Source: Desulfobacteraceae bacterium
GTDB lineage: Bacteria; Desulfobacterota; Desulfobacteria; Desulfobacterales; JAABTS01
Direction of reading: 5' to 3'
DNA: 49,722 bases
NCBI GenBank assembly: GCA_011389735.1
Contig: JAABTS010000019.1
Location: forward strand, 1-49,722
Shown here: piece by piece, positions 1-49,722 of the stretch
Numbering within the stretch: the first letter of the stretch is position 1
Layout of the letters: each line of letters starts with the position of its first letter
The notes under the pieces: model-generated
What the model was told of the DNA's origin: nothing
What the model saw: the letters and a program-made list of their open reading frames with translations, nothing else
Database searches by the model: none
Position numbers and translations under genes: made by a program

Positions 1-835
1 CATCTGTTTTCAACTCCCACATCAGCCCGGTGCTGTTGTCCGTTACCGTGCCGTCCCCGTTAATGAACAAATGATCCAATGACCAATCCTGTCCTTCGCG
101 CACCGCACGGACATAATAACTGTTTGACTTGTCGTTGTTGTAGCCATTGCCGGTATTGAAGCTCATGCGCCACGCGTTGCTCGTGTCGTTGGCGTAGGTA
201 CTGGCCGACCAGTAATACGACGAAACGGTATTAACGGTATTCGGAAAATATTCCGTATTGATAGCCGGATTATATGAACCGTTATCGACGATGGAACGGA
301 GTTCTTCTATTGTCGGTATGCGCCAGTCGGAAAAACCGCCGAAATTTTCCGCATTAAGGGTTGCGATGAAGGCTTCCGTATTCTTTACGCCGTCTTCCGG
401 GTCACCCGCATTCCCTCCGTTTGTTTCCGGGTTGCTGTCATACCAGGTGTAGGTGTTGTCCGGATCATGAGGGTTGTCATAATCCTTAACACCGTCGCTG
501 ACATGCTTCACCTCCCAGATCAGCCCGGTCACATTGTCCCTCACCATCACCCAGTTTGTGGCAGCATCGGCTCCATTGGCGTCTAATTTTGTGTATGAGG
601 GGGGATTGATGAGAAAATTGCCGTCCTGCCCGTAAAAAGCCTCACCTGCCGCCGGGCAGGGGTCAATCACATTGCCTGCCTCGTCATAACATGTGGTCTG
701 CCCGGTATCAGGAATGGGCCAGGCTGATACGGAAAGCGGTAAAATCATCAGGAAAATCAATTGCAGGATAAGATACTTTGCCTGAACCCGCGGTGATATG
801 ACAATGTGTTTTGCAAAATGATTTGACGCCGGCAT
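1..835 (-). CDS. DUF1566 (Lcl C-terminal domain) secreted protein, partial
   Basis: The reverse strand is open from an ATG at 835 to the left window edge, giving about 278 residues; the C-terminus lies outside. A GGAG ribosome site precedes the ATG. The N-terminus has a hydrophobic segment (about residues 20-38, ending SVSAWP) that looks like a signal peptide. The body carries two copies of the DUF1566 signature: VTGLIWEVK near residue 100, then FGGFSDWRIPTIEELRSIVD and YYWSAS, then STGLMWELK at the edge. DUF1566 proteins are surface or exported proteins of unknown role, often duplicated in Desulfobacterota. Domain identity is clear; function is unknown. An isolated gene with no operon partner visible. 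Confidence 0.85.
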   Translation of the reverse strand, partial: MPASNHFAKHIVISPRVQAKYLILQLIFLMILPLSVSAWPIPDTGQTTCYDEAGNVIDPCPAAGEAFYGQDGNFLINPPSYTKLDANGADAATNWVMVRDNVTGLIWEVKHVSDGVKDYDNPHDPDNTYTWYDSNPETNGGNAGDPEDGVKNTEAFIATLNAENFGGFSDWRIPTIEELRSIVDNGSYNPAINTEYFPNTVNTVSSYYWSASTYANDTSNAWRMSFNTGNGYNNDKSNSYYVRAVREGQDWSLDHLFINGDGTVTDNSTGLMWELKTD

Positions 836-1230
836 GGTTTTTCTCCTTTTTCCTGAAGGGTTATACTAGTTTTTCGTTTTTTGAAATTTGATTTTCCCGG
901 TTATAACGTTTTTTGGGGGCATAATTACACGCCACAGCCCTGAAAGGGTGGCAAATAGCAACTCAGGCGACGCACTGGGATTTGCGATTGTTTCCGATAT
1001 GCTATTTACCATTTAAATCTCACTATACTGGTGTGCTACGCCCTTTTATGCATGCTTGTCAAGCTAATAATATCCGGGATATTTGGGTTTTGGGGAAAAG
1101 CCTTTAAAAACAAATGGTTGCGCTAAGTCTTGCTTTTTGGTTATTATTGACTTATCAAAAGCAATACGCTTGACGCGCACGCCTTTCAGGGCTACCCCTT
1201 CAACCGCAAAAGCGCCGCCCCAAATTACCA
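836..1230. other. Intergenic, no convincing gene
   Basis: About 400 bases without a supportable gene. The stretch near 865-890 resembles one arm of the dispersed palindromic repeat C (gaaatttgattttcc). Two copies of an agccctgaaagg / cctttcagggct pair lie near 936 and 1182 in inverted orientation. A short minus-strand open frame at 1064-1267 has no family resemblance and overlaps the vapB operator, so it is not called. Confidence 0.5.
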
Positions 1231-1231
1231 C

Positions 1232-1270
1232 TTGACTTTTTATGCATAAAGTTATTGGTTTATGCATAAA
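1232..1270 (+). promoter_or_regulatory. vapB promoter and paired palindromic operator
   Basis: A TTGACT -35-like hexamer at 1232-1237 is followed by two identical palindromes TTTATGCATAAA at 1239-1250 and 1259-1270, whose starts are exactly 20 bp apart, about two helical turns. They end just before the ribosome site GGAGG and the vapB start at 1285. Paired palindromes overlapping the promoter are the usual layout for type II antitoxin autorepression by dimers of RHH or AbrB-like antitoxins. The operator role is inferred from position and symmetry. Confidence 0.6.
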
Positions 1271-1284
1271 AAAGGAGGCCGGTT

Positions 1285-1488
1285 ATGAGAACAACTCTTG
1301 ATTTACCTGATGATTTGTTGAATGAAGCCATGAAAGTGACTCAAATCAAAACTAAAACAAAAGTCATTATCACAGCTTTGGAACAATTGGTTCGAAAGGC
1401 TCAATTGGCTGAAATTAAAGAATTTAAAGGAAAAATAAACTTAGACATCGATTTGGAAGCCATTCGAGGGCGTAAATGCCGGTTTTAG
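1285..1488 (+). CDS. vapB: VapB-type antitoxin (ribbon-helix-helix)
   Basis: A 67-residue protein starting MRTTLDLPDDLLNEAMK, the typical beta-strand plus helix of VapB antitoxins (DUF2191-like), followed by a helix with TKVIITALEQLV and a charged C-terminal toxin-binding tail ending IRGRKCRF. GGAGG lies 6 bases before the ATG. It overlaps the start of the truncated vapC by 13 bases, the usual coupled arrangement. The toxin partner is broken, so this is an orphan antitoxin. It may persist because it still represses its own promoter or neutralises a related VapC elsewhere. Confidence 0.85.
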   Translation: MRTTLDLPDDLLNEAMKVTQIKTKTKVIITALEQLVRKAQLAEIKEFKGKINLDIDLEAIRGRKCRF

Positions 1489-1607
1489 TTGATACCTCAA
1501 TATGGATCGATTACTTTCGAGGCGGGAATGATTGTACGCGGATGGATTTCTTAATTGATGAGAACCTTCTTTTGACTAAGGGCGCATTCCCAATTTTCCG
1601 GCCATAA
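1476..1607 (+). pseudogene. vapC: vapC toxin remnant (PIN domain, 3' deleted)
   Basis: Reading from the ATG at 1476 gives MPVLVDTSIWIDYFRGG, the N-terminus of PIN-domain VapC ribonucleases including the first catalytic aspartate (VDTSIWID). The match continues to about residue 34 (DENLLLT) and then runs into unrelated sequence, stopping at 1607 after 43 residues. A full VapC is about 130 residues, so about two thirds, including the remaining acidic residues of the active site, is missing. It is therefore an inactive remnant. The breakpoint near 1577-1580 marks a deletion or insertion junction with the sequence that follows. Confidence 0.8.
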
Positions 1608-1901
1608 TGACGCCGGATTTCATTTTACACCTTATCCTTGTTTACATAAAGCGGTTATGTGCATTGTGTAGGTCGGGTTAGCGTTCCCAAAATTGATAAC
1701 GACCACGAGCATTTGTGCATTTTCCTGCTTGCATACAAAGCCCATGCCTACCTCGCGTAACCCGACGTTCAGGGTGCTGGTGCTGAGTTCAGGCTTTTTC
1801 ATAATTCTGGTTCTAACCTGCCCCCTGATACCTGCCCCCTGATACCTGCCCCTTTAACCTTACCGCTGGAATGCCCCGCCGCATTGCCTTGCATTTATCG
1901 C
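1608..1901. other. Intergenic junction sequence with repeat arms
   Basis: No gene seen. It contains the left arm of a 17-bp perfect inverted repeat (1667-1683, matching 2523-2539 on the other strand), a related arm at 1754-1766 (cgcgtaacccgac), and a short 14-bp tandem repeat at 1817-1853. It looks like accumulated mobile-element debris between truncated genes. Confidence 0.5.
1817..1853. repeat. 14-bp tandem repeat (cctgccccctgata)
   Basis: Two full and one partial copy of cctgccccctgata in direct tandem. Short local duplication in noncoding DNA; no function inferred. Confidence 0.7.
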
Positions 1902-2287
1902 CTACTCCTCGTATGTAATTTTCGGACTGTTCGCGAGCATGTTTATTATTTTACGAGGCGATCCCAGTTTGAAATAACTGTATCCGAAAAGCGCAACAAG
2001 CATTACAAGCACTATAAACAAAGGAACCTCGGAAAAGAACCGGTCTTTATGCGTTGCGTCTTTGTTATTATGATTTTGTAATGCAATGGCCATGCGCCTT
2101 TTACGCCTGAAACGTTGAATGCGTCCAGTACGATATGCGATATCGCGCCTATGCAAAACCATGTAAAACCCGGCGGAAATAGAAATATCCCCATAATGCA
2201 GATTGGCAGCCAGAGCATTATGGAATGTGTCAGTGTTCTATGGCCTACGGCTTTGTTTAGAGGTATGTAACCTAATCAAAGATTGTT
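1902..2287 (-). pseudogene. DUF457 (YdjM-like) membrane hydrolase remnant, frameshifted
   Basis: On the reverse strand one frame reads LNKAVGHRTLTHSIMLWLP, then HIVLDAFNVSGVKGAWPLHYK and RIKTGSF, the histidine motifs of the DUF457/YdjM putative metal-dependent membrane hydrolases. That frame stops just after TGSFPRFLCL. The expected C-terminal membrane helix (PLFIVLVMLVALFGYSYF) continues in another frame and ends at 1902, so a small indel lies near 2020-2040. The 5' end is also missing: a stop lies eight codons before LNKAVG, and the first histidine helix cannot be found upstream. Both defects together make this a decayed gene rather than a sequencing slip alone. Confidence 0.75.
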
Positions 2288-2328
2288 TTAAACACAACAA
2301 CAAGCACATAAAGGATTATGAAAAAAAT

Positions 2329-2580
2329 ATGAGGTGGGAATCATTAAACCCAGAAGACAACGAGAAAGCCGTTGCGATACTAAATAAATTTATCGCCGAA
2401 AACGATTTATCGCCCAACATGGTCGGTAAGCTTTCGGGTGTGGCGCAAAAAACCATGTACAACGTCGCCCAGGGAAAACAGGCTATTTCGCAAATGTTCG
2501 TGGTCGTTCTTGATGTTGGTTGCGCTAACCCGACCTACAGCAAACGCCAATTAGCCTTTAAATTGTCCTTCGGGGGTTGA
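2329..2580 (+). pseudogene. Helix-turn-helix protein fragment
   Basis: From ATG 2329 the frame reads MRWESLNPEDNEKAVAILNK, then LSPNMVGKLSGVAQKTMYNVAQGKQAIS, which has the spacing of an XRE-like helix-turn-helix. After about residue 60 the similarity ends at the copy of the 17-bp inverted repeat (2523-2539), and the remaining residues encode repeat sequence. I read this as a DNA-binding protein cut off at a repeat junction. The frame is open further upstream to 2203, but that part is antisense to the DUF457 remnant. Whether the fragment is expressed is unknown. Confidence 0.45.
2523..2539. repeat. 17-bp inverted repeat arm (partner 1667-1683)
   Basis: cgctaacccgacctaca here is the exact reverse complement of tgtaggtcgggttagcg at 1667-1683. 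The two arms bracket the DUF457 remnant and the HTH fragment, about 870 bp apart, and the right arm is where the HTH frame loses family resemblance. Suggests a mobilised or inverted segment; no transposase is present. Confidence 0.65.
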
Positions 2581-2600
2581 AACAGGCGAGGACGCCTGTT
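2581..2600. terminator. Hairpin, possible weak terminator
   Basis: Perfect 8-bp stem (aacaggcg / cgcctgtt) with loop agga, followed by only a short T-rich stretch. A related gcctgtt sequence recurs near 3114. Could be a weak terminator or a repeat hairpin. Confidence 0.35.
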
Positions 2601-3245
2601 TTACGGGTGGGGCTTTAAAGTTCGGCGGGTTTTTAATCGCCGGCCGCAGCGAATTGCAAATTCGCTTTACGTTTAGGTTTTTCCATTTATGAATACACAT
2701 ATAACTATTATTATTCCTCTGTGACGCTCTCAGAGCTTCATACAGCGGTTTTTGAAGCCTACCAGCAGGTGTTAAAAAAAAAGTTGTCGGAAAGCAAATG
2801 GTTTCGTTCTACGGGTATATGTAAAAAAATGCCCGTCAAGGCGACGGGGGTTGCAAACCCCCTCAGAGCGTATTTAAATGCCCGTCAAGGCGATGGGGGT
2901 GTCACCTCGGAGCGTATTTAGGATTCTCGAACGGAGCAAGGCCCAATCCTTTCTTATAAATCCTTTCTTATACAAAATCCTTGTAGTTATCGAAAAAACT
3001 TAAATATCAGGCAATATAGTTCATCGCAAATGAATTGATGCTCCTTCATTCATTAAGACCGGACGATATACAAGCAAGACCGGGAAATCGGGAATGCGCC
3101 CACTGGCAAGGACGCCTGTTCTACGGGGATAAAACAGGCTGAATGGTATTCATGCACGGGTATTGGAATAAAGCTTTAATCACGTTTGTATTTGATAACG
3201 AATCGTTCGACAACGGGGGCCAACCTTCGGAGGGGAGTGATAATA
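2601..3245. other. Intergenic, repeat-bearing, no supported gene
   Basis: About 640 bases. Contains the tandem repeat at 2828-2920 and scattered GC-rich hairpins. A GTG-initiated open frame at 2721-2921 runs through the repeat and has no recognisable family, so I do not call it. Confidence 0.5.
2828..2920. repeat. Tandem duplicate of a palindromic unit
   Basis: Two adjacent units each starting aatgcccgtcaaggcga and ending agcgtattta, about 45-50 bp long. The first contains gggggttgcaaaccccc, a perfect small palindrome. This resembles the interior of repeat family A (gggttacaaaccc...cagagc at 38971-38993), so it is probably a relative of that element. Confidence 0.6.
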
Positions 3246-3548
3246 ATGCGGATCAAAAAAATCGGATGCATCAATAATATCGATGGCCGAATCGATCTGA
3301 AAATTGACGATGAGGATTTGGATTTCCAGGCGGCCAAAGATCGTGCAAAAGAAAAAGCCGGAGATATCCGCCGGTCTCCATTGATGCTTTCATGGTTCAA
3401 CGGGAAGACCGGACAGTTTTATCCAACCTTTGAATGCGGGGCTGGATAGAGACCGGCGTGGATTGTTTATGCGGAAGCCGGAGGCGCTGATATCCGGATC
3501 AATATCAACAGCGGGGAATACGTTTTTGCTTTTTTATCCGCCGATTAG
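3246..3548 (+). pseudogene. AF1514-family-like small protein with in-frame amber codon
   Basis: ATG 3246 follows a GGAGGGGAG ribosome site. The frame reads MRIKKIGCINNIDGRIDLKI, then LDFQAAKDRAKEKAG and LMLSWFNGKTGQFYPTFECGAG, stops at TAG 3447-3449, and continues in the same frame with RPAWIVYAEAGGADIRINI and GEYVFAFLSAD to a second TAG at 3546-3548. The two halves together make a 100-residue protein resembling the small AF1514 (DUF5619) family. The downstream half keeps coding character and an intact frame. A single substitution (for example AAG or GAG to TAG) would explain the stop. Amber suppression cannot be excluded, but no support for it exists in this window. Family call is from recollection of the motif and is moderate. 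Confidence 0.55.
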
Positions 3549-3926
3549 CTCGCACAAAAAAGAAAGGATTGATAAGTTGACGCGGAAAATTTCTTTGTTC
3601 TTTGAATATCAGGGGTATTTGTTTGGAAATAGAACTGGATCTTGGGATGATTTTTAACCTTTGCGCCTCTGTGAGAGCTTTCATGCGAAAAGAAATAGCC
3701 GAATGTGGAACCCGGCCCAGTCTAATCGCTTTCTTTGTGGCCGCCAACGCCCTCATTATTATTATTCTTTTCACAAAACGATTTATCTGGTATTTGGTTC
3801 CTGGTTTATGTATAAAAATTGATACAGCAATGGATGTTATATCCTTGTGAAATGAAAATATAAAAACCTGTAGCGGCATGTTGTAAAGAAAAGCCGGGAA
3901 AACAAAGCGTTTTTGAATTTCGCCTT
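3549..3926. other. Intergenic, nothing supported
   Basis: About 380 bases without a recognisable gene. Overlapping open frames on both strands (3505-3879 minus, 3602-3850 plus) show no family features and no ribosome sites. A partial cctttgcgcctctgtgag sequence near 3657-3675 resembles the arm of the palindrome at 14483-14553. Confidence 0.5.
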
Positions 3927-5447
3927 ATGAAAGAAAATCAGCCGTTAATCATGATCGTCGATGATGTTCCCAAAAATCTTCAGGTTTTGGGGAGCGTTCT
4001 CAGCAAGGAAAAATATCAGATTGCAGCGGCCATCAACGGCCGGCAGGCGTTGATGCTGTTGGAAAACATCAGGCCGGATTTGATTTTGCTGGATGTCATG
4101 ATGCCGGAAATGAACGGATTCGAAGTCTGCCGTAAACTCAAGCGGAACAATGACACAAAAGAGATTCCAGTCGTATTTTTAACGGCGAGGACTGAAACCG
4201 AAGACATTGTCGAAGGTTTTGAGGCCGGAGCCGTGGATTATGTTCTTAAACCGTTCAACGCAACGGAGCTGTTGGCGAGGGTGGACACGCATCTTTCGCT
4301 GAAACAGGCCAGGGACCGGCTTAAAGAATTGGTGGCCAGGCTCGAGCAGAGGACCGCCGCCCTTGAAATCGCCAATCATCAGCTCAGAGAACGTCAGAAT
4401 CTGATCGTCAATTTGCTTGCGGATATTTCGAAAATCAAGCTTTCCGGAGACCGCCACGCTATCCGCAATTTTTCGCAACGGATTTTGGAACGTGAAAAAA
4501 ATTCGCTTGTCCGGTTCATGAGCGCCCAGATCCGGATGATTCGTCGTCTAATCATGGCCCATCCGGATGATTATGGATTTTTCAAGGCGGCCCTGTCGTC
4601 CTTCGGGCTCAACGATGAAGCGGCCGCCCATGCTGAGCCGGCGGAAAACCACCTTCACCGGGTGGTTATCGAGGGAGGCGGTGTAGAAGAATTCGAAGGT
4701 GATGAAAACGACGAATTGGAGGCCGATGATTTGTTGGCCGATATTTTTTCGGAAGAGATTTATCTCGATCAATCTTATGAACAATACCGAAATTTACACC
4801 GGAAATATATCGAATCCGCGGAAAACCCTCTGATAGCCGAGTTTGACCCGTTCGTTTTGTTTTATTCGGTGAAATCGGTTCAGGATCTGGTTTCAGAGAT
4901 CAACGTCCGCTTCGCCAATTACGGAAACATCGGGTTTTTGGACCGGATTCAGCTTTCAGAAGCCGTCAATACGGCGTGGAAATACGCAACCGCTGAAAAA
5001 GAAAAAGAATTCGAAATTGACATGGATTTGGCGTATGATCCGGAATTCAACACCAACAAGGAGTCGCTGGTGTATATGATCCGGGATCTTTTTTACAATG
5101 CGGTCGACGCGGGAGCGAATCGGGTGCGAATTGTTTCCAGACGCCCTTCTCAAGAGGATGAACCCCCTCATTTTAACGAATTTGAATTCGAAGATTATCC
5201 ATCGTTGTATCTGGAAATTGAAGATAATGGAAAGGGAGTTTCCGCTGAAAAAGCGGCCCAATTGAACGCTTACCTCAGCGGAGACGGCGGAGACGAAACA
5301 CGGCTTTCCACCAAAGGTAACGACAAAGGCGGGCTTGGAGCCAAAAATCTGCGGGATTTTTTGTACTTGCATAAAGGCAGGTGTTTTTACGAACCCGGGC
5401 GTTTCGGCACGATCATCCATTTCTATCTGGAAAGATTGGAAATATAA
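3927..5447 (+). CDS. Response regulator fused to a divergent histidine-kinase-type ATPase
   Basis: 506 residues. Residues 1-125 are a receiver domain with the acidic pair D12-D13, the phospho-acceptor D56 (LILLDVMMPEMNG) and the conserved lysine in YVLKPF. A coiled coil follows (about 128-165, ending ERQNLIVNLLADIS). After a 200-residue acidic linker, a GHKL ATPase domain occupies about 375-505, with an N-box-like RDLFYNAVDAGANRVRI, a G1 box EIEDNGKGV and a G2-like GNDKGGLGAKN. I do not see a normal HisKA H-box, so it may not autophosphorylate on histidine. It could act as a receiver-controlled ATPase or phosphatase, or partner another kinase. Free-standing gene with repeats downstream. Confidence 0.8.
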   Translation: MKENQPLIMIVDDVPKNLQVLGSVLSKEKYQIAAAINGRQALMLLENIRPDLILLDVMMPEMNGFEVCRKLKRNNDTKEIPVVFLTARTETEDIVEGFEAGAVDYVLKPFNATELLARVDTHLSLKQARDRLKELVARLEQRTAALEIANHQLRERQNLIVNLLADISKIKLSGDRHAIRNFSQRILEREKNSLVRFMSAQIRMIRRLIMAHPDDYGFFKAALSSFGLNDEAAAHAEPAENHLHRVVIEGGGVEEFEGDENDELEADDLLADIFSEEIYLDQSYEQYRNLHRKYIESAENPLIAEFDPFVLFYSVKSVQDLVSEINVRFANYGNIGFLDRIQLSEAVNTAWKYATAEKEKEFEIDMDLAYDPEFNTNKESLVYMIRDLFYNAVDAGANRVRIVSRRPSQEDEPPHFNEFEFEDYPSLYLEIEDNGKGVSAEKAAQLNAYLSGDGGDETRLSTKGNDKGGLGAKNLRDFLYLHKGRCFYEPGRFGTIIHFYLERLEI

Positions 5448-5476
5448 CGATACCCGTCCCGGAGTCTGTCATATCG

Positions 5477-5572
5477 TCTTCCGGAAATCAAATTTCACTG
5501 TGTCGCCGGCTCTGGATATACGTAATAGTATGATTCCGGGCCCGCCCTTTGTGAAATTTAATTTTTGAAAAC
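5477..5572. repeat. Palindromic intergenic repeat C, copy 1
   Basis: Left arm ccggaaatcaaatttcac and right arm gtgaaatttaatttttg flank a GC-rich centre (gccggctctggata ... tccgggcccgcc). About 95 bp imperfect dyad. Family C copies also occur at 6388, 14351, 36120, 39024 and 43272, with degenerate ones at 11751 and 25554. Confidence 0.8.
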
Positions 5573-5606
5573 CCGTAAAAACCTGTACGATGGTTTGATT
5601 TACGAC

Positions 5607-5635
5607 TTGACAAGGGAGGGTGCATCTAATAGAAA
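5607..5635 (+). promoter_or_regulatory. Candidate sigma-70 promoter for adk
   Basis: TTGACA at 5607-5612, 17-base spacer, then TAGAAA at 5630-5635 (4 of 6 to TATAAT). It lies about 80 bases before adk and after repeat C copy 1. Perfect -35, weak -10. Confidence 0.4.
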
Positions 5636-5712
5636 TTCCGTCATGTCGGCGTTGAATGAACTCATCTGATACAAAAACCTTATACGCATGAAGATCAAGA
5701 AAGGAGAATGGA

Positions 5713-6387
5713 ATGAACATTTTATTTTTTGGGCCCAACGGCAGCGGCAAAGGCACTCAGGGATCCATTTTGAAGGACAAATACAATATTTCGCATGTGG
5801 AATCCGGAGCCATTTTTCGTGAAAACATTTCCAAAGGCACCGAGCTTGGCAAAAAAGCCAAAGAATACATCGACAAGGGAGACCTGGTGCCTGATGACAT
5901 TACAATCCCCATGATCCTCGATCGTCTCAAGGAAGACGATTGTAAAAAAGGATGGCTTCTGGACGGTTTTCCCCGTAATAAAAACCAGGCTGTCAAGCTG
6001 GACGAGGCTCTTAAAAGCGAAAACATGGCGCTTGATATCGTCATTGAATTGATTCTTGACCGGGAAATCGCCAAGAACCGGATTATGGGCAGACGGCTCT
6101 GCGTGAACGACAATAACCATCCCAACAATATCTACATCGACGCGATAAAACCGGACGGAGACAAATGCCGGGTCTGCGGCGGAGAGCTGAAAACCCGGTC
6201 CGACGACCAGGACGAAGAGGCGATCAACAAACGCCATGACATCTATTACGACACCGAAACAGGAACCCTCGCAGCCGCCTATTATTTCAAGAATCCGGCG
6301 GAAAAGGACGGCGGCGTCAAATATATCACGCTTGACGGCACGCCGGGCGTAAAAGAAGTCACCGACGAACTGGTGTCCAAACTATAG
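5713..6387 (+). CDS. adk: Adenylate kinase
   Basis: 224 residues, the usual length of long-form adenylate kinases that interconvert AMP + ATP and 2 ADP in the cytoplasm. P-loop GPNGSGKGT at residues 7-15, AMP-binding VESGAIFRENI and GDLVPDDITI, the DGFPR motif near residue 85, and a LID region with RRLC and CRVCGGELKTRSDD. The cysteines (RRLC, CRVC) suggest a partly metal-stabilised LID, although the first half lacks a clean CxxC. Good AAGGAG ribosome site 6-7 bases before ATG. The TAG stop at 6385-6387 is shared with the beginning of repeat C copy 2, so the repeat defines the C-terminus. Confidence 0.95.
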   Translation: MNILFFGPNGSGKGTQGSILKDKYNISHVESGAIFRENISKGTELGKKAKEYIDKGDLVPDDITIPMILDRLKEDDCKKGWLLDGFPRNKNQAVKLDEALKSENMALDIVIELILDREIAKNRIMGRRLCVNDNNHPNNIYIDAIKPDGDKCRVCGGELKTRSDDQDEEAINKRHDIYYDTETGTLAAAYYFKNPAEKDGGVKYITLDGTPGVKEVTDELVSKL

Positions 6388-6481
6388 CCTTCCGAAAATC
6401 GACTTGCATTGCGTAGGCCCGGGAGGTTCCAGGCGTATGATCCCGGGCCCGCCGCCTTGTAATATTTAAATTCTGAAAGCC
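6388..6481. repeat. Palindromic intergenic repeat C, copy 2
   Basis: Starts within the adk stop codon (tatagccttccgaaaatc) and ends attctgaaagcc, with a centre of ggcccggga ... tcccgggcccgccgcc. Same architecture as the other C copies; it may act as a transcript-end hairpin for adk. Confidence 0.8.
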
Positions 6482-6526
6482 TTATCAATTCCGAATTGTG
6501 GCGCCGCCGCGGGAGTTCATCGGCAT

Positions 6527-6733
6527 GATTGAATGTTGAATGTTAAATGTTGAATGTTGAATGTTGAATGTTAGATGTTGAATGTTAGATGTTGAATGTT
6601 GAATGTTGAATGTTAGATGTTGAATGTTAAATGTTAGATGTTGAATGTTGGATGTGAGTCCCCCATTTAGCATTCAACATTCAACATACAACATAAATAA
6701 TTTAGCATTCAACATACAACATTCAACATAAAT
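6527..6733. repeat. Heptamer array (TGTTGAA) followed by inverted copies
   Basis: From 6527 to 6653 the 7-base unit TGTTGAA (variants TGTTAAA, TGTTAGA) repeats about 18 times. After a unique core gatgtgagtcccccattta (about 6650-6668) the complementary unit ATTCAAC repeats at lower density to 6729. The core with its flanks recurs inverted at 43520-43576. Not a CRISPR: the unit is 7 bp and has no spacers. Confidence 0.9.
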
Positions 6734-6734
6734 A

Positions 6735-6768
6735 AGAGCGTGAGAAGGTTTTCGTTCAGCCGCTATAT
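6735..6768. repeat. Repeat A terminal fragment
   Basis: agagcgtgagaaggttttcg and ttcagccgctatat match, in reverse orientation, the left end of the complete element A at 38895-39027. The other end is missing, so this is a solo terminus. Confidence 0.7.
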
Positions 6769-6829
6769 ATCGATTTCGCAACGGAACGCGGTCACAGGTG
6801 AAAAATTTTGAACAAATAAAAAAATTAGG

Positions 6830-6858
6830 TTGAATACCAAAAATTAATATGGTATATA
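6830..6858 (+). promoter_or_regulatory. Candidate promoter for rpsU
   Basis: TTGAAT at 6830-6835, 17-base spacer, TATATA at 6853-6858, in AT-rich DNA about 125 bases before rpsU. Four of six matches in each hexamer. Confidence 0.4.
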
Positions 6859-6983
6859 GTTGGGTTATATTTTTTGATTAAACTAACCATTCCAAATAAC
6901 GCTCCGGTTTGCCTGTTGAATCATCTATCGGAAAAAAAATCGGGGGGGATCTTATTTGATGGATAAAAAGGGGGCGAGCAAAT

Positions 6984-7193
6984 TTGAAGGCTATTCAAGT
7001 GAAAGTTTTTGATAACGACCTTGAAAAGGCCATGCGGATTTTGAAAAAGAAGATTCAAAACGATGGTCTTTTTAAGCGGCTGAAATTGAAAAAGAGTTAT
7101 GAAAAGCCGAGTGAACACCGGCGCCGAAAACAAAGAGAAGCGCTTCGGCGTCAAAGAATCGCAGCCGCAAGAAACAAATATCGATACCGTTGA
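6984..7193 (+). CDS. rpsU: 30S ribosomal protein S21
   Basis: About 69 residues with the S21 signature: FDNDLEKAMRILKKKIQNDG, then FKRLKLKKSYEKPSEHRRRK and a basic C-terminal helix (REALRRQRIAAARNKYRYR). S21 binds the small subunit near the 3' end of 16S rRNA and helps initiation. The most plausible start is the TTG at 6984, with GGGGGCGAG six to ten bases upstream; a GTG five codons later is the alternative. A strong intrinsic terminator follows, so rpsU is monocistronic. Confidence 0.93.
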   Translation: MKAIQVKVFDNDLEKAMRILKKKIQNDGLFKRLKLKKSYEKPSEHRRRKQREALRRQRIAAARNKYRYR

Positions 7194-7218
7194 TTTTAAA
7201 AAACCGAATTATGATTTG

Positions 7219-7252
7219 CCCGGTTTCAGGCTTGCCTTGAACCGGGTTTTTT
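7219..7252 (+). terminator. Rho-independent terminator of rpsU
   Basis: Stem cccggtttcagg / ccttgaaccggg (12 positions, one mismatch and one G-T) with a cttg loop at 7231-7234, followed by six T residues 7247-7252. It ends 7 bases before the folC ATG, so folC may be read from inside or through this structure. Confidence 0.9.
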
Positions 7253-7259
7253 CTTGAAC

Positions 7260-8579
7260 ATGAGCAAAAATTCAAATTGCGATCCGATTTTAGAGAAGAT
7301 GTATGGATTACGGCGATTCGGTATCAAGCTGGGCCTGTCCGCGATCCGGGACGTGCTTGAAGAGCTGGGCGATCCGCATCGTCATTTTTCGAGCATTCAT
7401 ATAGCCGGAACCAACGGCAAAGGGTCTGTCGCTTCAACGCTTTCCATGATATTGAGTATGGCTGGACACCGTACCGGCCTGTACACATCGCCTCATTTAG
7501 TTCGATTCAACGAGCGAATCTGTATAGACAACACGCCGATCAGCGACGACGATATTGTGGAGGCTTACCATGCGGTCGGCGCATGTGGTTTCGCCGGGAG
7601 GGAACCTACATTTTTCGAGTTCACCACCGCAATGGCGTTTTACATTTTCAAGCGGGAAAATGTAAAATGGGCTGTTGTGGAAACGGGTATGGGGGGCCGT
7701 CTGGACGCGACCAACGTTATCGCGCCGAGATTATCAATCATTACCAATATTTCAATTGAACATCGGCAGTATTTAGGCAATACGATTTCCGAGATCGCAG
7801 CGGAAAAAGGCGGGATTATCAAGCCGGGGATTCCGGTTGCGACCGGTGTTAAACAGGCGTCGGCCGTGTCGGTCCTGAATGGGATCGCACAGGAAAAAGG
7901 GTCGCCTCTTTACCGGTACGGCTCCGATTTCAAGATAAGGAGACATAAGGACGGTTCATTCACCTATTACGGTTTGGACAATGTATGGCGTAATTTAAGG
8001 ACCGGTCTGCCCGGCGGCCATCAGGTGGACAACGCCGCATTGATTCTGGCGGGGTGTGAGCTTTTAAACCGTGACGGAGCGGGCCTCGAATCGGATCATA
8101 TAAATGAAGGTTTCAAGCGCAACAACTGGCCTGGAAGGCTGGAAGTGGCGTGCGAATCCCCTTACATCATTCTAGACGGCGCTCATAACATTCAGGCCTG
8201 TCGAAATCTCGCCGTCTTTTTGAGGATGGAAAAGGCTAAAAAAAAGCGGATTGTGCTGGTTGTGGGAATACTGGACGATAAACCGTATAAGGCCATGCTG
8301 GGCTGTTTATTGCCTGAATGCGACCATGTGATCGTCACTCGTCCCGTGATCGACAGGGCGCTTTCGCCGGAAACACTGGCCGGCGAGGCCTGCGGCTATT
8401 TGGCCGGCGTCGAAATCTTCCCGGATGTGGCTCGGGCCGTCAAGCACGCAGTTGAAACAGCCGGGGAAAATGATTTGATTTGTATCGGCGGTTCGTTATA
8501 CGTGGTCGGGGAAGCCAAAACGGGGCTCGAAAAGATCGGTATCAAGTCGGCTCGATTCGGATCGAATATTCCTGCTTGA
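7260..8579 (+). CDS. folC: Folylpolyglutamate synthase / dihydrofolate synthase
   Basis: 439 residues from ATG 7260; an in-frame TTG lies two codons earlier. Mur-ligase-type ATP-dependent amide ligase that adds glutamate to folates, and often also makes dihydrofolate. Visible motifs: P-loop IAGTNGKGSVAS near residues 48-60, the folate-site TGLYTSPHLV, ETGMGGRLDATNV, the lysine-loop region EKGGIIKPGIPVATGV, and the C-terminal LDGAHN. No clear ribosome site: the gene begins directly after the rpsU terminator. Folate polyglutamylation would serve the tetrahydrofolate C1 enzymes encoded further along (metV, metF). Confidence 0.93.
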   Translation: MSKNSNCDPILEKMYGLRRFGIKLGLSAIRDVLEELGDPHRHFSSIHIAGTNGKGSVASTLSMILSMAGHRTGLYTSPHLVRFNERICIDNTPISDDDIVEAYHAVGACGFAGREPTFFEFTTAMAFYIFKRENVKWAVVETGMGGRLDATNVIAPRLSIITNISIEHRQYLGNTISEIAAEKGGIIKPGIPVATGVKQASAVSVLNGIAQEKGSPLYRYGSDFKIRRHKDGSFTYYGLDNVWRNLRTGLPGGHQVDNAALILAGCELLNRDGAGLESDHINEGFKRNNWPGRLEVACESPYIILDGAHNIQACRNLAVFLRMEKAKKKRIVLVVGILDDKPYKAMLGCLLPECDHVIVTRPVIDRALSPETLAGEACGYLAGVEIFPDVARAVKHAVETAGENDLICIGGSLYVVGEAKTGLEKIGIKSARFGSNIPA

Positions 8580-8628
8580 CTTCGGATCGAATTCATGTTT
8601 ATCTGTAAATTCTTTTTTGCTTGACTAT

Positions 8629-8704
8629 GCGCCCGTAGCTCAGTGGATAGAGCGTCAGCCTCCGGAGCTGAAAGCCGCTGGTTCGATCCCAGCCGGGCGT
8701 ACCA
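8629..8704 (+). tRNA. tRNA-Arg (anticodon CCG)
   Basis: 76-base cloverleaf with acceptor GCGCCCG / CGGGCGT (first pair G-U), anticodon stem TCAGC / GCTGA around loop CTCCGGA with anticodon CCG at 8662-8664, T-loop GGTTCGATCC, and an encoded ACCA 3' end. Reads CGG codons. Confidence 0.95.
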
Positions 8705-8768
8705 ACCCCGGCCTTTCTTCTCTTTCAGCAGTTGAACTATACGTTCGAATGATTATAATTGTTTCATT

Positions 8769-10529
8769 ATGGAAAAAAAGAATGAAAAGATACCCGACCC
8801 TAAAGAGATCGAAAGAGAGTTAGGCGAGTTTCTGGCGAAAAAATTCGGCGGGGACGTTAAAATCGTATCGCCTTTAGAATTCCCTCAAAAGCAGGCCCGG
8901 GAGCCCGCCGGCGGACCTGAGCCCAAGCCTAGAAACATTAATTTCGATTTAAAACCGGAACAATTAATTTCGTATCTGGATCAATATATCGTCCGGCAGG
9001 ACAGCGCCAAGGAAATTCTGGCGACCAAAGTTTGCACGCATTTCAACCGGATCAAGCATCAAGCCAATCACGATGACGACTTTTTGGTCGGCGGTATAAA
9101 AAACAATATTCTTTTGATCGGTCCCACCGGCGTTGGAAAGACCTATATCATCAAGCTGATTTCCAAAAAGCTCGGCGTTCCTTTCGTCAAGGGCGACGCC
9201 ACCAAGTTCAGTGAAACTGGATATGTGGGCGGTGACGTGGAGGATCTGGTCAGAGATCTGGTTCGCGAGGCCGACGGCGATATCGAATTGGCGGAAAACG
9301 GGATAATTTATATCGATGAAATCGACAAAATCGCATCCAGCCGAAATCTTGTCGGTTCCGATATTTCAAGGACAGGCGTTCAGCGGGCGCTCCTCAAGCC
9401 GATGGAAGAAACCGACGTGGAATTGAAGACGCCTCACGATCCGATTTCCATGATGCAGGAAATTGAAAAGTTCCGAAAAACCGGCAAAAGAGACAGTCGA
9501 ACCATCAATACCCGAAATATTCTGTTTATCATGAGCGGGGCCTTTGGCGAGCTGGGATCCATCATTGGCAATCGATTATCCAAACAGCAGATCGGATTCG
9601 GCGCCAGGATAGTAAAATACAAAGAGCAGGATGACATTCTTAAACACGTCCATTCCGAAGATTTAATCCGGTTCGGTTTTGAAACCGAGTTTGTGGGACG
9701 GCTTCCGGTCATAGCCGTGCTGCATCATCTATCCCAGGAAGATTTATATGAAATATTGATAAACCCGAACAATCCGGTTATCCTCGGCAAACGGCTCGAT
9801 TTTGCATCCTACGGCGTGGATATCAAATTTCAGGATGCGGTTTTACGAAAGATCGCCGAAGACGCTTATAAAGAAAACACCGGCGCCAGAGGCCTGGTAA
9901 GCGCGGTCGAAAAAACGCTCATAAAATTCGAAAAGACTCTGCCCTCTCGAAAGGTGGATTGCTTTCCGGTCAGCGAAACCATGCTCGAAGACGTTCAAAA
10001 ATCCCTGGACGTTTTTTTCAGGCCTGAAAATAAAGAGCGACTGGATCGCGAATTCGAAAACCTGGTTCGGGAGGAAAAGGCTAAAATCGTAGACTATTTG
10101 AATTTGAACAAAAAAGTCTTTTCGGAAAAATACAGTATGGCGTTCACGCATGCCCATATCGACATGATCGCCTCCTTGTATTCAACGAATATCATGGAAA
10201 TCGACAAGGCGGTCCGCAAAATAAAACATTACCTCGATGAAGTGAAAAACATTGAATTGCTGTTTTATAAAAACCACGATATCAACATCGTACTTGAGGA
10301 CGACGCCGTTGGTTGTATTATCACTGAATTGACCCGGCCGAATATTTCGTTGAGCGATATATATCGTCGGTTGGAGGCCGATTTTGAACTTGGGTTGAAA
10401 CTGGTGCGAGATAAAACCGGTAAAAACAGATTTTTTATAACCAAAACCGCTCTTTCCAATCCTGAATCTTATATTGAAACGCTCATCAGGGATGAAATGC
10501 AGGATCCCATGAAAGAAGTCGAGGCCTGA
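8769..10529 (+). CDS. ClpX-like AAA+ unfoldase with C-terminal extension, no zinc domain
   Basis: 586 residues. AAA+ core resembling ClpX: LISYLDQYIVRQDSAKEIL, Walker A GPTGVGKTY (about residues 117-125), ATKFSETGYVGGDVEDLVRDL, Walker B IIYIDEIDKIAS (about 181-191), sensor and GARGL arginine region. The ClpP-docking loop motif IGF is retained (QQIGFGARI, about residue 275). It differs from normal ClpX (about 420 residues) by lacking the N-terminal four-cysteine zinc domain and by a C-terminal extension of roughly 150 residues (helical KAVRKIKHYLDEVKNIELLFYK, then a possible beta-rich end). Probably a protease-linked unfoldase with a different adaptor or substrate set. One base separates it from ahbC, implying a shared transcript with heme-synthesis genes. 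Confidence 0.82.
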   Translation: MEKKNEKIPDPKEIERELGEFLAKKFGGDVKIVSPLEFPQKQAREPAGGPEPKPRNINFDLKPEQLISYLDQYIVRQDSAKEILATKVCTHFNRIKHQANHDDDFLVGGIKNNILLIGPTGVGKTYIIKLISKKLGVPFVKGDATKFSETGYVGGDVEDLVRDLVREADGDIELAENGIIYIDEIDKIASSRNLVGSDISRTGVQRALLKPMEETDVELKTPHDPISMMQEIEKFRKTGKRDSRTINTRNILFIMSGAFGELGSIIGNRLSKQQIGFGARIVKYKEQDDILKHVHSEDLIRFGFETEFVGRLPVIAVLHHLSQEDLYEILINPNNPVILGKRLDFASYGVDIKFQDAVLRKIAEDAYKENTGARGLVSAVEKTLIKFEKTLPSRKVDCFPVSETMLEDVQKSLDVFFRPENKERLDREFENLVREEKAKIVDYLNLNKKVFSEKYSMAFTHAHIDMIASLYSTNIMEIDKAVRKIKHYLDEVKNIELLFYKNHDINIVLEDDAVGCIITELTRPNISLSDIYRRLEADFELGLKLVRDKTGKNRFFITKTALSNPESYIETLIRDEMQDPMKEVEA

Positions 10530-10530
10530 T

Positions 10531-11739
10531 ATGATCGGAATATCCAAACTATACTGCGGAACAGTCGAAGCCTCCGACGCGCTTCGATACGGAAGAGAAT
10601 CTTCCAGGCTTCCGTCGCATTTATTACAGTTTTCAAAAGATAAACGACCGGTGATCGTCTGGAATATCACTCAGCGATGCAACCTCAAATGCGTCCATTG
10701 TTACGCTCGATCCGAAGACATCTCATACACCGACGAACTTGACACCGAACAGGGCAAGGCGGTTCTTGACGATCTGGCCCAATTCGGAGTTCCGGTCATT
10801 CTGTTTTCAGGGGGGGAACCTCTGGTTCGCAAAGACCTTCCTGAACTGGCGGCTTATGCTGTTCAAAAAGGGATGCGGGCGGTCATTTCAACCAACGGTA
10901 CGCTGATCAACCCCGCAATAGCGTCTGTTTTCAAAGATATCGGCCTGTCTTACGTGGGGATCAGTCTGGACGGCATGGAAACGGTAAACGACCGTTTCCG
11001 AGGGGTTTCCGGAGCCTTTGCGAAGGCGATGGAGGGGATTGAAAGCTGCCGGGCCGCGGGAATAAAAGTCGGGCTTCGATTTACAATCAACAAGTTTAAT
11101 TGGAAAGAAATTCCGAAAATTTTTGATTTATTGGAAGAAAAAGAGATACCGAGGGTCTGTTTTTATCATCTCGTTTACGCAGGGCGCGGATCGAAGCTGG
11201 TGTCCGAGGATCTGGCCCATGAAGAAACCCGAGAGGCCGTGGATATGATTATCGACCGCACCCGGGATCTTCATGAACGCGGAAAGCCCAAGGAAGTTTT
11301 AACGGTGGACAATCATGCGGACGGCCCGTATTTATATTTGAAGCTGCTGGAGGAAGGTTCGGACCGGGCGTCCGAAGTATTGGAGCTGCTTCGGATGAAC
11401 GAAGGCAATAATTCCGGCCGGGGAATCGGATGTATCAGTTGGAACGGGGATGTTCACGCGGATCAGTTCTGGCGCCATAAATGTTTTGGAAATGTCAAAG
11501 ATCGTCCGTTTTCGGAAATCTGGACCGGCGACGGCGACCCGTTGCTCAAGATGCTGAAAGAGAAAAAAAAGCATGTCAAGGGCAGGTGCGCCGAATGCGC
11601 ATGGCTGGATGTTTGCGGCGGCAATTTCAGGGTTCGCGCGGAAGCCGTCCATGGAGACGTATGGGCGCCTGACCCAGCCTGTTATTTAACTGATGAGGAA
11701 ATCTCCCGATCCCGGTTTTCGCATATTATGGAAAAATGA
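10531..11739 (+). CDS. ahbC: Radical SAM heme-biosynthesis enzyme, AhbC-like (12,18-didecarboxysiroheme deacetylase)
   Basis: 402 residues opening MIGISKLYCGTVEASDALRY, the conserved start I associate with AhbC/NirJ2 proteins. The radical SAM cysteines are C50, C54, C57 (RCNLKCVHC); FSGGEPL binds SAM. A C-terminal SPASM-like cysteine region is visible (GCISWNGDVHADQFW, KCFGNV, CAECAWLDVCGG, DPACY), consistent with an auxiliary 4Fe-4S cluster. AhbC removes two acetate side chains of didecarboxysiroheme, and AhbD then makes heme, in sulfate reducers and methanogens. hemB lies about 180 bases downstream, supporting a tetrapyrrole role. AhbD is the main alternative, but the N-terminus favours AhbC. 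Confidence 0.82.
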   Translation: MIGISKLYCGTVEASDALRYGRESSRLPSHLLQFSKDKRPVIVWNITQRCNLKCVHCYARSEDISYTDELDTEQGKAVLDDLAQFGVPVILFSGGEPLVRKDLPELAAYAVQKGMRAVISTNGTLINPAIASVFKDIGLSYVGISLDGMETVNDRFRGVSGAFAKAMEGIESCRAAGIKVGLRFTINKFNWKEIPKIFDLLEEKEIPRVCFYHLVYAGRGSKLVSEDLAHEETREAVDMIIDRTRDLHERGKPKEVLTVDNHADGPYLYLKLLEEGSDRASEVLELLRMNEGNNSGRGIGCISWNGDVHADQFWRHKCFGNVKDRPFSEIWTGDGDPLLKMLKEKKKHVKGRCAECAWLDVCGGNFRVRAEAVHGDVWAPDPACYLTDEEISRSRFSHIMEK

Positions 11740-11750
11740 GTATCCGGCCG

Positions 11751-11890
11751 GCAACGCAGTTAAATTTGATTTCCGGAAAACTACAGGTTTTCAGATATTC
11801 CATTTCAGAAGGATAAAAGGAGGAGATAATACAGGTCGTATGTCTCCGCCCGATAACGCACTGAAATTGATATCTGAAAGGCTATATTAT
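11751..11890. repeat. Degenerate repeat C copies between ahbC and hemB
   Basis: A right-arm-like gttaaatttgatttccgg (11759-11776) is followed by a second weak dyad: tttcagaagg ... ggagataatacaggtcgta ... gcactgaaattgatatctga (11804-11878). These look like eroded copies of family C. Confidence 0.55.
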
Positions 11891-11920
11891 TGAGTTCAAA
11901 CCATCGAAGGAAGATAAACC

Positions 11921-12898
11921 ATGTTGTTTCCCGATTACAGGCCAAGAAGATTGAGGCGGAATGAAGCGTTACGGCGAATGGTGCGTGAAACCGGGCTTTC
12001 AGTGGATGATCTGATCTTACCGCTTTTTACGGTTTCCGGCAAAGGAATTGAAAATCCGATTTCGTCCATGCCCGGCCACTTTCAATTATCCACGGACAAA
12101 CTCGTTAACGTGGCCAAAAACGCTTATGATCTCGGAATCCCCGCCGTTATGCTGTTCGGAATTCCGGATAAAAAGGACGCTCTGGGAACGGAGGCCTATT
12201 CGGACAAAGGCGTTGTTCAACAAGCGGTCAAAGCAATCAAAAACAAGATTCCGGACATGATCGTCATCACCGATGTCTGTTTGTGTCAATACACGGATCA
12301 CGGCCATTGCGGCGTTATAAATAAAAAACAAATCGACAATGACGCCACTATCGAACTTCTGGCCCAAATAGCGCTTTCCCATGTGAAGGCGGGATCGGAC
12401 ATGGTCGCGCCGTCGGATATGATGGACGGGCGGGTGGCGGAAATCCGGAACCTGCTGGATGAACATGATTTCAGCAATATACCCATTATGTCCTACGCAG
12501 TGAAGTATTGTTCCTCGTTTTACGGTCCGTTTCGGCAGGCGGCGGATTCAGCGCCCGCCTTCGGAGACCGCCGGTCGTATCAGATGGATCCGGCCAACAG
12601 CCTGGAGGCCATCCGGGAGTCGAACATGGATGTGGAGGAAGGCGCCGATATTATCATGGTGAAACCGGCGCTGCCGTATCTGGATATTATCTATCGGGTG
12701 AGACAGGAAATCGATCTTCCGGTGGCCGCATACAACGTTAGCGGCGAGTACGCCATGATTAAAGCGGCCGAAAAAATGGGATGGATGGACGGAACAAAGG
12801 CGATGATGGAAATGCTGATGTCGATTAAACGAGCCGGCGCCGATATGATTCTTACCTATTTCGCTATGGATGCGGCCAAAATTTTAATAAAAAAGTAA
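11921..12898 (+). CDS. hemB: Porphobilinogen synthase (delta-aminolevulinate dehydratase)
   Basis: 325 residues, the normal length. Condenses two 5-aminolevulinate molecules to porphobilinogen. Visible: VITDVCLCQYTDHGHCGV with the metal-binding cysteines, the Schiff-base lysines in SYAVKYCSSFYGPFR (about residue 199) and IIMVKPALPYLD (about 248), and QMDPANSLEA. The three-cysteine motif indicates a zinc-type enzyme. Supplies the siroheme and heme precursors used by AhbC upstream, and corrinoids. Start ATG 11921 after GGAAGATAAACC. Convergent with cinA, 24 bases apart. Confidence 0.95.
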   Translation: MLFPDYRPRRLRRNEALRRMVRETGLSVDDLILPLFTVSGKGIENPISSMPGHFQLSTDKLVNVAKNAYDLGIPAVMLFGIPDKKDALGTEAYSDKGVVQQAVKAIKNKIPDMIVITDVCLCQYTDHGHCGVINKKQIDNDATIELLAQIALSHVKAGSDMVAPSDMMDGRVAEIRNLLDEHDFSNIPIMSYAVKYCSSFYGPFRQAADSAPAFGDRRSYQMDPANSLEAIRESNMDVEEGADIIMVKPALPYLDIIYRVRQEIDLPVAAYNVSGEYAMIKAAEKMGWMDGTKAMMEMLMSIKRAGADMILTYFAMDAAKILIKK

Positions 12899-12922
12899 TT
12901 TCGAACTCTTTTCAAAACACCG

Positions 12923-14179
12923 TCAGCAGCCCGGAGAATTCAGAAATTTTTGCCGCAGGCGGTTTAACGCTGTTATGGCGAAAACCGTCTTGTTCATGGA
13001 TCGATCCTCAAACGGAAAACAGTACCGGCGGCCTTCCACGCTGTTTTCAGCCGCCAGGCCGATACACACGGTTCCAACTTTTTTTTCGGGCGTCCCTCCG
13101 CCGGGACCTGCGATTCCGCTGACGGAAAGGCCATAGGTGGTTTGTCCGACCCGCCGGGCTCCCATCGCCATCTCCTTCACAGTTTCCTCATGAACCGCTC
13201 CATATTTTCGAAGCGTTTTTTCGGATACGTTCAAGACGTTCATTTTTGCTTCGTTGGAATAGGTCACCCCGGAAAAAAGAAAGCTTTCCGATATGCCGGG
13301 CACGTCGGTGAGCAGGTTTGCAATGAGACCTCCGGTGCAACTTTCCGCCAGGGCGATGGTTTCCCGTCGTTTTATCAATAAATTCCCTACTACGGTTTCC
13401 ATGGATTCGCCTTCACGTGAGAAAACCAGGTTTCCCAGTCGATCGATGATTCGCGATTCGAGCGTCTCAAGATCTATTATGCTTTGTTGTTCATTTTGGC
13501 CTGCACTGACTAATTTTATGAGTATTTCGGGGAATTTAACGAGAATTCCGTATTGAATACGGGGAAATTCGGCCGTAAGATCCGCGATTCGATCGTTGAC
13601 CTCGGATTCGGGCGCTCCAAACGTGGACAGGGATATTATTCGGCGGCGAATGAACCTGTTTCCGAAATGATCCTTGATATAAGGCAATACCTTATTATGG
13701 AGCATAATTTTCATTTCACGGGGCACTCCGGGCAGGAAGAAAAATGTACACCGGCCGACGACCAGAACGAACCCCGGAGCCGTTCCGTCGGTGTTCGGAA
13801 GGCAGACGGCGCCTTTCGGCAATAACGCCTGTTTTTTATTGAGCCGGTTCATCGGATAATTCCGTTTTTTGAAAAAATTTTCAAGGGAATCGTACGCCTC
13901 GGGATTTTCGATCAATTCGACTCCCGCCGCCCGGGCGGCCGCCGCCGACGTCACATCGTCGGACGTGGGGCCCAGCCCGCCGGTCACAACGGCTATGTCA
14001 GTTCTGCCGGCGATTTCCTGAAGTACGGATTCGATTTGTTCAGGGTCGTCTCCGACACATGTATGCCTTGCAACATGAATACCGGTTTCTTCCAACATTT
14101 CGGATACATAAGCCGCATTGGAATCGACTTGAGATCCGGACCGTATTTCTTCTCCGGTTGATAATATTTCCGCTTTCAT
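12923..14179 (-). CDS. cinA: CinA-family protein (NMN deamidase / ADP-ribose pyrophosphatase type)
   Basis: 418 residues, the usual two-domain form. The N-terminal MoCF/COG1058 domain shows TGEEIRSGSQVDSNA and TGGLGPTSDDVT; the C-terminal PncC-like domain shows ALAESCTGGLIANLLTDVPG with the catalytic serine in ESCTGG and SGIAGPGGGTPEKKVGTV. In characterised members the C-terminal domain deamidates NMN and the N-terminal domain hydrolyses ADP-ribose. Start ATG at 14179. No operon partner; the upstream side carries repeat C copy 3. Confidence 0.93.
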   Translation of the reverse strand: MKAEILSTGEEIRSGSQVDSNAAYVSEMLEETGIHVARHTCVGDDPEQIESVLQEIAGRTDIAVVTGGLGPTSDDVTSAAAARAAGVELIENPEAYDSLENFFKKRNYPMNRLNKKQALLPKGAVCLPNTDGTAPGFVLVVGRCTFFFLPGVPREMKIMLHNKVLPYIKDHFGNRFIRRRIISLSTFGAPESEVNDRIADLTAEFPRIQYGILVKFPEILIKLVSAGQNEQQSIIDLETLESRIIDRLGNLVFSREGESMETVVGNLLIKRRETIALAESCTGGLIANLLTDVPGISESFLFSGVTYSNEAKMNVLNVSEKTLRKYGAVHEETVKEMAMGARRVGQTTYGLSVSGIAGPGGGTPEKKVGTVCIGLAAENSVEGRRYCFPFEDRSMNKTVFAITALNRLRQKFLNSPGC

Positions 14180-14350
14180 TTTTAAACCGCTATAGCCTTC
14201 CTGAACTTTAATTTATCAAAACCTATATTATTTGGGTTGTTTTGCTTTACATAGTGTGTTAATCCGACTTCAAGTAATCTATGACCTTGAAACCAAATCG
14301 AAAAGATACACATCAATCTCATGAATTGCAAATGGATTTTTAATGATACA

Positions 14351-14449
14351 GGCTTTCAGAAATCAATTTCACAAGGCGGAAGGCCCGGGATAATACTGTG
14401 TTCGTATATCCCAGGCCCACAACGCGGTGAAATTTGATTTCCGGAAGGC
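14351..14449. repeat. Palindromic intergenic repeat C, copy 3
   Basis: The clearest copy: ggctttcagaaatcaatttc acaaggcgg aaggcccggga, spacer taatactgtgttcgta, then tatcccaggccc and cggtgaaatttgatttccgg. About 99 bp with near-complete dyad symmetry. Confidence 0.85.
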
Positions 14450-14482
14450 GTGCTTGATTCCATTTTCGGCCGGTATTTTTTT

Positions 14483-14553
14483 ACCGCAAAGGCGCAAAGA
14501 ACGAAAAGCATATAATTTTTTTCACCTTTGCGAACTCTGCGTCTCCGCGGTGA
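14483..14553. repeat. cgcaaag-type palindromic repeat
   Basis: Left arm accgcaaaggcgcaaag and right arm ctttgcg...ctgcg...ccgcggt face each other around an AT-rich middle. Distinct from families A-D. Intergenic 14180-14642 otherwise shows no gene. Confidence 0.65.
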
Positions 14554-14642
14554 GTTTTTTCAAACGGTGGTCGTGGCCGAAGTTATAACCAAGGCCCGGA
14601 AGGCTATGGAATCCGAATGCGTTTAGTCGGTATGGTAAGGCG

Positions 14643-15800
14643 ATGAAAATATTAATAGCAGAGGACGATATTACGGTTCGAACAATTTTGGAATCGTTCG
14701 TTCAGAGTATCGGCCACGATCCGATCACGGCGACCGACGGCCGGGAGGCCTATGAAGTATGGGAGCTGGAGCATCCCAGGATTGTCGTTACAGACTGGAT
14801 CATGCCGTATATCGACGGTCTTGAGATGTGCAGGCGAATTCGGGAAAAGGATGATCGATACACCTATATAATGATTGTCAGCTCTCAGGACTCTCAGCAG
14901 GACATTGTTCGGGGGCTGGAAGGAGGAGTGGACGATTATCTGACCAAGCCGGTCAATTACCATGAATTCAAGGCCCGTATCGAAATCGGGGAACGTATCG
15001 TGAAGCTGGAAACCGAGCTGATCCGTCGGTTTGACACGATAAAACGGAATTATTTTCAAACCGTGAAGATGTTCACCAATTTGATTGAAATTTTTGACGA
15101 GGAGCTGGGAGGGCATTGCCGAAGAGTCGCTGAACTCGGGTTACGGATCGCGAAAAGGCATCCCGACGTTTCGGAACAGGATTATTCGACTCTGGAGGCC
15201 GCAAGCCTCCTTCACGATGTGGGCATGATCGGATTGCCCAATTCGCTGGTCACAAAACGAAAAGTGGAAATGACCCATGACGAAAAAAAGTTGTATCGAG
15301 CGCATCCGACCCAAGGCGAGGTCATATTGAAAGAAATCGAATTTTTAAGGCCGGTTTCGCGCCTGGTGAAATATCATCACGAGCAGTTTAACGGAAGAGG
15401 GTTTCCGGAAGGTCTTAAAGGCGATGATATCCCGTTGCTGAGCCGTATTATCAATGCGGCCTGCGCTTATGACGATCTGTTGAGGAAATGGCGAGTTCCC
15501 CTGGAAGACATTCCCGTGCGTTTGCAAAGACAGCGCAATTATGAACTTGACCCTGAAATCGTCGATATTTTGCTGGAAATCAATCTGGATCATATACACA
15601 ATGAAGAAACCAAAGGTTGGATCGAGGTCGATATCGATAAACTCGAGAACGGCATGGTTCTGGCGAAAGACATCCGCATGAAGCGAGGCGCCCTGGTAAT
15701 GCCGGCGGATACCGAATTGTCTGAATACGGCGTCGAAAAATTGAAAAACTTTTTGGACCTGGCGTGTATTTCCAACCGGGCGATCATATATAAATTCTAA
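14643..15800 (+). CDS. Response regulator with HD-GYP-type phosphodiesterase domain
   Basis: 385 residues. Receiver domain at 1-120 with acidic residues D8-D9, phospho-acceptor D51 (IVVTDWIMPYIDG) and KPVNYHEF. An HD domain spans about 145-300: GHCRRVAEL, SLLHDVGMIGLPNSLV, RAHPTQGEVIL, YHHEQFNGRGFPEGLKGDDIPLLSRI. The HHE...NGxGFP pattern is the HD-GYP signature with F in place of Y. Expected activity is cyclic-di-GMP hydrolysis controlled by phosphorylation. It sits 13 bases before a flagellar stator pair, so it may tune motility. Confidence 0.88.
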   Translation: MKILIAEDDITVRTILESFVQSIGHDPITATDGREAYEVWELEHPRIVVTDWIMPYIDGLEMCRRIREKDDRYTYIMIVSSQDSQQDIVRGLEGGVDDYLTKPVNYHEFKARIEIGERIVKLETELIRRFDTIKRNYFQTVKMFTNLIEIFDEELGGHCRRVAELGLRIAKRHPDVSEQDYSTLEAASLLHDVGMIGLPNSLVTKRKVEMTHDEKKLYRAHPTQGEVILKEIEFLRPVSRLVKYHHEQFNGRGFPEGLKGDDIPLLSRIINAACAYDDLLRKWRVPLEDIPVRLQRQRNYELDPEIVDILLEINLDHIHNEETKGWIEVDIDKLENGMVLAKDIRMKRGALVMPADTELSEYGVEKLKNFLDLACISNRAIIYKF

Positions 15801-15813
15801 AACAGGAGATTTT

Positions 15814-16590
15814 ATGGACATTGCAACGATAATCGGTCTTATCGGCGGCGCCGCGCTCATTGTCATTGCTGTCCTTATCGGAGAGGGGGACTTCCGGCTT
15901 TTTTTGAATTTGCGGGGTGCGCTGATCGTTCTGGGCGGCACACTGGCCACATCTTTCATTAAATTCACCATGAAAGACGTGATCAACTCATTTCATGTCG
16001 CCATGAAAGCGTTTACCGTCAAAATCGACCCTCCTGAAAAAACAATCGAAGATATGGTGCGGTACGCGAAAATCGCCAAGAAAGAAGGGTTGATCGCACT
16101 CGAAAATCAAACGGCGGATGATCAATTCAAACAAAAAGCCCTGCGATATCTTGCGGACGGTTATGACAGCGGATTGATCAAAGATATGCTGAACAAGGAT
16201 ATCAATCTGATGCTCCAGCGCCACGCCGTCGGCCAAAAAATGTTCCGGGGCATGGGCTCTGCGGCGCCGGCCTTCGGTATGATCGGAACACTTATCGGAC
16301 TGGTAAAAATGTTGTCCACCATGAGTGATCCGGACACGATAGGGCCGTCCATGTCCATTGCCCTGCTGACGACACTATACGGAGCGCTTTTTGCGAACCT
16401 GGTCTGTATTCCCATCGCCGAAAAGCTGGAACTCCGAAGCGAACAGGAAAAGGGAAACAAGCAAATTGTCATTGAAGCCGCGATTTCTATGAGCCAGGGA
16501 ATATCGCCGATTTTAATCGAAGAAACATTGAATATTTTCCTGTCTCCCAGGGCTCAACAAGAAAATTCGACGAAAGAGAAAAGCAGGTGA
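15814..16590 (+). CDS. motA: Flagellar stator protein MotA/PomA
   Basis: 258 residues. Four membrane segments: two near the N-terminus (IIGLIGGAALIVIAVLI; LRGALIVLGGTLATSF), a long cytoplasmic loop, then PAFGMIGTLIGLVKML, carrying the conserved proline of the channel, and MSIALLTTLYGALFANLVCIPI. Forms the inner-membrane ion channel that drives flagellar rotation with MotB. AGGAG lies 7 bases before the ATG. Sequence style (RGALIVLGGTLA, GxxGTLIGLV) is PomA-like, which suggests but does not prove sodium coupling. Confidence 0.92.
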   Translation: MDIATIIGLIGGAALIVIAVLIGEGDFRLFLNLRGALIVLGGTLATSFIKFTMKDVINSFHVAMKAFTVKIDPPEKTIEDMVRYAKIAKKEGLIALENQTADDQFKQKALRYLADGYDSGLIKDMLNKDINLMLQRHAVGQKMFRGMGSAAPAFGMIGTLIGLVKMLSTMSDPDTIGPSMSIALLTTLYGALFANLVCIPIAEKLELRSEQEKGNKQIVIEAAISMSQGISPILIEETLNIFLSPRAQQENSTKEKSR

Positions 16591-16597
16591 TGTATAG

Positions 16598-17323
16598 ATG
16601 AACTATTCAGCCTCAGACAGACCCCAGGACGGCGCCCCGGACTGGATCGTCACCTTCGCGGATCTGATGATCCTATTATTATGCTTTTTTATCCTTTTGT
16701 TGTCTTTTTCCGAAACCAACAAGAAAAAATTCAGAGACATAGCCGGATCTTTGGAAAAAGCCTTCGGCGTGCAACGAAAAAAACCGGACATAGGCAAACC
16801 GCTGGGCCAAAAGATGATCGCCCGGGATTTTGATCAGCAAATAATCCAAAAAAAAATAAGAGAGGAGCTGGCGCAAATCATCCGCAACGAAATTTCGTCC
16901 CGGTTCAAGAACGAATCAGGGCTGATGCAGGTGGAAACCACCGGAGAAGAAATCATTATCCGACTTATGGGAGAAACCACTTTTGATTCCGGAAAAGCAT
17001 TGATAAAAGAGAACATGAAGCCGCTGTTACTGAAAGTCGGAGCTTTGTTGAAAGACGCGGACGGATATGTGATCATTTGTGGACATACTGACAATGTCCC
17101 TATCGCCGGAGGTCCCTATAAATCCAATCTGGTGCTTTCCATGGCCAGATCCGCGGCCGTAGCCGAATTTCTAATCGAAAAAGCAAGGATCGCCCCCAAA
17201 CGGATTTCAACGATGGGATTCGGAGAACACAACCCCCTGGCGTCCAACGACACCCCGGAAGGAAGACGGCAAAACCGTCGGGTGGAAATTATTCTTTCGG
17301 ATTCACGGCATTACACCCCGTGA
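16598..17323 (+). CDS. motB: Flagellar stator protein MotB/PomB
   Basis: 241 residues. A single N-terminal membrane helix follows PDWIVTFADLMILLLCFFILL; D22 in TFADL is the ion-carrying aspartate, and the LLLCFF context resembles PomB. An OmpA-like peptidoglycan-binding domain fills the C-terminal half (ICGHTDNVPI, NLVLSMARSAAVAEFL, GFGEHNPLASNDTPEGRRQNRRVEI). Anchors the stator to the wall. Seven bases separate it from motA; both follow the HD-GYP regulator, forming one likely operon. Confidence 0.92.
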   Translation: MNYSASDRPQDGAPDWIVTFADLMILLLCFFILLLSFSETNKKKFRDIAGSLEKAFGVQRKKPDIGKPLGQKMIARDFDQQIIQKKIREELAQIIRNEISSRFKNESGLMQVETTGEEIIIRLMGETTFDSGKALIKENMKPLLLKVGALLKDADGYVIICGHTDNVPIAGGPYKSNLVLSMARSAAVAEFLIEKARIAPKRISTMGFGEHNPLASNDTPEGRRQNRRVEIILSDSRHYTP

Positions 17324-17424
17324 GGCGAACGATCGAAATTTATACGCGCGGAGGCATTGACGTTAACGAGGGATTCTGCTAAACTTGTTTTAATTATTGG
17401 GTAAATTTAACTTTTCAGATTGCT

Positions 17425-18447
17425 GTGGAACCAAAAATCATTAATTCCATGGACGGTTTAATCGAAGACAAGAATATGAATGATTCGGCGCAATTTCCTG
17501 AAATCATCGGCCAAAGCGCAGTCATGGGAGACGTGTTTGCGCTCATGAAAAAAGTGGCTTCCAGCGACAGCACCGTCGTTATCACCGGAGAGAGCGGGAC
17601 CGGGAAGGGACTGGCGGCCAGGGCCATTCATTCCAATTCTAAAAGAAAGTACAGCCCTTTCGTGACGATCAACTGCGGCGCGATTCCTCATAATTTATTG
17701 GAAAGCGAACTCTTCGGCCATGTGAAAGGCGCTTTCACCGGCGCCACCACGTCAAAACAGGGCAAATTCGCCCGCGCGGGCGACGGCGCTGTTTTCCTGG
17801 ATGAAATCGGGGATATGAGCCCGGAATTACAGGTTAAACTATTGCGGGTCCTCGAAGAAAAAGAATTCGAACCCGTCGGTGGAAACGACCCGGTCCATGT
17901 TGACGTAAGGGTTATTGCAGCCACGCATCGGAATCTGGAAGAAGAGGTTTTGAAAGGAAATTTCAGGCACGACCTTTATTACCGACTATATGTGATTCCG
18001 GTTGCGCTCCCGCCTTTGCGGCTCCGCAAATCCGATATCCCCTTGCTGATCGGCCATTTCCTGAATTTTTTCAATCAGCGGAATCAAAAACAGGCGGCTG
18101 GAATCAATGACGATGCATTAGCGGCCATGATAAAATATCCCTGGCCTGGAAATGTGCGAGAGCTTAAAAATGTCATCGAGCGCCTGGTAGTTTTGAAGGA
18201 AGAGGGAATCATTACGGCGGAAGATCTTCCGGAACGGCTTCTGGAAAATGAGGATTGTTACAAGGGCCCCGAAGTCGAGATATCCGACGACGGCATTTGT
18301 TTGAATACAGCGGTGAACGAGTTTGAAAAAGCCTTGATTATTCAATCTCTCGAAAAGACAAAATGGGTCAAAAACAAAGCCGCAAAGCTCCTGCAACTCA
18401 ATCGAACAACTCTGGTGGAAAAAATCAAGCGGCATCATATTAAATAG
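17425..18447 (+). CDS. Sigma-54-dependent transcriptional activator without receiver domain
   Basis: About 340 residues from GTG 17425 (ATG 17449 or 17476 are also possible; none has a strong ribosome site). The AAA+ activator domain covers most of the protein: Walker A GESGTGKG, where the usual E after the K is G; ELFGHVKGAFTGATTSKQG with the GAFTGA loop that contacts sigma-54; Walker B GAVFLDEIGDM; and the arginine finger region. The C-terminus is a Fis-type helix-turn-helix (NKAAKLLQLNRTTLVEKIKR). The N-terminal part before the ATPase is only about 25 residues, so there is no sensory domain. Position after motAB suggests a motility or surface-related regulon, unproven. Confidence 0.88.
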   Translation: MEPKIINSMDGLIEDKNMNDSAQFPEIIGQSAVMGDVFALMKKVASSDSTVVITGESGTGKGLAARAIHSNSKRKYSPFVTINCGAIPHNLLESELFGHVKGAFTGATTSKQGKFARAGDGAVFLDEIGDMSPELQVKLLRVLEEKEFEPVGGNDPVHVDVRVIAATHRNLEEEVLKGNFRHDLYYRLYVIPVALPPLRLRKSDIPLLIGHFLNFFNQRNQKQAAGINDDALAAMIKYPWPGNVRELKNVIERLVVLKEEGIITAEDLPERLLENEDCYKGPEVEISDDGICLNTAVNEFEKALIIQSLEKTKWVKNKAAKLLQLNRTTLVEKIKRHHIK

Positions 18448-18575
18448 TATCCAGGAATTTTCTATTGAAGCTGAAGTCGTTTTTTAAATGAATCGCTAAT
18501 ATCGTAATGGACGGCCGGTTGCGAAACTTCGTCGAAACCGGCGAAAAAAAAACCGTTCCGCGGGAGGTTTTGGAT

Positions 18576-19541
18576 ATGAGTATATATACCAATCTTATTG
18601 GGATGGGGTGTGTGGCCATCGGCCTTTCAGCCTATTTATCCGTACAGATTGCTAATAAGCATATTTCGTTTATTATCATTGTGTTATCATCCATTTTCAT
18701 TTTAATTATCACCTTTTTGATCACCAAAAGATGGCTTGACAATGAGCATGAATCGAAACTGCGGAGCCAGAAAGAAAAATATGATAGTAAAATCAAGCGT
18801 TTAAAAAAAGAGTATGACACTACTACGCTTGAAAAAACCATCCGGGACGGAACACAAACCTTGATCAAAAATGCGGTGGATTATTTTAAAATTGAAAATA
18901 TCAAAAATGAAATGGGTTCAACGGCCGCTATTCAAAATCTACAATTGGATAAATACGGCCAGATTATTGAACTGCTGGCGGATTTTTCCTTGATCCTCCC
19001 GGATTATCAGGAGAATCAGAGTATCGTTCAAGAGGAAATCAACCATCAGATCGAAATTTATCAGATCGACGAAAAAGCGTTCGCTGTTTTTCTCGAAAGG
19101 ATTCTCGATAAATATCAAGTTACCGTATCGAAAAAGATTCGTGAAAGAGTGGCGCAAAATGTCATTGAACATAAAAAAGTCTGTCCAAACTGTGCCGAAA
19201 GCGTCCTCTTGAAAGCCAACGTTTGCAAGCACTGCAATTATGAATTTAAGAAGGCGCCGCCCCCCAAAAAAAATGCGCCCAGCAGTCTCGCGCAGGAAGG
19301 GGTCGAACGAGGGAAGAAATTATATAAGGACGGAAATTACCAGGGAGCGATCGATGTTCTGACGCACGCCATTCAGGCGAAACCGAATTACGCCGTAGCC
19401 TATTATAACCGCGCCATTGTTTACAAAAAAATCGGTAATATCAAGAAAGCGGAGCATGATTTGAAGGAGGCGTCGTTTTTGGGACACAAGAAGGCTCAGG
19501 ATGTACTGGAATCGCTTGGCGGCGCAGGGGTTCCTGCGTAA
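18576..19541 (+). CDS. Membrane protein with zinc ribbon and TPR repeats, unknown function
   Basis: 321 residues from ATG 18576, chosen because GGGAGG lies 8 bases upstream; an ATG at 18507 in frame has no ribosome site. Two N-terminal membrane helices (LIGMGCVAIGLSAYLSV; FIIIVLSSIFILIITFLI) are followed by a charged coiled coil (residues about 60-90), a helical middle, a zinc ribbon CPNCAESVLLKANVCKHC near 210-230, and two TPR-like repeats (GKKLYKDGNYQGAIDVLTHA; AVAYYNRAIVYKKIGNIKKA). I do not recognise a named family. Likely an inner-membrane scaffold facing the cytoplasm. Convergent with the RNB gene. Confidence 0.75.
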   Translation: MSIYTNLIGMGCVAIGLSAYLSVQIANKHISFIIIVLSSIFILIITFLITKRWLDNEHESKLRSQKEKYDSKIKRLKKEYDTTTLEKTIRDGTQTLIKNAVDYFKIENIKNEMGSTAAIQNLQLDKYGQIIELLADFSLILPDYQENQSIVQEEINHQIEIYQIDEKAFAVFLERILDKYQVTVSKKIRERVAQNVIEHKKVCPNCAESVLLKANVCKHCNYEFKKAPPPKKNAPSSLAQEGVERGKKLYKDGNYQGAIDVLTHAIQAKPNYAVAYYNRAIVYKKIGNIKKAEHDLKEASFLGHKKAQDVLESLGGAGVPA

Positions 19542-19569
19542 AAAAAACGGCTTGTTCGAAAAGGAATAT

Positions 19570-21570
19570 CTATGACATGCTGACGGAGAAAAGATCTTTC
19601 CGTGCGTTGACATGCTGAATCGTCAGTTCGACCACGTCTTCGGGTTTCAGCGACATGCCGTCGGGGACGGGGATTTCGCATTCGATCATATAGTCCGGCA
19701 GGAGACCCATATAAACATTTTTTCGCTTGCTGAGGATAATGGCTCTGGTTTTTTCACCGATTCGTCCTTCCATGTGCCGAAATAGCCAGTATCTCTTTCT
19801 GAGATATTGAATTCTGGACACGGCCTTCATCGGATTTTCAAGGATTCTGATGGTTTGTTCGACATCCTCTTTCGACGACGGATTTTCAAGACCCAGAGTG
19901 CTTCTGATTTGTCTCTGGGTAAGCAAATCAAAATATTTCCGGATAGGGGATGTGGCCGTTACATATGCGTTCAGTCCCAGTCCGGAATGGGGTTCGGATT
20001 TCGAATTCAACACAAAACGGCTCAAGTGTTTCCGTTGCATCCAGTTCTGAAAAAGAGATCCTTCTCCGTTTTTAATCAGCCGGTTTTTGGGCAGAGGCTG
20101 AGATCTGAAAATGGCGGGAACATTATTTTTTGATAAATAATCGGCCATGACCCAGTTGGCCATGATCATGGTTTCAGCCACAAGCAGTCTGCCGGGGCTT
20201 TCCCTGTTAATGCGGTGAACCACGATATCGCCGTCGTCGTTTAACCAGATGTTGATTTCAGGAAGGGAGATTTGAACCGCGCCGTCCTGAATCCGCTTTT
20301 CCCTGAATTTGGAGGCGATTTCATAAAGGAGGTTCATTTCCCGGTTTTCTTCGGTCAACCCATTGGCGTCATAATAGGTCAGTTGATTTTTGACCGAAAT
20401 TACGCTTGGATGGATTTCGTAATCGAGAATATGAGCGCCTGATCCCAGTTTGATCATGATGCTGATGGCCGGCCTCATTTCACCGGCTTTCAGGCTGCAT
20501 AGATCTTCGGCCAGAGACTGCGGAAGCATGGGGATTTTCATGTCCGGTAAATAAATGGAACTGCCCCGAAGAAGCGCTTCCGTATCGATTAAATCACCCT
20601 TTTTTACATAATGGCCCACATCCGCGATGTGAACGCCCAGCAGATTATAATCAGGTTTCTCTTCCAGGCTCAATGCGTCATCGAAATCAAGGGTTGACTG
20701 CCCGTCAATGGTTATCAGGCGAAGATTCGTGAAATCTTTTCTAACCGGTTCAAACTCGGGCGTCTTGACGGACTGAACAAGACCGGCGGTATATGCTTGA
20801 ACCGGGTCTTTAAAATCAATCGGAATCTCAAACCGGTATAAATCAAGATTTTCATCTTTTTTCCAAACGTTCAATTTCACCAGGGATTTAAACACCGGAG
20901 CCATTGTTTTGACACCGGCTTTTTCAAGCACCTTTTTGCCGATATCATATTTTGAACTCTCTTTTTCATATAAATATACGGATTGCAATATTTCGACGAA
21001 CTCGTCGAACCAGGAATTCTTTTTAAATTCATCCGTGTCGGCTTGATCGGATTCGATGATCTGCTTCAGCCATTGGCTGTAAATTTCAACTTTTTGTTCT
21101 TTCCGGGATTCTTCTTCGGCCCGATAAATAATGGCTTCCACTTTTTCGGGACTGTTGGGTAAAAACCGGTCGTTATTGAACTTGAAATAAATTCGGTCGT
21201 TAAAAAAGGATCTAAAAATGGCTGATCGATGGTCATCCGTCACATTATCGGGAAAACAAAGGCCTGCCAGCGTGTCGATATCCAGCCACTCTTCCTCTGA
21301 GTTCACAACTTCCCATAACTCCTGAACATTCACGCTCTCAGTAAGCGATCCGCGTTTCCGGGCGGTTTCTTTCAAAAAAGCCGCAGCCCTGTCTCTGCCC
21401 GCGGCTATGTCGAACCTTTCGGTTCCTTTGAATCCGATACGGTTGAGAGACATCTTGACTTCTCTGTTGTTCTCGCTCAAAAGCCTCACACGCCGGCTCT
21501 TCATTTCCAGCACTACAGCGCAAACGACTCTCTGTTTATCAATATATTCGACAATGGTTCCGGGTGTCAT
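19570..21570 (-). CDS. RNB-domain exoribonuclease (RNase II/R family)
   Basis: 666 residues. The catalytic RNB domain starts near residue 280; ITIDGQSTLDFDDALSLEE holds the metal-binding aspartates D289, D295, D297 and D298, followed by GVHIADVGHYVKKGD, LPMLPQSLAEDLCSLKAGE-like and TATSPIRKYFDLLTQRQI. The N-terminal 280 residues are an OB/winged-helix region rather than canonical paired cold-shock domains, and the C-terminus ends in an OB-like fold with no basic RNase R tail. Degrades RNA 3' to 5'. Shorter than E. coli RNase R (813 residues), close to RNase II. Start ATG at 21570. Confidence 0.88.
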   Translation of the reverse strand: MTPGTIVEYIDKQRVVCAVVLEMKSRRVRLLSENNREVKMSLNRIGFKGTERFDIAAGRDRAAAFLKETARKRGSLTESVNVQELWEVVNSEEEWLDIDTLAGLCFPDNVTDDHRSAIFRSFFNDRIYFKFNNDRFLPNSPEKVEAIIYRAEEESRKEQKVEIYSQWLKQIIESDQADTDEFKKNSWFDEFVEILQSVYLYEKESSKYDIGKKVLEKAGVKTMAPVFKSLVKLNVWKKDENLDLYRFEIPIDFKDPVQAYTAGLVQSVKTPEFEPVRKDFTNLRLITIDGQSTLDFDDALSLEEKPDYNLLGVHIADVGHYVKKGDLIDTEALLRGSSIYLPDMKIPMLPQSLAEDLCSLKAGEMRPAISIMIKLGSGAHILDYEIHPSVISVKNQLTYYDANGLTEENREMNLLYEIASKFREKRIQDGAVQISLPEINIWLNDDGDIVVHRINRESPGRLLVAETMIMANWVMADYLSKNNVPAIFRSQPLPKNRLIKNGEGSLFQNWMQRKHLSRFVLNSKSEPHSGLGLNAYVTATSPIRKYFDLLTQRQIRSTLGLENPSSKEDVEQTIRILENPMKAVSRIQYLRKRYWLFRHMEGRIGEKTRAIILSKRKNVYMGLLPDYMIECEIPVPDGMSLKPEDVVELTIQHVNARKDLFSVSMS

Positions 21571-21836
21571 GAAAGTACAATATCAGCGGAACATCTGAAA
21601 GTCAATCACTCAAAGAAAAAGTGTGCGAGGATATGGGAATAAAATCCGGATCGGCTTCCGGATGTTCGGTTTTCGCCGGCGGAAAGATGAATTTGTCATT
21701 ATAACCGGTTTTCAGATATTAAAGGCTATATTATTCCGGCATGTTGGGCGTAAGCCGTAGGAATCAATCGGGTGGCTGGTTATTTGAAAGCCGGGAGCCG
21801 TCGATCGATATGGGGCGGGTGTATCATGCGGCAAAA

Positions 21837-23741
21837 TTAAAAGTTTGAAAAATCATCATCATCCGGTTCAACACCCTCAAAATCGGATCGTCGTGCATTT
21901 TTTCCGCTTTGACTCCCGTCTTTGTCCCGATCCTTTTCCGCAGGCGGCTGCGGTCGTTTTTCGGCTGGAGTCTGAGCCGTTTGGTGCGAATCACTGATTT
22001 TAAAAATATTCATCAACGACCTGAGTTCTTCCGACGACATGGCGTTCTGCTGGGTTGTGCGGTCGATATCGCCGACCGCTTTATTGATTTGTTGAATACC
22101 CATCGCCTGTTCCCTGGACGCGCTGGTAATTTCATCGATCAGTTCTCCAACTTTACCGGTGGTTTCCGACACCTCGGAAAAATCCTTATTAGCCCTCTCG
22201 GCGATTTCAGCGCCGCCATTGATTTCGGATACTGTTGTTTCAATCATTTCAGCCGTGCTTTTGGCGGCGTCGGCGGATCGTTGGGCCAGATTCCGTACTT
22301 CTTCGGCGACAACCGCGAAACCGGAACCGTATTCACCCGCCCGTGCAGCTTCGACTGCGGCGTTCAGCGCTAAAAGATTGGTCTGAAAAGCGATCTCGTC
22401 GATTGTTTTGATGATCTTCGAAATTTCCTCGCTGGCCGAAGAGATGTCTTTCATGGAATCCGTCAGCTCGTTCATGGATTGATTGGCGCGGTTGATGACT
22501 TTTCGGGCGTTATTCATCAGAGTATTGGCTTGTTGGGCGTTTTCCGCGTTTTGGGAGGTCATGGACGACATTTCTTCAAGGGAAGAAGACGTTTCCTGAA
22601 CAGAAGCGGCCTGATCCGACGTCGCTACAGCCAGGGTGTTCGCAATTTCAAGGGATTTTCCCACGCTTTCTCCCAGATTGACACACATCATGTTGACGGC
22701 TTCCATGAGCCGGCCCAGCTTGTCCTTGTTTTTGACCTTCAAGCGAATCGAGAAGTCCCCGTCGGCGATTCTAGCCACGCCATCGATCAATCGTTCAACG
22801 GGTCTCAACACCATATCGGCGGAAATCAACGCGGCGGCGACTCCGATAATGAAGGAAACGCCGAGAAAAAGCATGAACATTCGCCTGGATGATTGAACCT
22901 GATTCTCTACCTCCTGTCCCGTCTTCCGTACCTCATTCCAGGCGATTTGAGCGATCTGATCCGTTTTTTTCACAATCTGCGGCGCGATCGGAAGGATTTT
23001 ACCAGTCACTTCTTCATTCATTTTTTGGGAAACGGATGTAAAATCCTTAAAATCGATATGGAAATCTTCTATCATTTCATAGAGTTCGACCATATCCGGA
23101 TCATCCATCCCTTTTATCGTGGTCGTAAATTCAAGGGAGAACAAGTTTAAAAATGAAGCATCCGCTGATTTTTTGGCGCTGCAATCGGCGATATACGCCT
23201 CCACGTCAATCCGGGTGTCAGCCAGTTTCTTGATCATGGCGTTTATTTCCTGCTTTTGAATTCCGGTCGTATCCGGAAACGTTTCCAACCGCTGCTGGAT
23301 TTCGTTTCCCAGATTACGGAGCGCCAATCCGCTTTTTGTCCGATAATCGCATCGAATGGCGACATTGCGGAATTTACTTTCATATTCTTTTAGCAGGCTC
23401 CGGATTTGTTTTAACAAAAATTTTTCTTTTTCCCCGTGTAATTCTTTCTGCGCCTTGTCCAAAACGGTATGTACTTGATCGATGGACGCTTTGACGGCAT
23501 CATGGTCTTCTTGCCGAACGTTGACATAAATAAACTTTTCGACCGACATTTTCATGTTCACGGCGGCGCTTTTAATTTGATCGGCCAATCGAACATTTTG
23601 AAACACTTCGGTGGTCAAACGATTGATCTTCCATTCCAGAGTCTGCGTCCTGATCATGGATAAAGATCCGCCTGCGACGATTAACAGCACCATGATCATA
23701 TAGCCGATCAAATTCTTTTTTCGAAGACTTATTTGCACCAT
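21837..23741 (-). CDS. Methyl-accepting chemotaxis protein
   Basis: 634 residues from the ATG at 23741, preceded by GAGGTGA; seven upstream codons are open but lack a better site. TM1 is near residues 10-28 and TM2 near 288-310, framing an all-helical periplasmic region of about 250 residues that could be a helical bimodular sensor. A HAMP domain follows, then the signalling domain with the conserved hairpin [20 protein letters not shown] and [18 protein letters not shown]. The C-terminus is a charged flexible linker ending DFSNF, matching the aromatic-x-x-aromatic pattern of CheR-tethering pentapeptides. The DUF3373 porin gene lies 37 bases upstream on the same strand. Confidence 0.93.
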
Positions 23742-23778
23742 CGATTCACCTCGCAAATACACGATGAGACATTGTTTT

Positions 23779-25245
23779 TTAGAACCTTACATCAACCAGA
23801 AAATACAGATTGCTTTCCGTTCGGTCGCTTTCCCGGGGGGCGCCGTAGACTATGTACGGGTTGTAGTATTCGTAATCCAGATAAATTCCGCCGAACCGTA
23901 GAAACATATGTTTTTCATGGATAGGCTGAATGTAATACAATTCATAGCCGTTTCCATGCACCATCAACTTGTTTATCAGTTCCGTGTTTCCGGTTGCGGC
24001 GGCGGTTATCCAGAATCGAGATCCATAGTTGTATTCAAATCCTATCAGGGGCCGATTCAAAAAATCGATAGGCGTTTCATACCTGAAGCCTGCGTAAATC
24101 GCGTGGCCTTTCCGGTTTTGGCCCATATCGCCGTTTAAACTGTCACAATACAGCCCGATCTCGATTCCCGGAGGGATCGTCGTGCCTTTAGCCCTCGCAT
24201 TCACATAATTAAGGGCCGCCGATGCAAATACGGAAAATCCGGTGTCCTTGACATCCATAAATTCTACATGCAGATTATATATATCGGCGTTTCCGATATC
24301 TTCGACATAAGCGGCCTCCGGAAGACGCCACATTGGAGGGTAGTCCATCAATTTCGAATAACTGATCCAGGCCAGGGAATCTCGGAAACCGGGAATTTCC
24401 ATTTCAAAGGATCCAAACAGAGCGCGCATGGAATCCAATTCAACTCCCAGATATTCCTGATAGTTTTGGGTCACCCTGGCGTATCCCAACCTCAATGCGC
24501 TCTTTTCCGGAGGTATATATTTTTCCAGAAACAGTGTTCCCATAATTCCATCATATTCGCCGTTGACCAGCAGATTCGGCCAGGTGGCTTTTCGAGTGGT
24601 ATAATTTCTGAAATGGTATGGAGGGCCGTCGGCGGACGGATGCCTCCCGAAAGTGAAGCTCAAAGGAAATCCGGATACGAAATAATCAACATAGGCTCTT
24701 TCGACATGCAGATTCCCTTCCGGGTCTGGAACGGTTCGATAATCCGAATCCGATAAGCTCTCAGGCCGAGGGAAATTCGTGTCGCCCCAAAGTTTGTAAT
24801 AATTCAACCGCCCGTGAAACACGATGTTCTTCGTAATGACTGAATCAAGATTCAATCTCAGCCGGCCGCCCCATATTTCATCGGACTTGCCGTCCTTTGT
24901 TTCTCCATTGACCTCTATATTCTTGTAATCAAGGTAGTCCATACGCGTTCTGAATTCACCGCCGATTCGGATTCGATCCAGAATGGAATCGCGCTCAACC
25001 TTGTCGAGCCTGTTGAAAATTTCCTCCACATCCTCCTGCAAATATTCGGATTCTTTTGCGGAACTGCCGGCCTTCATCCCTTTCAACTCTTTTTTGAGAT
25101 CTTCGACCTCTTTTTCAAGCTCTTTTTGCCGTTGTAAAAAAGAATCCACGTCGGAATAATCGTCCGGCCATGAAAACTCCGGACTCAACCCGCCAACCAA
25201 TAAAAAAAAATGAGTCATTAAAATCACGGTTACAACCTGCTTCAT
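23779..25245 (-). CDS. DUF3373-type outer-membrane beta-barrel protein
   Basis: 488 residues. An N-terminal signal peptide ([19 protein letters not shown]) is followed by a coiled coil ([19 protein letters not shown]) and a long region of alternating aromatic and polar residues typical of beta barrels, starting [15 protein letters not shown] and ending with a C-terminal phenylalanine ([10 protein letters not shown]), the outer-membrane insertion signal. It includes [20 protein letters not shown], characteristic of DUF3373 proteins found in sulfate and metal reducers. Substrate unknown. Directly upstream of a chemoreceptor, so both may be cotranscribed. Confidence 0.8.
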
Positions 25246-25410
25246 TTATCCTCCCGGCATTGCTCTTCAATCCATTTGCCCGCTATAAAAAATCAATCTC
25301 CTGTATTCCGAATACAATCTGATATATCATAATTTTTTTTTAACAATGAAAAGTTCTTATCAATTTCCCGCCGGCTTTTCAATGAGAAATGTTTATATGG
25401 ATTTTCAGGC

Positions 25411-25552
25411 ATCCTTCATTTCTTGTTTACAATTTCATCAAAATCGGGATCGGGATCGGGATCGGGATCGGGATCGTAATAATTCGATACCGATGCTGAT
25501 TGCGATACCGATTTGGGAAGTGTAAACTATTTATCAGCATTTATGAAAGATG
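25411..25552. repeat. Repeat B copy 1 with five GGGATC units
   Basis: Begins atccttcatttcttgtttac, carries five tandem GGGATC units at 25446-25475, then taataattcgatacc, and ends tttgggaagtgtaaac ... atttatgaaagatg. The outer ends are imperfect inverted repeats (CTTCAT ... GTTTAC versus GTAAAC ... ATGAAAG). Other copies are at 40079 and 49115, with a degenerate one at 39127. Confidence 0.85.
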
Positions 25553-25553
25553 C

Positions 25554-25600
25554 CGCTTTTCAGAAATCAAATTTCACAAAGCGGCGGGCCTGGGAAAATA
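25554..25600. repeat. Repeat C left half
   Basis: cttttcagaaatcaaatttc acaaagcggcgggcctggga matches the left arm of family C; the right arm is absent. It abuts repeat B copy 1. The rest of 25246-25658 shows no gene. Confidence 0.7.
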
Positions 25601-25658
25601 TGAAGGAACCTCTATAAAAGGCGGAAAAATTCGAAACGAGGATGACTTCAAGGACGGT

Positions 25659-28493
25659 TCATCGGGGTTTGCGCACAATCCGGCCGATTGCCGAAAGGAT
25701 ACTCTTTGCTTCCTTGAACCGGAACCTTTCTAAATGGTCTATAAGAGTATCGACAGCATCTTGAACCTCTTTGGAATCTGTTTTTTTACGGAGTTCAACG
25801 GCTTTTTTTTCCGCTTTCATGTTGTGGTGGTCGATGAGTTCCCCTAATTCTTGTATAAGTGGTTCGAGATCATAGGGGTTGTCGCCGGTTGAGGCGGGCG
25901 GAGATCCGGTTTCAGGGGGAGCGGTTCCGGAAGGCTTATGAAGAATAACGTCTATTGAGTTTATCGCATCGTGCAATTCCCGGCGAAACTTCTCCAGCAG
26001 GTCTTCGGCGGGCGAAGCCCCTTTTGCGATTTCGGACTCCACCGTTTTCGCCGCCAGAAACAGCTTTTCCGCCCCTATATTGCCCGCGGATCCTTTCAAG
26101 GTATGCGCCAGACGCTTTGCGCTTTCGACGTTCCCGCTGTTCAATCCGGATTCAATTTCCTCAAAGGCGGATTGAAAATCCTGCTTGAACAATTTTAAAA
26201 CGGATTTATAAGCGTCCATGCGCCCATGAACTTTCGCCAGCCCTTTATTGATATCGATCCCCTGAAATTCCGGGGGCGCTATGGAATTTTCAGGCGGCTT
26301 GCCGTTTTTATCGGCGAAAGACAACCCGCGGAAATCCGATTGACCCTCCCGGTGAGATAAAAACCTGGAAAAAATAGCGGCGAAATCTCCATTCCTGAAC
26401 GGTTTTTGTAAATATCCGTCCATCCCGGAGGCTTCGATCCGGTTTTTTATTTCGTTCATATTATGGCCGGACAATCCGATAATCGAAACCGAAGGCCCTT
26501 GTCGATCCGATTCCCAAGCCCGAATGGCCTTGGTGGTTTCAAATCCGTTCAATCCAGGCATTTCAATATCCGTGAATATAAAGTCATAGACGTTCTTTTT
26601 ATGCAACAAAACCCCCTCTTCACCGGTTTCCGCCACATCGATAAAATTCGTGAACCGTTTTAAATAGAAGGTGAAAATGGTTCTGCCGGCCTTGTCGTCG
26701 TCGATAACCAGAACTTTGAACGGACTTTTCATTTCGGACGCCAATTTTTCGGAGGGGTTTTGGTCGAGGGTGTTTCTAATAACGGAGATCAGCCGGTTTT
26801 TCGAAACCGGTTTCATGATCAAAGCCTGAACCCCCATTTTTTCGGCCCGCTCTTCATCGATCATATCGCTGTATCCCGTTGAGATAATGACCGGCGTGTC
26901 AGATCTGACGGCTTTGATCTTTTCGGCCAGCTTATCGCCGGTCATGCCCGGCATGGTCATATCCGTCAATACAAGATGATACACATATGGATTTTTTTTG
27001 AACGTCTCCAGAGCTTCGATACTGCTCGATCTTGCAGTGACACGATATCCGTGACGTTTTAAGGCAAGCGACACCATTTTAACGACCGGCTCTTCGTCAT
27101 CGACGACAAGGATATGTTCGTCGCCATTCAGATTACGTTCGGCTTTCGGCGGCTCCGGAGGCGCGACAACCTCTTCCAGAAACGGGAGATAAATATCGAA
27201 CACAGCTCCTTTTCCAAAATCACTGGAAACCATGATATGACCGTTGTGGCTTTTGATAATGCCGTGAACGACGGACAGCCCCATCCCGGTTCCCTGATCC
27301 TTGCTTTTCGTGGTGAAATAGGGATCGAATATTCTATTTAAATGCTCTTCGGGGACGCCCGGCCCCGTATCCCGCACACTGACCGTTAAATACTCCCCGG
27401 CCGCCATTTCCGGATGCGGCGGAACATCATGAACTCCGACAGTGACGTTTCCAACCCTGATTTCCAGCAGGCCCCCTGTTTCACGCATGGCGTGATAGGC
27501 GTTCGTGCTGAGATTCATGATCACCTGGTGCATTTGAAGCGGGTCGGCCTTCACGGAACCTTGCCTTTCTTCCCGGACGATCCGGATATCGATGCTTGTC
27601 GGCAGCATGGAACGAACCAGCTTGACGGCTTCTTCGAGAACCGGCCCGAATTCGACCGGTTTTTTATCCGGTTCGGACTTACGGCTGAACGTCAGGATCT
27701 GATCGACCAGAGCCTTGGCGCGTCGAGCCGAATTCAGAATTTCCCCTGCGTTTTCCTTGATCGGCGAACCTTCGGGAACGTCTTCCATGATCATTTCGGC
27801 ATATCCCAGGATGTGATACAAAATATTGTTGAAATCGTGAGCGATCCCGCCGGCCAGTGTTCCTATGGATTCCATTTTATGGGATTGGCGGAGCTGTTTT
27901 TCGAGGTTTTTCTGCTCGGTTACGTCCATAATATACCCCCGGATTTCAACGAGACTTCCGTCGTCCTTGAATACGCCGATCGCGTTTTCAATGACGTCGA
28001 TCAGTACGCCGTCGATCCGGATCAGGGTTGATTCAAACCTTTCCAGACGCCTTTCTTTTGACAGAAGGGCCAAAAAATCACTGCGGGAAAACGATTCCGG
28101 ATACAATTGATCGAGGTTGTAACCGACTGCTTCTTCGACCGATTTGAATCCCAAGATTCGAGCGAACTCCGGATTGCAAATCACCAGCCGGCTGTCCGGC
28201 TTTGAAATAAAGGCTCCGGATAAATCTTCTTCGAAAAAACTTCTGTACAACCGTTCTTTTTCTTCAAGCGTTTGAATCCGTAACCGGTTTTTCACCATCT
28301 GTTTACCGGTCCGGTTTAGCGCATAAGCGATTACTCCCAGACAAGCCGCGCAGGCGGCTAAAATAGACAGAAATCCAATATTCCGGAACGGCGTTCGGGT
28401 ACAAAGGATAAGAATGACAGGGCATACAACGCAGATAAAAACGGAAATCAAAAACACCGTTCTTAAACCGCGTATGTTCCCTATTTCGTTCAC
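25659..28493 (-). CDS. Hybrid sensor histidine kinase (PAS-HisKA-HATPase-REC-REC-HPt)
   Basis: 944 residues, start GTG 28493 with no strong ribosome site. Order: two N-terminal membrane helices (about 10-60), a PAS domain (about 85-205), HisKA with GGIAHDFNNILYHILGY (phospho-histidine near 220), HATPase with NLSTNAYHAM, VRDTGPGVP and GTGMGLSVV, a first receiver (ILVVDDEEPV, LVLTDMTMPGMTG), a second receiver (VLVIDDDKAG, FIFTDIEMPGLNG), and an HPt domain (AHTLKGSAGNIGAEK). A complete intramolecular phosphorelay. It lies downstream of, and on the same strand as, a sigma-54 response regulator, the likely phosphate acceptor, with repeat A inserted between them. Confidence 0.93.
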   Translation of the reverse strand: MNEIGNIRGLRTVFLISVFICVVCPVILILCTRTPFRNIGFLSILAACAACLGVIAYALNRTGKQMVKNRLRIQTLEEKERLYRSFFEEDLSGAFISKPDSRLVICNPEFARILGFKSVEEAVGYNLDQLYPESFSRSDFLALLSKERRLERFESTLIRIDGVLIDVIENAIGVFKDDGSLVEIRGYIMDVTEQKNLEKQLRQSHKMESIGTLAGGIAHDFNNILYHILGYAEMIMEDVPEGSPIKENAGEILNSARRAKALVDQILTFSRKSEPDKKPVEFGPVLEEAVKLVRSMLPTSIDIRIVREERQGSVKADPLQMHQVIMNLSTNAYHAMRETGGLLEIRVGNVTVGVHDVPPHPEMAAGEYLTVSVRDTGPGVPEEHLNRIFDPYFTTKSKDQGTGMGLSVVHGIIKSHNGHIMVSSDFGKGAVFDIYLPFLEEVVAPPEPPKAERNLNGDEHILVVDDEEPVVKMVSLALKRHGYRVTARSSSIEALETFKKNPYVYHLVLTDMTMPGMTGDKLAEKIKAVRSDTPVIISTGYSDMIDEERAEKMGVQALIMKPVSKNRLISVIRNTLDQNPSEKLASEMKSPFKVLVIDDDKAGRTIFTFYLKRFTNFIDVAETGEEGVLLHKKNVYDFIFTDIEMPGLNGFETTKAIRAWESDRQGPSVSIIGLSGHNMNEIKNRIEASGMDGYLQKPFRNGDFAAIFSRFLSHREGQSDFRGLSFADKNGKPPENSIAPPEFQGIDINKGLAKVHGRMDAYKSVLKLFKQDFQSAFEEIESGLNSGNVESAKRLAHTLKGSAGNIGAEKLFLAAKTVESEIAKGASPAEDLLEKFRRELHDAINSIDVILHKPSGTAPPETGSPPASTGDNPYDLEPLIQELGELIDHHNMKAEKKAVELRKKTDSKEVQDAVDTLIDHLERFRFKEAKSILSAIGRIVRKPR

Positions 28494-28713
28494 TGCGCGG
28501 AAAATCCCGATTTGCCCGATTTGAAGGCTGCGCCTGAATCAGCATGAAAATCAATCATATTCAACTCCTTGTTCAAAATGAACCCGATGTACGCCTTTCG
28601 GAACGGTGCAATGACGTGATTGCACTATAGCTTTCCCTAAATTAAATTTCAATCAATTCTCATTCCAGTGTCACTCCAATTGAAAAACTACAAGCCGGTA
28701 AATCCTATTTTTC

Positions 28714-28877
28714 TATACATTGCGGCTGAACCAAAACATCCTCACGCTCCTTGGGATTTGCAATCTCGGTTCGCCGAGGGAGGACACGCAGGTTGCAAAC
28801 CCGCCCGGAGCACTAATATCGGGGGTTACAAACCAGTTCGGAGCCATATTTTGAGACTTTTCGTTCAAGCACTACAT
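28714..28877. repeat. Repeat A (small inverted-repeat element), copy 2
   Basis: Left end tatacattgcggctgaacc and right end ttttcgttcaagcactacat are imperfect inverted repeats. The interior shares cctcacgctcc and gggatttgcaatc with the complete copy at 38895-39027 but has an extra ggttacaaacc segment. It lies between the response regulator and its kinase. No coding capacity. Confidence 0.75.
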
Positions 28878-28922
28878 AATCGTTTTTTTGCACTGATCAG
28901 ATCCGATATTCATTAATTTTAA

Positions 28923-30299
28923 CTACGCCTCCCCGTAGGATTTCAATTTCCGCCGAAGCGTATTCAATCCGATATCCAGCAGGCGGGCGGTTTTGGATTT
29001 GTTTTTTCCGGTGCGGTGATACACTTTGAGAATATGGCTTTTTTCAGCCTGCGCCAGGGTGACCGCCGGTTCGAGGGTTGAAACCGGAGTTTTTTCCGGC
29101 GCGGATTTACGGTGTCCGATACGATCCTGTATCAATGATTTTGAAATGGATTTTCCCTGAGCCAGATTGACGGTGGATTGAATGATCGAAACAAGCTCCC
29201 TGATATTCCCCGGGAATTCGTACATGACAAGCTCGCCTAGCGCATCGTCATCGATTCCGCACATTCCCCCGCATTCCTCAAAATCCCGAAAAATCATGTC
29301 CACCAGCAACGGAATATCCTCCCGCCTTTCTCTCAAAGGCGGCAAATGAAGCCGGCCGCCGCGGAGACGGTAATACAAGTCCATCCGAAATTCCTTCCTG
29401 GATATCATGTTTTCGATATCTTTGTTGGTGGCGGCGATAAACCGGATATCGGCGCGGCTGCGGCTGCTGGTTCCCAACTTGAAATATTCGCCTTCCTGGA
29501 GAACCCTGAGCAGTTTTCCCTGAAGATCGAGGGCCATGTCGCCGATTTCGTCCAAAAATAGAGCGCCGCCGTGAGTCCGTTCCAGATATCCGCCCCGGCT
29601 TTTATCCGCTCCGGTGAACGCCCCTTTGGTGTGCCCGAAAAATTCCGCCTCGAAAAGGCCCGGAGCCAGAGACGCCATGTTAACTGGTGTAAAAGGCTTG
29701 TTTTTTCGGGAGCTTGCAGCATGAATGGCCCGCGCGAGCAGTTCCTTGCCGCTTCCGCTTTCCCCGGTGATCAAAACAGGGATGTCGCTGCCCGCGTGAA
29801 GCTCGGCCTCCTTCAATACCTTTAACATCCGACTGGAACGCGTTACGATTGATTGAAAAGCCCGGGGATTTTTAAGCGCCGGAGGACTGCCGCTTTTTTC
29901 GATGTCGAGGATGTCCAAAAGCCGCTTTTTTTCCAAAACGCGTTTCAATGAAATGGCGACGCTTTCACGGGGCGCCGGTTTGACCAGATAATCATACGCT
30001 CCCATGTTAAGACATTCCACGGCGACCCGCGCGTCGTTCACCGCCGTAATCATGATACATTCCGTACCCGGACTCGATCGCTTGATGATTTCGAGCAGCT
30101 CCATGCCGGACATGCCCGGCATGGTCATATCGATAAACGCGATGTCGAAAAAATGTTCGCTTTCAAACATCGCCGCCGCTTCAACGGCGTCGTCCACAAT
30201 TTGAATCTGGCTGAACCCTAAACCGTCAAGCTTCTTTTTGAAGATTTCCAGGAAATCCGGGTCGTCGTCAATAAGTAATATTTTAGCGTCTGATTGCAT
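28923..30299 (-). CDS. Sigma-54-dependent response regulator (NtrC type)
   Basis: 458 residues. Receiver domain 1-120 with D11-D13 and phospho-acceptor D57 (IAFIDMTMPGMSG), YLVKPA; AAA+ activator domain about 145-385 with Walker A GESGSGKE, EFFGHTKGAFTGADKSRGG (GAFTGA loop), Walker B GALFLDEIGDM, and DLYYRLRGGRLHLPPLRERREDI; Fis-type helix-turn-helix at the end (NKSKTARLLDIGLNTLRRKLKSY). It would bind enhancer sites and drive a sigma-54 promoter when phosphorylated, probably by the hybrid kinase downstream. The nearest sigma-54 promoter candidate is in the divergent region in front of the metF-hdrA operon. Confidence 0.93.
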   Translation of the reverse strand: MQSDAKILLIDDDPDFLEIFKKKLDGLGFSQIQIVDDAVEAAAMFESEHFFDIAFIDMTMPGMSGMELLEIIKRSSPGTECIMITAVNDARVAVECLNMGAYDYLVKPAPRESVAISLKRVLEKKRLLDILDIEKSGSPPALKNPRAFQSIVTRSSRMLKVLKEAELHAGSDIPVLITGESGSGKELLARAIHAASSRKNKPFTPVNMASLAPGLFEAEFFGHTKGAFTGADKSRGGYLERTHGGALFLDEIGDMALDLQGKLLRVLQEGEYFKLGTSSRSRADIRFIAATNKDIENMISRKEFRMDLYYRLRGGRLHLPPLRERREDIPLLVDMIFRDFEECGGMCGIDDDALGELVMYEFPGNIRELVSIIQSTVNLAQGKSISKSLIQDRIGHRKSAPEKTPVSTLEPAVTLAQAEKSHILKVYHRTGKNKSKTARLLDIGLNTLRRKLKSYGEA

Positions 30300-30518
30300 T
30301 CGGCTTCCGTGAATTGGGAGCAGTCCCTTCCGGACGGCTCCGTTAGATCAGGAACATGGCCCGGCGACATGCGTCAAATCCCTGAAAATGAAAACCGATT
30401 GTAATGGAACCCGGCCGTTCGTGTCAAGCTCTAAAGACCAGGCGCAAGCATACATGTCGATGATCTTGGAACAACGGCGGTCTAAAAACCGCTTTTCAAC
30501 CAGGCCGAAACGGCCTAT

Positions 30519-30594
30519 GCCAAAATGGAATAGTATCCTCCATTCAAACTGTCCATACAAGGATTCATCGATCTTATAGGCCAAAATGGAATAG
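30519..30594. promoter_or_regulatory. Paired direct repeats, candidate enhancer sites
   Basis: GCCAAAATGGAATAG occurs at 30519-30533 and identically at 30580-30594, 61 bp between starts, about 185 and 125 bp upstream of the sigma-54 promoter elements. This spacing fits enhancer-binding-protein sites. Assignment to the neighbouring regulator is inferred. Confidence 0.5.
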
Positions 30595-30701
30595 CGAACA
30601 CTCCACAGGCTTATCCATAAATGCTCCTCAGGCAAAATAAAATTTGTATAACATGCTGTAAAATTTGACTATTCAAAGAATAATAATTCAATCGCGGATT
30701 C

Positions 30702-30717
30702 CGGCACGGTAGTTGCT
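30702..30717 (+). promoter_or_regulatory. Sigma-54 promoter (-24/-12)
   Basis: CGGCACGGTAGTTGCT matches the consensus TGGCAC-N5-TTGCW at all but the first base; the invariant GG (30703-30704) and GC (30715-30716) are exactly 10 bases apart. Transcription would begin near 30728, giving a leader of about 60 bases before the metF-like gene at 30790. Confidence 0.7.
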
Positions 30718-30789
30718 CATTGGAAATGGGTGTCAGCATAAAACAAGTCATGGAATTAAAGCACATAATAAACGGCGAAGGGAGAACAT

Positions 30790-31656
30790 ATGAATCTTAA
30801 ACAGAAATTTGACGCCGGGCGATTCGTCATTTTGGCGGAAATGGAGCCTCCAAAGGGGACTGACGTTTCGGATATGGTGAACGCGGCCCAACGAGTCAAG
30901 GGTGAAGTGGACGCCTTTGTGGTTCCGGAGATGAGCAACGCCGTGATGCGTATGAGTTCGCTGGGCGGGGCGATGATTCTGCACAACAAGGGTATGGAAA
31001 CGATCATGCAGGCCAACTGCCGGGACCGGAATCGGATAGCTCTCCAGGCGGATCTGCTTGCGGCCGCCGGTTGCGGGATTCAAAACGTGATGGCGGTGGC
31101 CGGCAGTGATCCGAGTTTCGGAGATCATCAACAGGCGCGGTCGGTGTATGACATTGATCTGTTGGAGCTTTTGAAAATGTTGACCACGATGCAAACCGGC
31201 AGGGACATGGCGGGGATTGAATTAAAAGGAACGCCTGAGTTTTTGTTGGGATCGACGATCAACGCGGGGGCCGGCAAATCGCCGGAGCTGGCGCTGGAGG
31301 AGCTGAATAAAAAAATCGACGCCGGCGCCGGTTTTTTTGTTACACCGCCGTTGTTCGACATTTCAGGTATCAGGCCTTTTATGAAGCGCGTCGATTTGAA
31401 AAAAACGCGTATTATTCCGACGGTGCTTTTGCTCAAATCGCTTGGAATGGCGCGTTATCTGGCTCGCAACGTGGACGATGTTCATGTGCCGGACACTTTG
31501 ATCACGCGTATCCGGAAAGCTCCGGAAAAACCCAGGGAATGTATCGCGATCGCGGCGGAAATGATTACCGCTCTGAGAGATGAAGGATTCAGCGGCGTGT
31601 TGATTTCGACACGGGGCTGGGAAAACAGATTACCGGACATACTTCAAAAAATTTGA
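30790..31656 (+). CDS. Methylenetetrahydrofolate-reductase-like protein (MetF family), first copy
   Basis: 288 residues of the MetF TIM barrel: [11 protein letters not shown] with the acidic catalytic-site motif, [38 protein letters not shown], and [13 protein letters not shown] (substrate and flavin region). GGGAG lies before the ATG. It is a divergent paralogue of the second metF at 37409 and opens the operon, 8 bases before hdrA. Two MetF proteins in one operon suggest either two partner complexes or a role of this copy in delivering electrons or substrate to HdrA; which one is the true reductase is not decided by sequence. Confidence 0.85.
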
Positions 31657-31664
31657 GGACAGCC

Positions 31665-34600
31665 ATGATACAGAATGAAAACATCGTGAAGAACGCAAAT
31701 GAACTTACAGGCGCCGTTATGGTGCTTGGCGGCGGAATCGCCGGTATGCAGTCGGCTCTGGATCTCGCAAATTCAGGCTATTACGTTTATCTGGTCGAAA
31801 AGGAATCCGCTATCGGAGGGATGATGTCTCAACTGGATAAGACTTTTCCGACCAACGATTGCGCCATGTGAATCATTTCACCGAAACTGGTCGAGGTCGG
31901 CCGGCATCTGAACATTGAATTGTTAACGAACACCGAATTATTGGATTTGCAGGGGGAACCCGGGAAGTTTACGGCGAAGGTTCACCGGCGTCCCCGTTAC
32001 ATTGACGTTTCCAAATGCACGAGCTGCGGCGAATGCGCCAGTGTGTGCCCTGTTAATCTGCCCAACGAGTATGACGAAGGGCTTTCCGAAAAGAAAGCGA
32101 CCTTCAAGCGCTACGCCCAGGCGATTCCCGGAGCATACGCTATCGAGAAAAAAGATAACGCGCCCTGCCGTCTGGCCTGTCCGGCCGGGCTTAACGTCCA
32201 GGGATACGTCCAGATGGTCAAGGAAGGAAATTACAAGGAAGCCCTGAAGATCATCATGGAAGATCTTCCTCTGCCGGGCGTACTTGGCAGGATTTGTCCC
32301 CACGGGTGCGAAGACGCCTGCCGGCGCTGTGACGTGGATCAGCCGGTGGCGATTCGCGACCTCAAACGTCTGGCCGCCGATCAATTCGACGCCCGGCAAA
32401 TTGAAATCCAGTGCGAACCGAGGCGGAGTGAAACCGTGGCGATCGTGGGGTCGGGGCCCGCCGGGCTTTCAGCGGCCTATCATCTGGCGCGCAAAGGCGT
32501 GTTGTCGGTCATATACGAATCCCAGCCCAAGGCGGGCGGTATGCTGCGGATCGGGGTCCCGGATCATCGTTTACCTCCGGAGGTGTTGGACAGAGATATT
32601 GAAGTGGTCACGAATCTTGGAGTGGAAATCAAAACCGGCACGCCTATCGGACCCGGCCTGACCGTGGACGATCTGTTCAACCAGGGATATAGTGCGGTAT
32701 ACCTGGCGATTGGAGCGCACAAGGGGATCGATCTGGGCGTTCCGGGGGAAAAAGCCGGCGGAGTTCGGCAGGGCGTGGATTTTCTGCGGGAAATCAATCT
32801 GACCGGCAAAACCGATGTCGGCGAGCATGTAGCCGTTATCGGCGGAGGAAACGTGGCGATCGACGTGGCTCGATGCGCGGTTCGACTGGGCGCCGGGAGC
32901 GTCAACATCATTTACCGCCGGACTCGTGCGGAAATGCCGGCCTGGGAAGAAGAAATCCATGCGGCGGAAACGGAAGGCGTGAAATTGACGTATCTGTCGG
33001 CGCCCCAGGAAATCCTGGTGGAGGACGGAAAAGTCGTTGGGTTGAGATGTATCCGCATGGCGCTGGGCGAGCCGGATTCGTCGGGCCGGCGGCGTCCGAC
33101 GCCGATTCCCGGAAGCGAATACGAACTAGATATCGACCAGATTATCCCTGCAATCGGCCAGCGGCCGGATCTTTCCTGCCTGGAAAACACCGAAGGCCTG
33201 GAATTCACGCGATGGGGAACGGCTGAAACGGCCGAAATCACATATGAAACCGGACGCAAAGGCCTTTTTGCGGGCGGGGATTTTCAGACCGGCCCGTGGA
33301 TCGCCATCGGCGCTGTAGCCGCGGGTAAAGAAGCCGCCGAATCGATCATCCGCTACCTGGATGGAAAAGACATGGCGGAATCACGAGAAACGGTCGAGAA
33401 TCAGAACCCTGAATACCGCCCGATACCCGAGAACGAACCCAGACGCTCCAGAGCGAAGCAAATCGAGCTTCCGGTGGAACAGCGCAAAGGCAATTTCAAC
33501 GAAGTCGAACTGGGATACGAAGAAACCCAGGGCCGTGAAGAAGCCTCCCGATGCCTGAACTGCGGATATTGCTGTGAGTGTAAACAATGCGAGGAAGCCT
33601 GTCTGGCGGAAGCCGTTTGCCACGACGACACCGGAATGGAGATGGAATTGCAAATCGGATCGCTGGTGCTATGCCCCGGAAGCCGGCCTTATGATCCGTC
33701 CGAACTGGAAGCTTTCTATCACCACAAAAGCAATCCCAACGTACTGACAAGCCTCGAATTCGAACGGATTCTCAGCGCGTCGGGGCCCACTATGGGCCAT
33801 TTGACCCGGCCTTCGGATCACGCCGAGCCCAAAAAAATCGCATGGCTCCAATGCGTCGGATCACGAGACACGAACAAATGCGGCAACGGATACTGTTCCT
33901 CGGTATGCTGCATGTACGCGCTCAAGGACTCCATGATCGCCAAAGAACATTCCAGGGAGGAGTTGGACTGCGCAATTTTCAACATGGATATTCGAACTTT
34001 CGGCAAGGATTACGAAAAATATTACGAACGGGCCAAAACAGCAGGCGTGCGTTTTGTAAAAGCCCGGGTTCACACCATCGACGACGATGCAAACAGCAAG
34101 GATCTGCGTCTTAAATACGCCGATGACGCCGGCGTAATGCAGGAAGAAGTATTCGATATGGTGGTGCTGTCCGTCGGTCTTCAATCTCCGGCGTCGATTC
34201 GGGAACTGGCGGATCGGATCGGAGTAAAACTGGACAAATACAATTTCGCCCTGACCGAACCGTTCACTCCGGTGGAGACGTCCCGTCCAGGGGTTTACGC
34301 CTGCGGTGTTTTCCAGGAGCCCAAGGACATCCCGAGTTCAGTGACGGAAGCCGGAGCCGCGGCCTGCCTGGCGGGAGGTCGTCTGGCGCCGGTTCGACAC
34401 ACGATGGCCAAAAGCGTGGAAATTCCGGAAGAGATCGACGTCGAAGGCCTGGATTGCCGCGTGGGCGTATTCGTCTGCAATTGCGGCGTCAACATTTCCG
34501 GAACGGTGAATGTGCCCGAGGTCGAGGAATATGCCGGAAGCCTTCCCAATGTGGTCTTTTCAACCCAGAATCTTTTTACCTGCTCCCAGGATTCCCAGGA

Positions 34601-36122
34601 AAAAATGAAGGAAATCATCCGGGAAGAAAACCTGAACCGGGTGGTCGTGGCGGCCTGCACTCCGAAAACCCACGAGGGGATATTCATGGACACCCTTCAA
34701 GCTTGCGGCCTGAACAAGTATCTGTTTGAAATGGCCAATATCCGTAATCAGGATTCCTGGTGCCATTCGGACGATCCGGTTAAAGCCACGGAAAAAGCGA
34801 AGCATCTGGTCAAAATGGCAGTAGCCCGTTCCGTGACGCTCAACCCGCTTCACGAAAAGAAAATCCCGGTCAATCAACGCGCTCTGGTGATCGGCGGCGG
34901 AATCGCCGGCATGAACGCGGCTCTGTCTCTGGCGGACCAGGGGTTCGAAGTCGTGCTGGTGGAAAAAGAACCCAAACTCGGCGGCATGGCCAATCAACTT
35001 TTGACCACCATTGAAGGCGCCGATGTTCAGGACTATCTCGGCGAACTCATACGGCGGGTCGACAACCATGAAAAGATTCAGACGCTCACCCAATCCCTGA
35101 TTGTCGGATTCTCCGGATTCAAGGGAAATTTCACGACCGAAGTCCTTGTCGGACCGGGAATGTACGAACGTAAAATCGATCACGGAGTCGTTATACTCGC
35201 CACGGGCGCGGTGGAATACCAGCCCGGGGAATACCTCTACGGACAGGACGACCGGGTCATGACCCAGGTGGAACTCACCCGGCGCCTGAAAGAAAAAGGG
35301 GCGGAGGATCTGAATCAGGTGGTGATGATTCAATGTATCGGTTCCCGAAACGCGGAAAACCCGAACTGTTCACGAATCTGCTGCCAGAACGCAATCAAGA
35401 ACGCTCTTTTGATTAAAAAAAGAAACCCGGAAGCAGGCGTGTTCATTCTATACCGCGATATCCGAACATACGGACTGCTCGAAGAATATTACACCGAAGC
35501 CAGAAAGCAAGGCGTCATGTTCTTCCGGTTCGATCCCGACGATCCTCCGGAAGCCCAAACCACGGACGAAGGCGTGGAGGTGACTTTCAATGATCATGTT
35601 CTTGGCCAAAAGCTGCGGGTTTCATCCGATCTTCTCGTACTGAGCGCGGGCATGGTCGCCGAAGACACCGAGGAACTGTCGTCCATCGTGAAACTGGCCC
35701 GCAACGCCGAAGGATATTTCATGGAGGCTCATGTAAAGCTGAGACCGGTGGATATGGGTACGGAAGGCGTTTTCGTTTGCGGAACCGCCCACAGCCCCAA
35801 GCTGATCTCGGAAACGATCGCTCAATCCCAGGCGGCGGCGTCCCGGGCCACGACGTTCCTGTCGCAAAGCGAGCTGACGCTGTCCGCCGTTACCGCCTGC
35901 GTGGATCAGGAAAACTGCGCGTCGTGCCTGATATGCGTAAGATCGTGTCCTTACGGGGTTCCGAGGATCAACGAAGACGGCGTAAGCGAAATAGACGTGG
36001 CTCTTTGCCGGGGGTGCGGCGTGTGCGCCGCTGAATGCCCCGCCAAGGCCATTGAATTGAACTGGTACGAAGACGAACAGATATTGAGCAAGGTTGAATC
36101 CCTGCTTGAAGGCGTATTATAG
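31665..36122 (+). CDS. hdrA: Selenocysteine-containing HdrA-GltD-HdrA fusion flavoprotein
   Basis: 1485 residues when TGA at 31869-31871 is read as selenocysteine 69 in [10 protein letters not shown](Sec)IISPKLVE, the position that is Cys in ordinary HdrA and Sec in some methanogen and deltaproteobacterial HdrA. GAGG lies 6 bases before ATG 31665. Order: FAD motif GGGIAGM (21-27), 4Fe-4[12 protein letters not shown] (118-128), an inserted GltD/NfnB-like module (about 165-575: [43 protein letters not shown]), the rest of HdrA with [17 protein letters not shown] (about 630), then a second HdrA ([11 protein letters not shown] about 934; [13 protein letters not shown] about 1072) with two C-terminal 4Fe-4S motifs (about 1417 and 1447). 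It probably bifurcates electrons between NAD(P)H-linked and MetF or ferredoxin partners. No hdrB or hdrC is present. The TAG stop lies in repeat C copy 4. Confidence 0.92.
31881..31900 (+). promoter_or_regulatory. Candidate bacterial SECIS element in hdrA
   Basis: CCGA (31881-31884) pairs with TCGG (31897-31900), with a short inner CT/AG pairing and a loop GGTCG starting 18 bases after the TGA. Position and a G at the loop start fit bacterial SECIS rules, but the stem is weak. Confidence 0.45.
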
Positions 36123-36216
36123 CCTTCCGGAATTCCAATTTCACGAGGCGCCGGTCCGTAACATGCGAATCGGCGAATCTTCGGCCCGCCGCCTTGTGAA
36201 AGCGAGCTTCCGAAGA
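36120..36216. repeat. Palindromic intergenic repeat C, copy 4
   Basis: tagccttccggaattccaat ttcacgaggcgccggtcc and its counterpart tcggcccgccgccttgtgaa agcgagcttccg. It overlaps the hdrA stop codon and lies within the operon between hdrA and mvhD, where it could stabilise or attenuate the message. Confidence 0.8.
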
Positions 36217-36292
36217 CCATATACAGGTTGATGGACATAACGGTTTTCAGTCTTTGAAATCGAATTTTAAGTATAAACACACGGAGGACATT

Positions 36293-36724
36293 ATGAGTAA
36301 AGAGTTTGAACCGGTCATCATCGCGTTCTGCTGCAATTTCTGAGGGTATACGGCGGCGGACCTGGCAGGTTCCATGAGATTGTCGTATCCCTCGAGCATT
36401 AAAATTATCCGGGTGCCGTGCACCGGAAAGCTGGACGTGATTCATGTATTGCGCGCATTTGAAAAAGGGGCTGACGGCGTATACGCAGTCGGCTGCATGG
36501 AAGGCGATTGCCACTTCAACGCCGGAAATTTCAGAGCGCGAAAACGGATCGAACAGGCCGGAAAAATACTCGACACTATCGGAGTCGGCGGAGATCGGGT
36601 GCGAATGTATAATTTATCGTCCAGCGAAGGTCTTCGATTCGTGGAATACGCCCTGGAAATGTATGAACTCATCAATACATTGGGGCCCAATCCAATCAAA
36701 ACAGCCGCAAAAAAGGCTGCGTAA
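36293..36724 (+). CDS. mvhD: Selenocysteine-containing MvhD/FrhD-type 2Fe-2S protein
   Basis: 143 residues when TGA at 36341-36343 is read as selenocysteine 17: MSKEFEPVIIAFCCNF(Sec)GYTAADLAG. Ordinary MvhD has FCCNWCxYxGADLAG, so Sec replaces one of the conserved cysteines around the 2Fe-2S cluster. The rest fits the family: IRVPCTGKLDV, GADGVYAVGCMEGDCHF, and GGDRVRMYNLSS. MvhD passes electrons between a hydrogenase or other donor and HdrA. GGAGG lies 6-7 bases before ATG 36293. It is 170 bases after hdrA and 19 before metV. Without Sec decoding only the C-terminal 116 residues would be called. Confidence 0.92.
36358..36372 (+). promoter_or_regulatory. Candidate bacterial SECIS element in mvhD
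   Basis: GGACCT (36358-36363) pairs with AGGTTC (36367-36372) through six pairs including one G-U, closing a GGC loop that begins 21 bases after the TGA. Stem distance and GG in the loop match bacterial SECIS requirements well. Confidence 0.65.
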
Positions 36725-36743
36725 TAAAAAAAGGAGAAACCGG

Positions 36744-37412
36744 ATGATTGTTGCGGATAAAAAACCGATAGAGGAAATCATCGAGGAAATAAAGGGCAGG
36801 ACCAAAATCCTAATCCTCGGATGCAATGAATGCGTTACGGTATGTGAGGCCGGAGGGAAAAAAGAAGTAGGCGTGCTGGCGTCGGCGCTGCGGATGTATT
36901 TCTTGAAAGACGGCCTGGATGTCAAGATCGATGAAAAAACGCTTGAACGCCAATGCGACCATGAATATCTCGAAGAAATTCGGGATATGGTGGACGCGTA
37001 TGATGCGGTGGTGTCGCTGGCCTGCGGGGTCGGCGTTCAGTTCATGGCGGAAAAATACCATTCTATCCCGGTTTATCCGGGAGTGAACACTTGCTTTCTG
37101 GGAGCCGCCGAAGACCGGGGGCTTTGGACGGAACGATGCCAGGCGTGCGGACAATGCATCCTGGCGCGCACCGGAGGTATCTGTCCGGTTTCCAGATGCG
37201 CCAAACGGATTTTAAACGGCCCTTGCGGCGGTTCCACCGGCGGCAAATGCGAAATCAGCAATGAGACCGATTGCGCCTGGCAATTGATCATCGATCGGCT
37301 GAACGCATTAGGCAGGCTGGAGGACTATGAAACGCTCAGCCCAATCAAGGACTGGTCCACGGACAGGGCGGGAGGGCCCAGAAAAGTTGTCAGGGAGGAC
37401 GTGCAATCATGA
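36744..37412 (+). CDS. metV: MetV, zinc-binding partner of methylenetetrahydrofolate reductase
   Basis: 222 residues from ATG 36744 with AAGGAG upstream. N-terminal KILILGCNECVTVCEAGG, then the cysteine-rich C-terminal MTHFR-C domain (RCQACGQCILARTGGICPVSRCAKRILNGPCGGSTGGKCE). In acetogens and other Wood-Ljungdahl organisms MetV binds MetF and links it to HdrA/MvhD-type electron carriers. It overlaps metF by ATGA, indicating translational coupling. Cluster content here (HdrA, MvhD, MetV, MetF) parallels the MetVF-Hdr-MvhD complex known from Moorella, minus HdrB and HdrC. Confidence 0.9.
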   Translation: MIVADKKPIEEIIEEIKGRTKILILGCNECVTVCEAGGKKEVGVLASALRMYFLKDGLDVKIDEKTLERQCDHEYLEEIRDMVDAYDAVVSLACGVGVQFMAEKYHSIPVYPGVNTCFLGAAEDRGLWTERCQACGQCILARTGGICPVSRCAKRILNGPCGGSTGGKCEISNETDCAWQLIIDRLNALGRLEDYETLSPIKDWSTDRAGGPRKVVREDVQS

Positions 37413-38341
37413 AAGACGTAAAAACACCGAGCAAACTGGAAAAAATACTCGCCGCCGGACATCCGGCCGTCACATCGGAATGCGGCCCTCCGCGTGGAAG
37501 CGATCCGGAAGTCATCGTCAAAAAGGCGGAATTGATAAAGGACTATGTGGATTCGGTAAACATCACCGACAATCAGACGTCGGTCACCCGTATGTGCAGC
37601 CTGGCCGCATGTATTCGGCTCAAACTCCTGGGCCTGGACCCGGTGCTTCAGATGGTCACGCGGGACAGAAACCGGATCGCCCTTCAAAGCGATATACTGG
37701 GAGCGGCGTCGTTCGATATCCATAACATGCTCTGCCTGTCCGGGGATCATCAAAGTTTCGGCGACTGCGCTCAAGGACAAAACGTACACGACCTGGATTC
37801 CATGCAATTGCTCCAGACCGTAAGGCTCATGCGGGACGAAGGCAAATTTTTGGGCGGCGGAGACATAGAACGTCCTCCGAAAATTTTCGTGGGAGCGGCG
37901 GCCAATCCGTTCGCCGACCCATTTGAAATCCGCATCCCCCGGCTGGCCAAAAAAATTGCGGCCGGCGCCGAATTTATTCAGACTCAATGTATCTACAATC
38001 TGGATAAATTCGAAGAATGGATGAAGCTGGCCCGGGACCGGGGATTGCATGAAAAAGTATACATACTGGCGGGGATGACGCCCATGAAATCGGCCGGCAT
38101 GGCCCGCTACATGAAAAAAAGGGTGCCCGGCATGGATGTTCCGGACGAAGTGGTCAAACGCCTGGCGGACACCCCCAAAGAAAAACAGGCGGAAGTGGGA
38201 ATCGACATTTGTGTGGAGTCGATCCAGCGCCTCAAGGAATGCGAGGGCGTGGCCGGATTTCATGTCATGGCCATCGAATGGGAGGAAAAAGTCCCGGAAA
38301 TCGTGGAAAGAGCCGGCCTTTATCCCAGGCCGGAGCTATAA
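37409..38341 (+). CDS. metF: Methylenetetrahydrofolate reductase
   Basis: 310 residues, TIM-barrel flavoprotein that reduces methylene-H4folate to methyl-H4folate in the methyl branch of the Wood-Ljungdahl pathway. TSECGPPRGSDPE carries the catalytic glutamate; [47 protein letters not shown] (flavin contact), and FIQTQCIYNLDKFEEWM are typical. Coupled to metV by a 4-base overlap. The TAA stop at 38339-38341 lies in a tataacctttcgg sequence resembling the terminus of repeat C. It is more canonical than the paralogue at 30790. Confidence 0.93.
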   Translation: MKDVKTPSKLEKILAAGHPAVTSECGPPRGSDPEVIVKKAELIKDYVDSVNITDNQTSVTRMCSLAACIRLKLLGLDPVLQMVTRDRNRIALQSDILGAASFDIHNMLCLSGDHQSFGDCAQGQNVHDLDSMQLLQTVRLMRDEGKFLGGGDIERPPKIFVGAAANPFADPFEIRIPRLAKKIAAGAEFIQTQCIYNLDKFEEWMKLARDRGLHEKVYILAGMTPMKSAGMARYMKKRVPGMDVPDEVVKRLADTPKEKQAEVGIDICVESIQRLKECEGVAGFHVMAIEWEEKVPEIVERAGLYPRPEL

Positions 38342-38364
38342 CCTTTCGGGCCTGGTCCTGACTC

Positions 38365-38392
38365 CGGCCGGCTTCTATTGCTCTGCCGGCCG
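38365..38392. terminator. GC hairpin after metF, possible operon end
   Basis: Perfect 8-bp stem CGGCCGGC / GCCGGCCG with a 12-base loop, 24 bases after metF. No T tract follows, so it is either a repeat hairpin or a weak terminator. Confidence 0.35.
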
Positions 38393-38504
38393 CCCATGAA
38401 ACCGGGCCCGGTGATCTGGAAACAGTTCAACTCGGAGCCGGGCCCGAATGTAAGAGACAACGTCATTTATTTTATAAACCGATGCAATATAAAGGAGGTA
38501 CGAC

Positions 38505-38894
38505 ATGAGTGATAAAAAACTAATACTGGTAGTGGATGATGAGCCGGATTTCGCTTCCATTGTTCAGGGAAATCTTGAAAAAGAAGGATTCGAGGTGGAT
38601 GTGGCTTACAACGGCGTCGAAGGCATGGAAAAAGTCAGGACGAAGGCGCCGGACGCAATCGTGCTGGATGTCATGATGCCCGAAAAAGACGGATATGAGA
38701 TGTGCAAGGAATTGAAAGCGGACGAAAAACTTGCCGACATTCCGGTTTTGCTGCTCACCGCCGTAGCCTCCCATGTAACGTCCACCCGCTATTCCCATGC
38801 GGACGGCATGAGTACGGAGGCTGACGATTATCTGGCGAAGCCGGCGTCGGCGGAAGATATCACGGAGAGCATCAAGGGACTGCTGGGCATGTGA
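38505..38894 (+). CDS. Single-domain CheY-like response regulator
   Basis: 129 residues, receiver domain only: ILVVDDEPDF, phospho-acceptor D55 in AIVLDVMMPEKDGYE, LLLTAVASHV and DDYLAKPASAEDI. The conserved lysine and threonine are present. AAAGGAGG precedes the ATG. There is no output domain, so it acts by protein-protein contact or as a phosphorelay shuttle. It lies 163 bases after metF and may be transcribed with the operon or separately. Its TGA stop is directly followed, with no gap, by repeat A. Confidence 0.9.
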   Translation: MSDKKLILVVDDEPDFASIVQGNLEKEGFEVDVAYNGVEGMEKVRTKAPDAIVLDVMMPEKDGYEMCKELKADEKLADIPVLLLTAVASHVTSTRYSHADGMSTEADDYLAKPASAEDITESIKGLLGM

Positions 38895-39027
38895 TATATA
38901 GCGGCTGAACGAAAACCTCCTCACGCTCCAAGGGGATTTGCAATCCCCGTTGGCCGCGAGAGGGTAGACGCGGGTTACAAACCCGCTCAGAGCAGTATTT
39001 TGAGACTTTTCGTTCAGGCGCTATATA
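38895..39027. repeat. Repeat A, complete 133-bp element with terminal inverted repeats
   Basis: Left terminus 38895-38915 and right terminus 39007-39027 are 21-base inverted repeats with one mismatch (tatatagcggctgaacg / cgttcaggcgctatata). The interior holds tcctcacgctcc and gggttacaaaccc palindromes. Size, termini and dispersed copies (28714, 6735) fit a MITE-like or REP-like element without coding capacity. Confidence 0.85.
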
Positions 39028-39100
39028 GGCTTTCAGAAATTAAATTTAACAAGGCGGCAGGCCTGGGATCATACTATTCGTATATCCCAGGCGGGCCCGG
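39024..39100. repeat. Repeat C copy, partial, fused to repeat A
   Basis: Overlapping the right end of repeat A: tataggctttcagaaattaa atttaacaaggcgg caggcctgggatc ... tatcccaggcgggcccgg. The inner palindrome (cctggga / tcccagg) is complete; the distal right arm is lost. Confidence 0.75.
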
Positions 39101-39126
39101 TTCTATCATCGGCCATTTTCATTTAT

Positions 39127-39192
39127 CGGGATCGGTATCGGGTTCGGGATCGAAACTGAATCCTTCGATAACGATAACGATCCCGATCCCGA
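39127..39192. repeat. GGGATC-type inverted repeat upstream of aroE
   Basis: cgggatcggtatcgggttcg (from 39127) faces cgatcccgatcccgat (39177-39192), so the transcript could fold into a long hairpin ending 12 bases before the aroE ATG. Related to repeat B but with facing units instead of a simple tandem. Confidence 0.7.
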
Positions 39193-39204
39193 TTTGGATT
39201 CAAA

Positions 39205-40017
39205 ATGAAAGTATATTGTATATTAGGCGATGAACGCGCCCTGCAAACCAAATCTCCGGCCATGTTTTCCAGAGTCATCCGGAAACACGGGGTCAACGGC
39301 GCTTATGTGCCTTTCAACGTAGCTCCGGACAAGATCGGACAGGCGATTCAGAGCCTCCGGACGCTCAACATGGCGGGGGCCAATGTCACGGTTCCGTATA
39401 AGGAGGCGATCATCCCGTATATGAATGTCATGTCCGAAGGCGCCAATATTATCGGAGCGGTGAACACCATAGTCCGCAACGGCGATATATTGAAAGGATA
39501 CAACACCAACGCCATTGGTTTCATGGATGCGCTTAGCGGCCTGGAATTCGACGTGGCGGGGAAAACCGCCCTGGTTTTAGGCACGGGCGGAGCGGCCAGG
39601 GCGGTCATTTTCATTTTCAACTGGCTTCAAACCCAAAAAATTATCGTCGCCGGACGCAGCGAAGCCAGGGCCCAAGCGATTGTCACCCAATTCCGGGGGG
39701 AAGGCTCAACCATCGACGCCGTCGCGGATTCACCAATCGATGCGGATATTATTGTCAACGCCACATCGGTTTCCAGTCCCGAAGAATCCTCGGAACTGGC
39801 CGCCGCCGCACAAAAAATGAAATTGGAAAACTGTGAATTGTTTATCGATCTGAATTATGGCCGGATCAATAATTTCTGGAGAGATACCGCCGAACGAAAC
39901 GGCGTCCGGTTCGTGGACGGTCTGACAACGCTCACCTGCCAGGCCAGCCGAACATTCGCCCTGTGGACGGGCCTTCGAATACCGCCGGCGGATTTTATGG
40001 ACGCAATCGGCAGATAA
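39205..40017 (+). CDS. aroE: Shikimate dehydrogenase family protein with altered catalytic Asp
   Basis: 270 residues, the AroE length. Substrate domain: TKSPAMF (normally SxSPxxH) at 15-21, ANVTVPYKE with the catalytic K66, GAVNTIV, and KGYNTNAIGF, where the catalytic aspartate of the invariant NTD motif is asparagine (N102). The nucleotide domain has VLGTGGAARAVIF and VAGRS, consistent with NADP binding, and the C-terminus has NATSVSSP and LTCQASRTFALWTG. The normal reaction is NADPH reduction of 3-dehydroshikimate. The D-to-N change should lower activity sharply in known AroE enzymes, so it may be a paralogue with another substrate or role. No ribosome site is evident; a hairpin repeat lies directly upstream. 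Confidence 0.8.
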   Translation: MKVYCILGDERALQTKSPAMFSRVIRKHGVNGAYVPFNVAPDKIGQAIQSLRTLNMAGANVTVPYKEAIIPYMNVMSEGANIIGAVNTIVRNGDILKGYNTNAIGFMDALSGLEFDVAGKTALVLGTGGAARAVIFIFNWLQTQKIIVAGRSEARAQAIVTQFRGEGSTIDAVADSPIDADIIVNATSVSSPEESSELAAAAQKMKLENCELFIDLNYGRINNFWRDTAERNGVRFVDGLTTLTCQASRTFALWTGLRIPPADFMDAIGR

Positions 40018-40078
40018 ATTATCGGGATGGATGGTCTAAAAAAACACCGGCATCGGCGAACTCAGCGAACCGCCTCGC

Positions 40079-40200
40079 ATTTCTTGTTTACAGTTTCATC
40101 AAAATCGGGATCGGGATCGGGATCGGGATCGTAATAATTCGATACCGATGCCGATACCGGTTTGGGAAGTGTAAACTATTTATCAGCATTTATGAAAGAC
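40079..40200. repeat. Repeat B copy 2 with four GGGATC units
   Basis: atttcttgtttacagtttca followed by four GGGATC units (40107-40130), taataattcgataccgatgc, and ending agtgtaaactatttatcagc atttatgaaagac. Same structure as copies at 25411 (five units) and 49115, so the unit number varies between copies. Confidence 0.85.
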
Positions 40201-40230
40201 GCCAAAAAAAGCAAAGAGAACAGCGTCGTT

Positions 40231-41730
40231 TCAGGGGTTATCGACCGGAAGCAGAACCGTGAATGTAGATCCCATGCCCGGGGCGCTTTCCACATCAATA
40301 AATCCGCCCAGTGAATCCACCAGACCTTTCACGATCGGCAGACCCAGCCCCGTGCCGGTGATATAACGGGTGTTTTCGTTTTTTACACGGTAAAAGCGTT
40401 CAAATATTTTTTCGAGATACCTGGCTTCAATTCCGAACCCGTTGTCCACAACCTTGACACGGACGTTGACTCCCGCCATATCCACGATTACCCGGATTTC
40501 CCCGCCTTCCTGAGTATAATTGACGGCGTTCGCAATCAGGTTCCCGAATATGCTTTCCAGCGCCAGCGGATCAGCCGTCAATTCCGGGATGGGATCAGGC
40601 GGAAGGTTCAAGGTGAGAGTCTGCTGTTTGGCGGCGGCCCTGGATTCCATAAAATTGACAATGCCGCTCAACAACCCGCCGATGTCAACGGGCCTGGGTT
40701 CGTGACAAATAGCGCCTTCCTCGATACGGGACAGATCCAGCAGATCCCCGATCAGGGATATCAACCCTTTTGTTTTTTCCCTGGCCTTGGACAAAAGACG
40801 ACGGTCGCCCACCGCTTTTTCCTCCCCGGCCATTTCTTTGATCACCACGGCAAGCTGCTCATGAATCGTGGACAAAGGCGAACGGAGTTCATGGGAGACT
40901 TTGGCGACAAAATCCGATTTCATCTGATCCAGCATTCTCAGATGGGTGATATCGGTCATATTGACCACCGCCCCCAAACATTCCCGTTTTTCGCCCAGCA
41001 CCGGCTGCCCCTTCGCCAGTATAAATTTTTTGCCGCCGGAAATGGAAAATTCGTGATCCGGAATGTCATCGAAATCAACATGCCGGCCTCGCGAGATTTC
41101 CAGAATCAGCTTACAAAGCTCGGAATCAGGGATATAGTCTTCAATCCGGCCTTCGGACACGGCGTCCGAATCGATCTCGAGCAATTGAATCAGCGCGGGA
41201 TTGGTAAGAACCACCTCCCCTTTTGTATTGGTCACGATCACCCCGTTGGGAAGAGATTCGACTACCGTGCGCACCCGGCTTTTCTCCGTGTCCAGATCCA
41301 GCAGAGTGCGCTGGCGTTCCTGTTTCAGCTTCTCGGCTTGCCGGCCCAGCCGAATTTTATCGGCCGCCCGGTTGACCACGATCCTCAGATGATCCGGCTC
41401 AAAAGGTTTTGAAATAAAATCGTACGCCCCTTCTTTCATGGCCTGGATCGCCGTTTCCACCGTGGCGTATCCCGTAACCACGATAACATGGATATCGGGT
41501 TTTAACCGGCGGATAATCGGCAGAACGTCCATCCCCTCGATACCCGGCATCTTTAAATCCAAAAGCACAATGTGAACATCCGCATCCTCGAGAGTCTGCA
41601 ATGCGTCATCACCCCTGGAAGCCAATAAAACTTCGAATCCGAGCCGACTGAGAATCCGTTCCGATCCCTCCCGAATGTTCCGTTCGTCGTCGACGACCAA
41701 TACCCGAATCATATCGGACTCACGATTCAT
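40231..41730 (-). CDS. Histidine kinase with N-terminal receiver and PAS domain
   Basis: 499 residues. Receiver 1-125 (VLVVDDERN, D58 in IVLLDLKMPGIEG, DFISKPFEPD), a coiled coil (KLKQERQRTLLDLDTEKS), PAS (VVESLPNGVIVTNTKGEVVL), HisKA with KVSHELRSPLSTIHEQ, and HATPase with NLIANAVNYT, KVVDNGFGIE and GTGLGLPIV. Soluble. Start ATG 41730 overlaps the stop of the preceding kinase by ATGA, so the two are translationally coupled and probably one phosphorelay: the upstream kinase may phosphorylate this receiver. An ATG six codons later is also possible. Confidence 0.92.
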   Translation of the reverse strand: MNRESDMIRVLVVDDERNIREGSERILSRLGFEVLLASRGDDALQTLEDADVHIVLLDLKMPGIEGMDVLPIIRRLKPDIHVIVVTGYATVETAIQAMKEGAYDFISKPFEPDHLRIVVNRAADKIRLGRQAEKLKQERQRTLLDLDTEKSRVRTVVESLPNGVIVTNTKGEVVLTNPALIQLLEIDSDAVSEGRIEDYIPDSELCKLILEISRGRHVDFDDIPDHEFSISGGKKFILAKGQPVLGEKRECLGAVVNMTDITHLRMLDQMKSDFVAKVSHELRSPLSTIHEQLAVVIKEMAGEEKAVGDRRLLSKAREKTKGLISLIGDLLDLSRIEEGAICHEPRPVDIGGLLSGIVNFMESRAAAKQQTLTLNLPPDPIPELTADPLALESIFGNLIANAVNYTQEGGEIRVIVDMAGVNVRVKVVDNGFGIEARYLEKIFERFYRVKNENTRYITGTGLGLPIVKGLVDSLGGFIDVESAPGMGSTFTVLLPVDNP

Positions 41731-43211
41731 AACTCCGTCCTTTCATTTTCTTCGCCGGTCTTCAAGGGAATCTCGATGGTGAACGAAGCGCCCCCATCCG
41801 GATTGTTCTCAGCATTGACGGTTCCCCCGTGATTCTTGATAATGCTGTACGCCAGGCTCAACCCCAGGCCCGTGCCCTCCCCTTCCTCTTTCGTCGTATA
41901 AAAAGGATCGAAAATATGCGGAAGCTTATCATCGGGAATTCCCGCCCCCGTGTCCATTATCCTGATGAAAACACGCTCGGAATCTCTCGTCAAACCGCTT
42001 TCCAGCGTCAACACTCCCCGGCCTTCCATGGCCTGAGCCGCATTGAGAATAATATTCATGAAAACATGGTTCAATTGCTGAATATCCGCGCTGATTTTGG
42101 GAAGCGTAGGCGAAAGCTCTTTTTTGATCTCGATATTGTGAAACAAAACCTGGTCTTTGACCAGAAAAAGCGTTCTCGAAACGGCTTCGTTGATATCGCA
42201 AGGCTGCTTTAAATAACGGGTCTGGCGAGTGAATTCCAGAAGTTCTTTGACCGTCTCCCGGCATCGCTCGGCGTCTTTCAAAATCCGGTTCAAATCCTCC
42301 TCGATATTTTCAGCCAGCTCGTTCTCTTCCAAAATAAGCTTTGTAAAAAGGGTGATCCCTCCCAGCGGGTTGTTGATCTGATGCGCCACTCCCGCAGCCA
42401 GCTTGCCCAAAGAGGCCATCTTTTCCGCCTGAAGAAGCTGAAGCCTGGTCTGATCCAGCTTATCCTTCATCTCGATTTCATCCCGCAAATCATGGAAAAA
42501 TCCGATGGTCGCGACTTCCTCCCCGTCCTCATAAATAATCGTCGCATTCAACAAAATAGGTATCGCTTCACCGTTTTTGGCGACTCCGTCGACCTGAAGC
42601 TGTCTGAGTTTCCCCTTACCCCCGTATTCGTCGCTTCTCAGCTTCCGCATGACTTCATAGGCGACCCCTTCAGGATAAATGTCCCTGATATTCAAGGAAT
42701 CCAGAGCCTCATCCGAGCTGTACCCGAATACTTTCGACGCCATGTCGTTATAAATGAGAATGTTTCCCTTCCGGTCCGCCGCGATCACGCAATCCACGGC
42801 GTTTAAAATCAAATTTTTCAAAAATGCGTTGGTGCGCTGAAATTTTTCCTCCAGCCCGCTGTTGATCGGAAGATCGAAATCCACGCTTACATAAGATACG
42901 ATATGGTTCTGATCATATATCGGATACGCATAATAGCAGGGAATGCGATGTTTTTGAAATATATCGGCCGGTTTGGGCCTGAGCGACGCCTTGCTTTTGG
43001 TTTGCGCCTCCACCACCGCGCAATTATCGCAGGGCGACGGCCTGCCCCAAAACACCTCATGGCAATACCTGCCGATAATGGACGAACCATGTAATTTCTT
43101 TACCTTGTAGTTTGCCGCGATGATCTCGAAATCCGGGCTGACCACAATCAACCGGCCGACAAATTCGTCAATAGCTTTCAATAAATATTGCTTTTCGGTG
43201 TCGTTATGCAT
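41727..43211 (-). CDS. PAS-domain histidine kinase with cysteine-rich sensor motif
   Basis: 494 residues, no membrane helices. The first PAS-like domain (about 10-120) contains C50-x10-C61-x2-C64 (RYCHEVFWGRPSPCDNC), a pattern that could hold a metal, Fe-S cluster or redox-active thiols. A second PAS follows (about 130-260: NAVDCVIAADRKGNILIYND), then HisKA with AAGVAHQINNPLGGI and HATPase with NIILNAAQAM, RIMDTGAGIPDD and GTGLGLSLAYSIIKNHGG. Probably a cytoplasmic redox or small-molecule sensor. Coupled to the downstream receiver-kinase. Confidence 0.92.
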   Translation of the reverse strand: MHNDTEKQYLLKAIDEFVGRLIVVSPDFEIIAANYKVKKLHGSSIIGRYCHEVFWGRPSPCDNCAVVEAQTKSKASLRPKPADIFQKHRIPCYYAYPIYDQNHIVSYVSVDFDLPINSGLEEKFQRTNAFLKNLILNAVDCVIAADRKGNILIYNDMASKVFGYSSDEALDSLNIRDIYPEGVAYEVMRKLRSDEYGGKGKLRQLQVDGVAKNGEAIPILLNATIIYEDGEEVATIGFFHDLRDEIEMKDKLDQTRLQLLQAEKMASLGKLAAGVAHQINNPLGGITLFTKLILEENELAENIEEDLNRILKDAERCRETVKELLEFTRQTRYLKQPCDINEAVSRTLFLVKDQVLFHNIEIKKELSPTLPKISADIQQLNHVFMNIILNAAQAMEGRGVLTLESGLTRDSERVFIRIMDTGAGIPDDKLPHIFDPFYTTKEEGEGTGLGLSLAYSIIKNHGGTVNAENNPDGGASFTIEIPLKTGEENERTEL

Positions 43212-43271
43212 GGCTACGTTTCGATAACCTTTCGAAAATTCAATTTCAGAGACTTATTGGTTCGGAATATA

Positions 43272-43392
43272 CTACAGTTTTTCGGAAATCTAATTTCACA
43301 AGGCGGCGGGTCCGGGATTACATTACCGGTATAAAATTATTCGCATATCCGGGGCCGGCGACAAAGTGAAATTTGATTTCCGGAAAACTATA
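43272..43392. repeat. Palindromic intergenic repeat C, copy 5
   Basis: actacagtttttcggaaatc taatttcacaaggcggcggg tccggga, a longer spacer, then tatccggggccggcg and gtgaaatttgatttccggaa aactatag. A shorter relative (gataacctttcgaaaattca) precedes it at 43227-43246. Confidence 0.8.
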
Positions 43393-43519
43393 GAACCTTT
43401 ATTTGTTAACCAATGGCGATACATCATTCAATATTTGAAAAACAGCCTGGTGTCAAGCCGGTTTTTCGATTCTTACAGCCGCAAGTCGCCGCCTTGTTCC
43501 GACAATGCAAAAATATTTA

Positions 43520-43576
43520 TGTTGAATGCTAAATGGGGGACTCACATTCAACATAACAACATTCAACATATATCAA
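43520..43576. repeat. Heptamer repeat D, second locus
   Basis: gttgaatgctaaatggggga ctcacattcaacat is a near-identical reverse complement of the core at about 6645-6681, followed by acattcaacat units. The last codons and TGA stop of the adjacent kinase gene lie inside this repeat. Confidence 0.8.
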
Positions 43577-45251
43577 GAGGAATCGTCCAATAAAACACGG
43601 ACCCTTCGCCGTCGACGCTATCCACCCAAATCCGGCCCCCGTGGGCTTCAACGATTTTTTTACAGATCATAAGCCCCAGCCCGGTACTCGGTTCGCCCGC
43701 TGTAGGTTTCACGCTGGTTTTGGAAAACGGCTGGAACAGTTTCGGAAGTTCCGATTCCGGGACGCCCTGGCCCTGGTCGGCCACGGACACCAATAACCGG
43801 CCGTCCGCCTGCAATTCCGTTTGAATCCGGACGACGGTTCCTGAATGGGAATATTTGACGGCGTTGCTGATCAAATTGGACATCACCTGCTTTATTTTCG
43901 ATTTGTCGATCGCCACCTCTTGCGAATCTATCTTTGACGTATAAACCACGGAGATATTTTTCGGTTCAGACAAATAATTGCTTTCTTCGATACACCGTTC
44001 GATGAGCTTTGAAATATTGGCCGGCCGCCTGTCCAGGATCAGATTGCCGGACTCGATTTTGGAGACGTCAAGCAGGTTGGAAACCATGTTCAACGCATTG
44101 TAAATTACGGACTTCCCCATTTGCATCAGTTCCTGTTCACTTGTATCCAGCCTGCCTGCAAGGGATTTGGACAGCATTCTGAGCAGGCTGAGAACGCCGC
44201 TCAACGGGTTCCTGATGTCATGGGCGGCGATGGCCAGCATCCGGTTTTTTCTTTCGTTCAATTCTCTGGCCTGTTCCACGTCGTGATAGAGCAATAAATT
44301 ATGAAGCGCCGCGGCGCATTGATTGGCCAGGATATGGATCAATTTCAAATCGGCGTCGCTGGTGAGGCTCGTATCTTCGATATAAATGCATCCAATCACG
44401 TTTTCGCCGGTTTTGAGGGGAATCAAAAGCGATTTTTCCGGAAGCTTGTTTTCAGGTTCGAACAGAGCGCCGACAATCGGGGTCATTTCATCTTTGCTGA
44501 TACTTTCCTTAAATCGGCCTGTTCCGGCTCGTATTTCCATTTTGGATTCATTTTCGGTAATGGCCAAAAAACTGTCGGTCGTAGAAATCATATTGTTGTT
44601 GCCGATGTTGCAAAGCCCGATGATTTGGAACAGCACGCCTTCCAGGAATTCCTGCATCGGCTGCAAACGGTAGAGCTTGGGAGCGGCGTTTAGGATTTTT
44701 TCGAGCCCCAGGCGGTTGCGCTGTATGATGCAAATATCACGGTAGGCCTTGATCGCGGACCGAAGGGCCGTATGAAGTTTCCGGGCCGTCAATTCGGTCT
44801 TGTCCTTGTAGTCGTCTATATCGTAGCGCTCGATAACATACCGTTCAGGCGCCACGCCGGGCTGTCCGGTTCGGATGATCAATCGAACCACATGATTGCC
44901 AAGAGAGTTTCGAATGTAATCCACCAGATCCAGACCGGCGTTTTCCGTTTCCATGACCACATCGATCAAGGCCGCCGCAATGTCCCGGTTCTCTTCGAAA
45001 ACCAGTTTCGCCTCTTCGGCGCTCTTTGCATGGAAAAATCGAATCCCCTTGCCTCCGAATTTAAAATGCTTGAGGCTGATGGTAGTGATGGAATGAACAT
45101 CCGGTTCGTCATCGACAACGAGAACCTTCCATGACGGCGAATCCTGGATGCAAAAATCGTTACTCCATTTGATCGAATCCCACATATCGTTCGAAAGCGC
45201 CGACGGCTCGATCTCACCGGGGCTTTTTTTATTCCTGCGTATCAACTTCAT
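43563..45251 (-). CDS. Receiver-DUF3369-GAF histidine kinase
   Basis: 562 residues from ATG 45251, chosen because AGGAGG lies 6 bases upstream. Receiver at about 40-165 (VLVVDDEPDV, D97 in AALIDVVMETENAG), continuing into the DUF3369-type segment RTGQPGVAPERYVIERYDID and DYKDKTELTARKLHTALRSA, a GAF-like region (about 220-330), HisKA with AIAAHDIRNPLSGVLSLLRM, and HATPase with NLISNAVKYS, VADQGQGVP and STGLGLMICKKIVEAHGG. Soluble. It overlaps the preceding kinase by 23 bases and closes the four-gene operon that begins at 49087. The stop codon falls in repeat D. Confidence 0.92.
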   Translation of the reverse strand: MKLIRRNKKSPGEIEPSALSNDMWDSIKWSNDFCIQDSPSWKVLVVDDEPDVHSITTISLKHFKFGGKGIRFFHAKSAEEAKLVFEENRDIAAALIDVVMETENAGLDLVDYIRNSLGNHVVRLIIRTGQPGVAPERYVIERYDIDDYKDKTELTARKLHTALRSAIKAYRDICIIQRNRLGLEKILNAAPKLYRLQPMQEFLEGVLFQIIGLCNIGNNNMISTTDSFLAITENESKMEIRAGTGRFKESISKDEMTPIVGALFEPENKLPEKSLLIPLKTGENVIGCIYIEDTSLTSDADLKLIHILANQCAAALHNLLLYHDVEQARELNERKNRMLAIAAHDIRNPLSGVLSLLRMLSKSLAGRLDTSEQELMQMGKSVIYNALNMVSNLLDVSKIESGNLILDRRPANISKLIERCIEESNYLSEPKNISVVYTSKIDSQEVAIDKSKIKQVMSNLISNAVKYSHSGTVVRIQTELQADGRLLVSVADQGQGVPESELPKLFQPFSKTSVKPTAGEPSTGLGLMICKKIVEAHGGRIWVDSVDGEGSVFYWTIPLDIC

Positions 45252-46647
45252 CGCCATCCTCCTGAAACGCCCGATCAACCGGGAATTCGATACGAAAAAG
45301 CACGCCCTCGCCGGGCCTGCCCTCACATTCAATGGAACCGTTCAACCGTGATGTAACCAGGTTGTAACAGATATACATCCCCAATCCGGTTCCGCCTTTT
45401 CCTCTGCGGCTCGTAAAAAAAGGTTCGAACAGGTGTTCAAGGGTTTCTTCGTCCATGCCCGCGCCGTTGTCGGAATATTCCAGAAGAATCCGGCCGCCGG
45501 TTCTAGCCGCCCTGATTCGAATTTCTCCTGCGCCGGCGCCGTCGTTGAACCCATAAACGTAACTGTTCATCAGGAGGTTGGTGAGAATCTGGCCGATAAT
45601 CCCCGGATAGCCGTAAATATTCAGCCGTTCCGGACAATCCGTGCGAATATCGATCCGGGTGTTTTTAAATCGGTTGTTGAGACTTAAAACAATATCGTTT
45701 ATGACTTCCGGAAGCCCGAACAACCTTTCCGTTTCAGACGTCTGATCAATCGAGGTTCTTTTGAAAGACGCCACCATATCCGCGGCGCGCTGAAGATTGG
45801 CCAGCAACAGCCGGGATGCGTCCCGGATGGTTTCCAGATGATCGACCAGCTCGTCTTCGTCAGCTTCATCTCCTTCCAGCATATGCGTAATCGCTTCCTG
45901 AGCGTCGTTCAGACTCGAGGACGCCGTCACCGCAATTCCAATCGGAGTGTTGATTTCATGAGCGAAACCGGCCACCATACGCCCCAGGGACGCCATTTTT
46001 TCGTTTTGAATCAGAGTGGTTCGAGTCCGTTCCAGTTCCTCGATAGCTTGGTTCAAGGATTCGTTGAGCGCAATCAGCTCCTCTTTTTGTTCCTCGAGCA
46101 GTTGGTTGGCCTGCTCGAGCTGGACGTTTTTTTTCGAAACCGACCGTTGCGCCGTTTCCAGCTCGTGGTATAAACGGGTCAATTCTTCAAAATATTTACG
46201 CTCCGTTGCATTCCGATTCAATAATTTCGGCAGATCCATGTCCGATATCACATTAAGCGCGGCGGATCGCATATCGTCTTTTCCCACGAGTTCAAAGCAG
46301 ACAGCGGATATTTCGGAAAGATTTTCCGAGCCGAAAACGAGGATGTCGTCGCCGGTTACAACTCCGAAAAAGTGGATCACACGTCGTTCCTCCCCCGCTA
46401 AAACCAAGCATAATTCCCAATTGTAAGCTTTTCCGGCCTTTTTGGTTTCCTTGAAAAAATTCATCGCTTTTCCGGCGTTATCCGTATCAAAAGCGAGCAT
46501 AAACGGACGCTCCGGCTTCAATCGTTCGGACATACCGATATGGTCGATGACGTATCGGCGGATAATTCCTCTATAATCGCATAAAAAAGCGATCCCGCCT
46601 GTTTTTGCTGTGTCGTCGGTCATAAAAAAAGGGGTTTTCGAACTCAC
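45229..46647 (-). CDS. Histidine kinase with PAS-like N-terminus
   Basis: 472 residues from GTG 46647; ATG 46623 is the alternative, and neither has a strong ribosome site. N-terminal PAS-like sensor (about 15-125: GIAFLCDYRGIIRRYVID, WELCLVLAGEERRVIHFFGV), a long coiled coil (about 150-215), HisKA with MVAGFAHEINTPIGIAVTAS, and HATPase with NLLMNSYVYGF, YSDNGAGMDEE and GGTGLGMYICYNLV. No membrane helices. It lies 11 bases after the B12-binding protein gene and overlaps the receiver-kinase that follows, suggesting that it relays the signal of the B12 protein to that receiver. Confidence 0.9.
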   Translation of the reverse strand: MSSKTPFFMTDDTAKTGGIAFLCDYRGIIRRYVIDHIGMSERLKPERPFMLAFDTDNAGKAMNFFKETKKAGKAYNWELCLVLAGEERRVIHFFGVVTGDDILVFGSENLSEISAVCFELVGKDDMRSAALNVISDMDLPKLLNRNATERKYFEELTRLYHELETAQRSVSKKNVQLEQANQLLEEQKEELIALNESLNQAIEELERTRTTLIQNEKMASLGRMVAGFAHEINTPIGIAVTASSSLNDAQEAITHMLEGDEADEDELVDHLETIRDASRLLLANLQRAADMVASFKRTSIDQTSETERLFGLPEVINDIVLSLNNRFKNTRIDIRTDCPERLNIYGYPGIIGQILTNLLMNSYVYGFNDGAGAGEIRIRAARTGGRILLEYSDNGAGMDEETLEHLFEPFFTSRRGKGGTGLGMYICYNLVTSRLNGSIECEGRPGEGVLFRIEFPVDRAFQEDGDEVDTQE

Positions 46648-46658
46648 CTTAAACGGAG

Positions 46659-47723
46659 TTAATCAATTTGCTTTACCAGCGATTTTGCGGTTTCCAAAGC
46701 TTCGGCGGCGTTTGACGCTGTTCCGTCCGCTCCGATTTCTTTATAAAAATCCGGGTGCTTCAAAAACATATACCCTCCGACGATAATTTTCAAGTTTTTC
46801 GGAATTGTTCTCGAGCCGCGCAGCTCATTGACCAGTTTTTCGACCGCGCTGCGATGAAAACTCATGGTGCAAGAAATTCCCAGAATATCCGCCTTGTTCC
46901 GGCCCGCGGCTTCGATAATTCCGGACGCGGGAGCGTTGGCGCCCAGATAAACGGTGTCCCATCCGTCAGCTTCAAAAAAATCCGCAACCATGCGAGCCCC
47001 TATCTGATGCAACTCCCCGCCCACGCATCCGCCGACATAAGTTCGGCCGATACGGCGAGTACTGAAAATTTCGGGATACAATTGAGACATGATCCGCTCG
47101 GTCACGGCGGAACAATAGTGTTCCTGAGCCACGCTCACTTCGCCTGAATGCCAGAGCCGGCCGATTTCATACTGGGACGCCTGAAACACGTGAAGATAAA
47201 TATCCTGCACAGGCGCGCCGCTCTCGACCGCATCGAAAATCACTTTTTCAGCCTCCCGGCGGTTTCCCTTCAACAGACACCCCAGATATTTTGCGGCCAG
47301 CTCCCCGTGCGGGTTTTCTTTTAAAATATACGGCGTCTCCTTCCGGGACGGTTCGAAATATTTCCGCAAGGCCGCTTCAATGTATTCGGAGGTCTTTGCG
47401 GACATGTCTTCGGGGAGTCGCTCCGTCAGGACGTCCCTCATACATTCGAGCGTCACGGGCAAAACCGAATCGGGAAAGTCGAGCCCCGAAAACAAATCTT
47501 TCAGCCAGATCGTATAGTTGATAAACATTTGCGGCGATTCCGCGGATATGGCCTCTTTCAAATACACCAGATGGTGCTTTACGTCCCGGATGCTCAGTTC
47601 CCTGCCCTTTTCCCCGTATTTTTCCCAAATTTCCGGCTGAACGGCGTATTGCCGGGCCACAGCCGTTTCAGCGATACTCTGGGCGTTTTTTTCGATAACA
47701 AATTCAACGCTGTCCATGCTCAT
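46659..47723 (-). CDS. B12-binding protein with CarH-type photoreceptor signature
   Basis: 354 residues from ATG 47723, with GGAGG 7 bases upstream. Residues about 1-125 form an all-helical domain I do not recognise (IWEKYGEKGRELSIRDVKHH, FINYTIWLKDLFSGL); there is no MerR DNA-binding domain. A helical B12 cap (about 140-215) carries W191, H192, V198, E201 and H202 in LWHSGEVSVAQEH, which is the W-x9-E-H arrangement plus the light-state histidine known from Thermus CarH. The Rossmann domain has GELHQIGARMV with H239 as lower cobalt ligand, then DGWDTVYLGANAP and VGGYMF. This points to an adenosylcobalamin light sensor or B12 sensor. Its neighbours are a HemW-like radical SAM gene (2-base gap) and two kinases, so output is likely by phosphorelay. 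Confidence 0.88.
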   Translation of the reverse strand: MSMDSVEFVIEKNAQSIAETAVARQYAVQPEIWEKYGEKGRELSIRDVKHHLVYLKEAISAESPQMFINYTIWLKDLFSGLDFPDSVLPVTLECMRDVLTERLPEDMSAKTSEYIEAALRKYFEPSRKETPYILKENPHGELAAKYLGCLLKGNRREAEKVIFDAVESGAPVQDIYLHVFQASQYEIGRLWHSGEVSVAQEHYCSAVTERIMSQLYPEIFSTRRIGRTYVGGCVGGELHQIGARMVADFFEADGWDTVYLGANAPASGIIEAAGRNKADILGISCTMSFHRSAVEKLVNELRGSRTIPKNLKIIVGGYMFLKHPDFYKEIGADGTASNAAEALETAKSLVKQID

Positions 47724-47725
47724 CT

Positions 47726-49087
47726 CTATTCCTCCGGTGTGTTTGCGATTGATTGGGCGATGGCCTCGCTGATCCATGCGCTGATGTTCCCGGCCCAAAA
47801 ACGGCCGGTTTCCGTCAATTTCAATGCGCCGTCCCGCTCTTCGACAAGACCCGCGCCGATCAGATCCGGCACGGCGCGATCCATTTCAGGAGCCGAACCC
47901 CGAACCGCCTCCATGTCGACACCACTGCCTTCGCTCAATTGGCGCCATCTTCGGGATCGAACATACGGTTCCGGTAATTTCAAAACGGCAAGCCCCTGAT
48001 CGCAGCCCGCCGCCTGACCCGCCAGGTAAGCCTCAGCTTGAACCGGGTTCATTGCAAGCGTGGTTCCAAGCATACTCGCAGCCCCCTGGCCCATACCCAG
48101 TATATCCCATCGGCGGCTTCGAGCCCTCGCGTAAACCGCCCGGTCAACCGACGGATCGGCGTATTGAACCGGCGAGTAAGCCTCCCATCCAATAACCTCC
48201 GTCAAATATTCTTCCGCCAACCGGCGCGCCTCGTATTCCTTTCTCAAATCCGCCGGCGAATCCGTCCCGCTCTTCCGAATCCCTTTCGACAATATGGCGT
48301 TTTCGAAAAAAATGAGCGGATACACGCTGCATCCGCTTGCAGGCGAATCCTGGAGCCGTTTTAAATCCTCCCTCTGAATTTCCCCGGTCTGCCCGGGCAA
48401 TCCGTACATGAGATCTATACAGATATTTTCAACGCCCTCCGATCTCGTCCGTTCCAAAATTTCGATCATGGTTCGACCATCGGCCGTCCGCCCCAAAGAC
48501 CGCCGCAGATCCGTGTCGAAACTCTGAACCCCGAAGCTCATCCGATTGACCCCGGCCTCCGCCAATTGTTTTACATAATCGCCGCCCACCGTTTGAAAAC
48601 GAGATTCCACCGTGATTTCACAATCCGCATCCACGATAAAAGCAGACCGGACAGCCTCCAGAATCCCCGTCAAAAGATCCGGACTCAACACGGTCGGTGT
48701 CCCGCCCCCGATATAAACCGCTCTGAAAGGCGCCGCTCCCGCCCAGGCGGTTCGCCCCCAACGAAAAATCTGCTTTTTCAAAGCGTCCGCATAAGCGCTC
48801 GTTTCCGTATCGCCCGATGAAACACTCCGGATATAGCCGCAAAACGAACAAATAGCCGGACAAAACGGAATATGAATGTAGATCGCGCGACCTTCCGGCG
48901 ATTCCCCGCCATCCGGCCTATCGATCACCCAATTCCCGGAATGCGGAATCACCGCCTTCCCGTACGGCAACGCCGCCCTGGCCTCTCTCGGATTCCGTAT
49001 CCGCCGGTCCAACAACGACCACGGAGGCCGGCCTTCCGCCTTTCTCCGGCGTGCCTCACGGATCTCGTTTTTAAATGTTGTTTTCAT
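47726..49087 (-). CDS. HemW/HemN-like radical SAM protein
   Basis: 453 residues from ATG 49087 (AGGAA upstream); seven earlier codons are open. After a basic 65-residue N-terminal extension, the radical SAM core begins IYIHIPFCPAICSFCGY with cluster cysteines C76, C80 and C83, followed by VYIGGGTPTVLSPDLL, ITVESRFQTV, GVNRMSFGVQSFDTDLRRSLGR and CIDLMYGLPGQT, all typical of the coproporphyrinogen oxidase-like/HemW family. The C-terminus has a winged-helix-like HemN domain. Biochemical role undetermined: HemW members bind heme and others act on porphyrins. It starts the operon with the CarH-like protein, so it may handle a tetrapyrrole or corrinoid for that sensor. Repeat B copy 3 lies just upstream. 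Confidence 0.85.
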   Translation of the reverse strand: MKTTFKNEIREARRRKAEGRPPWSLLDRRIRNPREARAALPYGKAVIPHSGNWVIDRPDGGESPEGRAIYIHIPFCPAICSFCGYIRSVSSGDTETSAYADALKKQIFRWGRTAWAGAAPFRAVYIGGGTPTVLSPDLLTGILEAVRSAFIVDADCEITVESRFQTVGGDYVKQLAEAGVNRMSFGVQSFDTDLRRSLGRTADGRTMIEILERTRSEGVENICIDLMYGLPGQTGEIQREDLKRLQDSPASGCSVYPLIFFENAILSKGIRKSGTDSPADLRKEYEARRLAEEYLTEVIGWEAYSPVQYADPSVDRAVYARARSRRWDILGMGQGAASMLGTTLAMNPVQAEAYLAGQAAGCDQGLAVLKLPEPYVRSRRWRQLSEGSGVDMEAVRGSAPEMDRAVPDLIGAGLVEERDGALKLTETGRFWAGNISAWISEAIAQSIANTPEE

Positions 49088-49114
49088 CTTTATTCCTTTG
49101 CCAATCATTTTTTG

Positions 49115-49249
49115 GCGTCCTTCATTTCTTGTTTACAGTTTCATCAAAATCAAAATCGGGATCGGGATCGGGATCGGAATCGGGATCCTAATAATTCGAT
49201 ACCCATTTGGGAAGTGTAAACTATTTGTCGGCATTTATGAAAGACGTCC
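49115..49249. repeat. Repeat B copy 3, cuts into the FGE-like gene
   Basis: ggcgtccttcatttcttgtt taca at one end and aagtgtaaactatttgtcgg catttatgaaagacgtcc at the other, with three GGGATC units plus variants between 49156 and 49188. Its right end supplies the last codons and TAA of the neighbouring minus-strand gene. Confidence 0.85.
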
Positions 49250-49722
49250 ATTTGTTATACCAGCAGCAGTCACATTGCAATATTCATACTTGCCGTCGGT
49301 TGTAGCGGCGGCACGGAGGACCCGATCCGCGCCATCCCCTGGCCCGCCCGGGTCAACAACGGCTTTTTCAGGATATCCCCCATACCAATCCCTGCACCAT
49401 TCCCACACATTTCCATGCATGTCATACAACCCCCATGCATTGGGAGAGAAACTCGCCGCCTCCACTGTTTTCCTTCTGTACTCTCCTTTTTCGCATCCTT
49501 CGAGCGGATAGCCCCCGTTATAATTCACCTGATCCGTACTCAAGCACCGCCCGAATGAAAACGGCGTTTTCGTTCCAGCCCGGCAGGCGTATTCCCATTC
49601 AGCCTCCGTAGGCAGCCGGTAATGTTTTTCTTTGTTCGCATTCAATTTTTTGATGAATTCCTGAACGTCATTCCAGGATACATTTTCCACCGGGCAATTC
49701 TTCCCGCAATCCTTAAAATATG
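49235..49722 (-). CDS. Formylglycine-generating-enzyme-like (SUMF1) protein, partial and C-terminally truncated
   Basis: The reverse strand is open to the right window edge. It reads YFKDCGKNCPVENVSWNDVQ, YRLPTEAEWEYACRAGT, FGRCLSTDQVNYNGGYP, SPNAWGLYDMHGNVWEWCRDWY and DRVLR, the C-type-lectin-like FGE-sulfatase fold. After RVLR the usual RGGSW...R...R...GFR ending is replaced by about 25 dissimilar residues ending GRLS, and the stop codon comes from repeat B copy 3. The family includes true formylglycine-generating enzymes and many binding paralogues. Missing C-terminal residues make catalysis unlikely. The N-terminus lies outside the window. Confidence 0.82.
   Translation of the reverse strand, partial: YFKDCGKNCPVENVSWNDVQEFIKKLNANKEKHYRLPTEAEWEYACRAGTKTPFSFGRCLSTDQVNYNGGYPLEGCEKGEYRRKTVEAASFSPNAWGLYDMHGNVWEWCRDWYGGYPEKAVVDPGGPGDGADRVLRAAATTDGKYEYCNVTAAGITNGRLS

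Follow-up and report, generated by a model that had tools for sequence, protein, structure and literature searches.

Organization of the locus

The window, meaning the whole stretch of 49,722 nucleotides analysed here, is contig JAABTS010000019.1 (positions 1 to 49,722) of a Desulfobacteraceae bacterium (GCA_011389735.1) that is probably anaerobic. It contains four close-set minus-strand open reading frames, whose 2-base gap, 11-base gap and 23-base overlap are as given in a preliminary description of the sequence:

47726..49108, minus strand: rSAM gene, for a radical SAM protein of 460 aa sister to HutW/ChuW; possible internal start at 49087
46659..47723, minus strand: photocobilin gene, for a globin-B12 protein of 354 aa; ATG at 47723
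45229..46647, minus strand: HK1 gene, 472 aa, GTG start; PAS-like N-terminal domain, linker and HisKA/HATPase
43563..45251, minus strand: HK2 gene, 562 aa; REC-like, DUF3369 (GAF-like), HisKA and HATPase domains
46327..46593, minus strand: PAS-like input domain of HK1

The HK1 and HK2 products had been described as soluble kinases, one of them ending in a receiver-DUF3369-GAF arrangement. The HATPase domain is present in both and the REC-like and DUF3369 domains in HK2, but HK2 begins with REC-DUF3369 and ends with HisKA-HATPase. HK2 matches DUF3369 at 119 bits and, above the Pfam cut-offs, HATPase_c at 99.2 bits and HisKA at 41.7 bits, the REC-like match (19.2 bits) lying below its cut-off of 30.2. 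For HK1, the HATPase match (80.9 bits) is above its cut-off and the HisKA match (19.6 bits) is below that of 26.9. The Pfam tables of the operon proteins list no membrane domain. The input domain of HK1 has no Pfam match in the window, and none is common to more than two of 50 members; in its AF2 model (pLDDT 86), PAS domains lead among the Foldseek matches listed (best E 4.8e-5). Its profile matches in the PDB, a few unrelated or designed proteins, were taken as chance.

Domain composition and conserved residues of the B12 protein

The features of the B12 protein are the following:

47367..47699, minus strand: phycobilisome-like bilin-binding globin domain, aa 9-119 (PF00502, profile A3)
47583..47594, minus strand: S44-I45-R46-D47, counterpart of the phycobiliprotein CxRD
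47079..47294, minus strand: B12-binding helical bundle, aa 144-215 (PF02607, above the Pfam cut-off)
47118..47153, minus strand: W191-x9-E201-H202, AdoCbl photoreceptor motif
47007..47009, minus strand: H239, lower axial Co ligand predicted by alignment (SasPcob His108)
46695..47036, minus strand: B12-binding Rossmann domain, aa 230-343 (PF02310, above the Pfam cut-off)

Domain identities, conservation of binding residues, a model of the B12 protein, the gene order of relatives and the occurrence of three unrelated families at one position were all obtained by computation. The comparison covers the best 80 loci out of 202 relatives, picked by likeness to A1. The 80 aligned proteins are that of the window and those of 79 loci, L048 being left out for its broken frame, and alignments A2, A3 and A4 hold, by our choice, 67, 49 and 50 rows of the 80. 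The loci L046, L048 and L116 are contigs of genomes G018, G031 and G039; L062 and L079 share one genome, as do L095 and L119, and the flanks of several of the 80 are clipped by contig ends.

Numbered from the ATG at 47723, residues W191, H192, V198, E201, H202 and H239 sit where the preliminary description had placed them. The W-x9-E-H set recurs in all 80 proteins, as does H239, and this conservation supports the predicted AdoCbl-photosensor core; position 237 of the E/DxH motif is Glu in 67 proteins and Asp in 13. A bis-histidine light state had also been proposed. It does not hold as a conserved feature, the counterpart of TtCarH His132 (H192 in the window) being His in only nine of the 80 proteins, window included, Gln in 55 and Leu in 12. 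The closest PDB sequence matches are the photocobilins 8J2Y and 8J2W, and the AF2 model (pLDDT 95.5) superposes on 8J2W at 1.8 A over 208 residues (Z 26.7, B12 half). VIA-align places photocobilins at the top, differing among themselves by no more than 1 Z, while the best Foldseek row by E-value is CtMerR (8JBS), not a photocobilin. Since the matches of both programs span mainly residues 135-354, the globin fold was assigned by sequence profile.

The N-terminus, previously regarded as an unrecognised helical domain, matches PF00502 (Phycobilisome) over residues 9-119 with 31.1 bits for a cut-off of 22.2; among six relatives, three are above this cut-off, one is just below and two have no match. 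Profile A3 retrieves bilin-binding proteins from the PDB, namely allophycocyanin (1.8e-8) and residues 228-318 of 8J2W (3.2e-6). Six key SasPcob residues are matched (W191, E201, H202, H239, D47 and W73), the correspondence of D47 and W73 to Asp270 and Trp296 relying on a numbering offset of 6 derived by hand in an alignment segment that is weak by itself. D47 is kept in 78 of the 80 proteins and W73 in all of them, and neither varies across the 49 rows that make up A3; H51 occurs in 77 of the 80. Pfam finds no DNA-binding domain, in agreement with the preliminary description. A CarH identity was rejected on the lack of a MerR-type DNA-binding domain and the poor conservation at the His132 position, and a CarH with an unknown DNA-binding replacement on the presence of the globin. 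From its sequence, the B12 protein is a photocobilin with the domain order globin-B12.

The radical SAM protein and the upstream genes of related loci

48839..48862, minus strand: [4Fe-4S] ligands C83-x3-C87-x2-C90 of the rSAM, in columns conserved across photocobilin-linked, HutW and HemW-type sequences

The lead gene had been called HemW-like. Its product scores 156.5 bits against the HemW model TIGR00539 (cut-off 205.4) and 266.2 bits against the HutW/ChuW model TIGR04107 (cut-off 400), which is the best NCBIfam match for this protein and for five photocobilin-linked counterparts (241-292 bits). The six form a single clade (100/99), sister to HutW under midpoint rooting. They share R202, G259, Y326, W438 and N441 with HutW, and the R202, G259, Y326 and E393 of the window protein are opposed to L, H, H and R in all 11 HemW-type rows. 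HemW is thus ruled out by score, tree and most residues, the exception being Ser345, which is as in HemW-type sequences (Gly in HutW and the five counterparts). A weak TIGR04107 match, G237, was set aside, falling among the HemW-type rows. HutW and ChuW are oxygen-independent heme openers that make anaerobilin, and we propose the same kind of role for the rSAM, as a putative O2-independent heme-ring opener supplying a bilin.

The genome of the window gives no match to heme oxygenase (HO, PF01126) at E<=1. It encodes AhbD and the adenosyltransferase CobA/BtuR, both scoring over their cut-offs, and a separate HemW-type protein elsewhere. In a search for more members of the rSAM clade among 395 Bacteroidota and 389 same-order genomes, matches over 600 bits occur only in the genome of the window and in G068, the other matches at E<=1e-60 reaching at most 281 bits. 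Among same-order relatives, it is absent at E<=1e-30 from G018, G031 and G039, and in G042 the photocobilin is preceded only by a decayed remnant of it.

Within 1.5 kb upstream of the photocobilin, 28 of the 80 loci carry HO (6), ABM (17) or a HutW-like rSAM (5), never two of them, and the other 52 have none nearby. Three unrelated families therefore occupy the same upstream position. Of the 17 ABM proteins, 10 are confirmed by PF03992 and seven rest on our own profile; one was searched against NCBIfam and has no match there at E<=1e-12. The ABM of L064 and the HO of L046 are partial ORFs, and PF01126 has no match in the genome of L046. The ABM family also includes enzymes not acting on heme, and we infer heme activity for the ABM proteins of these loci. 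Arginine at position 46 is found in all six rSAM-linked and all six HO-linked photocobilins and in none of the 17 ABM-linked ones, and the photocobilin of the window groups with the HO-linked L046 and L047 (100/100).

In 48 of the genomes behind L046-L095 (without L073), searched whole, the rSAM is found at E<=1e-40 in five, each time adjoining the photocobilin gene, and is lacking in 43; HO is found in six, adjoining this gene in five. HO is above cut-off in four of 30 further genomes, and none was seen near a photocobilin in the loci examined. In controls, HO, ABM and rSAM were absent near 21 entries matching the B12 part only (16 distinct sites, most of them with about 1.5 kb of flank), and no photocobilin was seen near a further 60 HutW/HemW-type loci, which include re-fetched sites. 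A strict rSAM-photocobilin pairing is ruled out, since the partner can be of three types and most loci lack the rSAM, among them eight of the 13 in the Bacteroidota photocobilin clade. The suggested coupling to kinases is strengthened by a kinase with an HK1-type N-terminus lying directly 3' of the photocobilin in 48 of the 80 loci. The gene order is not unique to this genome either, photocobilin-HK1-HK2 being found also in L073, L080 and L124.

Proposed function and comparison with known systems

With a bilin-type globin at the N-terminus and an rSAM related to heme openers, a tetrapyrrole partner makes sense as a chromophore supply. We consider it reasonably likely that the four genes form an anaerobic operon for photocobilin signalling: the rSAM would provide a linear tetrapyrrole, and the light signal would pass to two kinases, one PAS-like and the other of the REC-DUF3369 type. 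The rSAM would open heme without O2, giving most likely anaerobilin or a reduced relative. W73 and the S-I-R-D47 clamp would hold this bilin in the globin, next to the AdoCbl bound by the W191/E201/H202/H239 core. By analogy with published work on SasPcob and AbDPcob, excitation of AdoCbl, either directly by light or through transfer from a light-absorbing bilin, would break the Co-C bond, move the Glu-His helix and change the dimer, altering protein contacts. Gene order suggests that the PAS-like domain of HK1 reads the state of the photocobilin, with a phosphorelay onward via HK2. The natural signal may not be light. More tentatively, and a little short of what we would call probable, a bilin photoreceptor could be made here wholly without oxygen, the new HutW-like clade making anaerobilin for the photocobilin and HO or ABM (IsdG-like) standing in for it in relatives, as a threefold non-homologous replacement.

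Bilin may be dispensable, because published photocobilins answer green light with AdoCbl alone. The globin could then be bilin-free, the protein an AdoCbl-only green-light (or plain B12-level) sensor and the rSAM part of a sensor-regulated heme turnover or iron release. The 52 loci lacking all three enzymes are in its favour, as is AbDPcob, which is light-activated with AdoCbl at only about 20% biliverdin occupancy (PMC10979010). The retention of D47 and W73 argues against it, and three unrelated families at one place fit the supply of a single product better than one catabolic pathway. We regard this explanation as unlikely. We find it improbable that the rSAM acts as a heme chaperone like HemW, with unopened heme in the globin and the protein serving as a B12-linked redox or gas sensor: the frequent H51, the 156-bit HemW score and Ser345 would agree with it, but the rSAM groups with HutW and differs from all 11 HemW-type rows at four positions, the PDB relatives of the globin bind bilins, and it would be difficult to account for a heme-destroying HO beside the photocobilin gene in other loci. 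Slightly more improbable still is a NocN/HemN-like reaction, such as methylation or decarboxylation of a tetrapyrrole or another compound, that yields no bilin. HemN (1OLT) and the methyltransferase NocN (9P2U), the only two PDB sequences matching the rSAM at E<=1e-5, would agree with it, but HutW remains the best NCBIfam model for all six proteins, which share five residues with HutW.

HO, the classical bilin source, needs O2, which creates a tension for the bilin photoreceptors of anaerobes (PMC10151467). The operon and its five Bacteroidota counterparts offer a concrete candidate for an O2-independent route, testable with two purified proteins. HmuW makes anaerobilin with absorption at 445 and 795 nm (PMC10404700), so the sensor, if the proposal is true, could stretch B12 photochemistry to near-infrared light in anoxic mats and sediments; a near-infrared B12 photoswitch is predicted. 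In the covered portions of the literature searched (including PMC11796333, PMC10035031, PMC12670364 and PMC7242693), no case was found of a radical SAM enzyme supplying the bilin of a photoreceptor. Likewise, the covered portions of the literature naming both anaerobilin and photoreceptors held no proposal of the former as a chromophore, and those of PMC10151467 bring in ChuW only for comparison with respect to heme breakdown. If confirmed, anaerobilin would gain a use beyond iron release, and the locus would exemplify a way for microbes living without oxygen to assemble a bilin photoreceptor. The operon also points to kinases as photocobilin outputs.

The closest known systems are the photocobilins and, reportedly, the photoglobins of Schneider 2022. 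SasPcob and AbDPcob (8J2W, 8J2X and 8J2Y; PMC10979010) likewise combine a globin and a B12 domain, with W-x-EH, an E/DxH lower ligand and bilin-contacting Asp and Trp; the window differs by its globin-B12 order, separate neighbouring kinases and a HutW-like enzyme upstream, although an N- or C-terminal AdoCbl domain was already noted in photocobilins (PMC10979010). CarH and CtMerR share the AdoCbl-shielding Trp, the Glu-His pair and the lower His, whereas the window protein has no DNA-binding domain and an additional bilin-type globin, and the bis-His residue is not conserved in its relatives. The anaerobilin synthases HutW/ChuW/HmuW (TIGR04107) have in common with the rSAM the radical SAM cluster, a sister-clade position and residues including the C-terminal FWxxN, but the rSAM falls below the family cut-off and adjoins a photoreceptor gene; it also departs from the HutW majority at P264, W308, Q315 and Y316 and has A344 and S345 instead of the usual Gly. 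In BBAG-2 (PMC10151467), a bilin globin is likewise associated with a B12-binding protein and HO, the globin and B12 parts being separate and the route that of HO, whereas the window has a fusion of both parts and a candidate route independent of O2. Photocobilins being already known, the new element we propose is their bilin supply by a radical SAM enzyme.

A photocobilin-type B12 protein

Four minus-strand genes are packed in the window; re-derivation of the coordinates confirmed gaps of 2 bases (radical SAM gene to B12 protein gene) and 11 bases (B12 protein gene to HK1) and a 23-base overlap of HK1 with HK2:

49108-47726, minus strand: radical SAM gene
47723-46659, minus strand: B12 protein (photocobilin) gene
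46647-45229, minus strand: HK1 gene
45251-43563, minus strand: HK2 gene

From its sequence, the B12 protein is identified as a predicted photocobilin. The preliminary description left its helical domain unrecognised, but Pfam assigns residues 9-119 to the Phycobilisome-type globins (PF00502, 31.1 bits for a cut-off of 22.2), in addition to PF02310 and PF02607; among six related proteins, PF00502 scored above the cut-off in three, just below it in one and was without match in two. A profile of 49 N-terminal domains retrieved allophycocyanin and phycocyanin chains from the PDB (best 1.8e-8), as well as the globin of the published photocobilin SasPcob (8J2W, 3.2e-6). The top PDB sequence matches of the protein are the photocobilins 8J2Y and 8J2W, and the top Foldseek row by E-value is CtMerR (8JBS). 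The AF2 model (pLDDT 95.5) can be overlaid on a known structure, the predicted B12 half fitting 8J2W at 1.8 A across 208 residues (Z 26.7).

Residues were matched to SasPcob by PDB sequence alignment, a shift of 6 being applied to convert the chain index into the published numbering (PMC10979010). W191, E201/H202 and H239 of the B12 core correspond to Trp61, Glu71/His72 and His108, and, in a segment whose alignment is weak by itself, D47 and W73 of the globin correspond to Asp270, the main biliverdin contact of SasPcob (PMC10979010), and Trp296. W191, E201, H202, H239 and W73 are invariant in 80 aligned proteins (best 80 of 202 relatives), the W191/E201/H202 motif thus being present in relatives as expected, and D47 and H51 are kept in 78 and 77 of them. 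Position 192 is His in only 9 of these best 80 (Gln in 55, Leu in 12); the CarH-like bis-histidine light state formerly proposed through H192 is not supported as a conserved feature. Since the light state described for SasPcob is water/hydroxide-ligated and not bis-His (PMC10979010), a ligation of this type would be the better expectation here.

A radical SAM protein related to HutW/ChuW

The radical SAM protein, previously regarded as HemW-like, reaches 156 bits with the HemW model (cut-off 205), 124 with HemN and 266 with the HutW/ChuW model TIGR04107 (cut-off 400), which is also the best model of five Bacteroidota counterparts adjoining photocobilins (241-292 bits). In a midpoint-rooted tree of 35 sequences, built without dedicated HemN, HemZ and STM4012 reference rows, these six proteins form one clade (100/99) joining 14 HutW and four HutW-like rows, apart from a HemW-type group containing the genome's own second copy. 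All six share R202, G259, Y326, W438 and N441 with HutW and not with 11 HemW-type rows, and five of six keep the HutW residues E393 and F437; the window protein differs from HutW at A344 and at S345, a position where the HemW-type rows likewise have Ser. It is accordingly placed, on sequence grounds, as a putative sister of HutW/ChuW. HutW, ChuW and HmuW are described as cleaving the heme ring to a linear tetrapyrrole in an O2-independent reaction (PMC10035031, PMC10404700); the product of the photocobilin-linked clade may be other than anaerobilin.

The genome (6.5 Mb, 477 contigs, 96.9% completeness) encodes AhbD of O2-independent heme synthesis (557 bits, above cut-off) and a CobA/BtuR adenosyltransferase (196 bits). 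A search limited to PF01126 found no heme oxygenase of this family in it at E<=1. The closest photocobilin relatives in the photocobilin tree are Thermodesulfobacteriota, so the host is probably an anaerobe. An additional AhbD-like radical SAM protein, besides the AhbD of another contig, lies at 10531-11739 of the window (TIGR04545, 229 bits, below cut-off).

Three unrelated families upstream of photocobilins

A scan of a species-genome collection gave 202 relatives, the best 80 being kept, a sample biased toward the window and including many MAGs; partner genes were counted when they lay no more than 1.5 kb upstream of the photocobilin. Among these best 80 of 202 loci, a heme oxygenase is found at six (L046, L047, L049-L052), a small ABM protein at 17 (PF03992 confirmed in 10) and a HutW-like radical SAM protein at five (L056, L058, L063, L075, L087; on the opposite strand in L063). 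No locus combines two families, and 52, i.e. most, have none of the three and no recognised heme opener nearby. ABM covers IsdG-type heme monooxygenases together with unrelated enzymes, so a heme role of the ABM proteins is only presumed. The xRD clamp Arg is present in all six radical SAM-linked and all six heme oxygenase-linked photocobilins and in none of 17 ABM-linked ones, mostly Gln at this position (13/17).

In 48 genomes searched whole, the radical SAM protein gave only five matches at E<=1e-40, each adjoining a photocobilin, and heme oxygenase occurred in six, adjoining a photocobilin in five; the sixth (L080) has ABM at this place. Four of 30 further genomes encode a heme oxygenase above cut-off, none seen near a photocobilin in the loci examined. 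As controls, all three families were absent from 21 B12-only locus entries (16 sites), and none of 60 other radical SAM loci had a photocobilin nearby. The window photocobilin groups with the heme oxygenase-linked L046 and L047 (100/100), and the radical SAM label requires at least two changes on the photocobilin tree. The same-order genomes G018, G031 and G039 gave no radical SAM match at E<=1e-30; in a fourth, G042, all that was found is the decayed trace of a relative of this radical SAM protein (L023, 8781-9123), directly upstream of the photocobilin. Globin-B12 proteins were also observed in Methanohalophilus and a Lokiarchaeota MAG (L092, L117) and in three heliobacteria (L105-L107), with none of the three families found beside their genes.

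Kinases and proposed signalling

A kinase with an HK1-type N-terminal domain directly follows the photocobilin in 48 of the best 80 of 202 loci. Across 50 such domains (window 46327-46593 and 49 counterparts) no Pfam match recurs; the model of the HK1 domain (pLDDT 86) resembles PAS domains (best E 4.8e-5). A PAS-like domain without Pfam family thus opens these kinases. The order photocobilin-HK1-HK2 (DUF3369 kinase) is not unique to this genome: it recurs behind an ABM gene in L073, L080 and L124, so the window has in effect the same operon with its first gene exchanged. Two more minus-strand kinases, one PAS-containing and one REC-PAS, lie about 350 bases after HK2 (40231-43211). A photoreceptor-kinase-KaiBC neighbourhood was also noted: in raw counts over the best 80 of 202 loci, KaiB-like genes occur in 11 and KaiC-like genes in 10. 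At the loci concerned (L054, L057, L063, L066, L071, L076, L077, L086, L100, L104, L123) they lie at a distance of roughly 1.0-6.5 kb from the photocobilin, KaiC being downstream in 8 of 10 cases; PF07689 and PF06745 were confirmed in L054 and L063.

We somewhat favour an anaerobic photocobilin operon, in which the radical SAM protein would supply a linear tetrapyrrole and the light state of the photocobilin would alter HK1 and HK2; our confidence was lowered slightly on account of Ser345 and of doubt whether the ABM proteins act on heme. Photocobilins and their alternative domain order are already in print (PMC10979010), and heme oxygenase has been described in association with B12 proteins and bilin globins (PMC10151467). 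The new element would be an enzyme, predicted to be O2-independent, at the heme-oxygenase position beside a photocobilin.
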